The notes under the pieces are model-generated. The model did no database searches and had not been told where the DNA came from. It saw only the letters and a list, made by a program, of their open reading frames with translations. The translations under genes were made by a program, and so were the position numbers. From Protonemura montana (lineage: Eukaryota > Arthropoda > Insecta > Plecoptera > Nemouridae), in assembly GCA_947568835.1 (NCBI GenBank), contig OX387609.1:9749660-9813659 (forward strand): a DNA stretch of 64,000 nucleotides, in the 5' to 3' direction. This document shows positions 1-64,000 of this stretch, one piece after another. Each line of letters starts with the position of its first letter. The stretch's first letter is position 1.

Positions 1-56
1 ATGATTATCAAGGCTACAACCACTACATCCAACAACTGTGGCAGCCACTAACTAAC

Positions 57-277
57 CTGAGTCCCTCCAGTGGCAGCTCCTCTGCTGTGAGAACTTTAGC
101 AAGCACGCTTCGCATGTCACCGCCGGCGCAGTCCTCGATCAGCTGCGGAACTGACTCCACCGGGAAGTGAGCCAGCGAGCCAATCAGGGCCAGCGGGGAA
201 TCCAACTGCGGCAACTTCGTGCGGAGGATCGTGACGGACTGGAGGTCGGCCGTCACCAGGCGCATGCCGTGGCAGAG
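57..277 (-). CDS. MDN1: MDN1 exon, linker (last seen)
   Basis: It encodes LCHGMRLVTADLQSVTILRT to ELPLEGLR. The acceptor is tgccccag and the donor CTCAG|gttagt; enters phase 0, leaves phase 2. Further exons (rest of the linker, acidic region, MIDAS domain) must lie beyond the left edge. Confidence 0.85.
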
Positions 278-3200
278 CTGGGGCAGATGCAATGTTTTTA
301 GTGCAATACATATGTTAGATATACGTTATTAGGAACACAAATAATCTCTCAAAAATGTTTGCCCAAATAGGGACTGGCACCCTGATCTCCATCTATCGCT
401 GGTGTTTCTTTATAAATTTAGCTACTTGGACACATCATTTTTGTGAGTATTTTAGTGCATTCTATTTTTCAGATATTTTTGGACTCAAAAAGAGAGACAA
501 TGAAGACAACTCACCTGCCTGCTGCCCGACAAAACAGGCTCGACCAGATCTGGATACAAAGCGTAGTCGACGGCAATCTTCTCGCAGAACCGCTTTTGCG
601 ACTCGAGCCAGTTCTTGATCTCCTGCGACAGGTTTACGGAGCGTTCCGACACGTTTGCGATCTCGCGCTCGATTCGTTTGAGCAGGCCGAAGACCACGTC
701 GCCGTGCGCCAAGCTCATGGCGTAGTGCAGCGTCTCCTTGGCGAGCGTCTGGAACTTGGAATCTTCCGGCCGGAAAGCGATGACCTTCTGTAATGCCACT
801 CGTTTAGCTTCGAGCTCGGCGGCTTGGCTACGATAGATCGCGATGAACGGGTGTTGGTAGTAAGTGTCTTCGGGGTCGTGGCCGAGGACTTCGGCTTGGA
901 GTTTGTAGGCGGTTAGCAAGGCTTCGACGCGGTCCAACTGCGGAAGGAGAGCAGGCGTGAAGGCAAGACGTAGTCACGGAGAAAGTTTGTTTTACTTTCA
1001 AGTCCAGAGCCAAGTGCCATGAGGCTCGGAAAATATTATTTTATATAAATTCAGGGAATTCCGATTTGAAATGAATGGTAACCGTCCCAGATTATGCCTT
1101 GTTCAATTTACGTCTTCAAAAGGTGGACAGGCGATAAAATTAGACTAATTCAACGGAGTTACGATTGAAATGTCATGAACATGACTGTTCATGACGTTCT
1201 AAATGTGGTCTTAAAGTCACGTAGAATCAAGCAATAAATTCAAACACAAGTTTCGCAACATCTCTTTGTGGAGCTTTAAACAACGACAGTAGCATGTGTA
1301 TTCTCGGTTTTAACATCGATTACCTCCCGAATTATTTCACCAGCAAAGTCTCAGCAATAAGACAACACAACAATAAGCACTACGCTCACTCTGGGCCTAG
1401 GTAACCTAGGTAACTGAGAGAACACGTAAGAACTTTGCATAATCATCGGTACAAAATTTGAAGTGAAAGTGACAAATAGTGGTTGTTGTATCCAATAAGT
1501 GTGAGGGTCGATGCTCTGATTAGTAATTAGGGAATTATGTTTACTTTTCATTGAAAGCATCGAAAGCACACAATTTAAAAAATGAGGTGAGTTTTAAAAA
1601 CAAAAAAAAATTAAGCTGGACTCTTTACAACAATGTTTCGTTTTGACAAATTTACAAAATTGGCAATGCCCATATCTTGCAGTCATGAATAAATCAAGGG
1701 ATCAAAACATACAAATAAATGTGACTGTCCTTTGAAATCAGGTTTCCATCATAGGCAAAAGATAACATACATCCAACAGAAATAAGAGCATTTAGTAAAT
1801 TTGCAATATTAGTTGGTAGAGAATGGCATTAGTCATAAAAAAAATGGTCTTAAACTAAGACTGGACTCTCCCGTCAAACGTAATGCAACAAACATGCAAG
1901 CCCAGTCCTATGATCTCATCTCAACCCAACCCAAGTTGGTTTGTTACACCACAGACCTCATCTGCTGTGTCCTATCCCAAATATCCCAGTTCTGTGCAAT
2001 CATCTCGACACAACCCAAACTGGTTTGTGTCCCCGCAGACCTCGCCTGGCCTGGTGCCGGCACAGCCATGCACAACGACGTATGCAAACCTCGTACGAAC
2101 GCCTTCGAGCGCCTTCAGCCCAAGTACTGGCACCGGAACTTGTCGCAGTACGTACACCACCCGGGCTCTTAAAGTGACTTCTATAGTGACCAGCACAGTG
2201 TTTGTACTGTCAATCTAACAGGGTTCATAGCAAACGATTTTGTGATTAAGAAAAGTTGTTTTATGCAGGCAACTCTTTATGCTGGGAATCTGGTTTGGTT
2301 CAGAATGGCAAGTTAAAGCCTGCTCAGTGAACAGCTTGACCGTTCAGTTGATGGGTATAGTCAGAAAGCTAGCGTGAATGTTAAACTTTCTGCTGAGCAA
2401 ACGAGCCGGCAACACGTGGTAACTGTTGTGACCACTCAATGGCGCTTACGACCGTCCTTTTTATTAAACATTTACAATTTAAAATATCTATACATGTTTA
2501 TCAACCGTTGAGTTTAGCATTATGAAGAATTATTTGAGCATTAACTAGTCTCCAATGCGAGAAATCTGCGTACAATAACGAAATAAAATATTTTAACTTT
2601 TGAAACGACGGTGACACCACCCAGAAGCATCTTCAATTTTTGTCGGTAAAGCAGTCATTTAGCGGCCATTTTTTGCGCAGACAGTTTTCTGTTAGCGCAA
2701 TGGTAGCACTGTTCATCATAAACTTTGGAGTAGCCAGCCTACAAAGCGCATCCTCAGCTCCTTGCCAAAATACAACAACCTTGACCTTGCAGCCACCCAC
2801 TGCCCCCTTGAACCCTGTGGCCGAGGCGGTGTCCAGCCGGTGGCGTCAGATCCAAGCCAACACGGCGCTGTGGCGCAACCGCACAGTTCGGCTCAGCGGA
2901 GGCGTGCGCGAGCCTGGGGCACTAGGAAACATTCTGGCGCAGGGGACGCGGAAACTGATGGTGGGCCACGGGTGCAAGGTACGGATAAAAGGGATTGGAG
3001 AGAGTTGAAGTGAACTCTATTCCACGTTTGGTACTGTTAACTTGATGTCTTTATTCGTGTAAAAATGTTGTAAACTGGGATTCCTGAATTTGTCAAGGGA
3101 GCAGGTATTATCCACTAAACTCAGGCCTACCAAAGAGAGACCCAGAAAGATGGCATTAGTTATGAATGAGATGGTGAAAAGGCGGTTACTGTAAGATTCA

Positions 3201-6200
3201 CGCAGACTTAACAGTTTGGCATCAAACAGCAACGTAACCTCGAAAATCTCCACCTTGTTTTCAAGCGCACGATTTTCTCGGTTGCATTCCTGATGCACGA
3301 TATGTCTGCGCATGAGTGTTATGCTATTAAGTAATTCTTTTGGTTTCCTGTTTCCAGTTCCGCAAGCCGTACTTCACTGAGAAGCCACCTCACCAGGGAT
3401 ACCAACTCGAAACGCTGACAGTCGAGACATTTGCCTTGGACTCTGGTAAGGACTTACTTAGACTCAATAAGTAACTCAAGAATATTGGAAGGAAATAACA
3501 GTTGAGATAGAAAACCGGTTCTAAACTGTTCTTAAAGTGGTCTAGGCACACAATATCAAGTTTAAAAAAAAAAAAAAAAACTTTAAATGCGGGATTTTGA
3601 ATGCTAAGGCAAACAACCGATTTTGGGCAACTCATGCCTGTTACTTCATCAGCGGTGAAATAATTTTTTTTTCTTTTCCCGATTGCTGATCCGCTTTACC
3701 AAGATGATCACCCAAAAGTTTCCGATTGTATGTGTTTATATTTGGCCACAATTTCCTAGAACCCTTGCCAAAATTGTTCGAATTACAAGATGAAAAAAAT
3801 GTATAGGTAACAAATTTTAAAATTGTGTGCACTTTCATTCGATGCTATCTGGAAAATTGAAGTTTAGATTAGTTGAACTCTGCTATCTACTGGCAGGCCT
3901 CCACTTGCTGTTGAAAAGCTGCCGCAACCTCAAGGACGTTCGTTTGCGGATTTCCATGATGAAGCCAGGCATTTTAAGCGGACTTCTTCGCAACGAGAAC
4001 ATCGAGAAGATCGACTTGAGCACATTCCGTGGCTGCAGCTTCAACCAGCTGATGGCACTCATTCGAAACTGCCGCAGGTTAAACCCAATTAGACTAGCTA
4101 AGAAACTCAGTTATAGGCCAAGAGAGACATTATATGAGGATAGATATTTCTTTGCTAATTTTGCAAAAAATGATTAGGCAAGCAAGTTGCAATAGAAGTT
4201 TCAAAGGACATACTAAGAGAGATGGTGAAATTCCTTAAATCAGCGGCTTACTGTCCCTACCTAAGGATGATAAAACGAGATCAACAGACCAACTTCACAA
4301 ATCCATACAGTCGAGAGGTTAATAAGCAAAGCGAGGGAAATTGTTGTAGTAACATTCATCCCTCCAACCTCTCTCCCAAACAGAACTGGTAACAAGTATG
4401 ATTCCAATACCTGATCCAGCACAGAGTTACTTAACTTTAGTAGTCTCAAAAGTACCGGTTTTTTCAAATTGCAAAACCGTTCGGTAGCTACTCCAAGATC
4501 CAGAGAGGCTCAACAGTTGCACAAGCACCATGGATCTGATTTTGGGCAAAGCAACAGCCAGTCTCTAGCTGGTAAATATTGGCTCCATGGTCCAGAAATC
4601 ACGACTTAATCCATGTGACATTTCTCTGCCTGACAGACTAAAGTACTGGCGTTCGGACGGCATCTCACCACTTACCGGCAAGCAGCTGACCACGTTCGTG
4701 TGCGAGCTCCCAGACACGATGCGCGACATTGCCTTGGCTCCCGACTTCAACAACGTCATGCGAGACGAACGTAAGTCACATTCGTTTACCGGGTTTTAAA
4801 ATCGAGCAAATCGTAATCTTCCACGATAAGCAACCAGAATCGGTAGCTCTATATATCTTTAATATTTGAAACTCCCGTTTAATTGTGACATGGCGAAAAT
4901 AGAGAAATTGTTGCCGTCAAGCACAATTTTGTTTGTAATTAAGTAAACCCACTCATTAGTATCATAACTCATAAGTATCATAAAAGAACTACTACCTCAA
5001 TAAAAATGAAGTGCCCATTAGCTATTCCTTTTTTCAAATAACAAACAGACGAAACTGAATTCAAATACAAAAGATTTGACTATTATTCGTGATTCAATTA
5101 GTTTAGATCCACCACGTGTACACTTCCGGCGTTAATGCTCTCAACAGACGTGGACTTGCTGGTGCGTAGTTGCCCCAAGCTGTCCCACCTCCAGCTGCAA
5201 GGATGCAAAGAGCTCACAGACGCCTCCATTGGGCACATAAAGACCCTGCATTTACTGGAGACGTTGGACATCAGCTCCTGCAGCGGCCTTGGCGTGGACA
5301 CCATTAAGTGCGTTTAGATGTACTCTTAAACCTAGAGCGGCTATTTTAACCATGAACGACCAGTTGTAAATATTTGAAATCTTATTTAAATTGCAAACAC
5401 TTTCAATGCGTGGGGCATTTAATTAATATGAACACTACTACTGTCTCAAAAAAAAATATATATATATATAATTTAAGACCAGTTGTATCGACTAACCCTG
5501 ACTTAGAGCAGCCGTTTGACGGTGCTACCACCGTGCTACAAGGAACGGCCAGATGCATTATAAAAACCTGATCTAGAGCAAAAATACTATTATAATTTAT
5601 AACCTTCGGTATCTAGAGGGTCACTATTGAAAAGTGAGAAAAGTGCCAGAAAATATAGATCTCAGTATTACAAGCATCCAGCATTCCAGAAATTGTTTTC
5701 ATGGTCAATTTTCACACACTTTTTGGTGGCCTTCTAAACCCCACTCACACCCCCCTCCCTACAACAAAATATTAAGGCTCTAGATCCCTGGCAAGGCTTT
5801 TGCTTTTCGAGATTTTGATTGACAGGGGGTGTGAAATTTAAGCTCAAAGGGGCTGGACTTTTTGCTTGTCACGTGACTGCAAATTTTAGCGCGCCGTAAG
5901 GCACGGGCACGGGCGAATGCTACCTGTTCCCAAACAGACCTTTCCGAGCAAACGAACACAATAAAACCTATTTCTCATTTGTTTTACTGTGCTTTTTATT
6001 ATCATTATTATCATTATTATTTAATCATGTGCACCCAGGCACGCAGATGCCGTGAGTGCAGCTCAAATATCCACGGCGTCCTAAGTCGATGAAAGACATC
6101 TGTCAAATGTTAATCTTTGATCTGTCATTCCAAATCTAGTTTTGGCAAAATTATCGATAAGAAACTAATCTAAGAAACTAATAATGTTGTTAAAAAACCC

Positions 6201-9200
6201 TATTAAGCTTTTGTTTTTTTGGCTCGAAAAAATAAATTAGCCTCGAAAAACAATGTACAAAAAACACTATCACTAACATGTCTTTACAACGCACTTTCAA
6301 GTGTCATTCGGCCGCCGTCACAAAAAAACTCATACGTGAACTGAAAACATTCCTTCACTTCGACGACGAAGTCGACGGACTATCCGTGTCCACGGGACGG
6401 TTTGCTTTAGAAGCACGCAGCAACTTTTGTTTTTCTACCTATGTGTGTGTATCACCTAAATGACCTGTACCGAGAAAAACTGTGCTCAGCAGCAGGTACA
6501 CAAACCCTCACAAGCAGTCTCACAAGCCAAAGCAAAAGATTGACAGCAGGAGGCGGGGTTTAGAATCTGAAAGATAAGTTGCCTATCTCGCACAACACAG
6601 AGGTTGCGAGCAGAGCCAAAATATCGAAAATGTAGACTATATTTTTGACCGGTTTAACGGCAAGGCTGTTCAAGATAGACCATATTAACCAGCGGCAATA
6701 TTGTAGCTAAAGGATGAAATTTGGTCGGTAGCATGGCCGATTTTTCAATTTCCTTTTAGTTTTTATTTATTAAAGACCGCAAAACTACCAAATATTCCAC
6801 TTTTTTAACTTAATTAACGCCCCTTCGTGCCAAAAAAATCCAAAATTAATCATGCTACAGACCTTCCTCAATCCTTTATCAACAACTTTCTTTTTACCAT
6901 GTGAGGCTATCTCTTACGGTTTAGTCACAAAAACGGTCAAAAAATAGGTCTGCTATGGGAGATTGTCTAGGGGGTGATCTAGGGCCTTAAGAATAAAGGA
7001 GAAAATGTTTATCTGCAATGCAACTCAAATTGCATTCGCAAAGCCGTAGTATTTCAATAAGGAAATAGAAACATTGCCTATTCATAGTTCTAATTCCAAT
7101 CAAAAAATTTGCTAAAAATATCTTTAGAAGATTGTCGTAAATGTCGTGTTTAGCCAAGCCTTGAGCTTGTACAACTCATATCGCCTCGTTGCTTTCAGGA
7201 AAGTCAAGAGCATGAAATCGCTGCATACTCTGGACGTAAGTCGCTATCAACTGAGCTTCGACGAAATCTGCGCGCTACGCAAGGAACTGCCGAAAGTGGA
7301 TGTCCGAACCACGGTCGAAGCAGAGTGAAGAAAACTCGTTTCGAGGAAAACTCGTATCTAATTTCTAATTGCACTAACTGAAATTAATTATTAGTGCACT
7401 AATTATCACTCGTGCTAATTACACGGGTTTCACCATTTTTCTGTCAACGACGACATTATTCTTTAAGAGATATCAGTAAAACACTTTGGGGAAATTGGTT
7501 GATTTAATTTATTTTATCATTTTAAAGGTGCTTTAAGGAGGGTATATGAATGCGGTACTACGCTTGCACTACGTGATCAAGGGGACTTATTCGAAGCGTC
7601 GTGAAACTGTCTGCGTTTATAACTACAAGCCGTTTCAGTGTTCGTAAGCTGCGTTCCTTTTCAACCCGTCCCCATTTCTTGACCTATTCCTTAGGCAGGA
7701 AGTCTAGCCTGCTCTTGGGCTAGACTACATTAAAGGCTATTTTATTGAAAAAGTAAACCACTTGTAATGACTCACCTCCTCAGCAGCCGCCTCCGCCTTC
7801 ATCACCCGCTTGGCAATCGGATCCATGAAGCCAAGATTGGCAAACATTGCAGTCTGCAAGAATCCGACGGCCAGCCAAACCTTCCCGGTCACAGCCAACG
7901 GAATGATTCCGGTCGTGTTTTGTGCCTCGATATCCACGCCGGTCCTTTGCAGCACATCCCGGAACCGCTTCCACGCCGGGTCTTCCTCGATCCGCACCTT
8001 GTGGGACTCGTGGTGGTCCAGGAGTTTAGCGAGGAGGTCAGAGGGAATCGGGCCCGTTTGGGGCATGACGATTGAGCTCAAGGGACTCAGACGCTGGACA
8101 ACAGTCGACACGTTGTGGGCGAGGTGGTAGTAGGCTGAGGTAGCCGACAACCACTCGTTGGAGCTGGAAACCAGAAAGCGATCTCAGCATCTCCATGGCT
8201 ACCAAATGTTGCATCTACAATTGTACCTCCTATGCTTTTTTTTTTCCAAAGTTAGGAACAAAAATGTCTTTATTATTAAAATTTGAGAATATGCATCCTT
8301 GTTTGCTAACTAGTTCTACCGCTAAGTTTCGGCCACCACCTATAAGAAAAGCCGTGTCTTACCTGATGTCAAACTCTTTGGAAGCAAAACTAGCGGCGTT
8401 CCTCCACAAAGTCAACGCCAGAGCGGCCAACTGTCTCTTGCGAGCCTCGTGCGCTCCCAGAGAAGCCAGTCGGTTCGACTCCAAGGTTGGCGGGATCGTC
8501 AGCTGCAGCACCAGCGTCGTGAGGAGGGCTGACGAGAGTGGATGGACCTCGATCTGCGGGATACGAAGCAAGCATTCACCAGGTTTTATTTGTTATCCTG
8601 TTGAAACAGCTGTCATAACAGTGATTTCTTACACACTGCCACAGATATTTCATTATTATGGGACAAAGGCTACCACAGATAAAGCTTACACAGGTATTTG
8701 ATCCTTATGGGGCAAGGCTACCACAGATAAAGCTTGCTATTGGCTCACCTCGTCGGGCAGCGGACAGGCCTGCTCCGGACGCCACCGGCTCCAGAATTCT
8801 GCGGCACGGACGGCGGGAGATTCAGCTGCGTGGCGCAGCAGCCGCGAGAGTAAGGGCAGCACGGCACGTTGTTTGTCGAGGGGGGAGGGGCCTGGGCACA
8901 GAGAGCTACGCAGTCTCGCCACCAGGGTGACGGGCGTGGAGGGCAGCGCTGACAGCAGGCTCACGAGCTCGGTGGCGGATTGGTCTGTAAAGGGCAGGCA
9001 AGGATCTGAACATTTACAGTAGAACGTGCTTAAAACAGATCAACTGCGATACCATTTCACACCTGATGTCTCTGATATAACTAAAAATTAAAAATGAATG
9101 AATTGTGAGTAAAAGGAAGTGATAATTTTTTTTTTTTAATTATGATTAAAATTAACTTGATTTTATCTTTAAGCTCCTTAAGACCCAGTATTTTTTTAAA

Positions 9201-12200
9201 CTTGGAGTTAAGCTCCTAGCTCACAGAAACAGCTGACTTTCACTGCCTGTAATTGGTTATTGCCACTAGGAGCTAACTAGGAGTTAAGTTTATTGTGATT
9301 CTGGACATTATAGCCTCCAAAGTAGTTAATCCACAAATCTCAAAGATTGATAAGTTGATAACATGTGAGCAGGGGGAGAGAGACAAAGTTGGAATTATTA
9401 ATTGGTCCTTGGTTATCAAGAGAAAAAAACTAGCAACTAGCTGTTGACCAAATTATGATATCACATGCCAGCAAAACCAAACACTGATCCACTGACCTCC
9501 AACAAACTTGGCTATCATCTCCGTTGACAAGCTCGCCAGCAGCATTCTCCTGAACGCGGTCAACGCTGTAAGCGCCACTAGTTCCTGCACCGGCCACAGC
9601 TGCACCTGGGCGCTGATGAGCGCCGACTCCTTAGCTGTCGGCGCTACAGGCACGACATCTTCCTCGTTCGCATCCTGATTGATCGAGGCCAGCGAGAAAA
9701 ACGTCTCGCGGGCGCTTTCGATTGCGTGAGCAACTGGAGTTATGAGAAGACAAGGATTTGTTTTAAGACATTGGCTATGTACCAACATACCCCTACCAAT
9801 ATAGATCTGTTTACAAATTTGTTTCAAAATGTCCATAAGCAAAATACCTACTCTGAATATTTCCATATGGAATCTAAATTTGAATTAATTTTGGCCTTGA
9901 CCAACTTAGAAATTAATGAAAAAGATCCACTTGTTTAAAAATGTTTATTCAAGTATTCAAGTACTAGCCTTTTTATTTTTATTTCTTTACTCCAAGGGCA
10001 TGAAAAAATATATGTTTATTGACTATGATTACTTTAGAAAGTGACTATGATTCTTAATCGGCTGTCTTGCTTGTTTTATCAAGCTTCACTATGCAGGTAT
10101 CCCTCTCTCATAGCTAGAGCCACGATTATATGGTGATGCGCGAAATCGCGAATTGTTCATATCTCTTGTCATTCTTACAAATGAGTGCGATTCATTGAAT
10201 TCCCAACTCAAATATGTAAGAAGCTCATCACGACAAAACGCGAAATTCACGAAAAATCATCCATAACAACGAAATCAACTATTTTCCGCGAAATCATCGC
10301 GAAATGAGCCTTTTCCCATCCAATTATCTAAAATTTCAGATAATCGGTTTTTTTTTCATTTTTATCAAACCATATTTCACGGAAAATAAATAAACAAATA
10401 AAATAACCCATTTGTTTTTATGCTAAATTAAGAGATAATGAAGCTATTTCACTGAAATATGTGTATTTTGCAAAATATTTAAAATGTTTATTTTATCTCT
10501 CTAAACACACATTTCCATGAATTTGTCATATTCAGGTCTGTTTCTCATCAAATGCTGTCTACATTCCTAAGCTTAGGGGGTAGAAGTAGTGGGGCAAAAT
10601 GTTTGCAGTAGGAAACCATTGCCATTGGTTGGCTGAATCTTCCCCTCCTTGCCATGTGAGCACCAGCATCACATGCATTCAGTCTACTTGTTGGTAGAGA
10701 TTAGCTGGGATTTCAAATTTCAATGGGGTGTAATAAATCTTTGACTTTTGAGGATCAAACAAAGCAACTCTTTGTGAGTGATGGATATATTTTGATGTGT
10801 GGAATCTGGAACACCAGACTTGTCTGGGAGAAAAAAGACAATCTTGCAAAGTATGTTGTTAGTACCAGGCAGTGGGTCTAATTCAAATTCTAATGGATAT
10901 AAAAATCTCAAACTTCTCATTTGCAGTTCTGACTTAGCTAACTATTTGGGCCCCAGTGAACAGTGTTGATGCAGAGAGGTTTTTTAGGGAAGCTACCATT
11001 GAAACATGTTCAATGTTCAGTTTTACAAGTGGTAGGTGTCGCTCTTACTGCCATACAATGTATTTCATGGTGGCATTTATGTAAAATATTGATTTGTGCT
11101 ATTAATTTTGTTCCAAGTCCCTAACAAATACCGATGTTGAGGACCTACACTAAATATTTGCTTTATTGTAATTATTATTGATCACTTCTTTATTAAAGAT
11201 CCCAGTGCTTACCCTAAATCTTCATTCCTTTCGAATGTAGATCGCAAAAGCTCTTTTTTCTATTTAGCTATAAACGCTAAAATTCAAATAATTAGCACTA
11301 AAATTTCGATAAAACTAATGCGAAAAACACGTTTTTTCTTTTTTACGTCACCTATGTCTGAAATCTGTTATAGACATGAAATTCTGTACTTTTTCAATTA
11401 CACTGCCATAACACCGAAATCCAAAAAGCTTACCACGAAATTATCGAAATCATAACACCGTATAATCTTGGCTCTACTCATAGCTCATCGTTAGAGCCAC
11501 GATTATATGGTGATGCGCGAAATCGCGAATTGTTCTTATCTCTTGTTCTTCTTACAAATGAGTGCAATTCATTGAATTCCCATCTCAAATATGTAAGAAG
11601 CTCATCGCGACAAAACGCGAAATTCACGAAAAATCATCCATAACACCGAAATCAACTATTTCCCGCGAAATCATCGCGAAATGAGCCTTTTCCCATCCAA
11701 TTATCATAAATTTCAGATAATCTGTTATTTTTTTCATTTTGATCAAATCATATTTCACGGAAAATAAATAAACAAACCCATTTATTTTTATGCTAAATCG
11801 AGAGATAATGAAGCTATTTCACTATAATATGTGTATTTTGCGAAATAGCCACTTATTTCCATGCAAAAATTAAAAATGTTTATTTTATCTCTATAAACAC
11901 ACATTTCCATGGATTTGTCATATTCAGGTCTGTTTCTCATCAAATGCTGTCAACATTCCTAAGCTTGGGGGGTAGAAGTAGTGGGGCAAAATGTTTGCTG
12001 TAGGAAACCATTGCCATTGGTTGGCTGAATCTTCCCCTCCTTGCCATGTGCGCACCAGCACCACATGCATTCAGTCTACATAGAGATTAGCTGGGATTTC
12101 AAATTTCAATGGGGTGTAATAAATATTTGACTTTTGATGATCAAGCAAAGCAACTCTTTGTGAGTGATGGATATATTTTGATGTGTGGAATCTGGAACAT

Positions 12201-15200
12201 GGACTTGTCTGGGAGAAAAAAGACAATCTTGCAAAGTATGTTACTACCAGGCAGTGGGTCTAATTCAAATTCTAATGGACATAAACATCTCAAACCCCTC
12301 ATTTGCAGTTCTGACTTAGCAAACTATTTGAGCCCCTGTGAACAGTGTTGATGCAGAGAGGTTTTTTTAGTCAATAAAACCTTGTGCTGACTGACAAAGG
12401 AAGAAGAATGAAGGAAGCTACCATTGAAACTTGTTCAATGTTAAGTTTTAACAAGTAGTAGGTGTCGCTCATGCTGCCATACAATGTATTTCATGGTGGC
12501 ATTTATGTAAAATATTTATTTGTGCTATTAATTTTGTTCCAAGTCCCTTACAAATACCGATGTTGAGGACCTACACTAAATATTTGCTTTATTGTAATTA
12601 TTATTGATCACTTCTTAATTAGAGATCCCAGTGCTTACCCTAAATCTTCATTCCTTTCGAATGTAGATCGCAAAAGCTCTTTTTTACTATTTAGCTATAA
12701 ACGCTAAAATTCAAATAATTAGCACTAAAATTTCGATAAAACTAATGCGAAAAACACGTAGTACCTTCTTTTTTCGTCACCTATGTCTGAAATCTGCTAT
12801 AGACATGAAATTCTGTACTTTTTCCATAACACCGCCATAACACCGAAATCCAAAAAGCTTACCACGAAATTATCGAAATCATAACACCATAAAATCTTGG
12901 CTCTACTCATCGTAGCTCAAAAAACAACTTATTTTCATTAGGATTCATTTTTCAGGTTGGATAGAGTAGACACAAATCTAAAAAATAACACCGTCATTTG
13001 ATTGCCTGTGCCCGAGCAACATTGTGTTTAACGGGGAGGAGTTTTGCGTCAGGTCATTGTGAGGGATGTGGGCTGGAAATAAGTTGTCTCACCGGTTTGG
13101 TGTCCGTCCTCCTCTAGGCCCTGGCCGAGCAGGAAGTGAGCCTCGATGAGTCGATCGCGGGCCGCTTTCACTTCTGTCGACAACATCAAGGGGATCCGAC
13201 GGTCTCGGTCCTTCTCGGCCCAGATGTCCAGCCACCGGCTTACGCTGCTCAGAGGAACACATTTGTAATTATTAAATCTGTTAACAAAATGAGAGATACT
13301 GTTTTTCTTAATGTGTAACCACAACAAGACTTCCAAAAGCACAATAAATAATATCCATTCATTTAACAATTAAAACAGACATTTGTCTTAAAAAATTACA
13401 GTTGATTGATTTGTGGGGTTTAATGGGCCATGTGGCACTAATCTAATTGCATCGATGAATGAGTAGGTAATGATGAGGATGATAATGAACCTTACCAAGC
13501 CTGAGGTCCAAACGGTGACTCAAACCGCTATCGTGGAGTTTGGGGTTTCGAATCCCTGTTTGGCATCCATTTTTGAGAGGGTAATAGTGTTCCAAATAAT
13601 AAAATACTTCGCACATTGCAAGCACTTGCAATTGTAATCAAATTCAATTGCGCATTTCACTACAGCGTTCGTCTGGCAAAATGTGGACAAAACTTGCCTG
13701 AGCAGTTCCAGGGCAAGTTGTGCCTCGTTCTGCGTTCTGTACGGGAAAGGCTGGCCCACAGCCTTCCGGACGAGCTTTCCGAGCCGGAACAGCGGCAGCG
13801 CCGAGTGCGGCAGGCTGGAATACAGGTTCAGCACCAGCTGGTCGAGGCTGGCCATCTGCACGGAACTGCTCCTGCAAAGCGGAACAAGACACGTCGGCAA
13901 ACACTCTCGTTTTTGGCAGTTAAACAGCGGTTAGTTTTGGTGGCGTTGATTTTGATAGAGTATCATGGCACGCTCATGAATAACCGACGGAACACCGTCC
14001 TATCTCTCCATGGAGCTTTACCGAACCTATCGAGCTGATACGAAGAGATTGTGAAAAGACTTACAGTTCCTTGTCCTGCATCACGAGCTTGCTGAGTCGG
14101 GGCACGAACTTCTTCATCGCCCACCCAGCATTGACAAACACAACGTTGAGTGTGTCTTCGTTCAAAGCAGGCTCCCGACCCTTGGACCTGGAGCAAATTG
14201 GAAGCAACAACGATTTTAAAATGTGCTCTCCGAGCTCCTTGAGTAGAGCACGACTGCTTTTCTGCTTCCGTCGCGAAACGCCACTAGGAACAGGACAAGT
14301 TACCGAGGGATACAGAATCAGTTATGTCAATGATAGTTCAAAGAGATGTGAGCATTGTTTCCTTACTTTGCCGTGGCAACCGGCAGTTGGAAGGCCTGTG
14401 CCAACCCGAACCAGGCTTGCAGAGCAGCTACGAGCGCTGCAAAGTCCTCGTTGTCGAGCTGCGTGACTTCGGAGCAGAGGGCGACAGCGATGCAGTTCTG
14501 CACCTGTCGAACGAGTTGCCCCGCAGACACCACGATCGGCTCATCTGTCAGCGAGTCTGAGCCGACGGCTGCAAAGAGAGAGTCGAGGGTGAACCTGGTG
14601 CCGCTTGGCTTAAAAAATTGTATGTGGTTGTTCTGTTATCGGAAAATTGTCAGGACTGCTCTAACCCTTGAAGAAGTAACTAGTACATGTTAAGAAACGT
14701 TGGGAAATTTAATTGTCCTATTTACTTAGGAAATTTACTGAGCATTCAAAACCCATTTCAAATAGTTTTTCTTAAAACTCTTAAAGTGCTTAAACTTCTT
14801 AAAGTGCTAAGGATAAATCAAGTAGACATGAGTCTAAAAACCATCATGGTCTCTTAACTGTTTGCGAATGACAGGCTGATGATGAATCTAGCCTGGCCTG
14901 GTAGGGCCAACATCAAAGATAGGCAAAAATGTGATAAGTCTTCAAGAAACCCTTTGTGAAGATTCGGAACGGTCTGTTTTTGGTACGACTGTGAATTGGA
15001 TCAAAGGCTTACCGTTCTGTATACTGTTAGAGTAGTCAATAACGGACATGCGCCCGTTATTTAAGTCTTTGGTGGCCATGTTTGACCGTATGGCAAACTG
15101 AGCAAACAGCGCTGTTTTGTTTGCGGTATGCTCGTCGAACTTCCGGCCCGTCTCGGGGAGCCAGCGGAGGTCGACGGGCAGATGCTTCAAGTGCTACATA

Positions 15201-18200
15201 GGAAAGAAGACAGAAACGTCAGCATATCCCTGTCATGAGGTCACATTGTTTATATAACTAATACAGTGTATCGTAGATATATAGTATTTAGCTTTATAGC
15301 ATTAGAAATATATATATATATAAACAGGTAAGGTTAGCCAAAAGCAGCCAAAAAAACTCAGCTTAAAAAGGGATTTGAGGGAAAGTGACAGATTATAGTC
15401 TCTAAATAAGGTCCCATTGCTTTACTGGCCCCTCACCGGTAGAATCTCTGCAAGCTGTGGCTTGTCCACCTTCGCGGCCAGTCGCAGGAAGTCGATGACA
15501 AACTCCGTCTCATTGAGCGGTCTCGGCACGATGCGTTGGATCCACGGCGCGATGGCGTACTCGTCCGAGCAAGCACTCTCGTAGAACACCTGAAGTCGCA
15601 GGTACAGTTGTGATATTATATGTATGTTTATTGCATGAATAGATATTAATCCGCACAAAGGGTCAGATTCAAATCAGCGATATTAAAAGTCTATCTCCTC
15701 GCATCTTATTTTGATGTATCATGCAATCTTCTTCTATAACTGGGACTGTTCATCCAATTTCATGTCCTATAATTGGTACAATTTTTTCACTTCTTCTTTT
15801 AATGTTTCAAGCCCTTCGGGCAAAGCGAGAGAAAGTCAGATTTGTTCTACGAGTTCTATATATATCTGATGAGTTGTATGAGTTTGCTTCATTAAATAAA
15901 ATGTTTATTAATATTATAATCTAGCAACAACCGGAGCAATGCTTTTGTATTTTCTTAAGTTGTTAATAAATCGGATACATACATACATACATACTTCGAG
16001 TCCTATAACTCACTAATCGGCTGATTATCAAGGCCACTGACCTGCATGAGAGGATAGAGCAGCCGCCGCAAGCGCTTGTCGTTGTTCTGTGCCAGGGCGG
16101 ACACGAGGATCGAGAGCAAAGCGCCGCGCTGCTTGAGCATCGCAAATCGAGCGTTGTCATAGAGACAGAGAGTCGTCAGCGTCAGCTGCGTGGAGATTGT
16201 GGCCGAGTCGATCAGCTCACGGACCGACAGCTCCGAGTTTCCGGGTTCGTCTGCAACAGGCACGCAAATCTCGTAGGTTACGTTGGTTGATTTTTTTAAC
16301 GACGCACTGTTTTGACAACAAGCCATGTGGCACTAGTCTAATGGTGTCGGTTAATGAGTGGTTAATGATAAGTTTGATGATGAAGGTTAGGTTGTCGGGT
16401 GGCATGCCAGAAGGGTAGAAGAGGATAACGATGAACTAATGAGTTATTCTTTTGGTGGCAACGGCAAGGGTTTACCAACTTAACTGTATTTCTGCTTAAA
16501 AGATTGTACTAAATGCACACAACTAATTGTGAAAAAGCCAAAAGTCAGATATTTACAAAGTTACACGAGTACGGTACCAAGCGCCTGGATATTGAATGTT
16601 GTGAAGAAGGAAAACGAGACTTACAGGAGAAGAAAATTGTCGCCGGGAGAGCACTTCTTGAGACATTTGAGCTTTTTTTATGTTTTGGCATCAATATTGC
16701 ATGATGCTTTTACATATCATCCTTGATTAAAAAGGATAATTCTTCAGTCATCGTAAAGGTATCATTCTTTATCATTTTTAGAGAGTTATCGTTTCTAGCA
16801 ATGACACCAAAAGGCCTAAATTCTCAAAAATTCTCTACAAGTGCACCAGGTGATGCTATTTTCTTTTCCCCAGTAAGTTGCGTCTCTTTTCTCTCCACCA
16901 CAATCAATATTAACGAAGTTCCGCTGTGACGAACCTGTGTCGGTGGCATCGCCAGATAGGTCGATCTCCATTGGCTGGGCGGAGTCTAGAGCGATCTCGC
17001 GGACAGTCTCGAGCGTCGTGTTCGGCATACGAGTCGCGTTGGGTCGCACGTAGACTTCGTAGCACGTCTCGACGAACACAGAGTCGAAGGCAAAGCCGCG
17101 CGACGTTTGCTGGTCGATGAGGAACGCAGCTCTAGTCATGTGGGACACGCCAAGGTCACCTAGGAGACGAGACATTGATGTTCAACTTTTTGTCTGCAGT
17201 CTAACCATCGGGCTTTGTGTCCGAGTTTAATATCCCAATCTTTTGAAGCTATGTTGACCGTGTTTCCATCTCGAAGAAACGAATGTACGTTAATGACCTT
17301 TCTCACACACAAGCCAAGGCGTATGTAAACGTTTGTTCAAACATACTTTCATTATTTAAATGTATTATAATTTATAAATTATCACAAAGAAAAACGTTTT
17401 TTTGTAAAAATAATATATATATAGTTAAACAAGTACACGGTTACTTCAAGTCAAATCTGTTAATTTAAAAATGGCTGACAACCCAATATTCAAGTTAATA
17501 ATCATTTTACAAACAATATTACAAATTCGTAGAGGATGACTTTTGGATGTTAGCCTCTGGAAAGTTGTGTTTAGGTACAGGGTTTATTAGAATGCGTTTA
17601 AAAATATCTACAATGAATCCTTCAATGCAATGCAATCCTTTCATGGGCAACAATTCTGGTTTCCTAGGTGAATTCCTAGAGTAAGTTCTTAGAGTTCTTC
17701 ATTCTCAAAGTAGACATGCTTTGGCTCAGGTTCAAAAATGCAAGGTCAAGAATAAGCCACGGCTTTAATGCGTTAAACCATTTAAGAAAAAAAAAATTTT
17801 AAAAGTAAGCAAAAATTAAAAGGCAGTATTTTGCTGTGATTTAGTGGCGTTTTCTCCGATTGCTGGGACTGACCCTGATTGGCCAGCGTCAGCGCCCGAT
17901 GCATCTTCGTCAGTGCCTCGTGATGCCTCGTGTCAAGTCCTGCGGCGCTAAGCAACGCTCGCGTGTCCAGGGCGTTCTCCAGTCCCGTCATCGTCGGCAT
18001 GAAGATCTCCACCCCGCGGTTCCTCATGGCACTGGAATTACAAGCAGCCCAGATGAAGACTGTGATATTGACAGCGTGGTATAAGATGGGATACCAACGA
18101 CATGGGATGAGACACAGAACTCAATTGAAGCATCGGTCGTGAAGCTGAAATCAGTCAAAGGCCAACCAAATATTGACCAAAAATCAATGAAAACGGAGCA

Positions 18201-21200
18201 AAACCACCAACTAAATCACCATATTCAAGATAGCTTCTAGTGTTAAAACAATGAGCCAAGCTCACCGCGAGATCTCTCCGTTGTTGGGGTCCATGGTCAT
18301 GAAGATGCGGAATCCTCGATGAGGCTTGACGGTGAAGAGCGTGCCGTCTTCGCGGGCCCCGCGCTCTCCGATTGTCAGCACCCCGTTGTGCTCGAGCAGC
18401 CCGTTGAGTCGATCGAGCACCGCGGCCGAGGCCAGGTTCACGTTGTCCAACACCAGCCACGAACCTTCCGTCAGGCACTGGAATCAAAGCTTGCCGATAG
18501 TTTCGGCGTACTACCATAGCACTGACGTCCAACTGTCTGCGTGATAGGTGGCGGTCAAATGACTTCTTTACCGTGACAAAATTGGAAGATACTACTAGAT
18601 GGAGTCACCGTCGTTTCGAGTGTTAAGAAATTTCATTTCGTTATTTCTCGCAGATAACTCGCATTTGCGACTGGTTAAATGCATAATTAATATTAATTAA
18701 TGTTTATGCTCAACGATTGATTTAGATGTATCGATATTTTGAGTCGTGATAATTTAATTGTAGAGTCGGAAGCGCCATTGGGGGGCACCTACCGCTACCA
18801 CCTGTTGCCGGCTCGTTTGCTCAGCAGAAAGTTCAACATTGACAGTTTTTCTCTAACTCTAAACTATACACTCAACAGTTTCTGGTTTTTATCGCTGTGA
18901 AAATGAGCGGTTTATACAAAAAGGCTCTCACCTAATTTCTATGACTCATCTTACCTTAATGACTTTCTAATTTTTATGACAAATTCATCTTTCCAAAATT
19001 TTTAATACTAGGATTATCTGACTCTGGCATTGAGTATCAAGCCAGGAAGTTGGTTAGCTTTTCTCAAATCATATAGATCCTTATCTAGAAATAAACCACA
19101 TATCCATGTACTTACATTCTCCATTTATTAATTACCTTGACGAGGACGCTGTCGACCCATTCAAACTTCCCGCCGGCATTCAGGTTGCCCTCCTCGGCGA
19201 CCGTTTCGTCGATAGCGCGCAGACGCTCGAGCATGAGGTCGACGTCGCCGATCTCCCGAGGCTCCAGGTAGCGCATCATCTTTATGAGGATCTCGCGGAG
19301 GAACGCATTCTCGAGGCGGAACTGAGCGACAGCGTCTGCTGTCGTGCGCTGTGCTTTCGGAGCTAAGTCGTGAAGGAAGATATAGCGTCGTATTATGAGG
19401 TACACTAAAAACCTCTCAAAAATTGATGAACAAGCGGGGACTCTAACCCCGATCTCCACCTGTTTTGAAAGGTCATTAGAATATGTAAAAATAAAATACT
19501 TTGTGCAATTGCAAGCACTTGTAATTTAAATCAGATTTCAGAGCATAGAGCGCTGATCGCTTTATTGTGTTTAGCGACGCACTGTTTTGACAACGGGCAC
19601 TGTGGCACTGGTCTAAAAGCGTCGGTTAATGAGTGGGTGATAATGATGATGATGATAATGAACCTAAGAAGAAGGGAGGAGGGAAACTTGGTGCTGGTAC
19701 GTAGCCTAGTTATGTCTGAACGGTTAGTTTACAATTTAGCCTTATGTCTAATTCTAGACTCCTAGTTTTTAAATGAGAAATATCTCTGACTTCTTAAAAA
19801 CCCAGATCAAACTCTGTAGACCAATCTAATTTGCATTATTTTCCCATTTCCCGTGGTTGTAGTACAAGCAGGAAATTAATGTTGAATATTTTTTTATTTT
19901 TTCTGCTATCAAGAAACAGGTCAAATTTTGCAGGCAACAACTGTCCAGGCCATTGAGGCTAGAAATAAAGGTAGAAATAGAGTATGTTGCAGACTTGTCC
20001 TTATTGACATGAGCTTATTTCGTTTTTCGTTTTCGTTTTTTTTGTTATCAGCTGATAAACTTAATTCAGGTAGTGGAGTTTAAAATTGAAAGAAAGGAGC
20101 TATGATAGAACATAATTTCACAATTTGTTTACAACATACTGGATTTCTGGCGTTCCAACTTTAAAAATCTGGCCAGAAAAAATCTGCGAAAATTAATCTG
20201 AAATCAGCATTCTCTGAAGCACCATGGGGGTACCGTATCAGAAGTGGCGAACTCTTTTCAAGGTCAGACTTTATGGTCAAAGGGCAGGGTCAGCCTTCAA
20301 AATTAGTTTTCTAGGTAAGGATGGCACACATTTCAACAAAGCAGACGTGGATGATGGTAAGCAAGGGGTTCAATAGTTTTGAAGCGCGTCAAACTTGTAA
20401 TAAATAAAGTAAAAAAAAAAAAAAAATGCACTATCACATGTCTCCCGTCTTCATTCTTCTGACTTTGACAATAAAACATCCTCATGAACCAATTATCTTA
20501 AGAAACATTGAACAAGTCTCCTCGAGACAGCTGACTGTCGCACCGCAGCACGCCAAGAGACCGTGAACCTAACAAGTCAAGTGCAGCGAGATAATCAGCA
20601 AGGCGCAAGGCGGGAAAAACAACGAGCGACCATTAACCTCGAAAAGACCGGCAACCACTGTAGCAGGTCCCAAACACGACTTTCACTTTAACAGGGATAA
20701 TATTTCCCCCAGGACTAGCAAGGGAAACTTCCAGCTTACGCCATTCGGAGAGAGTTGGGATTGCTGGGAGAGTGGTGGTAATTCCTACACAGAGCTGGGA
20801 AATTTGATTTAGTTGTCAGTCTTGGGGCAAACATGGCGTCTACGCTTGGTGTAGACCACTCTCTGGCTTTCAAGGCTTCATGGCTTGACAGTCAGACATG
20901 GCAAACATGGCGTCTACGCTTGGAGTTGGCCAGTCTCTGGCTATCAAGGCTCCATGGCTTGACATTCAGTCTTGAGGCAAACATGGCGTTCACGCTTGGT
21001 GTTGGCCACTATCTTGCTATCAAAACTTTCAACCCAAAACCCGAAAGCAACCCCCTCATTCCATTCCTATCCAGTCCCTCATCAAAGTTGATCCCCCCTT
21101 CCCCGCTAAAAACTTCACGGCGTCAAAGGGTGGCTTCCTACTGAAACATTCATGGGATTCTCGCTCATTCCTAGCATTCCTAGACATTCCAGGTTTGTGG

Positions 21201-22451
21201 ACAGCTCTGAGCCTCCGGGACAACTTGCCGCAGTTTGTAGCGACTTGCCGCACTGGTGGAGGTCATGATTTGCAATAAACATTGCTTACAAACTTGCTGC
21301 TTAAATCAAGATTGAGAGGCAAGCTGTTTGGTGGGAATAGAAACTGACTGCACTGCTCAGCGAATGGGGGACGTGGGAATGCTGACACCTGTTAACATGT
21401 GTACGGAACATTTGGTGGCAGGCGGAGATGTTTATTAAATGAACCGGCTACAATGGAAATGTGACGACACTGATGACAAAACAGTTCCGTTAGTTTCATG
21501 ATAACTGGGTCACTTACATCGAACGACCTTTAGTGGTCAACGTATTGATTTTTTGTGTTTACTGATGAAGAGTTTCGACACCAGGCCCTGTAGCACTGGT
21601 CTAATGACCTATGTGAATGAGTTGGCGATAATTAAGATGATGAGAAACAAAGCTTCGTCTATAAGGTAGAAGGGAAAACCTCGACCAAAATAGGGGGCAC
21701 GAAGGTTAGGGCGAAACCAATCAAGAGCAAGTATTTCGAGGCTGATTCTCTGCAATACCACCCTACTCTGTGTCTTCTGCCTACTAAAGGAACGGTTTGG
21801 CGTGTTGGAAACACCGGTTCTCATGACATCACCGAAGTTAAGTAACACTGCGCTGGGTCAGGTGTTGGATGGGTGACCATCATACACATAACCAGTTCTG
21901 TTCGGGAGAGAGGTTGGAGGGATGAAAGTTAGTACAGCAACTTCACTCGTCTTGCTTATCAACCTCTTGACAGCATGGATTTGTGGAGGAATTTTGTTGT
22001 TCGCGTTGTACCGTCATTCGGAAATGACGTTAAGCCGGTAGTCCCCTTGGTACTGTTGGACAGGAGTAGGCTACGTGCCGGCACCGAGTTCCCCCCCCCC
22101 CCCCCCCTCCCTTCTAGGCTAGGATAGGTTTATCATCATCCTTATCATCATCCATACATTCACCGACGCTATTAGACCCATGCCGCATGGCCAGATGTCA
22201 AAACAGTGCGTCGTTAAACACCACATATAAAAATAATAATAATAACCTAAACTATGGCAGCGCCATCTTGTGCGCAGGTACTTACCTTCAGCTTGCATGC
22301 GCGAGTATTTCTCCCACATCTGGTACAGCGCGTGCGCGTCGGCCTGCGCCACGGCCTTGGACTTCGGTTGCCCCAGCAACCGTCGAACAATCACAAGCAG
22401 ACGCCTGCGCACGCGCCCTGCGATCACCTCCACGTGACGCACGTAGTCAAC
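57..22451 (-). CDS. MDN1: Midasin (AAA ATPase, 60S ribosome assembly), partial gene, 18 exons
   Basis: Midasin (yeast Rea1) is a dynein-like hexameric AAA protein that uses ATP to strip assembly factors from pre-60S ribosomal particles in the nucleolus and nucleoplasm. Eighteen minus-strand exons give about 1292 codons; family members are near 5000-5600 residues, so about a quarter is present. Order and splice phases agree at all seventeen junctions: 22286-22451, 19136-19362, 18266-18477, 17874-18031, 16935-17159, 16042-16250, 15437-15589, 15013-15193, 14367-14568, 14065-14187, 13698-13871, 13093-13244, 9497-9733, 8749-8984, 8363-8553, 7776-8163, 515-937, 57-277. The first four carry AAA6: a Walker-B-like WLVLDNVNLA, then FRIFMTMDPNNGEIS and the arginine-finger region RAMRNRGVEIF. 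The rest is the helical linker. The N-terminal AAA1-5 exons and the C-terminal acidic and MIDAS exons are not seen. One intron hosts an opposite-strand F-box/LRR gene and another hosts two hAT elements. Confidence 0.93.
348..437 (-). mobile_element. Decayed tRNA-derived SINE fragment
   Basis: On the minus strand it aligns by eye with the copy at 55127-55250. Shared pieces are ctctcaaaaat, tttgcccaaata, ctgatctccatctatcgc and agctacttggacac. Both Pol III boxes are degraded. Confidence 0.6.
515..937 (-). CDS. MDN1: MDN1 exon, linker (YYQHPFIAIYR segment)
   Basis: A single 141-codon exon encodes LDRVEALLTAYKLQAEVLGH, then DTYYQHPFIAIYRSQAAELE, HYAMSLAHGDVVFGLLKRIE and KNWLESQKRFCEKIAVDYAL. The helical content and phase 0 at both ends agree with direct continuation from exon 7776-8163 (AAAEE|LDRVEA). 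The acceptor is tccttccgcag and the donor CAG|gtgagt. Confidence 0.9.
938..2699. other. Non-coding: midasin intron and 5' flank of F-box/LRR gene
   Basis: No convincing exon is seen. It holds the dispersed repeat at 2381-2622 and a GC-richer patch at 1883-2170 with an 84-bp in-frame imperfect duplication (NPSWFVTPQTSS then NPNWFVSPQTSP) that could belong to an upstream exon of the F-box/LRR gene but has no recognised homology. Confidence 0.5.
2381..2622 (-). repeat. Dispersed ~245-bp repeat (family R1)
   Basis: In reverse it matches 18599-18840, 34370-34570 and 62140-62385. Shared markers are gtcaccgtcgtt near one end, gattgataaacat in the middle and gtttgctcagcagaaagtt at the other end. It ends about 80 bp before the first ATG of the F-box/LRR gene. 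It looks like a short non-autonomous element; I found no clear terminal repeats or target duplication. Confidence 0.7.
2700..2978 (+). CDS. F-box/LRR gene exon 1 seen (5' end uncertain)
   Basis: The first in-frame ATG is at 2700, but clear family similarity starts only near 2830 (SSRWRQI). If the acceptor ending at 2792 is used, the exon is 2793-2978 and an upstream exon with the first half of the F-box remains to be found. The donor TGCAAG|gtacgg gives phase 0. Confidence 0.65.
2700..7328 (+). CDS. F-box/LRR-type leucine-rich-repeat protein, 6 exons, nested in MDN1 intron
   Basis: Exons 2700-2978, 3358-3445, 3897-4077, 4637-4770, 5148-5307 and 7199-7328 join in frame to about 323 codons and a TGA stop. 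The N-terminal exon carries VSSRWRQIQANTALWRNRTV, which resembles the C-terminal half of an F-box (V-x-x-R-W-x-x-I-x-x-x-x-x-L-W). The remainder is a chain of irregular LRRs, e.g. SCPKLSHLQLQGCKELTDAS and LLETLDISSCSGLGVDTI. F-box/LRR proteins recruit substrates to SCF ubiquitin ligases; that role is inferred from family resemblance only. The whole gene sits inside the midasin intron 938-7775 on the opposite strand. The start is uncertain: the residues after the first ATG look like a signal peptide (MVALFIINFGVASLQSASSA), unexpected for an F-box protein, and an acceptor ccttgcag ending at 2792 could begin the exon instead. Confidence 0.85.
3358..3445 (+). CDS. F-box/LRR gene exon 2
   Basis: It encodes FRKPYFTEKPPHQGYQLETL and TVETFALDS. 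The acceptor is cctgtttccag and the donor TCTG|gtaagg; phase 0 in, 1 out. Confidence 0.82.
3897..4077 (+). CDS. F-box/LRR gene exon 3 (LRRs)
   Basis: It encodes GLHLLLKSCRNLKDVRLRIS through EKIDLSTFRGCSFNQLMALI. LRR spacing is seen at NLKDVRL and NIEKIDLS. The acceptor is tctactggcag and the donor CGCAG|gttaaa; phase 1 in, 2 out. Confidence 0.86.
4287..4483 (-). mobile_element. 5S-derived SINE, divergent partial copy
   Basis: In reverse it reads 5S-like aagttaagtaactctgtgct, then ttaccagttctgtttgggag, aggttggagggatga and ttgcttattaacctctcgac, the same order as the full copy 21791-22225. It lies in intron 3 of the F-box/LRR gene and is the most diverged copy. Confidence 0.7.
4637..4770 (+). 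CDS. F-box/LRR gene exon 4
   Basis: It encodes RLKYWRSDGISPLTGKQLTT through LAPDFNNVMRDE. The acceptor is tgcctgacag and the donor GAAC|gtaagt; phase 2 in, 1 out. Confidence 0.84.
5148..5307 (+). CDS. F-box/LRR gene exon 5 (two LRRs)
   Basis: It encodes HVDLLVRSCPKLSHLQLQGC and KELTDASIGHIKTLHLLETL, two textbook cysteine-containing LRRs. The acceptor is gctctcaacag and the donor ATTAA|gtgcgt; phase 1 in, 2 out. Confidence 0.9.
5308..7198 (+). other. Intron 5 of F-box/LRR gene (1.9 kb)
   Basis: No coding signal is seen. It holds a TA dinucleotide run near 5456-5470, a tRNA-SINE tail remnant at about 5385-5450 (ttgcaaacactttcaatgcg) and an ATT-rich microsatellite near 5996-6020. Confidence 0.6.
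7199..7328 (+). CDS. F-box/LRR gene terminal exon
   Basis: It encodes KKVKSMKSLHTLDVSRYQLS through VDVRTTVEAE and ends in TGA at 7326-7328. The acceptor is gttgctttcag. I see no canonical AATAAA in the 400 bp downstream. The stop lies about 450 bp from the end of the convergent midasin exon 7776-8163. Confidence 0.86.
7329..7775. other. 3' flank between convergent exons
   Basis: AT-rich and without any open exon. It lies between the stop of the F-box/LRR gene and the donor side of the midasin exon. No clear polyadenylation signal was seen. Confidence 0.5.
7776..8163 (-). CDS. MDN1: MDN1 exon, linker (MDPIAKR segment)
   Basis: It is the second-longest exon here (129 codons). It encodes SSNEWLSATSAYYHLAHNVS to ANLGFMDPIAKRVMKAEAA. 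The acceptor is tggtttccag and the donor GAGGAG|gtgagt; enters phase 2, leaves phase 0. The next midasin exon is 6.8 kb away, across the opposite-strand F-box/LRR gene. Confidence 0.9.
8363..8553 (-). CDS. MDN1: MDN1 exon, linker
   Basis: It encodes IEVHPLSSALLTTLVLQLTI to ASFASKEFDI. The acceptor is tatcccgcag and the donor ATCAG|gtaaga; enters phase 0, leaves phase 2. Confidence 0.85.
8632..8740. repeat. Short tandem duplication in MDN1 intron
   Basis: The string gctaccacagataaagctt occurs at 8669 and 8717 (48-bp spacing), preceded each time by an attatggg-like string. It ends just outside the donor of exon 8749-8984. Confidence 0.65.
8749..8984 (-). CDS. MDN1: MDN1 exon, linker
   Basis: It encodes DQSATELVSLLSALPSTPVT to RPEQACPLPDE. 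The acceptor is ccctttacag and the donor GACGAG|gtgagc; enters phase 1, leaves phase 0. Confidence 0.84.
9497..9733 (-). CDS. MDN1: MDN1 exon, linker
   Basis: It encodes VAHAIESARETFFSLASINQ, an acidic DANEED loop, and a helical part ending TEMIAKFVG. The acceptor is aactccag and the donor GGAG|gtcagt; phase 1 on both sides. Confidence 0.84.
9734..10106. other. MDN1 intron, left part, AT-rich
   Basis: No exon or repeat family was recognised before the first hAT element. Confidence 0.5.
10107..11484. mobile_element. hAT-like DNA transposon remnant 1 with 8-bp target duplication
   Basis: The element spans 10115-11476. It begins tagagccacgattatatggt and ends, in reverse, tagagccaagattatacggt, so the terminal inverted repeats match at 19 of 21 positions. 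The direct repeat ctcatagc flanks it at 10107-10114 and 11477-11484. An 8-bp target duplication and a TIR fitting YARNG indicate the hAT superfamily. Inside, near 10966, the string for SVDAERFF matches the hAT C-terminal dimerisation motif, but a 40-bp deletion follows and no long frame survives. It is a dead, non-autonomous copy on the opposite strand to midasin. Confidence 0.88.
11484..12913. mobile_element. hAT-like DNA transposon remnant 2, adjacent to the first
   Basis: The element spans 11492-12905 with the same termini and is flanked by ctcatcgt at 11484-11491 and 12906-12913. It is closely similar to remnant 1 along its length. It retains the transposase tail further: SVDAERFF, then in a shifted frame NLVLTDKGRRMKE (12344-12416), interrupted by a one-base frame change and a stop. 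The 8-bp duplications of the two elements share one base (11484), so one inserted right next to the other. Confidence 0.88.
12109..12420 (+). pseudogene. hAT transposase C-terminal remnant
   Basis: An 80-codon open stretch (from MGCNKYLTFDDQAKQLFVSD) runs into the dimerisation motif D-A-E-R-F-F; an extra T in the run at 12362-12368 breaks the frame. It lies within hAT remnant 2. No DDE catalytic core was recognised. Confidence 0.6.
13093..13244 (-). CDS. MDN1: MDN1 exon, linker
   Basis: It encodes VSRWLDIWAEKDRDRRIPLM to LEEDGHQT. The acceptor is ctctgagcag and the donor ACCG|gtgaga; enters phase 2, leaves phase 1. The next intron is about 3.4 kb because two hAT elements have inserted in it. 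Confidence 0.85.
13424..13498 (-). mobile_element. 5S-derived SINE, 3' tail fragment
   Basis: It carries the tail markers tgtggcacta and tgaatgagta, then the gat-rich stretch and aatgaacctta. It is followed at once by a plus-strand tRNA-derived SINE. Confidence 0.65.
13508..13648 (+). mobile_element. tRNA-derived SINE fragment
   Basis: A B-box-like ggtttcgaatccc (around 13544) is followed by tttggcatccatttttgaga, an A/T-rich aataataaaatac and the tail gcaagcacttgcaatt. The A-box half is decayed. It lies between midasin exons 13093-13244 and 13698-13871. Confidence 0.7.
13698..13871 (-). CDS. MDN1: MDN1 exon with GC splice donor
   Basis: It encodes SSSVQMASLDQLVLNLYSSL to AQLALELL. The acceptor is gctttgcag. 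The only donor that preserves the frame into the next exon is CTCAG|gcaagt, a GC-AG intron with the strong AG|GCAAGT context typical of such sites; the split serine codon AG|C is then completed correctly. Confidence 0.82.
14065..14187 (-). CDS. MDN1: MDN1 exon, linker
   Basis: It encodes SKGREPALNEDTLNVVFVNA and GWAMKKFVPRLSKLVMQDKE. The acceptor is ttgctccag and the donor GAACT|gtaagt; phase 2 on both sides. Confidence 0.82.
14367..14568 (-). CDS. MDN1: MDN1 exon, linker
   Basis: It encodes AVGSDSLTDEPIVVSAGQLV to AFQLPVATAK. The acceptor is ctctttgcag and the donor GCAAA|gtaagg; enters phase 1, leaves phase 2. Confidence 0.83.
14620..14772 (+). repeat. Dispersed repeat R2, copy 1
   Basis: It matches 38800-38945 and 58160-58350. 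Markers are tgttatcggaaaattgtcag, gaagaagtaactagtacatg and attcaaaacccatttcaaat. Confidence 0.75.
15013..15193 (-). CDS. MDN1: MDN1 exon, linker
   Basis: It encodes HLKHLPVDLRWLPETGRKFD to DYSNSIQN. The acceptor is ctatgtag and the donor AACG|gtaagc; enters phase 0, leaves phase 1. Confidence 0.83.
15437..15589 (-). CDS. MDN1: MDN1 exon, linker
   Basis: It encodes VFYESACSDEYAIAPWIQRI and continues to KPQLAEILP. The acceptor is gacttcag and the donor CCG|gtgagg. Phase 0 on both sides, joining in frame to the neighbours. Confidence 0.83.
16042..16250 (-). CDS. MDN1: MDN1 exon, linker
   Basis: It encodes DEPGNSELSVRELIDSATIS to KRLRRLLYPLMQ. The acceptor is ctgttgcag and the donor CAG|gtcagt. 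Enters phase 1, leaves phase 0. Confidence 0.83.
16297..16400 (-). mobile_element. 5S-derived SINE, 3' tail fragment
   Basis: It carries acgacgcactgttttgacaa, tgtggcactagtctaatg, gtcggttaatgagtgg and the gat-rich stretch, the reverse of the tail of the full copy. It lies in the intron before midasin exon 16042-16250, 47 bp from the acceptor. Confidence 0.75.
16935..17159 (-). CDS. MDN1: MDN1 exon, start of linker
   Basis: It encodes GDLGVSHMTRAAFLIDQQTS through LSGDATDT. The acceptor is ctcctag and the donor ACAG|gttcgt. Phases 1 in and 1 out match both neighbours. It starts the poorly conserved helical linker after the AAA ring. Confidence 0.85.
17160..17873 (-). other. MDN1 intron, no other feature
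   Basis: AT-rich. No exon, repeat family or RNA gene was recognised. Confidence 0.5.
17874..18031 (-). CDS. MDN1: MDN1 exon, arginine-finger region AMRNRGVEIF
   Basis: It begins by completing the split Arg codon and reads AMRNRGVEIFMPTMTG, the post-sensor helix conserved in midasin AAA modules. It continues with a helical segment ending MHRALTLANQ. Donor CAGG|gtcagt, phase 1. Confidence 0.95.
18266..18477 (-). CDS. MDN1: MDN1 exon, AAA6 Walker B and sensor 1
   Basis: It encodes CLTEGSWLVLDNVNLASA followed by VLDRLNGLLEHNGVLTIGER and FRIFMTMDPNNGEISR, the most diagnostic midasin sequence in the window. The Walker-B acidic pair reads DN rather than DE. The acceptor is gattccag and the donor CGCG|gtgagc; it ends in phase 2 and the arginine codon is completed by the next exon. 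Confidence 0.96.
18599..18840 (+). repeat. Dispersed repeat R1, copy 2
   Basis: Starts gatggagtcaccgtcgtttc and ends gtttgctcagcagaaagttc. It matches 62140-62385 along its length and lies in a midasin intron. Confidence 0.75.
19136..19362 (-). CDS. MDN1: MDN1 exon, AAA6 with GGKFEWVD motif
   Basis: It encodes FRLENAFLREILIKMMRYLE and then LNAGGKFEWVDSVLVK, the stretch that precedes Walker B in midasin AAA modules. The acceptor is cgacttag and the donor AAG|gtaatt; the end phase is 0. Confidence 0.92.
19405..19540. mobile_element. Rearranged tRNA-SINE pieces
   Basis: The left half is minus-oriented (ctctcaaaaattgatg, ccccgatctccacct) and the right half carries the tail in plus orientation (aataaaatac, gcaagcacttgtaattt). 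An inverted junction between two fragments is the simplest reading. Confidence 0.55.
19571..19715 (-). mobile_element. 5S-derived SINE, 3' part
   Basis: Starts agcgacgcactgttttgaca, then tgtggcactggtctaaaag, gtcggttaatgagtgg, a gat microsatellite and gggaggagggaaa. Confidence 0.78.
20224..20426 (+). pseudogene. Small ORF with poly(A) signal and A-tract, possible retrocopy
   Basis: A 50-residue frame begins in a strong start context (gcaccATGGGG) and contains FLGKDGTHFNKADVDDGKQ before its TAG. A canonical AATAAA follows at about 20399 and a run of about 16 A at 20411-20426. Start context, stop, signal and A-tract in this order suggest a processed copy of an mRNA or the 3' end of a retroposon. 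The protein is not recognised. It lies in the midasin intron 19363-22285. Confidence 0.4.
20826..21015 (+). repeat. 76-bp minisatellite, locus 1
   Basis: About 2.5 units are present, with atggcgt at 20833, 20907 and 20983. Shared words with locus 2 (49853-50218) are ctccatggcttgacagtcag, atggcgtccacgcttgg and ctctggctatcaag. Confidence 0.85.
21577..21690 (-). mobile_element. 5S-derived SINE, 3' tail fragment
   Basis: It carries tgtagcactggtctaatgac, tgtgaatgagttgg, a gat-rich stretch and gaagggaaaacctcg. It lies 100 bp before the full-length copy in opposite orientation. Confidence 0.7.
21791..22225 (+). mobile_element. 5S-rRNA-derived SINE, full-length copy
   Basis: The head reads acaccggttctcatgacatc, accgaagttaagtaac and ttggatgggtgacc, i.e. 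the internal promoter region of 5S rRNA, which would be bound by TFIIIA/TFIIIC for Pol III transcription. A unique body follows (cagttctgttcgggagagag; ttgctta; ttgtggaggaatt; gacgttaagccggta; ggctacgtgccggcac), then poly-C, a TCATCA microsatellite and the tail gtgcgtcgttaaacacc. It ends about 60 bp from midasin exon 22286-22451, on the opposite strand. Confidence 0.88.
22091..22107 (+). repeat. Poly-C tract inside SINE
   Basis: About 17 uninterrupted C within the SINE body, where other copies read a mixed C/T tract. Confidence 0.9.
22286..22451 (-). CDS. MDN1: MDN1 exon (first seen), before AAA6 Walker B
   Basis: Acceptor ttgttccag and donor AAG|gtaagt frame this exon; it starts in phase 0 and ends in phase 1. 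It encodes a basic, helical stretch beginning VDYVRHVEVIAGRVRRRLL and ending SRMQAEG. It joins in frame to the next exon (QAEA|PKAQRTTADAV). No exon upstream of it could be found over the following 33 kb. Confidence 0.85.
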
Positions 22452-22482
22452 CTGGAACAAGAGCGGTGGTTAGGACTATAAG

Positions 22483-22960
22483 ACAGCTGAGAGTGAACTC
22501 GGTGCTGACACGTAGCCTACTCCTGTCCAACAGTACCAAGGACCGGCCACCACTTAGCCTTGTCCATTTGACACACTGTGTTGTCTGCCTTAGCCTTGTC
22601 CCTTTGACACACTGTGTTGGCTGCTCATGTCCAACAGCACCAAGGACCTGCCACCGCTTAGCCTTGTCCCTTTGACTCACTGTGTTGGCTGCTCCTGTCC
22701 AACAGCACCAAGAACCAGCCACCGCTTAGCCTTGTCCCTTCGACACACTGTGTTGGTTGCTCCTGTCCAACAGCACAATGGACCGGTCACCGCTTAGCCT
22801 TGTCCCTTTGACACACTGTGTTGGCTGCTCCTGTCCAACAGCACCAAAGACCGGCCACCGCTCAGCCTTGTCCCTTTGACACACTGTGTTGGCTGCTCCT
22901 GTCCAACAGCACCAAGGACCGGTCACCGCTTAGCCTTGTCCCTTTGACACAATGTGTTGG
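22483..22960 (+). repeat. 68-bp satellite, locus 1 (about 6.5 units), with SINE-derived edge
   Basis: Units read ctcctgtccaacagcaccaa, ggaccggccaccgcttagcc and ttgtccctttgacacactgt, then gttggctg (68 bp). The left flank (ggtgctgacacgtagcctac) is SINE body in reverse. It begins about 50 bp upstream of the midasin acceptor at 22452. Open frames across it are a by-product of the repeat. Confidence 0.9.
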
Positions 22961-24407
22961 CGTATTGGCAGAAAAAAGGGTTTCGGTACAGGAGTTTTCA
23001 AATTGACAATCGAATATTTTTGTCACACCAGCGAAAGACATTACTAATGCACAACACGTGATCTTCATGACGTCGACATCGTGTCGAGATTTCCCATCAA
23101 TCACCACTCGCCGGGTTTGCCGGGAAATCGGAAAAGTCCGGGAAAGCGTCGTGACGGATCACCAATGACGGCTAATGGAAAACCATGTCTCGGACATTTG
23201 CACGGGTCGGAAAAGCGAGAAATCTTGCTAATGGGGCCGAAAGCAGACCGAAAATAGGCACGACAATTTAATGATTGCGTTACTTGATTTGGCGAGACAA
23301 GGCTTCAAGAAACATACTTTAGGCACATTTTAAAATGTATTCTTTTTCTAAATTCTTCATCGTGATTGGTTGAAAAGGCGTTGTAGGATTTCACATTATG
23401 GCAAAGAGCAGGTACCTATCGAACACAAAAAAAAAGAAAACTGGAAAAAAGGCTTTCATTTCGTGAAAATCACGATTTTTCTTGCGCCTAGTCGTTGATT
23501 TCCTCGGAGAGTTTCCCATTGTCGAGTACGTGCGATCGGGCGTTCCATAGACTCAAAGGCTAGCACACGGGGAAGCGACCTTTGAAAGACCCCCGCTCGC
23601 CCTGTACGGGTGAAACTATGACAGGTAATGTGGAGTTGAAACCGGTCCTTTGATCGTCTATCAGTTGTTTCTAGGGAGGAAGAAGCGATCCGTACAGGCA
23701 GACCAACTTTAGACCTTCCGAAGGATATCCGCTATACTGGCTCAAGCACTAGGTAGATGTTTAATTTCGCTAGCTAGGTGTAATCAGAAAACCCCTGATC
23801 CTAACCCCCGCTCGTAATGGGTATTTAGAAGACTCATGTACGTGGAAGATATAACGTTCAACCATGAAAAAAACGCCATGAAATTCTAATGGGGCAATTA
23901 CAAACTACCCGATGCGATTTTTTTTTTTTGACTAATTTTCCAGTTGGCCGAATATCAGCGCTCGTCGTGAAAAGTTGCAGCGTGCATTTAGCACAAAACG
24001 AATGCAAGGAAAACGCCCGGCCCCCTGGGGACGTTGAATACCCATTGCACGTTGAAAGCATAACGAATTGGGAGAATGCACCCTTATATTTCCAGAGCCG
24101 AGAGAGAAGCATTGCATTCTGGACCAGTCGTAGACACACGGACTTTATGGGAATGTCATTCGTGGAGTTGCACACTGCTGGTTGTGACAGTTTCTGTCTG
24201 GGAAAATACAATTTTACCTTCGAAAATCCGATAACCGAAGCTTTTTATCAATTTTTTAAATCGGCTATGCTTGAAATCTCTCTCAAGGGAATACATAGAT
24301 AAAATAATCTCAAATTATTTTCTCACATGTCGGCAATTTGAGACGTTCCCCAATTTCCTTGATTTGTGTGTGGAATCAACTGATTTCATATTAATTGTAT
24401 AGATTGT
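22961..24407. other. Intergenic or intronic, no gene recognised
   Basis: It includes an open plus-strand frame 23889-24302 (137 codons) without recognised similarity or splice support. Otherwise AT-rich, with a GC-richer patch at 23500-23640. Confidence 0.5.
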
Positions 24408-24795
24408 AGGATCCAGCCAGCTGATCCCAAATAACCTGGATAGAGCATAGGATCCAGCCAGCTGATCTCAAATAACCTGGATAGAGCATAGGATCCAGCC
24501 AGCTGATCTCAAATAACCTGGATAGAGCATAGGATCCAGCCAGCTGATCTCAAATAACCTGGATAGAGCATAGGATCCAGCCAGCTGATCTCAAATAACC
24601 TGGATAGAGCATAGGATCCAGCCAGCTGATCTCAAATAACCTGGATAGAGCATAGGATCCAGCCAGCTGATCTTAAATAACCTGGATAGAGCAAAGGATC
24701 CAGCTAGCTGATCGCAAATAACCTGGATAGAGCATAGGATCCAGCCAGCTGATCTCAAATAACCTGGATAGAGCATAGGATCCAGCCAGCTGATC
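24408..24795 (+). repeat. 41-bp tandem array, about 9.5 units
   Basis: The unit reads aggatccagccagctgatct, caaataacctggatagagca and t. The word ctgatc recurs every 41 bp from 24421 to 24790. Units are nearly identical, with single changes (e.g. tcccaaa at 24425, agctagctgatcg near 24705), pointing to recent expansion. Confidence 0.95.
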
Positions 24796-26132
24796 AAAAT
24801 TGAAGTCATTGTTGGCAACAGGTAGGAGTCCTCATATCCGAGGTATAACTACCACTCCAATGCTAATTTTAGAGCTTTAGAAACACATTTTCAACGTACT
24901 TTGACCGTTGAAGTGGTGAAAACTACGAAAACCACGAAAAATACCGATGAAAACACTTAAAATAACACAGGTTCTTTGAGATAACTAGAAACCAGACCCT
25001 CAAGATGGCGATCTTGGCTTCAAAGTTTCTCTAGAGCCACCGCAATCCACGGTAAAGCCCCGTCAGTCCATGTTAAATAATCTGTCGCCCCCTCATTACC
25101 AAAATCCAGCATAACACAATGGCCATTATGGCAGCACTGACAAGTTCCTGTTCAACTTCGTCAAGTCTCGCCTTTCCCTCGCCCAGCATAACTCTAGGGA
25201 CACTTCCATCCGAGGCTTTCCCTAATTCGGGAACGATATCAGAGGGCCGATCCAGAACACGTGACGGTGTTCAACTGACCACTACCCTGGCTAAGCAAAG
25301 TGTGTGCATCAGGAAGGCGCTCTTTGACCTTTCAGTTCAGTTCATAACTATCTGCATGGCGGTGGGATAGCAGTTAGGTTACCATGGAGTTTACCATTTT
25401 AGTTACCATTTTGTAGACTCTGAAAATGGCAAAAAACTCAGGGCAATGCCACATGTTCCGTGTAAGAACAACAAACTTCTAAAACGGACACAAAATGTGT
25501 ACCTTTGTATCAAATACCTTTCATGGCACTCGAATGACGTTAAGTTTTCAAAATCAGACACACTCACTGCATTCAAATATGAACGGTCTTAACTTTCAAA
25601 TGTGATTTTGTTGCCCGAATCAGCTCATGTGTATGTGACCAATATGCTTAAAACCCAAGTCAAACCCCGAATGATATTTAACTAACGGTACACCGCGAAC
25701 AAAATAAAATAAGATGCACAAACTGGATAAGAGATCAGTGGAGACTGGAGACTAAGAACCACGCTAAGGAACGACCAAACATTTTCCGCACCGCATTTCC
25801 GTTTCCTGCTCAGCCAACTCAGGACCGAACCAACTTCACAACAGTCGGCTACCAATATCTGGACCTAAGGTCATCGTAACTTCTCGCACCGCTGCCCGCA
25901 CAACTCCCACCGGCCCAGACCAACTCGACCAACTTTCCCGCATCCCCGGCGAACTTAATCCGAAGCGCGGAAAACGCAGAACGAATTTTCCTCGCGCCGG
26001 GAAATGCACGGCGAGCCAGCGAAGTGTGAAAAGTCGCTGCGAGATGCGCGGCCGGTGTCGCTGATAACCGTGAAGTATTTTCATGAGCTGGTGCGTTGTA
26101 TCATTGGGTTTATTTAGTTCTGAGTGCCAGCG
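24796..26132. other. No gene recognised
   Basis: Open frames here (25119-25370 plus, 25836-26084 minus) have no recognisable domain and no paired splice sites. Confidence 0.5.
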
Positions 26133-26180
26133 CTATACTGTTTAACTTTCTGCTGAGCAAACAAGCCGGCAACTCACTGA
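26133..26180 (-). repeat. Dispersed repeat R1, end fragment
   Basis: It carries gtttaactttctgctgagca and aacaagccggcaac, the reverse of the R1 end. It abuts the chimeric SINE. Confidence 0.65.
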
Positions 26181-26187
26181 ACTCACG

Positions 26188-26450
26188 GTTCTAATAAAAT
26201 CACCGAAGTTAAGCAACACTGCGCAGAGTCTGGTTTTGAATGGGTGACCATTTTACACATGACCAGTTCTGTTGGGGAGAGATGTTGGAGGGGATGAAAG
26301 TTAGTACAGCAACTTCATGCGCCTTGCTTATCAACCTCGTGGATTTGTGGCATGCAAAATTGATTTTTGAGAGGTTATTACTGTTTATAATAATAAAATA
26401 CCCCGGGCATTGCAAGCGTTTGCAATTTAAATCAGATTTCATCTTATAAC
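26188..26450 (+). mobile_element. Chimeric SINE: 5S head and body joined to tRNA-SINE tail
   Basis: The first 150 bp follow the 5S-derived family (aatcaccgaagttaagcaac; gaatgggtgaccatt; gaccagttctgttggggaga; ttgcttatcaacctc; gtggatttgtgg). At about 26350 the sequence switches to the tRNA-SINE tail (aaaattgatttttgagaggt; ataataataaaatacc; gcattgcaagcgtttgcaat). The two parts are continuous and in the same orientation. Confidence 0.75.
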
Positions 26451-26819
26451 AGGAAGGTTAACTTCCTGGTTAAAATGCACTCAAGCTGTTTTGTTATTAA
26501 CGGTAAAATAGAGCATCGGTGTTTGTAAAAAGTGAACAAGCTGACTCATGAGCCACGGGCTTTGGTGTATCAAGTCGTTTTTATATGTTTTAGAAAGCGT
26601 ACATATTTCAACATAACGACTTCTAGATTGTCTGAGATCTAGAGATCTATAGAAGTTTGTAGCAGATAAATAATTGTTGATAATTGTTCTTTCCAAGCCG
26701 ACAGTGGCTTCTATAATAATAATCATGTTTACAAAACAATAAAAGTAATTCAGGGTCTTCAAAAAAACTTCATCGACATATTCTAAGTGCAAAATTATTC
26801 GTGTTTCCAATTTATTTAC

Positions 26820-27240
26820 GACCCACCGTTTTCACTACGGTTCCTGTGGCTGTGGCACTGGTCTAACGGCGTCGGTGAATGAGTGGAAGGCGATGAGGAT
26901 AATGATAAACATAACCTAGTCTGGGAGAGAGCAAGGGAAACCCGGTTCCAGCAATAAGCATTCTTCCGTCGAAGAGCTTGACGTCCCTTCCGAAAGACGG
27001 AACAACGCGAACAGGATTCCTCCACAAATCCATGCTGTCGAGAGGTTGATAAGCAAGGCGAATGAAGTTGCTGTACTAACTTTCATCCCTCCAACCTCTC
27101 TCCCGAACAAAACTGGTCATTTGTATGATGGTCACCCATCTAAAACCTGACTCAGCGCAGTGTTGCTTAACTTCAATGACTTGAAGAGAACCAGTGATTC
27201 CAACACGTCAAACCGTTCGGTTACATATCTTTCTGTTCAA
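26820..27240 (-). mobile_element. 5S-derived SINE, near full-length copy
   Basis: Read in reverse: aacggtttgacgtgttgga, gttctcttcaagtcattgaa, gttaagcaacactgcgctga, agatgggtgaccatc, then the whole body and the tail ttcaccgacgccgttagacc. The 5S central segment is partly mutated. No stop-free reading is expected or claimed. Confidence 0.85.
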
Positions 27241-27420
27241 TCTGATTACAGGATATTATCATCCCATCACAACTATGTTTTCTCATTTTATTTTATATTT
27301 AAAATTCAAATAGTTAACTTAACACGCCGTTTGATAACTTAACACCTTGTTACATCCCACCTCTGCCCGCCTCCATCATAAAATTTCCATCCATTCGTCA
27401 CTTAAACAGTAAAGAGTTTA
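27241..27420. other. Short AT-rich spacer
   Basis: Nothing recognised. Confidence 0.4.
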
Positions 27421-27660
27421 GTGACACTCAAAAGCCTACCCCAACCCCGTCGCCGCGCGCTGAGGTCGGGTGGGGGGGGTGAGGGGGGGGGGGGAGTCAA
27501 GGGTAGGGGCGTCGCAAGGGCTCAGTTCGCTCGCAACCGCCGCGCGACTCGCTCGCCCTTCATCGTGACGCTCGGAAAATTTTGGGGGGCGATCGTTCGC
27601 GTTCGCGCCCGAGTCTTAACGTCCCGGGGGTCGCTGGCCGGTGGACGGTACCCATAGAAA
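27421..27660. promoter_or_regulatory. GC- and CpG-rich island with G-run
   Basis: This 240-bp stretch stands out from the AT-rich surroundings by many CG dinucleotides (gtcgccgcgcgctga, cgctcgcaaccgccgcgcga) and a G-run at about 27466-27495. Such islands can mark promoters. No exon was recognised on either side, so the role is inference. Midasin is transcribed leftward from somewhere to the right, but this is far from any seen exon. Confidence 0.3.
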
Positions 27661-28936
27661 GGTGAAAATATCGAAGGGTGGGCTGTTTTTTCTTTTTCCA
27701 TTTTCGGTCTTAAATTATCTGTTTGGGCTTCGGTTAGTCAGTTTTGCAAAAACGCCAAACAGCAGCGACTAAAATCAGAAGTCTTATCATTAAAAAAATA
27801 AAAAATAAAAAACAAAAAAACAGAGACACTCAAAATCAGTTGAGAGCCATTTAATTATTCACGGCTCATTAGGAAATACTGTAATTTTTTCTAGCATTCG
27901 TCAGAGTTAATTAGCCAAATTAAGTTACCTGTACGTAATTTGCAGTCAACAGTTTTTAAATATTCCAACCTCGCGAAATTCATGTAAGACAACTAACCTT
28001 GAAAAAAATAGTTCGTTACCTTGAAATGCAGTCAGCTGATTGGTTAGGAGAAAGTAGAAGACCAAACGGCTGACGTCATTTTTCAAGTAAAAAAACCGTT
28101 AAGTTCTGTATCGTCCGTTAAAACCACGGCCCTGACCTCGACGGTCAATTAGTTTTTCAGTCTCGCCGAATCAAGAAATTTATATAGAAGAAGAATAACC
28201 CAGTGAACAGCAAGTTTTTAAAAACTAACAGTGCCCACATTTCGCATTGGACGTTGAACCCGCGAAATGGCGCGTTGCACATAGCCAGTGTCTTTCGGTG
28301 TTAGGTTAGTTGTACACGGTAAGTCATGGTGGTGGCAGAACATTTGGAAGAAAATGCGTCAAACAAAATTACCTGATCCTTTTTTAGTCAACTTCCCGAG
28401 CTACCTGGATACCTTACCTGTAGGTACAACAGCAGCAGCATACTAGAAGCAGGTTTTTACAGATTTACACAGAAAAGTTGGGTAATAAAACTTAATCAAA
28501 CATAGACAGCGTTGCGTTGTCGACCATATTAGTTTTTCAAATCTAGACAAACACTAATTCAGCAATAAAAATCCAATAAAAAGCGTAACATATTTAATGT
28601 TCATATCCACGTTCATTTTACTCTTGTTTTTCGACAAGGTTTATAAATAGGTTTATTTATTCTGATTCCTGTTTTCACCAATCGAATCACGAGATCGCCG
28701 TTATTCGCACGATACGCAGGCGGCGCGAATAGATTTCAAAGAGGAACGCGCCGTGCCAAATGCCATTCATAACGATCAAACAAAACACTGCCGAACGATT
28801 AATCATTCACAACGGCAGAGATACGAACGACACAGATCTGCAAACATCAATTTTCGGTGTCAATGAAATGGCTTCGGGTGCGCTGCGATATTCATAGGGA
28901 TATTATACAAACCGTTTATACAAACACGCTTGTGAG
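27661..28936. other. No gene recognised
   Basis: AT-rich; an A-rich low-complexity stretch lies near 27790-27830. No exon or named repeat. Confidence 0.5.
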
Positions 28937-28990
28937 ATCACCGAAGTTAAGCAACACTGCGCTGAGCCAGGCGTTGGATGGGTGACCAAC
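28937..28990 (+). mobile_element. Isolated 5S-like SINE head
   Basis: Only gatcaccgaagttaagcaac, actgcgctgagccaggcg and ttggatgggtgacca are present, without SINE body. It is the best match in the window to a 5S rRNA core, but the 5' third and 3' arm of 5S rRNA are absent, so it is not a functional 5S gene. Confidence 0.75.
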
Positions 28991-29104
28991 CAAGGGTTAA
29001 ACGTGTAGGAACAACGCGCTCTTTCAATGTTTTTCCTTTCAAGGCTGCGTTAGCTTTGTTTTAGGAAGTCTATTTTAGAAAGTACCACAGAGACAGCGCC
29101 AGCA

Positions 29105-29508
29105 CGGTGTGTCAAAGAGGCAAGGCTAAGAGGTGGCCGGTCCTTGGTGCTGTTGGACAGGAGCAGCTAACACAGTGTGTCAAAGGGACATGGCTAAGCG
29201 GAGGCCGGTCCTTGGTGCTGTTGGACAGGAGCAGCCAACACAGTGTGTCCAAGGGACAAGACTAAGCGGTGTCCGGTTATTGGTGCTGTTGGTCAGGAGC
29301 AAACACAGTGTGTCAAAGGGACAAGGCTAAGCGGTGACCGGTCCTTGGTGCTGTTGGACAGAAGCAGCCAACACAGTGTGTCAAAGGGACAAGGCTAAGC
29401 GGTGACCGGTCCTTGGTGCTGTTGGACAGGAGCAGCCAACACAGTGTGTCCAAGGGACAAGGCTAAGCGGTGGCCGGTTCTTGGTGCTGTTGGTCAGGAG
29501 CAACACAA
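29105..29508 (-). repeat. 68-bp satellite, locus 2 (about 6 units), inverted
   Basis: Same 68-bp unit as at 22520-22960 and 56112-56516 but in reverse (cacagtgtgtcaaagggaca, aggctaagcggtgaccggtc, cttggtgctgttggacagga). One unit is short, missing gcagcca near 29300. Confidence 0.92.
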
Positions 29509-29629
29509 TCCACCCCGTGATCTCCCTAATCCATCACCACGCTGCCATGGGACCCGGCTTAAAACCACTGCGTCGTAAAACGCCACTAATCGACGGCGTC
29601 TCGCTTCACGCGTGACGTCGACCGAATGA

Positions 29630-29700
29630 ATATAAATCGGCGCCTGGCGTCGGTTTGGCACGAGTCGTGCGTGCGGACAGGATGTGCGTGGACGCAGGTG
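29630..29700 (+). promoter_or_regulatory. TATA-like element in GC-rich context
   Basis: The string aatataaatcggcgcctggc lies in a CG-rich stretch that continues to about 29760. Spacing would place a start near 29660. No downstream exon was recognised, so this is only a candidate. Confidence 0.2.
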
Positions 29701-29769
29701 CGTGCGCGATGTGTGCGTCAGATCGGGATACGGTGGGAATCCAATCGGGCGCAGCAGCCGATAATTTCT

Positions 29770-30257
29770 GGGATTTGCCAACGGAAAATGTAGGAAGTTT
29801 TAATAAAATAGAGCCGGGAATTATAATCTTGATAAATGGCTAGGATGTGTATGATTTTACAATCTAGGGGAGAACACTATTTCACGAATAACATTCGTAA
29901 TAAGATAAAGTACCTAGCAAACATGTGCAATTTGGAAAAGCAATGGATGTTTGGGTAACCAACCAAAAGCATTACTTTAAAACTAATTATGGTTGCTATG
30001 CCGACGTGAAGTTAACATATTTGACAACATGTGGAAAATGTTGATACATAGTTTTATGGGATTGTTTTGCATTAGAAAACTGAAGAAAACTAGGATTGTT
30101 TGAAACGTTTCGTAAGTACATGACATACTGGCGCGAAATTCACTGAATAAACCCTGAAAATGAACAGCATTTTAAGGAAAATGAAACACGAGTTAAGTTG
30201 AAGAATCTCTTAATCGTGAACCCCATTAGTTACCAATTAAAGGTTGCTTTGGGTTGT
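29770..30257. other. No gene recognised
   Basis: AT-rich spacer before the tandem array. Confidence 0.45.
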
Positions 30258-30957
30258 TAAGTAGCTTCTCAGTTCTACTATATTATATTATGTTACCACG
30301 GGTATATCATGGCCTAGCATAGGAGGTTCAATGGTAGATTCAACGTTTGGTAGCCATGGAGATGCTGAGATCGCCTGACAGCTTCTCAATTCTGCTATCT
30401 TATGTTACCACGGGTATATCATGGCCTAGCATAGGAGGTTCAATAGAAGATTCAACATTTGGTAGCCATGGAGATGCTGAGATCGCCTGACAGAGCTTCT
30501 CAATTCTGCTATCTTATGTTACCACGGGTATATCATGGCCTAGCATAGGAGGTTCAATGGTAGATTCAACGTTTGGTAGCCATGGAGATGCTGACAGAGC
30601 TTCTCAATTCTGCTATCTTATGTTACCACGGGTATATCATGGCCTAGCATAGGAGGTTCAATGGTAGATTCAACGTTTGGTAGCCATGGAGATGCTGAGA
30701 TCGCCTGACAGAGCTTCTCAATTCTGCTATCTTATGTTACCACGGGTATATCATGGCCTAGCATAGCAGGTTCAATGGTAGATTCAACGTTTGGTAGCCA
30801 TGGAGATGCTGACAGAGCTTCTCAATTCTGCTATCTTATGTTACCACGGGTGTATCATGGCCTAGCATGGGAGGTTTCATGGTAGATTCAACGTTTGGTA
30901 GCCATGGAGATGCTGAGATCGCCTGACAGAGCTTCTCAATTCTGCTAGCTTATGTTA
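30258..30957 (+). repeat. 104/114-bp tandem array with alternating 10-bp module
   Basis: Six units of gcttctcaattctgctatct, tatgttaccacgggtatatc, atggcctagcataggaggtt, and so on to gccatggagatgct. The 10-bp module gagatcgcct follows units 1, 2, 4 and 6 and is absent after 3 and 5, giving a 218-bp dimer in the right part. Confidence 0.93.
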
Positions 30958-32022
30958 ACACGGCTATAATTGCAATCGAGATCTCGTCCATGAGAAGTAC
31001 CTATACTGAACTAGAAACTAGAAAGCGAGTTACTTGCCATCGCAGTAAAACACAGCCAGTCCAAACTTTTCAAAACACTCTAGCCGAGCATAAAAGTGAG
31101 CAGTAATAAACCGAGTTAATATTTATCTCCAACGGCCCACTTTCCGGCCCATACTTTCCCACCAAAAAAAAAACGACACAAAAAAATATTTCAGCCGTGA
31201 CAGCTGGATGCTTATTCGCGTTCCACAAAGCTTATAAACATTCGACTACGTATATAGAGGGCCGTGACGGCATATCTATTGTTTGCAATTTCCCGTAGAA
31301 AAAACTCCGTTGAAAAGCGAGCTCGCCTGGAGATTGGAGTGATATTGAACTATACATTCGCCAGCACCTCGGAAAACGCATGGAAAATGTGACACAGAAA
31401 TAAATATTTTCCAGTGGACAATCGTTCTAGGCATGGGAAATTGTCGGGAAATAGAATCGATTCGTGCCATGTACACAGACACAAAAGAAGCGGCATCAAT
31501 AACTCGGGGCACTTCTTCAAAACGGCGTTAGTGTGAAATGTCACAGAAGCATTGATGTGCTTAACTTGCAGTGAACAAACTGCATGGTTTTTCCGAATCC
31601 AATTTTTTAGGAAGTCGTTTTGATATTCAAACTACAAGTGAAATGTATTTCACGCTGTGAATTTTAAACTCGCCGTGTAATCTACGAAATATAATATTCG
31701 CGAGTTTTCTTTCTGTCTCGAACGTGTGAGAGAGATGAAGTCGGTGATAAAAAGGAAATGGCGATACGCGCGGTGAATGTTTAAGTGCGTGATAGAGAAG
31801 AGATATACATGCGTGTGGTTGTATGGCATCTCGTATTGAACATGACTGGCAAGTGCGTTAGTGGAAAGGTGCGTGGATATCATTACGTCGTTAGGTATTT
31901 GTTGAAATGTTACAAATGTAACAAGAAAATTAAGTTAAGCGATGGCATGACGTCTAGAGAAAGATGGGAGTGCATTACGGGGTTGGTATACCTGGATGGG
32001 TGAAGAAAGGGAGTTTCCAAAT
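30958..32022. other. No gene recognised
   Basis: Small open frames only, none with splice support or recognised domain. Confidence 0.45.
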
Positions 32023-32024
32023 TA

Positions 32025-32462
32025 CGGTTTGGCGTGTTGGGAACAGTGGTTCTTGTGAGATCACTGAGGTTTAGTAACACTGTGCTGAGTCAGGTATTGG
32101 ATGGGTGACCATTATACACATGACCAGTTCTGTTCGGGAGAGAGGTTGGAGGGATGAAAGTTAAGCAATACTGCGCTGGGTCAGGTATTGGATGGGTGAC
32201 CATCATACACATGACCAGTTCTGTTCGGTAGAGAGGTTGGAGGGATGAAAGTTAAGCAACACTGCGCTGGGTCAGGTATTGGATGGGTGACCATTATACA
32301 CATGACCAGTTCTGTTCGGTAGAGAGGTTGGAGGGATGAAAGTTAGTACAGCAACTTCATTCGTCTTGCTTATCAATCTCTTGACAGCATGGATTTGTGG
32401 AGGAATCCTGTTGTTCGCGTTGCAATGTACTACTTCGGAAAATACGTTAAGCCGGTAGTTAT
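32025..32462 (+). mobile_element. 5S-derived SINE with three tandem heads
   Basis: It starts acggtttggcgtgttgggaa. The stretch from ttaagcaa or ttagtaac to gggatgaaag occurs three times: words ttaagcaa at 32161 and 32252 and ttagtaca at 32343, i.e. a 91-bp period. The last unit continues into the normal body (ttgtggaggaatcctgttgt, gttaagccggtag). Each unit repeats the 5S-like ttggatgggtgacc. The 3' tail is absent. Confidence 0.88.
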
Positions 32463-34369
32463 TTTGTCGCATCCACTTACACCAAGGAACTTGGATTTAA
32501 AAAGTATTATTTCTGAAAAATTACTGCCATAAAATGTATGAGATGAATTTTCCAATTTTCTTGATGTGAGATTACATTAAATCAGACGATTGAAAAGTGC
32601 GCCAGCATTAGTCGTCGAACTGAATCAAAGTTTTATTAGCGAAAACGAAAAAGCGCTCACAGCAGGTCTACAGCGAGCCAGACGACACTTTCCCGATATA
32701 GGATAACCCATCGCGAAAAGTAATTCATTGCAAATCCTTCTACACCGAAATCCGGCTAAGACCAGCGTGAGGCGAGACCAAATCCATCATCTCGATGAAG
32801 ATTACCAACGAGTGGGAAATGTGATTAATTTTGCGCTATATTCGCGAGCACAAAGACCATTGGACGAAATCGATGGGGATCCGTCAGGTAATCTTTCCCA
32901 GCTGCGCGACAAATGACAAACGTTCAACAAGTTTAAGCCGATGTTCATCGAACTGGCTTCGTAACGATTCGAATTTAATTCGAACAAAGGTTTATTGACA
33001 GAAGCATTCGCGCTAAACGTGGCCGTGACTTCTTCCCTTTGTTTCGAATTGTATTGCTTTTCGGCGCCAGATATTCAGGACTTGTTTGTTTGACTATTTC
33101 GAGATACCTTGATGTCAATCCAGGAGATGATCAATAGACCAGAGTAAAATGTCTGGATTTAGCAACCAAACAAACACGCAACTGAAACATCTCGTTCAAT
33201 TCAGCAAACACACTCGAACGAGCTAACGAGGAAAGTTATCAAAATGGCCGCCGAATACCAACATTTCAATTAGTTACGTTCAATACTGAACCAAACAGGT
33301 GAAGCGACTTTTGAGTTGAGAACCACGCCCAAAGTAACAAGGGGATAGCAGTTCCTTAAAATATTCCGTTAAACACAACGGCTAAACTGTATCAAATAGT
33401 TGTTGCTAGCGTTTAATTTGGTTTGGCGATGAAACGCAGTTCGCTAACTTTGTATATGGGATTCGTTATCTCTTTGCTCATAACTGTCCCAAGTTTTAGC
33501 AATGTTGCTGGCTATTTATCATGGAAGGAGATTAAATGGTGCCAGAGCTTGTGATGATTTAGTTGATCGGTCGTTTCAAACTAAGGTTGCGGTCAAAAAC
33601 ACTACTAAAAGACTGTAGGGCATTCCAAGTTAAGCTTTGCATTTGTATAGCACTGCTTTGAATAAAGCTACCAATGCACTTTGCTAAATGCATTGTCTAC
33701 AACATTTTGAAATGGCTTTGGCTGCATAATGGGTGCATATGTTATGATATTATTACCCGTGATACCGTCAAAGGAAGGGCATAAATATACATACGAGGGA
33801 AATAACAATTACTCATGTGTACGTGTATGTGTTTGTATAAAATGTGAATATGCTAATTAATATTGTGCAATTGCTAGAGCGCCGAATGTGAAATAGTGAA
33901 TTTGGTTTTTTGATTTATTTTTTGGCACATCGAAACAATGAAAATAGAATTGGTGCACATTGTATTATAAAGTGGTTGCAACTTTGTATTTGTGTATGAA
34001 ACTCATTTTCCGTTTAACTTCTATTGCAAGGATTTTATTCTGGAGCAGAAGCACTGGAGGTCGGGATTGGATGGGATTATGAAGGGGAAAAGAAAAGAGT
34101 CGTCCGGAAATCTAAATAAGAAATAACATTGAAACGGATCCAATCAGAAGAAACAAATTAAAGGACTCGAGAAAAAAAAACGAGAGAGCTGAATGGTTAT
34201 GGATAGGACCTAAGGGACCTAAGCCAGTACCGGATTCGTATCTGCAATGAAGCATATTAATCTGAATGTCTCTAGTTGTCGCCAGCTGGTAAAATATGTA
34301 TTACCATTGGGTATATAGAATACAGCCAGAGACCCAACTCTAATTTTAAACTGTTTCCAGATATACCGA
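32463..34369. other. No gene recognised
   Basis: Open frames (e.g. 32728-32916 plus) lack recognisable similarity. No repeat family was identified. Confidence 0.45.
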
Positions 34370-34570
34370 CGAAAATGGCGATTGCTTAAAGTTACCGTAA
34401 TTTCTCGTAGATTATTCGAATTTTTGACTGGTTTACACTCACTCAATTTTTTTCTTATGCGTTACTCAACGACTGATAAACATATCGATAATTTGAATAT
34501 TAATCATTTAATTGTAGAGGTTTGTTAAAAAAGACAGTCTCGAGCGCTACAGAACTTTTAACATTAGCGC
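34370..34570 (+). repeat. Dispersed repeat R1, diverged copy
   Basis: It carries gtaatttctcgtagatta, ttgactggtttacactcact, actgataaacat and taattgtagaggtttgttaa, in R1 order. The terminal gctcagcagaaagtt part is missing. Confidence 0.65.
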
Positions 34571-37500
34571 TGAGACTCTGACTAATCAACCCAAAGATAT
34601 ATTACTTTCCAAAACGAATGTCAGTAAACTTTTCCACCACAACCTAACGTGGTACAATCAAGCTGTCTTTGTCTAGCTCATTGCAAGGCGCGAGAAAAGC
34701 GTCGATCCAGTCTCCTGAAAGCGGTGTGCAAATGATCGACGAAACCGCAGCAGAGAAACCGCAGTCGTGGCCGGCGCATATTTTACTCGATTCGACCACC
34801 GCGGTACCCCATTGGGGGCGGGAGGACCCTCGAAGGGGCGGCGTCGGGTAGCATCTGAGTTAGTTTATTATACGGCAAAAAGGGGAAAAAGGGGCTGGTG
34901 GGGACGTGCGTATTAAAGGGACTTCGACTGGAGTATTTTTAATATGAGAATCACTGGGAGAAATCTCCGACACACGGCTTTACTATAGTAGCTATTACCC
35001 ATCCGCTGTCAAAGGGCTGTGTTACTGAGTTTGAAAAGAATACCTATATCTTTGGATGTAAGATGTGCTGCCCAATTGAGTAGCATAGGACAGCAGGAGG
35101 TTAGCACTAATAGCACAAGATTGCATAGGATTGCAAAGGATTACAAAGAATTTGGGCAAAATTATGAGACAAATCCGTGACTGTTGGTTTCATCATACTG
35201 AAATTTTCGACCAATCACGAATAGGCACTGTTTAGATGCAATCTCCGTCATCAAGAAAGAAAAATTTGCTGTTATAGGACATTCTCTTCGCTGTTTTTTT
35301 ATTGCTTTTGTTTCGAGCACGACGCTATCACTGCCACGTGGACTAAATCTTTGGCGCCAAACAAATGCAGGCGAGACGAGGGCAAGATTCACGATTCTCT
35401 AGCTCGGCTGATATTCGTGCCAGCCAAAGATTTAATGAGTTTGCAACTATAAACTCTCTTACTTAACAAATCGACGTGGAAAATTACTCGAAATAAGGTT
35501 TTAATTACAACCAACTATGCGATGCCTTTAACTCGAACTTTAAGCTTGATTACCAGCTACGTTTCATAATCAACGTCAATCTTACTTACTCTCAATATTA
35601 AGTTACGTATTATACACATTATTCAGCTGCTAATATCTGCGATTAATTCCGCCAAGTCAACGTCATGCGTGTATTGAGCTTGCTTCATTAACGAATCAAA
35701 ATAGAAGACCTCTGGATACACAAGAGCGAAAAGGTCAGAATTGTGGTACAGCAAGATTAGGTATAGAATATGATCACGGTAGTCATTGATGATATGAAAA
35801 TAACGCATAATGAGGACGATACGCTCCTGAGGCAACGGTAGCTAAAAGAAAAGCTAATGACGAAAACGACATAGCAAAGAATAGAAAGAGTTTTCTACAG
35901 AGATTGCCCGTTTCAACTTCGCAAAACAGCTTGCGGTGGCTATTTTTAAACATGAACAAACTCCCCCAAGGAAACTTAGCGAAAACAAATCAGCAGTCGG
36001 GGAGGTTTCGAGGGTTTTCATGGTTGTTTTCCGCCCTTGTGTTCGGGAGGTTAAAAAGCACGTAACAGGTAGCTGCTACACCTATAACTAGGTTTACACC
36101 CCGCGTCCGTTAAGTAGCAGTGCCGGGGTGCATGGCGTTAGGTGCTGGGTAATTCATGGCGCTTGGGAATAGGGGTTGGTTGTTACACGGGGCTCGACAT
36201 CATCCCTTAACTTTGTGCGGTTTGAGCAGGGAGCGTGATGTGTGTGTGGGGGAAAATGGAGGCAACGTGAAGAATTGGGTGGAGACTGCAAATATTTGAA
36301 CGAGTTTTAACGTTTGTGCCAATGTTATGAGATATTAAATTTAGTTGAGGCATGTGCAAAACGAAAAGAGCATTGACAAGTAGGTAGATTATTTATGTTA
36401 AATCGCATTTAAATTGCAAATTTTCTCATAGGCCAGAGTGTTTTTTTAATTTTTAGCATACCAAAAATGAAACCAATCGGGAACTAAATTCAATAAAATT
36501 CTCTCAAAAAATGTGTTCCCAATTAGTTCAAAATGGTGAGGGCAACAGCACAGAAGTGAAAGATATGGGACCAAAATTTTGATTTGGTATTACACATTTA
36601 TGAAAGGGTGTGTTAGTTTTCATAGTAATAAACTAGAGTAATGCAAGTTACGACTGACGATCCTTTCAATGTCTCAATAATTTCCTATCGACCGTTTCAC
36701 AATTAGCTGAGACAGACGCTCGTACCTACATAGTGAGTAATTATGTCTGTTTTCAAACAAGAACACTTCTCAATCACCACGGCAACAACAACTGCGGTTA
36801 ATCAGGTACAATTCAATGAAATCAATCCAGGTAATGATGTAGTCACTCAGCCATACGCGGTAACCGCTAGTAAACTAGTTCCATGAACTTCACAATTAAT
36901 CTTGCAGATGTTCCAGTCGAACGGTGTACATATTAAAGTGGAGTGGAGGTAATCTTCATGCTGGGGGGTTGAAATCCCGCGAAGAATAAAACATACTTGA
37001 ATCGTAATTGCAATTTTGACTTTGTGCATTTAATACGCATAAAGAACGGTATTTGTAAGACGGAAAAAAAATGAGAGACGTTGTCATTTCAGAGATTGAT
37101 AACAAGGATATTGCGTTGACAAGATTTTTGGCGAATCATCAAATTTCTCTAACAAACTGGTTTAAAGTAACTTTAGAAGCGTTCTTTTATTAAAAAAATC
37201 TACTTAATGTACACTAGGAGTAATTAAATTTGCAACGAACCTCCAGGAGTATTTCTGCAAACGTGTTTTAAAGACACCTGGGAAAAGGATGAAGTAAAAT
37301 TGCAGCGCGAATTTAATCTCTACTCGTAAATAAAGTAAATGCCCTTTAAAACTGTGGGAGACACCTGCTAAGACATTACCGTCCTCGGGTGAAAATGCCC
37401 GGGAAACCCGGTGGAAAATGCTCGACGCTTTTCATGCAGTCTGTGGGAAAACTGTACGCATTTCCCGCGACGAGGTATCATTTGACTTTTCCGGCGGGCG

Positions 37501-37870
37501 ACATTACATCAGCGTCGCGTCATCACAATAAAAAGAGACGGCAACGTGAAAAGTAAATGTAAATAAGGAAAATGCGAGTCGGAAAATCTTTTCGAGTGGA
37601 AAATGCGGCTTGAGACGATTGGGTGGTTGGGTGGTTTGCGTTGGGGGGTTGGTTGACCCTTGCGGAAAAAGTCGAGTGTAAATTGGGCGTGATTCTTGGA
37701 CTGCGACAAAGATATTTTAAGTCAAAGAACGATCTATGCGAGACGGAAACAAATTCTATGATCTAGTATAAAACGAACTGTGAAATGGAAAGATATTTGA
37801 TGATTTTCAAAGACTACAAGTTTTGTGCTTGTACAACTTGAGGACCCATCAAACATTGTAAAAAACAGAA
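34571..37870. other. No gene recognised
   Basis: AT-rich with small CG-richer patches (34730-34830). No supported exon, RNA gene or repeat family. Confidence 0.45.
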
Positions 37871-37978
37871 AACCACGATAACATGTCAAGATAAAATGTT
37901 GACGCTGAATTCCTTGGAGATTTAAACCACGATAACATGTCAAGATAAAATGTTGACGCTGGATTCCTTGGAGATTTC
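37871..37978 (+). repeat. 54-bp direct duplication
   Basis: Two nearly identical units start aaccacgataacatgtcaag at 37871 and 37925 and differ by one base near their ends (gctgaatt versus gctggatt). Confidence 0.93.
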
Positions 37979-38764
37979 TTGGTGGCACAGATGAGATTTT
38001 AGAAAGAACTGGGTACTTCGGCGTTAGTGATAAACCAACAAAAAAAAGTTGACAAACAACGCACTAGATTTGGGTCAAATCAGAAAGAGTGATTTTGAAA
38101 TTCAGAGACATCACGGCAGCTCCTGGTCCGTTAGATCATGAGACTTATGGACTGGGACTGGAAAAGCAATCCGGATTTCATGCTTCGAGGCGTTTAACCA
38201 GGGAAAACAGGTCTCATTCGGTGAAAATGGCGGCTTTAACGAGAGGGTAAGCGAATATTGGCGAAGCGTACTCGCTCCTGAGGGAACGCGGCAGAACAGG
38301 AACGCTCCCGTGAGCTCACCTTGGCGCAAATATCATTCGTTTTGAACCGTAAGTACGGGCAAGGGGTGAGCGGGTAAGAGGGTGCAAACTAATTAAATTA
38401 ATTTCAATTCGTCTCGAGACGAGATTTAGATTACGAGGTCGTTTTAAAGCGATGGCAAAGTTTTGTCTTCTGAAGGAACGAACGAATCCATACATCAAAG
38501 GAGCCGAGAGAGTAATTAATTTTTCCTTTACGATTTTGCAGAAAGAGAAAATGTTGAATTTTGTAAAATGTAGCATTTTTTCCGAATTACTTACAATCAC
38601 TTCTATTGTAAGAAAGCTAGACAATTATTGTGGTGTTAAGACTCATGTCTACTTTATTTGACCTTAGCATTAGTTTTGGCAAAAGCCATTAAAACTGGGT
38701 TTTTAAATATTGCAGAAAATACAAAATACGTTAGTTTTTTAATTATTGACTCTGATTATTTTAT

Positions 38765-38945
38765 TTAGATGCATTTAGGAAGCCTGAACTAGGTAATTGT
38801 CATCATTTTTTGTGGTTCTTTTGTTATCGAAAAATTGTCAGGACTGCTCTTACCCTTGATAAAGTAACCAGTACAAGTTACGAAACGTCGGAAAATTTGA
38901 TTGTTCTTTACTTAGCATTCAAAACCCATTTCAAATAGTTTTTGA
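38765..38945 (+). repeat. Dispersed repeat R2, copy 2
   Basis: Starts agatgcatttaggaagcctg and ends attcaaaacccatttcaaat, like 58165-58350. It contains gtaaccagtacaagttac followed by gaaacgtcgg. Confidence 0.8.
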
Positions 38946-39639
38946 CAAAAACTAGCAAATTTTATCGAGAAAAGAAAGCGTCGATGATGGAATCTGTGTT
39001 GACCAGCAGACAGATAGGTAGCTCAGTGAAACAAAAAAACAAGCTTTAATCAAAAGTAAGTCGATCGGCGTGACGTCATGCGCCCAACTTTGCTCCTCCA
39101 ATAACGATTTCCGTTCTGCCAAGGCCAGGGATTCGACAAACTTTAGCCGACACACGCGTGTGCGTCTTTTTAAGACTTTCTGTCCTTGGAGATGCCGAGG
39201 ACACGAGCTCTGAAGATGGCTGAAAGACAAATCTCTCCAGGACTGATTCGATATTATTAACTTCGCAGTCATCAGTTTTTTTTACTATGAACCCTCTCAA
39301 GAAAGTGTACCCAGTCGGGGTCTCGAATCTCGGAGGGTGATTCTGTAATTTTTGTTCAGTGGAACGGAATGAGATGAAATTATAAATTTTGTTCCCCAAT
39401 ACTTGGCATATTCGTACTAAAGAATCGCAACTAATTTAAAAAATAGAAACCGACCTGGCTTACACTGTCTGAACTCAGAAGATGTAAAGATTTAAAGGTC
39501 GAACAGACCTAAACGTTGAACTTCTACAGTCTACACCATAAATAACCCTTAATCCAACGTCGAGGTCGCAACCCTTTTTGTCGATAAGAACGCTCGTTCC
39601 ATTTTTATCATACGAAACAATTGCCTATTTCATTTCATT
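38946..39639. other. No gene recognised
   Basis: Overlapping minus-strand open frames at 38952-39399 have no recognised domain. Confidence 0.4.
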
Positions 39640-39745
39640 CCATTTCACTGAAAAATATATATAGAACCACCGGTTCAAAGCGGTATCCACTTTTCGCGGG
39701 CGATGCTCTAACCATTTGTGTAATTGGACACGGCTTCCTTGATAG
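39640..39745 (-). mobile_element. tRNA-derived SINE, decayed copy
   Basis: In reverse it reads gtccaattacacaaatggtt, agagcatcgcccgcg and ctttgaaccggtggttc. The A-box-like and B-box-like parts are spaced as in a tRNA, followed by a TA-rich tract. Confidence 0.6.
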
Positions 39746-42700
39746 GAAATGAATGTGTTTAATCAAGCTGACAGATCTCCAAAGAGTGAGGCTCCATGAG
39801 GCTGTGAAATAAAAAAAAAACAAACGAATTGAGATAAAAGTGTTCCTAATGAAAAATATCTTTCATTTCGAGCTTTCGCAATGAAATTAAGTTGCAATTG
39901 TGTTTCTTTTTTGCTTGTCATTTTTGACAAATCAGTTTATTTGCTTTTATAAATTGGCAGCCCTAAAAACCGCGTATAATAACGATTCACGTCTCACAAT
40001 TAAATTCTAAGGAAATAAACATTTGAAATAATGCAAATTAACATCGGTTTACCTAGCACCGGTCTCTACTCTAACACCACGATCCACGATACTCTATAAC
40101 CAAACCATCTCACAAAACACCGAACTAGCGCCGTGCCACCCGCGGCCACCCGAACGGATACCCACACCCAACTAATTCACTCCACGGCGCACTTCCCCAA
40201 CAAAACCTAATCCCGGCGCCGAACCCCCGAGTCCTGATGGGTCCCGCACACTACGTCACGGGATCACGTTTCGCGCTGTAGGGAGCTCCCCGGGAAGAGC
40301 ACATAACTTATGCTCGACGCTAAGCGTTTGGTTGTACTTTACGTTCAAGTGGCGCACAGGGGATGAGTTTGTACAGAGCGCTAATTTAGGCCTCTTAGTG
40401 TTTTTACTGGTTTTACGTTTCCGGGTATGGTTGTTGACACATTGAAGGGGATAGAAAACGAATGGTTCGGGTTTTGGGGAGAGTTGGATGAGATATTTGT
40501 ATTGAGTATATTAATAATAATAATCATTTTGTGTCAGCTTAGTCAGTAAAATGATGTGCAAAGTCATTTCAAAACGGTTTGTAAGGCGACAGGCGTGAAA
40601 TAACATTTTTTTATAGTTAATTATCTAAACAAATTGCAATTTTGAAACAATTTTAATTAAACATGTTGCTAATTAAGAGTTAACAATTAAACAAAACACG
40701 TGAGTCGGCGGCTAGTTTGTATCTACCTCACGGTGTCCCAGCGGCACAAAGTATTTCTGGCAAAAATCCAGGACACATTTCTCTGCGAACTTCGAACTAC
40801 ATAATAAAACAAAAGTGAAAACGTCGCGGTGTTCTGGCGGGGTGAACAGTCAACAGTGCATTCACCTTTGGCTGGAAGGCATGCGAAGAAGAAGAAGAAG
40901 AGGAAGAAGAAGAAGAAGCGAACATAGCAATTAAAGCGACCATAAGATAGTCGTAAGAAAATTAAACTCGAGTAAGAATGCACCGAATAAATGACATAGA
41001 AAATGTATGGTACGTCTAAAACATTCGGGTGTTTCGATTTTTCACGTTTTCAAAATGCAAGCATATTAGGGTATTTGTTTGATTCGTATTTATGCAGATC
41101 GGTGCCAACAATTCAACCATTCTCGACTCGGCCATCTAGGCTGTGTTGCCAAATCAACTTTAAGGTAACACCAGAAGCAATATAAATGCCAACGCAGCCA
41201 AATCAATTCTGATAGCTTACACGTTTCAGAGGTAAATATTGACTTTTTTTAGATGCGCGAACAAAGTTCCGTTGTTAAATATCGATGCCTATTTGATTTT
41301 TTTTTTTTGGATACACTTTGACAAATTGATTTGCAAAAATTAAAAAGCGCAGCCAGCGATTCGGCAGTTTGTACAAAATATAGGTTCTCTGTTTAATGCG
41401 TTCTAGTTTATTACACGAAAAACGTTTCAAACCTCGCGGGGACCGAAAACTCGATAAAGAAAATACTGAAGAGAAACTTTTTAACAAAATTTCTTTCCAA
41501 CGCCGACAAACTTTGCCATACCGTGTAATCTCGGTCGGTCGAAACCTCATTATATTCAAATCCACGTGGCGTAGATTAGCCGCGAAAAACCCCTGTTTTA
41601 CCGCCGCCAATTTGTCTTGCCCGCGGGCGCGCGATAGCCAAGGTATTGCCGGCGTAATGATGATGGATTACCAGGGCAGACCAGAGGGTCATCACTTCGG
41701 ACATTGTGTCTGCGACGTCGGACGTGCGATGAAAATGATTAAAAGTAGGTCCGGGGTGATAAATTGCATGCCAAGGATTAGACTGGCTCCGGTCTTAAAT
41801 GGCCGCCTACCTCGATGTAAGGATCAACGCGACGGGTTAAAACGGGTTCAATATCTTTTGACCATTTTGGGGACACATTTGTAAGGGAAGTCTTTGTTAT
41901 AAGTGTCGTGTCCCCGTGGGATGAGGCGGTAGAGGAAATTTGACAGGTTGCTGTATATAAATGTGAACGTGACAGAATTGGCGAGAAGAGCTTTTTCACA
42001 CGGGCGGAGAGAGAAAAAAGGCTAATGAACGGACAGAGGGGTGCGATTAGGAATTTTTTTTTCCAGGTAGATTAAGATAAGGTAGTCTACATTTGTTTCG
42101 GTGTTAACATAGCGAAAAACAGGCTTTATCATCTAGTTTGAGTCTTAAAAAAGTTGCATGAATGAAACAGGTTTATGTGAACATGACAGGTGATGGCTGT
42201 ACTGTCATTTGATGTTAATGACTAAAAATGCGTTGTCTGGTCACGAATTTTGTTTAACGGCACACATTAAATGGTATTTCAATTTCAATTTGCTAGCAAA
42301 TTTTCCTTGAAGTTCACTCGAAATTAAAAACCCCGATGCGGGACACAAAACTCTTCGACAACTTTTGGAAATTTTCAATTTGGTTTCTCAAATAAGATAT
42401 ATGTATCCAAATATGTGCATCAAAAGTAATAATTTGGTGGCCATTTTTAGCGAAGACAGTTCAACATTAGCGCTCTGGCAGTACGATACCACCCAAGTCC
42501 TCGTGGCCATGCCATTTGTCCCCGAAACGGTGCCACTGCTGTCAACGAAGAACATTCTCCGATCTAAGTGCGTCGTTAAACACTGCTGCTCCACATTGCC
42601 CGCAACAGGACAATAATGAAGAGGTAGATTTGAAGTCTAACATGATGAATGAAGGACCTCGACAATGTCGACAATGTTCTTGCCGTTCCCGGAACTAAGA

Positions 42701-43856
42701 TGTAGCGCAGTGCAAAACCCGACCGCCGCCAGCGCTTCGTGCGACACACGGCATCTTTGAAGCGATCATAGACGTGTGCAAGAAACTTGGCCAGAGTTTC
42801 AGATGAGAAGCCATTTTGATAAAAGCATTTTGAACGGCTGGGACGTGGTGCACGAGTCTAGAGGGCCTAGATTGAACAAGAGCGGTCGACAGTTTTTGTC
42901 ACAAAAACTGTGGGAATTGGTAAAAAGATCCGGAGTAGATATACATTTTTTCAGATATCGATGTGAAAACGCACTTTTTTCAAAACTATCCAACAAACCT
43001 CTTTCACGACAGTTTATCTTTGAAATGCTAAGACGTTCAAACTTCAACAAACGACCCAAAGCCCCTAGCGAGTCACCATGTCGATGCCGGCCACTCTCGG
43101 CCAATCGCTGCCCTCTAGACTCTAGGGGATCACCGCGGATTTACCAACTCGGAACACGTCCTTAAGGATGTTTTTGCATGTCCTGCAGCAGCCCAGGCGG
43201 GGATAAATCAAGGATCACGCAAGACAATGCAGCCGAGTCTGGGGCTGTAAATTAGTGGCTTCGGGTAGGGTTCAAGTCTGAGGCGGTCGGGCACGAAGAT
43301 AAACTTGGGTTGTTGTGCCCGAGTTGGGATTGTTGGCGTTCACTCAGAAGGGTTTATGACGGGAATAAGTAATCTGACTTGAGTGGGTTGCAGTTGGCTG
43401 TAGATGCGGTTGTTTTGTTGTATATAGCCGAAGAAGCTGCAGTCGCCCAGGGTTACCGTTGTGAAAATATGTTGCGACTTGAGGTTGACGGCCAATTGTA
43501 AAAAGAACAAGGCGTATTTCTAAAAGCTCTTTCCGTTGCTAAGTGACGTGTTCGCTAGTCGTTAGCGAGTTCTTTCGTTGAGCGAAAAATAACTAGTGTT
43601 GTATAATACCTGTATTTTTGTTTTCAGCGACAGGACGTACTTTATAGGCAGAGGCGCCACCTGTCGTTAGGGGTGAAATGTGGGCCAACTGGCATTTTAA
43701 AAAACACAACATATTAACTACGCTGACGTCCGTCATTTTTACGAGGCAAAATGTTTTGTTTACAAAGCTATTTTTTACTTTTGTAATTAGTAAAATAAGT
43801 AATTTTAAATCCTATCACTTAATCCATAATAGGAATTTAATTAATGGGTTGTATCA
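39746..43856. other. No gene recognised
   Basis: It includes a GAA/GAAGAA purine run at about 40887-40920 and several open frames (41396-41884 plus, 42776-43165 plus) without recognised similarity, repeat structure or paired splice sites. Confidence 0.45.
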
Positions 43857-44398
43857 TGGCAGGGGATAGTCCATGTGCTGGTATCTTCTCTCACGGGCTA
43901 GACTGTAGTAATGCAGGGGACAGTCCATGTGCTGGTATCTTCTCTCACGGGCTAGACTGTAGCAATGCTGAAGACAGTCCTTGTGCTGGTATCTTCTCTC
44001 ACGGGCTAGACTGTAGTAATGCAGGGGACAGTCCTTGCACTGGTATCTTCTCTCACGGGCTAGACTGTAGCAATGCAGGGGACAGTTCTTGTGCTGGTAT
44101 CTTCTCCCACGGGCTAGACTGTAGCAATACAGGGGACAGTCCTTGCACTGGTATCTTGTCTCACGGGCTAGACTGTAGCAATGCAGGGGATAGTCCATGT
44201 GCTGGTATCTTCTCTCGCGGGCTAGACTGTAGCAATGCAGGGGACAGTCCTTGTGCTGGTATCTTCCCTCACGGACTAGACTGTAGCAATGCTGGGAACA
44301 GTCCTTGTACTGGTATCTTCTCTCACGGGCTAGACTGTAGCGATGCAGGGGACAGTCCTAGTGCTGGTATCTTCTCTCACCGACTAGACTGTACTTAA
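43844..44398 (+). repeat. 54-bp minisatellite forming a 184-codon open frame (18-residue repeat)
   Basis: About ten units of 54 bp run from 43860 to 44394. Because 54 is divisible by 3 the frame stays open as copies of DSPCAGIFSHGLDCSNAG, from ATG at 43844 to TAA at 44396. The opposite strand is also open for 114 codons, as expected for such a repeat. Changes between units fall at all codon positions (A to T, C to S, H to R, G to E), which argues for a minisatellite over a protein under constraint. No signal peptide, splice site or poly(A) signal was identified. A secreted or structural Cys-rich repeat protein cannot be excluded. Confidence 0.85.
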
Positions 44399-47300
44399 GT
44401 TGACTTACCAGTATGCTCTAACCAAATTTGCAATCATCGTTAATCGCTTATGATCAGTGCATGCCGAAACCACTCTAAATGTAATATAATAGATTGCTGC
44501 TAATTAGTTATCTGTAAATCGCAAAAAACTGCCTGACAATGTCGCAAAAACACGTGGTCTATCTACCATTAGTCACCTACCGGCCATCGCACCCAATTAT
44601 CGTTACTAAAATAATAAATTATTTAGAAAATGACTAAACGAGGAAATCTAGCAGTCATCGATTTTAACAAATTAAAGCTCAATAAATTCCGCTTCAATGC
44701 GTCCAATCAGCGAAACAAATCCCATTAATTATGTTCTCGATTCCAATTAAATATCAGGGCGCTGGCAAAAACTTGACTGAATACGTCATCGAATACGTCA
44801 TCGTTGTCCGCAGTGAATTAAACAAGTTGAATGCCATGGCACGGAGGTGACGATCAAAATCGCGCGTATTTTGTCTTCAAGAGCAAGTCTCAGAAACCAG
44901 GAAGCCGTTTTGTGAAGTGTTTCATTTATTTTCTCTAAAAACTATGAAAATCACATTTGTGAAAATGTCGATAATTCCAGTTTCACTTTTTTTTTTGTGT
45001 TGCGATGTTTGCTTAACTGGTGAAAAAATAAATGCTATCAAAATTCCTTGTTTAAACTAAAATTTCTCGTATTTTGTAAGATATTTCTTAGAATAAATCG
45101 TTTGTTCCTCCGGAAAAACAGCATTTGTTTCCCCTATTTGTTCCTATAATAACAAACTCCCATTATGGGATTTCTAGGAGAATCTTTATCTCAAGATGGC
45201 AAATTAACCTGTGACAAAAAATGTGAAACCAATTACCTGCTACATATAGGTATTCCGTTTCTACCAACCCAACCCAACTCATTGAAATCGTATTTTTAGC
45301 AGCACATCCATCTCAAGCCGCCATTAACGCGGACGTGCCTGTCCAATTCCGAACAAACTCTAAAACATTGCAGCTCAACGCCATGTACTTGCGCTCGACG
45401 GAATAAAACTATCGCAAAAGAAAACTGAAAAACTAAAAAAAAAAAAACTATCTCCTCGCTTCACTTCATCATCAACTCACGTATTGCGCCCTAAAGAAAC
45501 TAAGTGAGGAAACTTGGAACCTTTAGAGATTCCATTAACGCGGCTCTCGCGCACTTAGGCTATGGCGGCGTGATCGAGTATGCTAACGATGTAGGAATAT
45601 TCTCGCCCGTGCAAGACCTACCTACTTAGTAATACCGTCGCTACTCGTGTCTGACGCTGGCAAGGGAGTGTTTGCAAAGGATTAAGAGATTGTCTCGTGA
45701 ACGACAACGATCTTCTCGAAAGAAAAGTCTGAATTCTGTGCAGAGAACCGGTGTGGTGCAATCCTGTATCGTACAGGTGAAGGATTTTGGGTAATTTTCG
45801 GTAAATTTTTGAGCTGATTAGGGGATAGCACTATGTTTACACTGCAGGTATGTGACAATTGGTGTATCTCCGGGTATACGACTTAAATCCGCGTTTAGAT
45901 ATTTAAAAAAATATTACTTTTAACGCAAGCTTTTTGCGTTTTCAAAAGAATTGTAATCACTCAAATTTTGTAGCTCTGTGATGTTAAGTTTCTTGCTAAG
46001 AAATTCGACTTTATCATTAGGAACCATCTGGTTTTTTCGTGGTATCGGTTTACATATTTTTGCTATTTTTCTATTTATTTTTCTATTTTGCTACTTTTGC
46101 TATATTTTTTGCATATTTTGCTTTGTGGATCTCGGCCCAGTTGTGTTACAATGGATTTTGAATCTCTGAATACATAAAGCAATCACAATTAAAAATCTGG
46201 TAATAACTTTAGGCGTGTGGGAGTACACTACAATCCGGCGCAAAAAATGGCCGAACATTTTTGACATCCTCCTGATTGTCACTTGAAAAGACAAAAAAGA
46301 ACAAAAAAAACACTGCATTTCAGTTTTTGAATGCACCATTGGTAATTATATTTCTAACGAAATTAAATATGAGCTTGTAAGTTTCCCACAACTTAGACAA
46401 AGGTTAATAGTATTTAATGAAACCCCACTGGTAGCAATAATAATCAAAGTTAAGTGAATAATCCGTACATTTCGCTAAGAGAGAACGCTTCAGAGGCAAC
46501 AAGAGTAATTTTCAAAGCAACAAGGTTCTAATTTAGGACCGCGCAAATTAGAAGCAGCCCCTTGAATCAAAGGTCGGAATTTACTTAACAGCACTGAGCC
46601 AACTCGATTGTCCCATGTTTCTGCTCTGCTGAGCTCATTCACAGTTGTCTTCGCGGGGTCCCCGTGGTGAAGAGATTTTGGGTGAATCAGCCCCAGAAGC
46701 CATTGTCTTTTCGGGCTCACGGGGGTCGCTCGCGTGCGGTTCGGTTTAAATGGACGTTTCGATGGCGATATTAAATTAAGTGCGCTCGGGTGAAAATTAT
46801 GTGGTGGTTTTAGAGCATGGTTAATGTGTGCGGATGGTTGATCTCCGGTTAATTGGGCGAGATGATTTGATGTGCCTGATTCGGGAGGGTTTGGAGAAAT
46901 CGATGCTTAGAACGTGCGAACTCTCGGCACGGAATATATGTGTAGAAAGAAAAGTATCATTACTGAGATGAATCTGAGAATTCTTGCCAAAAGAAAAACC
47001 AACAAGAGGAAATATATATCTGTGGATACAAGTCTATGTTACACATTGTATTATTTTGAAGATTTTCTTCGATTCCGAAAGAATTATAACAATTGTTCTG
47101 TGATTTTGCAATGATGAAAACTTATTAAAATACTTGCTTATCTTAAATAATGTAACTGTACATAATTGCGATGAGATTACCGGTTTGTATTTGAATTTAA
47201 TTTGCGTTCGATGTCAAATTGACAGCTACTAGTATCAAACAAAAGCCACTCGCCAAATCCAATCACAGCGATACCGATGCATTCTTCAGGTCGCGTCGGT

Positions 47301-49852
47301 AACGGTGTATTCCCCCGCAAAATCCCACCACCACACGCATGCTCGACATTTAACGCATGGGCAGCGGCCCAGCGAGCGATGAACAAGCCGGGGACCTGAT
47401 AGTGCTGCATTATTCAAGATAGAAAGCGTTGGTAGCCAGAAATTGGCCAAATTCGGTCACTTTCCGCTTTTGTTTGGTAACAAATATATGAAGCAACCAT
47501 AGACTAACTCATCGGGCATTAACCTATATAATGGTAGAGATTTCTACAATCTTTATAGCGGGCATTTGAAACGACATTGTACAAAACAAAATAAATTGTA
47601 CCATTAACACTAGTAATAACATAACAATGTAAAAGAACGTGCATGGTCGTCATATCCAATGGCAATGTTTTGCTGTTGAGCGATAAGAAACAGTATACAA
47701 AACTGTGGCGACATTTTGAGATGCTGCTGAATTCATGTAATGGCAGATCTTCGATTAAAATGGCGTCAATGCTTGAACGTTGGTTGCCTATCGCCACACA
47801 ACACCGAGACTCTCACCTCGGCCCGATGTGATCTCAGAAAATTCTAAAAACACTTTGAAAACAGAAAAAGTGCCTCGTAATCGGGAACCCCACCGCGTCT
47901 GGCGCTGCGGTCTGCGCCGGATATTCGAAGCCACTGCGCATGGGATAAACGCGGGTAAACGTGCAGGCCCCGGGAATAACGGCACAACAAGAGAGCTGGG
48001 AATATGTCTAGGATTTCTAGGTTATGTGATAAGAATGTGTTTTCTTTTTTTACGAGAGTCTTCGTGGCAACGGCTGTAAACAGGCACATAGTATTGGCTG
48101 CAAGGGAAGTTATAGTTTTCAGTACGAGGCTGTTACCCAGCAGAGAATATAAAAGTACAAAGGAAGTGGTGCAGTGCATTTACTAAATCATCTATAAAAG
48201 CATTGTACTCAAAAGTATTCTTTAGTTGCAAACATAAACCTAGTGAAACTTTTTGTGTTTAGATGTACGTGTTTTTTTGTTTATTTTTTTTTACTACCTG
48301 CTTTTTTTCGTCAATCTCAAAAATTAACCTGGTTTTCATGTCAAAATGCATGATAGCAGTCGCGTTCGAGCTTCCACCGGAAACCAGAAATCCCCATCAC
48401 AACGCCAGTCTCTAGGTGTTACTAGGATTCTAGAAGATTTCTGGGAGTTTATGGCCGAGACGTTTTTTAGATTATTCTAAGTGATTTCAAGTGGTTTCAA
48501 TGGGTTCTGGGAGGTGCTAAGAGATTTATATGTGATTCCATGTGACTTACAGTGATTGAAAGTGGTTCTAGGATATTTCTACGTGGCTTGAAGGTGGTTT
48601 AAGGTGGTTTGAACCAATTTCGGGGTGATTTTTTTTTTGCGATTCTTGGTGCCTTTTAGTAATAAAAGATGATTATGAGCAAGTTTAGCGATTCTGGACG
48701 TTAATTCGAATGACTAACACACCGTTAAGGTAGAAATCATGACGCTTTAAACATGCCAGGCGATCGTTAAGATTCCTGTTCGAATTTAAGACACAATAAG
48801 GGCAGCAAACTTCATACGCGCCACGAGGAAATCTTGATTAACGGTTATTTTAAGTTTGATAATGGCCGTTCTTTCCGCGGGTCGCAACATGAAACGAAGA
48901 CGAGTGCCGCACGCAGATTGGCGGCGAAACGCACGGTAAAGTTGTGAAAGTTCGGTTAAAACCCCAGCGCTTAATGTCGGATGTAAAAGTAACTAGAAGC
49001 CCTGATACAAGAGATGGATTCTCACCAGTCGCACAGCGCTTCTATCGGCAACAGAAGTTTGATTCTCGACTATAGAGACGCGCGAAACTGCGGCACAACT
49101 TTTAAGTAAACAACGTTTCCCGCGCAACCGTCTCGCGAGTTATTTATAGAAGCCCTCGTAGACGTCTCGGCAAACGCTGAATTCAAATAATTAATTCGGA
49201 TATTAAATTTTATTATCTCTGAGTTATCAAGTAGCAGCAAGCGAGGCGATTCAAATTATTCTTCTACAAAATAGAGATGCCTGGATTGTCGCGTGACTCG
49301 TTCGCCGCAAAGGAAAGCGGACACTAGCAGCATTCAAATTCATTTTTACTAACATTGTGTTTAAAATGTTTGCTTTCCATAATGTATAATTGATTTATTT
49401 AAGTTTTATTTGTGACAGGCCCACAAGTTTTCTGTACAATAATTCTTAACAAAAACAACCAAAATGTGTGTAAATCATGAAAATGTGTAGATGATTGTGA
49501 ATTCCAAGCGAATAGGCGCTTCTTTGCGAGAGGCGAAAAGTAAACCAATTCAGTCCCCCCAATCGAAAATCAAAGTTAAAGCGTAAGTCAGGCGAAGAAG
49601 TGTCTGAAGAGCCGTGAAAAGGGTGAGCGCTAAAAAACAACAAACGTTCCAAGAGCAAGAATCTGAAAAAACAACAAGCGACGTCGACGCGTCGTAACGA
49701 GAGGCGATCAACACAGACGCAATAACCGATCGAACTCTCGAGGCGGCGACGGCGAGCCTGAGAGTCGGCGCGAACCTCTGTCTAGAGTCCCAAGCGACAA
49801 AGATGACAGCCACTAAGTCGAAAGGAGGCACAGAGAACCTACGATAGGGAGT
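44399..49852. other. No gene recognised
   Basis: 5.4 kb of mostly AT-rich sequence. The part 48400-48640 shows a diffuse short-period pattern of aagtggtttcaa and gtgattcca words. No exon, RNA gene or named repeat. Confidence 0.45.
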
Positions 49853-50218
49853 GGCTCCACGGCTTGACAGTCAGTTTTGGGGCAAAAATGGCGTCCACGC
49901 TTGGAGTCGGCCACTCTCTGGCTATCAAGGCTCCATGGCTTGCCAGTCAGTCTTGGGTCAAACATGGCGTCCACGCTTGGAGTCGGCCATTCTCTGGCTA
50001 TCAAGACTCCACGGCTTGACAGTCAGTTTTGGGGCAAAAATGGCGTCCACGCTTCGAAGTCGGCCGCTATCAAGGCTCCATGGCTTGACAGTCAGTCTTA
50101 GGGCAAACATGGCGTCCACGCTTGGAGTCGCCCACTCTCTGGCTATCAAGGCTCCATGGCTTGACAGTCAGTCTTAGGGCAAACATGGGATCCACGCCTG
50201 GTGTCGGTCACTCTCTAA
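49853..50218 (+). repeat. 76-bp minisatellite, locus 2 (about 5 units)
   Basis: Units start at 49853, 49929 and 50005 (ggctccacggcttgacagtc, then caaaaatggcgtccacgctt and actctctggctatcaa). One later unit has lost several bases near 50060. Same family and orientation as 20826-21015. Confidence 0.92.
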
Positions 50219-50940
50219 CCTCAAAGGGGACTCCCTGACGTGGGCGAGAGTCGAGCTCAGGATCACGTCGTGGCGAAATAGGCGGAGGGCGGGGTCGACC
50301 ACGACGTCGACAGAACGCTAATGGAACACGATGACCGAGCGCAGACCAAGCTTTCAGTGCCATTTGGAGTAATATAAGTAGCAGACAGTTTGGCGAGCGC
50401 GTTTTAGTGTTTCTTGAGAAGTCATTGGACGTGCGATGACGTTTAAATGTCACCTAGCGGCCTCATCGAGTACTATTGGAAGGAACTTAACGGAAATGTG
50501 TTTTTTTTTTTTAATAAAATAAACTATTCGCTAGTCATATGTATTAAACTGTCTAAAATAAATGCTAGTATTGCAGCTATGTACACTAAGGAGAAGTAGA
50601 ACTTTCAATAAAAAGCTGGAATGTTAAAATGGCCGGTCTTACAGCATTTTTACAAAATTAACCTTAAGGACCGAAAGTAAATCCGGTCAATTTGACTGAT
50701 GGTCGGTCTGTTTAATGGAAATACAGTCTAATTCAATCCGGTGAAATAGTTTGAAGTTTTCAGGCAAAAAACACGGCTTCAAAGATACGGCCATGAGATT
50801 AGAAGCAAAGCTTGTTAGATCTCAGAAACAAACGCAGCTGGTTGATGCTATTTTGCTGACACGTGGGTTGTTGGGTCAAACCGCCACGTGTGCACGCACC
50901 TTCTTGCGTGGCTAGTGCGTGCGTGTGTGTGTGCGTGTCT
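50219..50940. other. No gene recognised
   Basis: No exon or repeat family. It ends at a GT/TG-rich tract that leads into the poly-G run. Confidence 0.4.
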
Positions 50941-50955
50941 GTGTGTGGGGTGGGG

Positions 50956-50986
<31 letters not shown>

Positions 50987-50995
50987 GAGGAGGAC
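50921..50995 (+). repeat. GT-rich then poly-G/GGA low-complexity tract
   Basis: gtgtgtgtgtgcgtgtctgt leads into about 22 consecutive G and then gaggaggaggagg. Strong potential for G-quadruplex formation and for polymerase or assembly errors. Confidence 0.92.
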
Positions 50996-51248
50996 ATGGG
51001 TGCTGCGATTAGTTGGCAAAGCCCCGGGCAAAGGGTGGTTGATTTTGTGAGGCTTGGAAATAAAGTTTGATTGCTAGCTGGAGTTACCAAAATGTTTCCA
51101 ACTCAGCAGATTTAATATCAATTCGGTTATCACGTTGTGTAAGTATATATACATATACATATATATATAATAATATATAATATGTACATATATATTTTTT
51201 TTTGCCTGTCGCTTCAATTTCCAGCAATGAAACAGTCATAATTTTCCT

Positions 51249-51300
51249 CAAATTCAAGCTGTCGAGATGTTGATAAGCAAGGCGAATGAATAAGGATGAC
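51249..51300 (-). mobile_element. 5S-derived SINE, small body fragment
   Basis: It carries ctgtcgagatgttgataagc and aaggcgaatgaa, the reverse of the SINE body. It leads into the tRNA-SINE tail pair. Confidence 0.6.
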
Positions 51301-51309
51301 ATCTTATTT

Positions 51310-51436
51310 AAATTGCAAACGCTTGCAATACGCCCTATTTTATTATTATCAACACTATAACAGTCTCAAAAATTGATGCAAAAATTGAAATCTATTTTTG
51401 AGACGGTTATAGTGTTGATAATAATAAAAAAAAGGC
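51310..51436. repeat. Near-perfect 36-bp inverted repeat made of two tRNA-SINE tails
   Basis: The left arm 51338-51373 (ttttattattatcaacacta...) and the right arm 51394-51429 pair over 36 bp with one mismatch, separated by a 20-bp loop. Both arms are the tail segment seen at 26350-26400 and 55127-55165 (gagacggttatagtgttg). The left arm is preceded by gcaaacgcttgcaatacg. Confidence 0.9.
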
Positions 51437-51815
51437 GAGTGAAGTTGCTGTACTAACTTTCATCCCTCCAACCTCTCTACCGAACAGAACTGGTCATGTG
51501 TATGATGGTCACCCATCCAATACCTGACTCAGCGTAGTGTTACTTAACTTTCATCCCTCCAACCTCTCTCCCGAACAGAACTGGTCATGTGTATGATGGT
51601 CACCCATCCAATACCTGACTCAGCGTAGTGTTACTTAACTTTCATCCCTCCAACCTCTCTTCCGAACAGAACTGGTCATGTGTATGATGGTCACCCATCC
51701 AATACCTGACTCAGCGTAGTGTTACTTAACTTTCATCCCTCCAACCTCTCTTCCGAACAGAACTGGTCATGTGTATAATGATCACCCATCCAATACCTGA
51801 CCCAGTGTTGCTTAA
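51437..51815 (-). mobile_element. 5S-derived SINE with four tandem heads
   Basis: Four units with a 91-bp period (ttacttaa at 51540, 51631 and 51722), each containing the reverse of ttggatgggtgacc and gaccagttctgttcgg. The joint between units (gttacttaactttcatccct) is the same joint as at 32151-32170. The body continues on the left (aaggcgagtgaagttgctgt). Confidence 0.9.
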
Positions 51816-52264
51816 AGTCGGTGACCGGTGATTTTCAACACGGATACAAAACATTTGCTTAGCAAAGAAGCTAAAGCAAAAAGACAATTTCATCAGAGTA
51901 AAAATAATTTTTGAGTTTTTGATATAATTTAAATAAAGGAACATAACCACAGGTTAGGTTCGTAGTAGCTTCGGAAAAAGAACCGAGCGCACATTTATTT
52001 GACTGCCAATTTAAGACAAAGCAGCAAGTCTCATTAAAATTTTAAATTACATTTCCCCCAATGCGAACGGGTAAGTTAAGATTTAAAAAAAATCCCTGGT
52101 GAACAAACAGCGGATGTTAAAAATTCGGAGGGTGGACCGAAAAGAGTACGAACATCATGTGAAAAAAACATTCTTTGCTTTTAAATGAATGTACTTTAAA
52201 ATATTTGGCCACAGACATGGGAACAAAAAAAACACACATTATAACGAGGATTGACCTAACCTAG
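51816..52264. other. No gene recognised
   Basis: AT-rich spacer between two SINE copies. Confidence 0.4.
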
Positions 52265-52500
52265 CCAAGAAGGGAGGAGGGAAAACCCGGTGCCCGCATG
52301 TAGCCTACTTCTGTCGAAAAGCACCAAGGGGACTACCGGCTTAACGTCCCTTCCAAAGGACGGTACAACGCAAAGAACAGGATTCCTCCACAAATCCATG
52401 CTGTCGAGAGGTTGATAAGCAAGGCGAATTAAGTTGCTGAACTAACTTTCATCCCTCCAACCTCTCTCTCAAACAGAACTGGTCATGTGTATGATGGTCA
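52265..52500 (-). mobile_element. 5S-derived SINE, 5'-truncated copy
   Basis: It carries gggaggagggaaaacccggt, gtagcctacttctgtcgaaa, gggactaccggcttaacgtc, caaatccatgctgtcgagag and caacctctctctcaaacaga; it stops at gtatgatggtca, before the 5S-like core. Confidence 0.82.
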
Positions 52501-54480
52501 GCTATATATTTTAAAAACAAATACCTATTACTAGTAAAAACTTAGTTCTGCAAGAACACGAACCAGCTACGGGTCCAAATGTCAACCACATCATCCTCCG
52601 CACATGACACTCAAGACATCGTCATCCCAGGATCGATTCCCGACACATGCTCTTTTTCCCCGGCGAGAGGCCGTGGCGCTTGTCATCTATCTCCACTCTG
52701 GTCTAATGCAAAGCCGATAATTTGGAACGGTCGACCTTGACAGCAACCCAAGGACAAAGAAAGGGTGGGGGGGGGGGGGGGGGGGGGGGGCTCTGACAGG
52801 CACGATCCAGGTCGTATCGACTCGCACAGGGCAAGAACATCAAGCATAGAGGTTTGAACTGAATGGACTGAATTTACAAACATTGTAGACAAATTTCCAG
52901 AACGAATAGGCTCGTAGAGTTTGTTATTGACAAAAAAATGTGAATGCAATCGCGTTTTGTTTGGTTTAACAACAGCTGATTGTACATGGTGAACAATATG
53001 CCTTTTTTAATGATTTTTTTGTTATTTTTTCTATCATTTTTGGGGTAAGCCCCTGAATGCATCCCGCAGAGCAAATTTAATTTGTCAGAGATCATGGCAC
53101 CTCCACCGATATGGCATGACCACAAAGTTAAAGATAATTTAATATCACAGATATTACAAAAAGATATCGCAAGTTTACCACAAGAAGTCGATGGCTGGGA
53201 GCTAATTAGTTACTTGCCTTCACTTGTTAACGTCGGAGAGAAAATGACAAGCGAGTGCCCCTGAACGCAGCCCGCAGAGCAGACTAGCGCGGCACTTCCA
53301 CCACTGCCTCTTTAACACGCAACAATTGAAGAACATCGAGTGGAAGACTGATTTTCTAAATCGTTTGATATCAGTTTTTTTCAAAAGCACCGTTAAAAGA
53401 ATTGACAGACCGTTACCAAGAAGATAACCACGTGCTAAATAAATAAATAACAAGTTAACGGACGATCAGGACTTAAAATGGAGCACTTAGCAACACGATA
53501 AAACTCAGTGGTATCGTCACCTTTAAATAGCAGTTTCTACACTCGCACAGTTTGCTTCCATTTGGAAACATCTGTTAATCTTTGGCAATAAAAAAAAAAC
53601 TTCTCGCATTGGCGTTCGGCCAAAATTGGGTTGATAACCAAGTTTTCTCCGCACACCAATCAGAAAATCATTCGGGAAGCAAACTTTTAATCTTCCCCAC
53701 ATTAACGTTCCCCATATCGCGAGATCCCAAACCGTCTCCCAGCGACCAAGCCGCGTTACTTGCCGCCCACACACAAGCGGGACGACGTTCAAAGCAAAAA
53801 CCCGATTCGACGCCAGCCGTGTTTACGGGCGACAAACGACTCCGTCACGAATTTCCCAGCTAATTGAGACAAAAAAAAAAAAGAAACTCGCCGAGCAAGA
53901 TTCGTGCACGCGGTCTATCGTGTGTTTCTCGCACCCGTGGGCGACGCTCGCTAGCACGTCGCCGTGTGGTCGTTATTGGTGAGGAATTAGACGGAGTTTT
54001 TAGTAGAGCCATTTGCCATCGTTGGCAATGTGGAGAGACTCGTTTCGGTCGGCTCGCGGCACAAGGCGACATGTTTCCAGTAGAGTGGTTTTTGCAACGA
54101 GCTTTTCGGCAACGGTATACGGTGTTTTTGGATTCTGCAGGCAAAATGGCCGACAACAAGACACTTTGGCAACAATAACCTGTCTGTTCGTGTATAGGTT
54201 TGTGTTGTAATGAAGATGTTTGCCGGCCATTTTAACGTGTGATTCTTAACCTATAATAATTATCGTTCTTAGATCGCATAGCGGTATAGTAAACAAAGTG
54301 GTCGAATGAGTGAAAAGTGACGTGAAATTCAGTTTGTTTACAAAACTTCAAATACTCAAACGCGCTAAAATAGTGTTCGTATTGCTAAAATAAAACAAGG
54401 ACCCAATTTTTCACAAATGATTGCAATCAAAGATTTTCCGGCTATTTTCATTCATTCTTCCAGTGCAACAAAGGAGCGTA
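52501..54480. other. No gene recognised, with poly-G tract
   Basis: A run of about 22 G lies at 52768-52790. Open frames at 53082-54178 lack recognised domains. CG content rises from 53700 to 54120. Confidence 0.45.
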
Positions 54481-54532
54481 TGTACCACTACAAAGCTAGT
54501 TGAGCTAGGAGAACTACAACGCTAGGATAAAC

Positions 54533-54596
54533 ATGGCGGCCATGACGCTAAGAAAGCGCCCTTTGGTCGTTCAGGGACTTAGTGCAGAACCAGAAG
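54533..54596 (+). CDS. Candidate first coding exon (MAAMTLRKRP...)
   Basis: The string aacATGGCGGCCATGACG opens a frame of 21 codons (MAAMTLRKRPLVVQGLSAEP) that ends at a possible donor AG|gtaaaa. The start context is good. It does not join in phase to the GPCR exon whose acceptor ends at 55901 (phase 1 meets phase 2), and no other partner exon was found. It could be a first exon of an unseen transcript, or chance. Confidence 0.2.
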
Positions 54597-54810
54597 GTAA
54601 AACTTGCTCGAAACTACGACGATGACGAACTCTGGCGGCGACATGCGGAGCGCGTGGTGTCGAAGCTATAATGTCAGTGTTGAACGCTCGTGAGTTGCAC
54701 GAGTTGAACGATAGTGATTTGAGAGTAGCGTCGCGATTCTCATGGGCTGGAGGACGGGGGGGGGGGGCGTTTCCCCACGAGGAAGTTTAGCGGCGTTGCC
54801 AACGACTTAC

Positions 54811-54868
54811 CGCGAAGAGTGGAGTCGGCGAACAAGGCTCGTTTTGAAACATAGGATGTCGTGCTTAC
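54811..54868 (-). CDS. Candidate 58-bp micro-exon with strong splice sites
   Basis: In reverse, a good acceptor (gtctttttgttttcag) is followed 58 bases later by a good donor (GCG|gtaagt). The enclosed frame reads VSTTSYVSKRALFADSTLR without stop. No similarity is recognised and no partner exon found. It is one of few bilateral splice-site pairs in the exon-poor region and could belong to a minus-strand transcript, even a midasin leader. Confidence 0.3.
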
Positions 54869-55126
54869 CTGAAAACAAAAAGACAGACTTATGTTAGTTC
54901 AATGCAAAGATATCATAGCTTGAATGCCAGTAGATTTATTGGCTACTGGATTTACTGACAGTTCCAGTAATTAGGTCTATTAACTCCCAGTAAATTTGGT
55001 TGCTGTGACAATAGGTTTCGGAACGCCCAGTTTGCAATTCGTTGCTGTGGTTACGAAATGGATCCAATCAGATTTGTATACCTAGATCTAATAATATTTG
55101 GAACTCGAATATATGTTGCTATGGTA

Positions 55127-55250
55127 TTTTATTATTAACAACACTATAACCGTCTCAAAAATTGATGCCCAAACGCGGACTCGAACCCCGATCTCCACCT
55201 ATCGCGGGTGTTGCTCTGAACCATTGAGCTATTTGGACACTGGCTCCATG
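55127..55250 (-). mobile_element. tRNA-derived SINE with intact A and B boxes
   Basis: Read in reverse: gtccaaatagctcaatggtt, cagagcaacacccgcgatag, gtggagatcggggttcgagt, ccgcgtttgggcatc. The A box (tagctcaatgg, at 55221-55231) and B box (ggttcgagtcc, at 55177-55187) fit Pol III type-2 promoter consensus. The SINE tail follows (aatttttgagacggttatag, aataataaaatacc). The anticodon arm does not pair well, so it is not taken as a functional tRNA gene. Confidence 0.82.
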
Positions 55251-55630
55251 AGACGATTTTAGTGTATTTGATGAGAAATTTGTTTTGTTTCTAGCTGCAT
55301 TCCACTGTCACCTAGATTTTCCTGATCAAAATCATCAGTAAAAAAAAACAAAATATTCGCGAATTTGTCAGCACCTTGACAGATTGGGTGCTAAGTGCAA
55401 TGTATGTCCAAAGGTTTTCGCTAGGATATGGAGGAGACCTGCTGCCGCTTCTGAAGCTATGAATTTAAAGGGTTGGTTTATGGAAATTCGTTTAAACACG
55501 TCGAAAAATCGCTCGGCGAATGGAAATTAGAACTCGACAAACATTTTTAGCATCGGCAAATATCGAATAATCCGAACGATCAAGTCGGCACACGCTGCGA
55601 TACATCAGTTTCAAATGTTCTATCGAAATG

Positions 55631-55835
55631 GTCTGATAACAAAGTTAAGCAATACTGCGCTCAGGCAGATAATGGTTGGGTGTCCACTTCTTGCGGATTT
55701 GGTTCAGTTGGGATAATGCGATCGGTATCCTTCTGTCCTTCGGGAGGAACTTTAAGCCGGTGGTCCCCTGGGTGCTTTTCGACAAAAGTAGGCTACGTGC
55801 CGACACCGGGTTTCCCTTCCTCCCTTCCAGGCTTC
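55631..55835 (+). mobile_element. 5S-derived SINE with internal deletion, abutting GPCR exon 1
   Basis: A diverged head (aaagttaagcaatactgcgc, ataatggttgggtg) is followed by the later body (ctgtccttcgggaggaactt, taagccggtggtcccctggg, gtaggctacgtgccgacacc). It ends at cctcccttccag, 67 bp before the GPCR exon acceptor. Confidence 0.8.
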
Positions 55836-55901
55836 GCCCATCGCCAAAGTCATGAGGCTGTTGCCAAAATGCGTCGTCAGACAGCCTCTTCTCTGTTGCA
55901 G

Positions 55902-56099
55902 CTCGTTCAAGATGGCAATGGTCGGCGGCAACATCCGGGGGTCGGTGACGGGCAACTACACGACCTACCGAGGCCGTGAGTTCCACTGCCACCCACGTGG
56001 ACATAGCGAGGCGATGATCATCTTCAGCCTCGGCTCGCTCGGGATGGCTGCCAACATCGCCCTCATGACGATCATTCTGGGACGAAGACAGCTTAGAAG
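55902..56099 (+). CDS. GPCR exon with TM1
   Basis: The acceptor cttctctgttgcag ends at 55901. The ATG at 55912 (ttcaagATGGCA) or the one six bases later is the likely start; an upstream in-frame ATG at 55852 lies within SINE-adjacent sequence and is less likely. The encoded part includes TTYRGREFHCHPRGHSEAMI. Donor AGAAG|gtgagg, phase 2. The 68-bp satellite starts 13 bp after the exon. Confidence 0.8.
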
Positions 56100-59000
56100 G
56101 TGAGGATTTTTCTCCGGTCCAACAGCACCAAGGACCGGCCACCGCTTAGTCTTGTCACTTTGACACATTGTGTTGGCTGCTCCTGTCCAACAGCACCAAG
56201 GACCGACCACCGCTAAGCCTTGTCACTTTGACACAGTGTGTTGGCTGCACCTGTCCAACAGCACCAAGGACCGGCCACCGCTTAGTCTTGTCACTTTGAC
56301 ACACTGTGTTGGCTGCTCCTGTCCAATAGTACCAAGGACCGGCCACCGCTTAGCCTTGTCACTTTGACACACTGTGTTGGCTGCTCCTGTCCAACAGCAC
56401 AATGGACCGGTCACCGCTTAGCCTTGTCCCTTTGACACACTGTGTTGGCTGCTCCTGTCCAACAGCACCAAGGACCGGCCACCGCTTAGCATTGTCCCTT
56501 TGACACACCGTGTTGGGCCAGTCCATATAGCACTGGTCTATTGGCTGTCAGTTAATGACCGGTTTATTATGAAGCTAGTCTATACTAGCAGGGAGCCGAG
56601 GGTGGCCACGGTGCCGACAAGCCCGCAGCTACAGGTTGATGTTGAAGGTGTGACCCGAGTGTTGATGTTGATGGCCCGTCAGGTCGAACGCAATGTAGAG
56701 TAACTTCACATGGATAATCCGAGGACGGAAAAAAAAAGACTGGCGAATCACTCTCTGTAAGTTACAGCAAGATAAAAGATCACGGCACTCACAAATAACA
56801 CGAGAACGAAGAATGAAAACACGGCCCGCATTGAGCTGTTTATCTAGGAAACAAAATCTCGACGCCGAAAGACTTTCGAGCGAACTACGTCCGGTTAGAA
56901 TTACCGCCTCTCAGATGCAAATCACGGCACTTCCGGTGTCGCCCTGAAATATGGGCCGTGCATAATTCCAGAAGAGAAAAGTTAATTTTGCGCTCTCGCC
57001 AAACAGAATGAAGGGAACGTTTTTTTTTTATCTTGCCCTTAACGAGCATTTGTTTTCCAATTTCTGGCCGCGATGGGCGAGAAGTGAATTTGCATATTAT
57101 TATTTTCTTTTTCGGATTCTTGCGATTTTCTGTTGTCTTGTTGTACTTCGAAGAGGTCGATATCTCTTGGTAGAATGTCGGGGGCCTTTGCGTTCAGACG
57201 ACAAGTGAATAAGATGATCGCGATTTTATTTGGCGTAGGGTGTAGGTTTCGACAACGCTAACGCGTGGGCCGAAACTTAAGTTAAGTTTAGTTTCCTTTT
57301 TAAGTACTGAGTATACAGCAAATCTATTCGCTTTGCTTATCAACCTCGCGACAGCATTGATTTGTGGAGGAATTCTGCTGTTCGCGTTGTACCGTCCTTC
57401 GGAAGGGACGTTACAGCCGGTGGTCCCCTTGGTGCTCTTCGACAGGAGTTGGCTACGCCATTTGAGGTGCTACGTTAAACAACAAAAATCACCATGAATA
57501 GGAAAAGTTTAAATGTGAATAATTGTTAGCAGATTCAAAATTTTGCACTGCAATGCACAATTTGTGAAAGTTGTGAAGTTGCTGAAATAGCAGAAGAACA
57601 TTAGCAGCGAATTCAGCGAAAAGTCTCATATTTTCAAATCAGATTCAGCCGTTATTCAAATTCGGGCATACGAAATCTAGAAGAAACAAAACCACCATCC
57701 GCCCCAAACCCGGCCCACTTGCGTCATTTCAACACGCACCCACAAAGCCGTGAGACATTCCTGCCGAAAGCGCGCGAAGTGCGACGATAAATCGACGATA
57801 GAGCATCGCTCGACCCGCCATCTGGCGGCGAGAGTGCGTCGCGACGCCGACCTCCTCGACGCTAGTGAACCCATAACTCCCAGGGCGCCGTGTACCTACC
57901 GCGGGGCAATAGACGGGAGTTGTCTTCGAAGAGGGTCGGCTAAGGGGTGAGAGTTGCTGGCCACCATTTGGCTGTCCTGGCATTGATGGCGCGTTGTTTT
58001 CCCCATTTTTAACTCGCGTTTTCATATAGGGTTACAGTGACATGGAAATGTCAGTGGATTTTCTTTAAAATATGTCCTTAGTATAGGCGAAAGATGCAAA
58101 AACGAATAACTTGGTTAAAGCTTCAAAGTGAATTTCAAAACGATTCGGATTAAAACCGAAGAAAATTCAAACATAGATGCATTTAGGAAGCTTGAACTAG
58201 GTAATTGTTATAATTTCATGTGGTTCTTTTGTTATCGGAAAATTGTCAGGACTGCTCTATTCCTTGAAGAAGTAACTAGTACATGTTACGAAAGGTCGGA
58301 AAATTTAGTTGTCCTTTACTTAGCATTCAAAACCCATTTCAAATAGTTTTTGTTAATATTTGTAATTGATCTACAATATTTGACAAAGATTGCAGCCCTG
58401 TCTTACAGTGGCCCATGTCGGGTTTTTTTTTACACATTATTGTGCACCCAACTTTTGCGATTTCAAAACATGGTGATCTTAAACGTAAATTTATTTTTCA
58501 TGCCGTACTTAAACTTCGTTCTCTAACTTCACAAAGCTGAGAAACGCTTGCAATGCGCGGGGTATTTTACTATTAGGAACACTAATAAAAATGCGTTCAT
58601 TAAGTCTTTGATGAACTGATAGCTCAGAGACTTGGGGTTTGAAAATACGATGAGTGGCAAACATATTCAATATACCGCAACGGCTGCAGCTAGCCTTGGA
58701 TCCGCAAAACCAGCATGCGCACGCAACGACCATTTCGCAGCACCAATCGAAAAGCATCGCCAAGTGGCGCACTCTTTTCCACCAGCAACTCTCACAGCTT
58801 TCTTCGCGTCGTCGAGCGCTGGCAAAGCACGCATCTTCAAATTGGAAAGCATTTCTCAAAACGCGGCTATGTCGTTCTCACTCACACAAGTGCACGGCAT
58901 TAATGTGGTGAAAATAAGCTGCCGAAAAGCCCGAGGAAAACTCACGTCACGGTCGGAAAATTTTTAAATGAGCCACTTTCGAGAAAATGTCTTTCTTTAT

Positions 59001-62000
59001 ATAAAGTAAATAAATGGTCTCGCGAGGGATCGAATTAACTTGCGAAATATGATAAAGAGTTGTCATGGAAGGAAATTTCGAAATTAATTCCGTTGTAGGC
59101 TGAAGTTTCAACGTAAGCACTGTTGCCAATTGAAATCAACAAACTAGTGCGTAAAAAAAAGTATTTACAGTGAAAAATGAGTCATCATGTCGCCATGACA
59201 CCCAGTGACTGATGGTGATAACTAATCGTTCATTTCCACTTGGATACCGTTCCACAGAGAATGTTAATATCTTTCAAAAGAACTTCAGATGAACGCGTTA
59301 ATTATTATCTGTCATTAATCAAAAGCGTCATGCTTGTATTAATTGCTCGATTCTCCAGAGAATGGCCATTATAACCAGCATTAAAAGGCTGGCAATAGCT
59401 CAAAAAAAAAAACAGAGCTCTTTGACGCAGTGAAAGAAGCTTGTGATATAAAATGGCGACACCGAGATTCGGTTTTGACAACAACAAAAAAACTCCAGCA
59501 CAAGCGTAAGGTTTAGGTCTTAAGATAGCATTCAGTGACATCAACTAAACAAAGCTCGGAGTGAAATTTAAAAAATAACAATTTGAGAGCTGTTTTTTCA
59601 GTGGTTCAGTGGTCATGCAAATAACAAATAAACAGACTGTTAGGTTCTGAACGAACCACAAAGAAAACTGGGTCAAACTTAAGATACTTTAGTGTTTGTT
59701 TAACGCGATTTTCCTTTCTCTGAGCCCTCACCGTACTGATTGATTGATGTGTGGATTGATTGATTGTTGATTGATGCTTTGACTATCAGCCCTATACCAC
59801 CCGCCCAGATAATCTGCTAACCCGCTACTCGCCTCGTTCTTAGAGAAATCAAAACAAACTCTAACACACGCACCGTGCCTTCCAGATGGTCGCAAGGTCT
59901 ACTCTTCCATCAAGCCATGGTCGACTGCGCCAGAGCCGCCATCTTAATCCCACTGGGCATCTCCATCTTAAAATGCCAACCAGTCAACAAGTGCTCCCTG
60001 GTCGAGACGGCATTCCTCCTGCTCGTCACCGTCTCCACCGTCAACATGCTAACAACAGTTCTCAACGACAGCCCGGTGTTCCCCGAAGATGGCGAAGACG
60101 GCGACGCCAACAACGCCCCGTTGCTCATGGACTCTCCCCAGTGCGTGCTTTTCGGGACGTTCATGATATGGTTTGCCAGCATCACCATAAATCTGGGACC
60201 GACGTTCTTGAGCGGAGCGTTAGCGGCAAACTCGGAGACAAATCACAACGCCCCCAGTTGTCCGTTGGTCCACGGACCGTTCCGACACTACGTGCTCAAC
60301 GTGTTGTGGATTGTGATCAACCTGATATGCGTGGTGCTGACGCTGTTTCACCTGCACAAACTGCACCGGGACCTGACCAAGGCCAACGTGGAGGCGGTGA
60401 GGGTGGCCGGTTTGGTGACTACCTTGGTCAGCGTTACCGGCGGTGGGATTCCGGGACAAGGCGGCTTGAGCGGGGGCGGCACTCCATCGAGGGTGAGTAC
60501 CACTGGGCTTCGTGTGTGGGCTAGCAGATATTGGTTAATATGGAAGAATTTCGCTCCGCTACAGTAAGGAATTGATCTTAGCTAACCAACTACACTGAGC
60601 CACAGCAAAGTCGCATTATTATTCACAAGTCTGCAGCGACATTGTTTGTAACAACATATGCAACGAATTGCATATGCCAAAATTTCTCAAAGAAAAAGAA
60701 AATTTACTATGTAAATTATGCTCCACATATCAGAATAGCGTACATTGATGGAATTTCTTTTAGTTTTCTTGGTTTCAGCCATAAATCCAGTGCGGGACCA
60801 AAATGGGGTAACGTAAACACACTTTTTGTGCAAAGGTCTGTCTGGTCATGAATCTAAATTTTATAGCCGATTTGTTACGGCTTAAGAAAGACCCGAGTTG
60901 ACAGAGGGGCGTATGAGGAAGTTGGTGACCTACATGCTTTAAGCCATGTCGACTTAAGACCCCCGATTAACGCGCCTAGCAACCAAACGCGTCGTTAACC
61001 AGAATCAACAGCCCGACCCAGGACGAGATGTAGGTAATTAGTTTTCGTAATTACGATATGTCATGACCTTCCGTTAGAGCGTACACACTCTTGTAATCGA
61101 GTTGAAGATCCACGTAGCTGCGCTCGGCGTGTTGACGTTAAAAGACGCCTGAAACGACGGTCGTTCCGTTCCCCGCAAGACGAGTAAAAGATTTACGGTA
61201 TCGCTTTAAAAAAAAATTGCCAAAGAATGAAGCTACGGAAAAATCGATGCAACAACAAGTGTTTAAAAGATCTATAAAATAATAAATGACTAACATCTCA
61301 GGCCAGGATAGAAGAAAACAATTTAATATGTATGAACATGTAAATAGATGTAACAACATGTCTAATGATCCACAAGGCTACAAATCCATGCTGTCGAGAG
61401 GTTGATAAGCAAGGCGAGTTAATTTGTTGTACTAACTTTCATCCCTCCAACCAATTTACCAAGCAGAACTGGTCATGTGTATGATGGTCACCCATCCAAT
61501 ACCTGACCCACGAGAACCGGTGTTTCTAGCACGCCTGTTTCGGTCGACTGGTACTCGTAAGCCACGTTGGTTCAGCCACATCTACAATATAAAAGTGTTT
61601 GGGCGCAAACAACAGCGAAAGTTTCGCGATGATCCGCGAGTGTCACTCAAGGGCACGCTTTGCGAAGCTGTCGCCGAAAGTTTTGCTCACTAAAGCGTCA
61701 AAGATAAAAGATAAAACTAAAAACAAGCGACTACTTTAGCATAAGCTTTTTTGAACAAGATAAATGCTAGCATCGGCCACCGGATTATTGACTTAGTTGG
61801 TTCACGCGAGGATTCTGGCAATGATCATTTTCACAAGGTTTCATTTTTTTTTTTTTTTTTAAAATGCCAACGGTTTTTTCTTTTAAAGCGCTTTGTTGAT
61901 CGAACGCTTCAGCGGAAATTGAGGACTTTGAAAGTGGAGCACAAACAAAGCTTTCCGGGACGAAATTTGCAATCGAAAAATCGTCGCTGAAAAGGCTGGA

Positions 62001-63484
62001 CTCGGCTGGTGTAGAAATAAAGCAGTAGTACCACAGATAGGTGGTATTATATCGTACCACCAGAGCGCTTATGTTTAACTGCTGTGTAACGGCTGCCAAA
62101 TAAAGTCAATTATTCCGCAACAAAAATGAGGACGCTACCAGATGGAGTCACCGTCGTTCCATGTGTCACTGCATTTCATTTCGCTATTTCTCGCATTTGA
62201 GACTGGTTTACACTTAATCAATCTTTATCAATGCTAACCTAAACGATTGATAAACATGTACACATTTTTTATGTCGCTAATTGTAGAGGTTTGTTAAAAA
62301 GGACGGCTAGAAGTGCCATCGGGTGGTACCAACCGTTACCACGTGTTGCCGGCCCGTTTGCTCAGCGGAAAGTTTAAAATCAACGCTGACTCTCTAGTAC
62401 TATCGCTTTAATAGATACAGAGGCGAATTATTCGTAGCCAAAAAGTGGCAAAATGTCAAGATCGTGCGACAATAAACCAAATAAAGCATTCCAACCAAAA
62501 ATCTACTCGGTCAACATCTACAAGAACTAAGACCATTGAACCTACACAATCAACCCCATATACAAGGGTGTACACTCTTTAACCTCTGATAAAGCCCATC
62601 AATCCAATAGTTATGACCTGCGACCTTAAAGCATGGCAATATGTACAAAATTTACATATGTAAATTCAGCAGTAAACTGACGCAATCCGCAAGGTTACAG
62701 CAATCAATAATAAATATGCGCACTGTGTTGTGGATTATTGCCGTGCTCGTGGAGTTTGCTAATCAGTTTCATTTATTTGTTGGCTATCAACAGACAAAAT
62801 TATTTGACATTCATAGCACTTTTGTTCGCTGGCTGCAGTGCGTCTAATGCTAGTTTTATTATCAGCTCACTTAGTTGTTCATATGGCAGAAATATTTTGA
62901 GTCATATTAATAACACCACAAGCGATCATGACTAGCTTATGGCCGTAGTATCAGTAACTTTGCATTAAATACACAACTCCATGTTTTGAATACTGAAGGG
63001 CAATCTTTATAAAAGCTAACACTCCGGTCCCAGGTTGGCTCGTTTGTCAGGTTTGGCTATTTAGGTATTTCAATTATCTGGCAAGTTGTATGTGCTTTTT
63101 TAACCATTTCAATGAATCTGCCAGAGTTTTAGGGAGAGACTTGAGCCTCCCGGTATTGAGAAGCTGAGGTCACACGCTTTCGCCTTTCAGTGGCCGCTTG
63201 GGTCCAGCCCCCAACACCCAGTCCCAACCGCACGCCACTGTTTACACCCCGTGCTTTTTGTCCGCACGCAGAACGGCAGTGGTGGCATGATGGGCAACGG
63301 CAGCGGCGGCGCGGTCGAGGAACACCGACGCATGCGCAACTACCTGCAGCGCATGGAACGTGAAGGTGTCCAAAGGGTCAAGATGTTTCTGGTCATCACG
63401 GCCGCCTACGTCATGTTCTGGGGACCCTTGTTTTTCGTGACCTTGGTGCGACATCCGGTGCTCGGCAGTCCGAGGGGCTTTGAG
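55912..63484 (+). CDS. Orphan rhodopsin-like GPCR, partial (TM1-TM6)
   Basis: Exons 55902-56099 (coding from about 55912), 59886-60492 and 63272-63484 join in phases 2 and 0. They encode about 336 residues of a seven-transmembrane receptor that continues beyond the window. Seen in order: an N-terminus with an N-glycosylation site (NYT); TM1 AMIIFSLGSLGMAANIALMT with its conserved N; TM2 with MVDCARAAILIPLG carrying the usual Asp; TM3 from KCSLVETAFLLLVTV; TM4 with MIWFAS; an extracellular loop with Cys that could pair with the TM3 Cys; TM5 YVLNVLWIVINLICVVLTLF; a long, Gly-rich third intracellular loop; TM6 VKMFLVITAAYVMFWGPLFF with the W-x-P motif. The DRY motif is not present after TM3 (TVLNDSP), and the following loop is acidic (PEDGEDGD). 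It resembles arthropod orphan class A receptors; the ligand is unknown. Confidence 0.88.
56112..56516 (+). repeat. 68-bp satellite, locus 3 (about 6 units)
   Basis: Same orientation as locus 1. Unit variant tgtcactttgacac dominates on the left, while tgtccctttgacac (as in loci 1 and 2) appears on the right. It sits 13 bp inside the first GPCR intron. Confidence 0.92.
56519..56580 (-). mobile_element. 5S-derived SINE, tail fragment next to satellite
   Basis: It carries atatagcactggtctattgg and gtcagttaatgaccgg, the reverse of the SINE tail. It directly follows the satellite array. Confidence 0.55.
56581..57324 (+). other. GPCR intron 1, no other feature
   Basis: No exon or repeat family recognised. 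Confidence 0.45.
57325..57480 (+). mobile_element. 5S-derived SINE, body fragment
   Basis: It carries tttgcttatcaacctcgcga, ttgtggaggaattctgctgt, cgttgtaccgtccttcggaa, ggtccccttggtgctcttcg and caggagttggctacg. Head and tail are missing apart from a possible acgttaaac end. Confidence 0.8.
58165..58350 (+). repeat. Dispersed repeat R2, copy 3
   Basis: It carries agatgcatttaggaagcttg, ttgttatcggaaaattgtca, gaagaagtaactagtacatg and ttacgaaaggtcggaaaatt, ending acccatttcaaatag. An open frame ends in the same TAG in the two complete copies (CYRKIVRTALFLEEVTSTCY), so it may derive from the end of a coding element. Confidence 0.8.
58351..59885 (+). other. GPCR intron 1, right part
   Basis: A tRNA-SINE-like tail remnant lies at 58545-58600 (aaacgcttgcaatgcgcggg, then tattttactattagg). 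Several overlapping frames at 58500-58970 show no recognised domain. A ttgattgattg microsatellite lies near 59738-59775. Confidence 0.5.
59886..60492 (+). CDS. GPCR exon with TM2-TM5
   Basis: The acceptor caccgtgccttccag completes the split Arg codon and gives RWSQGLLFHQAMVDCARAAI. It ends SVTGGGIPGQGGLSGGGTPS then R at donor AGG|gtgagt, phase 0. It is the longest and best-supported exon of the gene. Confidence 0.92.
60493..61375 (+). other. GPCR intron 2, left part
   Basis: No exon or repeat recognised. Confidence 0.45.
61376..61540 (-). mobile_element. 5S-derived SINE, partial copy with 5' end
   Basis: It carries acaaatccatgctgtcgaga, ttgataagcaaggcgag and gtatgatggtcacccatcca, then a deletion of the central 5S-like core, then cgagaaccggtgtttctagc (the 5S-like 5' segment in reverse). 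Confidence 0.78.
62140..62385 (+). repeat. Dispersed repeat R1, copy in GPCR intron
   Basis: Starts gatggagtcaccgtcgttcc and ends gtttgctcagcggaaagttt. It is the most complete partner of the copy at 18599-18840. Confidence 0.78.
62386..63271 (+). other. GPCR intron 2, right part
   Basis: No further feature recognised up to the acceptor at 63271. Confidence 0.45.
63272..63484 (+). CDS. GPCR exon with end of third loop and TM6
   Basis: The acceptor gtccgcacgcag leads into NGSGGMMGNGSGGAVEEHRR and then a basic helix and TM6. Donor TTTGAG|gtgagt, phase 0. TM7 and the C-terminal tail must lie to the right of the window. Confidence 0.9.
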
Positions 63485-64000
63485 GTGAGTCGTATTTTGA
63501 CGCTTTGTTGACATTTTGTGGAAAATTGGTGATTTCTTTATTGTAATTATTCGTCCAAGCCCAGTCTACTCAATTAAATGCAATCGTTCATATCGCTTCA
63601 AGTAACTGCGGAACCCTTTTAAAAATTGTACGTTTGATTTTTTATTTTTAAACGATCTAAAATGTCGCATATTTCGTTCAAAAAAATACAAGTTTTAGAA
63701 AGTATCGAAACATTAGAGACGATTTTCTAAAGAATTTAAAAAGTTTTCTGAGCAATTTATTTTCAGATACTGGGATTAGTTTTTTGAATGGATTCTTGGT
63801 TCGGCTACGTTTGGGAGGTTTCTTCTGGTAACACACACGATTGTTTATAGATATGGGACAAAATTGTAGTCAACCCTCACAAAGTTGGTCAAACGAATCA
63901 AAATGTTACATAGGTACTTTTTTTTTTATTTTTTTATTAAACTCGTAGAATTTTCACCCCGACTAACAGCTATTAGATGTACACGAAACACAAAATCGAG
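63485..64000 (+). other. GPCR intron 3 (cut by window edge)
   Basis: AT-rich with T-runs; no exon recognised. Confidence 0.5.

Follow-up and report, generated by a model that had tools for sequence, protein, structure and literature searches.

Multi-headed copies of a 5S rRNA-derived SINE in the insect Protonemura montana most probably go back to a founder duplication of the head at an AAGTTA repeat, which would have been spread by retrotransposition and followed by local growth and shrinkage of the head arrays, mostly in outer chromosome regions (probability roughly 0.7, judged from sequence comparison). The starting point was a window, that is, the whole analysed stretch of 64,000 nucleotides (contig OX387609.1, here C12), in which a sequence-only reading had noticed two multi-headed copies, the second of them four-headed, and had explained them either by mobile multimers or by rearrangement recurring at AAGTTA. 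Both mobility and local rearrangement appear to apply, at different steps: one copy elsewhere (L040) entered its locus as a multimer and heads have changed locally; recurrent formation at AAGTTA accounts poorly for the abundance of the junction.

The four-head array is real. It occupies 51460-51818 on the minus strand and follows a 91-bp register, and its three junctions are mutually identical, each an exact match to GTTACTTAACTTTCATCCC (at 51539, 51630 and 51721, within 51437-51815). TRF reports a period of 91, 3.9 copies and a 98% match for 51454-51805, as well as a period of 91 and 3.0 copies for 32069-32345, the place of a three-head array on the opposite strand. The junctions of the latter, at 32151 and 32242, are of the GTTACTTAACTTTCATCCC type with 2 and 1 mismatches; the view that both arrays use the same junction thus stands for the 91-bp register, while identity of the string is confined to the four-head array. 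Allowing up to 3 mismatches, GTTACTTAACTTTCATCCC has 5 matches in the window against 0.01 expected from dinucleotide shuffles. The copies are composed as follows:

51733-51818, minus strand: head unit 1, only 86 bp because of a 5-bp deletion, and further from the consensus than the other units
51642-51732, minus strand: head unit 2, 91 bp
51551-51641, minus strand: head unit 3, 91 bp
51460-51550, minus strand: head unit 4, 91 bp, the last, joining the tail; unit position 72 is its sole difference from units 2 and 3
51434-51459, minus strand: first part of the tail of the four-head copy
51291-51433, minus strand: hairpin-rich 143-bp insert in the tail, with flanks TTCACTCGCC and TTCATTCGCC
51231-51290, minus strand: rest of the tail, diverged, with approximate limits read by eye
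32067-32339, plus strand: three-head copy, heads at 32067-32157, 32158-32248 and 32249-32339
21787-21925, plus strand: single-head copy with a whole 5S-like head, unit at 21835-21925
27083-27221, minus strand: single-head copy, unit at 27083-27173
52449-52500, minus strand: single-head copy truncated within the head

As a whole, the SINE copy with four heads spans 51231-51824 on the minus strand. Head unit 1 is preceded by TCACCG at 51819-51824, the final bases of the 5S 5' half, and this damaged half may, judged by eye, extend to about 51843; in the three-head copy most of the 5S 5' half lies upstream of the first head, at about 32024-32066. Tail similarity of the four-head copy (locus L153) stops at about tail position 76 of 299, and neither of the two multi-head copies of the window shows a TSD. 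The 143-bp insert has a predicted fold of -52.4 kcal/mol, its Rfam search gave sub-threshold miRNA-like matches only, and its flanks are 10-bp near-repeats, as expected for a small mobile hairpin element.

By its sequence, the element is classed as a 5S-derived SINE (SINE3 type) of an insect and the window array as a multi-headed copy of it, on account of the 5S-like head, the head/tail layout and the TSDs. The copy at 21787 matches Rfam RF00001 with 54 bits over model positions 1-120 (21787-21907), the copy at 27083-27221 scores 35.9 bits and is under the cut-off of 38, and the two window arrays themselves gave no RF00001 match at E up to 5. In an alignment of 35 copies, the element starts at or near ACCGAACGGTTTGG, has a 139-bp head (linker included) and a roughly 300-bp tail, and ends with GTTAAACACCACAAATAAAT; the flanks of aligned full-length copies vary between loci. 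A single-head element accordingly consists of a 48-bp 5' part of 5S, the 91-bp unit (remaining 5S-like head plus linker) and the tail. Each repeated unit appears to contain a whole putative 5S-type internal control region, whose boxes in 5S genes are named A, IE and C. Among copies with an intact 3' end, TSDs passing the rule applied here were found on 15 of the 29 with a single head and on 11 of the 33 with several (11 of 46 multi-head copies overall), with 66 of 3,774 mismatched flank pairs passing the same rule.

The window array is unexceptional in its genome. The 258-Mb assembly contains 18,081 exact matches to the head-head junction and 4,836 to the head-tail junction, which rules out the case that multi-head loci are lacking elsewhere, and the T-variant of the junction that the window carries has 415 exact matches. 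Head number per copy ranges from 1 to 29 or more. An assembly artefact, conceivable since tandem repeats are prone to mis-assembly, has a close to negligible probability: the window array measures only 0.36 kb, its heads carry distinguishing bases, and comparable arrays occur at dozens of loci.

The AAGTTA microhomology is likewise genuine, being a 6-bp repeat with its copies 91 bp apart in the element. It is not the only repeat of its kind, as the consensus contains six further repeats of 6-7 bp through which the promoter block could be duplicated entirely or almost entirely. Sorting of 431 head blocks from 171 loci (11 of these loci stemming from junction or haplotype searches, the others found mainly by tail) by the preceding sequence yielded 287 blocks preceded by a unit end, i.e. 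the AAGTTA junction, 118 preceded by the 5S 5' half and 26 unassigned, while none of the 431 was preceded by tail, the arrangement that two of the other registers would produce. Hence, all 287 assignable repeated heads use the AAGTTA junction. Genome-wide, a single pattern for the registers with 95-bp and 192-bp shifts, covering two of the six, found 11 places (by junction sequence only, nine of the 95-bp kind, one of the 192-bp kind and one ambiguous), or about ten alternative junctions, against 18,081 of the AAGTTA class. Looser string searches in the 171 loci gave 4 matches for AGCAAC, which by eye are ordinary junctions or 5S context, 190 for GTTAAGC, indistinguishable from ordinary junctions at that looseness, 7 for TCACCGA, the 4 displayed being 5S 5' halves, 1 for AAACACC that resembles a 5S 5' half, and none for the remaining two registers.

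The notion that AAGTTA repeatedly causes the same rearrangement therefore explains the abundance of the junction poorly, given a single register and rare alternatives. Fresh head duplications seem to occur, if rarely, and the most plausible origin of the large AAGTTA class is one founder or a few; a single register would likewise result if the copying enzyme mechanistically favoured AAGTTA. As a separate observation, two junctions of the AGCAAC register lie 95 bp apart at C12:16523343 and 16523438 and probably represent an independent multiplication of heads, judged by junction sequence only.

These counts bear on a purely local explanation, according to which every multi-head locus started as a single-head insertion that underwent its own AAGTTA duplication and then grew. 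A strong locus signal among heads, described below, the clustering of multi-head copies in certain regions and the alternative-register junctions, which suggest that new duplications do arise, fit this explanation, yet it is quite unlikely in view of the single register used by all assignable repeated heads despite six other usable repeats, of multi-head tails that are younger and partly distinct, and of L040, which is not derivable from a lone head cut off at unit position 53.

L040, at 0.49 Mb on C1, has eight heads, the first of which begins at unit position 53 and is devoid of the 5S promoter block. A perfect 14-bp TSD, AAACACTGGACTCC, sits flush with both the truncated first head and the tail end, and its score was matched by none of 3,774 mismatched flank pairs. 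Because a head truncated at unit position 53 is unable to yield complete heads, L040 must have been inserted with at least two; arrival with two heads and growth thereafter would also account for it. It is the only one to pass the TSD rule among the 11 multi-head copies with readable flanks whose sequence begins within the first unit, at position 6 or beyond. More generally, TSD-bearing multi-head copies have 2 to 8 heads, and a TSD on such a copy attests insertion, not the head number at insertion. The five copies with a perfect young tail that were fetched all stop short of the usual 3' end; one is single-headed, one extends beyond the fetched stretch, and the other three have no TSD passing the rule. 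An internal start of transcription was also considered, since truncations at unit positions 45-48 looked slightly frequent, as they would if transcripts began 48 bp ahead of an inner head, and was dropped because three of the four copies truncated there are single-headed.

Local change is most directly visible in the window array itself. Position 72 is the one site of 91 at which heads 2-4 differ from each other; they have T9, A16 and A22 in common, and the haplotype string GTTAAGTAACACTACGCTGAGTC occurs at 8 places genome-wide, namely the three window heads and five separate loci, from which the expansion is read as local to the window array. Across 74 arrays, rare variants common to at least two heads of one array numbered 42, compared with a mean of 7.0 and a maximum of 16 in 500 shuffles, and the nearest neighbour of a head lay in its own array for 56.0 of 216 heads (shuffle mean 5.5, maximum 10.9). 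Identical head pairs amounted to 23 of 604 within arrays and 170 of 22,616 between arrays. Moreover, blocks of units recur within single arrays: units 4-6 are repeated as 9-11 in L017, units 4-5 as 8-9 in L054, units 4-5 as 6-7 in L020 and units 3-4 as 5-6 in L040. Taken as sequence evidence, this argues that arrays grow in place. The head and tail trees, the consensus-divergence figures, the block list for L017, L054 and L020, the diagnostic tail bases and the minisatellite comparison of distal and interior loci are based on sets that leave out some distinct young loci identical around the junction, or on sets related to these. Mean head divergence is 4.7% within and 5.35% between arrays, and this near-equality implies that many or most arrays have not grown recently.

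The sequence-only reading had proposed that units grouping by position across loci would indicate a mobile multimer and units grouping by locus a local expansion. When this comparison was made, the locus signal proved strong and the position signal weaker, carried mainly by the first head: the head tree requires 64 changes for position, against a minimum of 65 in 300 within-locus shuffles, the signal for middle versus last heads being reached by 11 and that for first versus last heads by 77 of 300 shuffles. If, on the other hand, multi-head copies were purely mobile, masters of fixed head number would have been copied and all head variation would have arisen in these masters. TSDs on copies with 2 to 8 heads and within-array divergence almost equal to between-array divergence would suit such masters, which are nevertheless very unlikely in light of head numbers from 1 to 29 or more, of rare variants copied blockwise inside single arrays, of a window haplotype tripled in the window array alone and of a position signal that is weak past the first head.

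The genomic distribution adds a further dimension. On C1, a sample chosen by tail and blind to head number comprised 70 loci from 100 listed places (the first 30 plus 40 of the remaining 70, i.e. the first 20 and then 20 across the next 50); multi-headed were 14 of 17 loci in the first 1.8 Mb versus 3 of 53 at 2.6-27.2 Mb (Fisher p=2e-9). A second sample, defined by two rare tail variants on all contigs, found 54 places, of which 40 were fetched and 18 proved multi-headed. Once C12, C14 and C15 were set apart, a separation made post hoc after inspection of the data, 10 of 15 copies lying no more than 4 Mb from a contig end were multi-headed, as were 2 of 17 deeper ones, and on the three separated contigs 6 of 8 were so at any position. 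In addition, 99 of the 100 listed junctions with a mutated base (of 482) lie within 3.4 Mb of the ends of C1-C4, and all 100 listed copies of an exact 131-nt young tail (of 213) within 3.6 Mb of the ends of C1-C5, both position lists covering large contigs and stopping before the smaller ones. Multi-head copies are thus mainly situated in the outer megabases of large contigs; as the window locus lies mid-contig on C12, subterminal placement is a tendency, not a rule. A general tandem-proneness of distal regions was considered and set aside: other minisatellites covered 8.3% of the sequence in 17 distal 3-kb loci and 3.3% in 13 interior ones, a non-significant difference (p=0.20).

Multi-head copies also have younger tails. 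Median tail divergence on C1 is 1.4% for multi-head (n=17) and 8.6% for single-head copies (n=52), and in the second sample 3.1% (n=18) and 7.7% (n=22), figures in which single-head divergence is inflated by a reference tail biased towards the multi-head lineage. Three diagnostic tail bases are commoner in multi-head copies; a single clade of multi-head tails was not recovered in the tail tree, which shows 20 changes, compared with a shuffle mean of 29.1 and minimum of 23. Restricted to young tails (<4.5%, without C12, C14 and C15), the multi-headed share was 17 of 22 in outer and 3 of 9 in inner regions (p=0.04), so that age accounts for part of the location effect, perhaps not for all of it. 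Among heads, inner ones diverge least from the consensus (2.8%) and single ones most (7.7%).

Such a distribution raises the alternative of a subterminal satellite homogenised by ectopic gene conversion between chromosomes, for which retrotransposition would no longer be relevant. The confinement of the listed young-tail copies to contig ends, inner heads that are nearest and single heads that are furthest from the consensus, and the five youngest-tail copies ending short of the usual 3' end without a TSD are in line with it. It is unlikely as the sole account, however, considering flanks that are locus-specific, TSDs on 11 of the 33 multi-head copies with an intact 3' end, and multi-head copies located inside C1 (3 of 53) and, as in the window, mid-contig on C12. 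This satellite alternative partly overlaps the founder-and-spread reading preferred here, and the likelihoods assigned to the several explanations add up to other than one.

The preferred reading, a founder duplication that was mobilised and then modified locally, can be resolved into three steps. In the first, the unit delimited by the AAGTTA copies in the 5S part and at the tail junction would have been duplicated, once or very few times. In the second, the multi-head form would have been retrotransposed, giving rise to the younger lineage, with one copy (L040) entering with at least two heads. In the third, units were copied in place at individual loci with shifts of one to five units, presumably through unequal exchange or slippage, yielding the three near-identical heads at 51460-51732 as well as arrays of up to 29 or more heads. 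Sequence comparison underlies the first and the third step, while the second is supported by one decisive copy, L040, together with the single register. Recombination rate, retention or insertion preference are candidate causes of the subterminal bias. A more far-reaching proposal, put forward tentatively and at odds clearly below even, is that of a retrotransposing SINE lineage with complete putative 5S-type pol III promoters in varying number on its RNA, whose head number is both inherited through transposition and recombined locally, and whose inner heads could start transcripts inside the preceding head.

Within one small genome, the arrays grade from an ordinary SINE into a subterminal satellite, a transition in which founder duplication, spread and local growth are separable by diagnostic bases, truncations and TSDs. 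Moreover, with a whole putative promoter region in each repeat, it becomes directly testable what additional promoters do to a SINE.

Nearest in kind are the SINE-derived satellites (sSats) of squamate reptiles, which PMC10702118 describes as tandem arrays of a SINE fragment, bounded by SINE-derived ends, with a unit number that varies, di- or trimeric patterns in some species and a subtelomeric preference; their SINE heads are tRNA-related, and the common snake unit carries box B and part of the body. The arrays described here share the partial-SINE units, SINE ends, variable unit number and subtelomeric preference, and differ in a unit derived from a 5S head, in one dominant junction register and in one copy inserted as a multimer. 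HaSE3, a SINE3 of Helicoverpa armigera (PMC3272025), likewise has a 5S-like head and TSDs on some copies, but is described with one 5S-related region, the word 'tandem' being absent from the main text of that article. Dimeric and multimeric SINEs such as Alu and the jerboa Dip (via PMC10702118) also amplify as or form tandems, whereas here the promoter-bearing head alone is repeated, with one tail. PcH-Sat, a limpet satellite made from Nin-SINE, is in turn pericentromeric, with a unit devoid of pol III boxes, unlike the present element (PMC11121367). A title-level search, reaching few subscription journals, found no publication title on a multi-headed 5S SINE among the matches listed.

Several other repeats were noticed along the way. 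A 68-bp minisatellite family is present at three places of the window in both orientations (22589-22961, 29098-29502 and 56112-56516; TRF, compared by eye), and a related 74-76-bp minisatellite forms two arrays (20815-21023 and 49853-50216; TRF, by eye). The 41-bp minisatellite at 24407-24795 recurs, by eye, beside the array L047 with 17 or more heads at about 0.99 Mb on C1, near the end of that contig. The mitochondrial contig C34 carries COX1 and COX2, which by eye are those of an insect. COX1-like nuclear stretches occur at C4:5760925-5777755, one of which scores the same as C34. The spacing of junctions at C2:1941066-1946717 suggests a head-carrying repeat of about 2.1-2.3 kb, and dense junction matches at C2:18983-35485 and C1:33078646-33092859, no more than tens of kb from contig ends, suggest long near-terminal stretches of heads.
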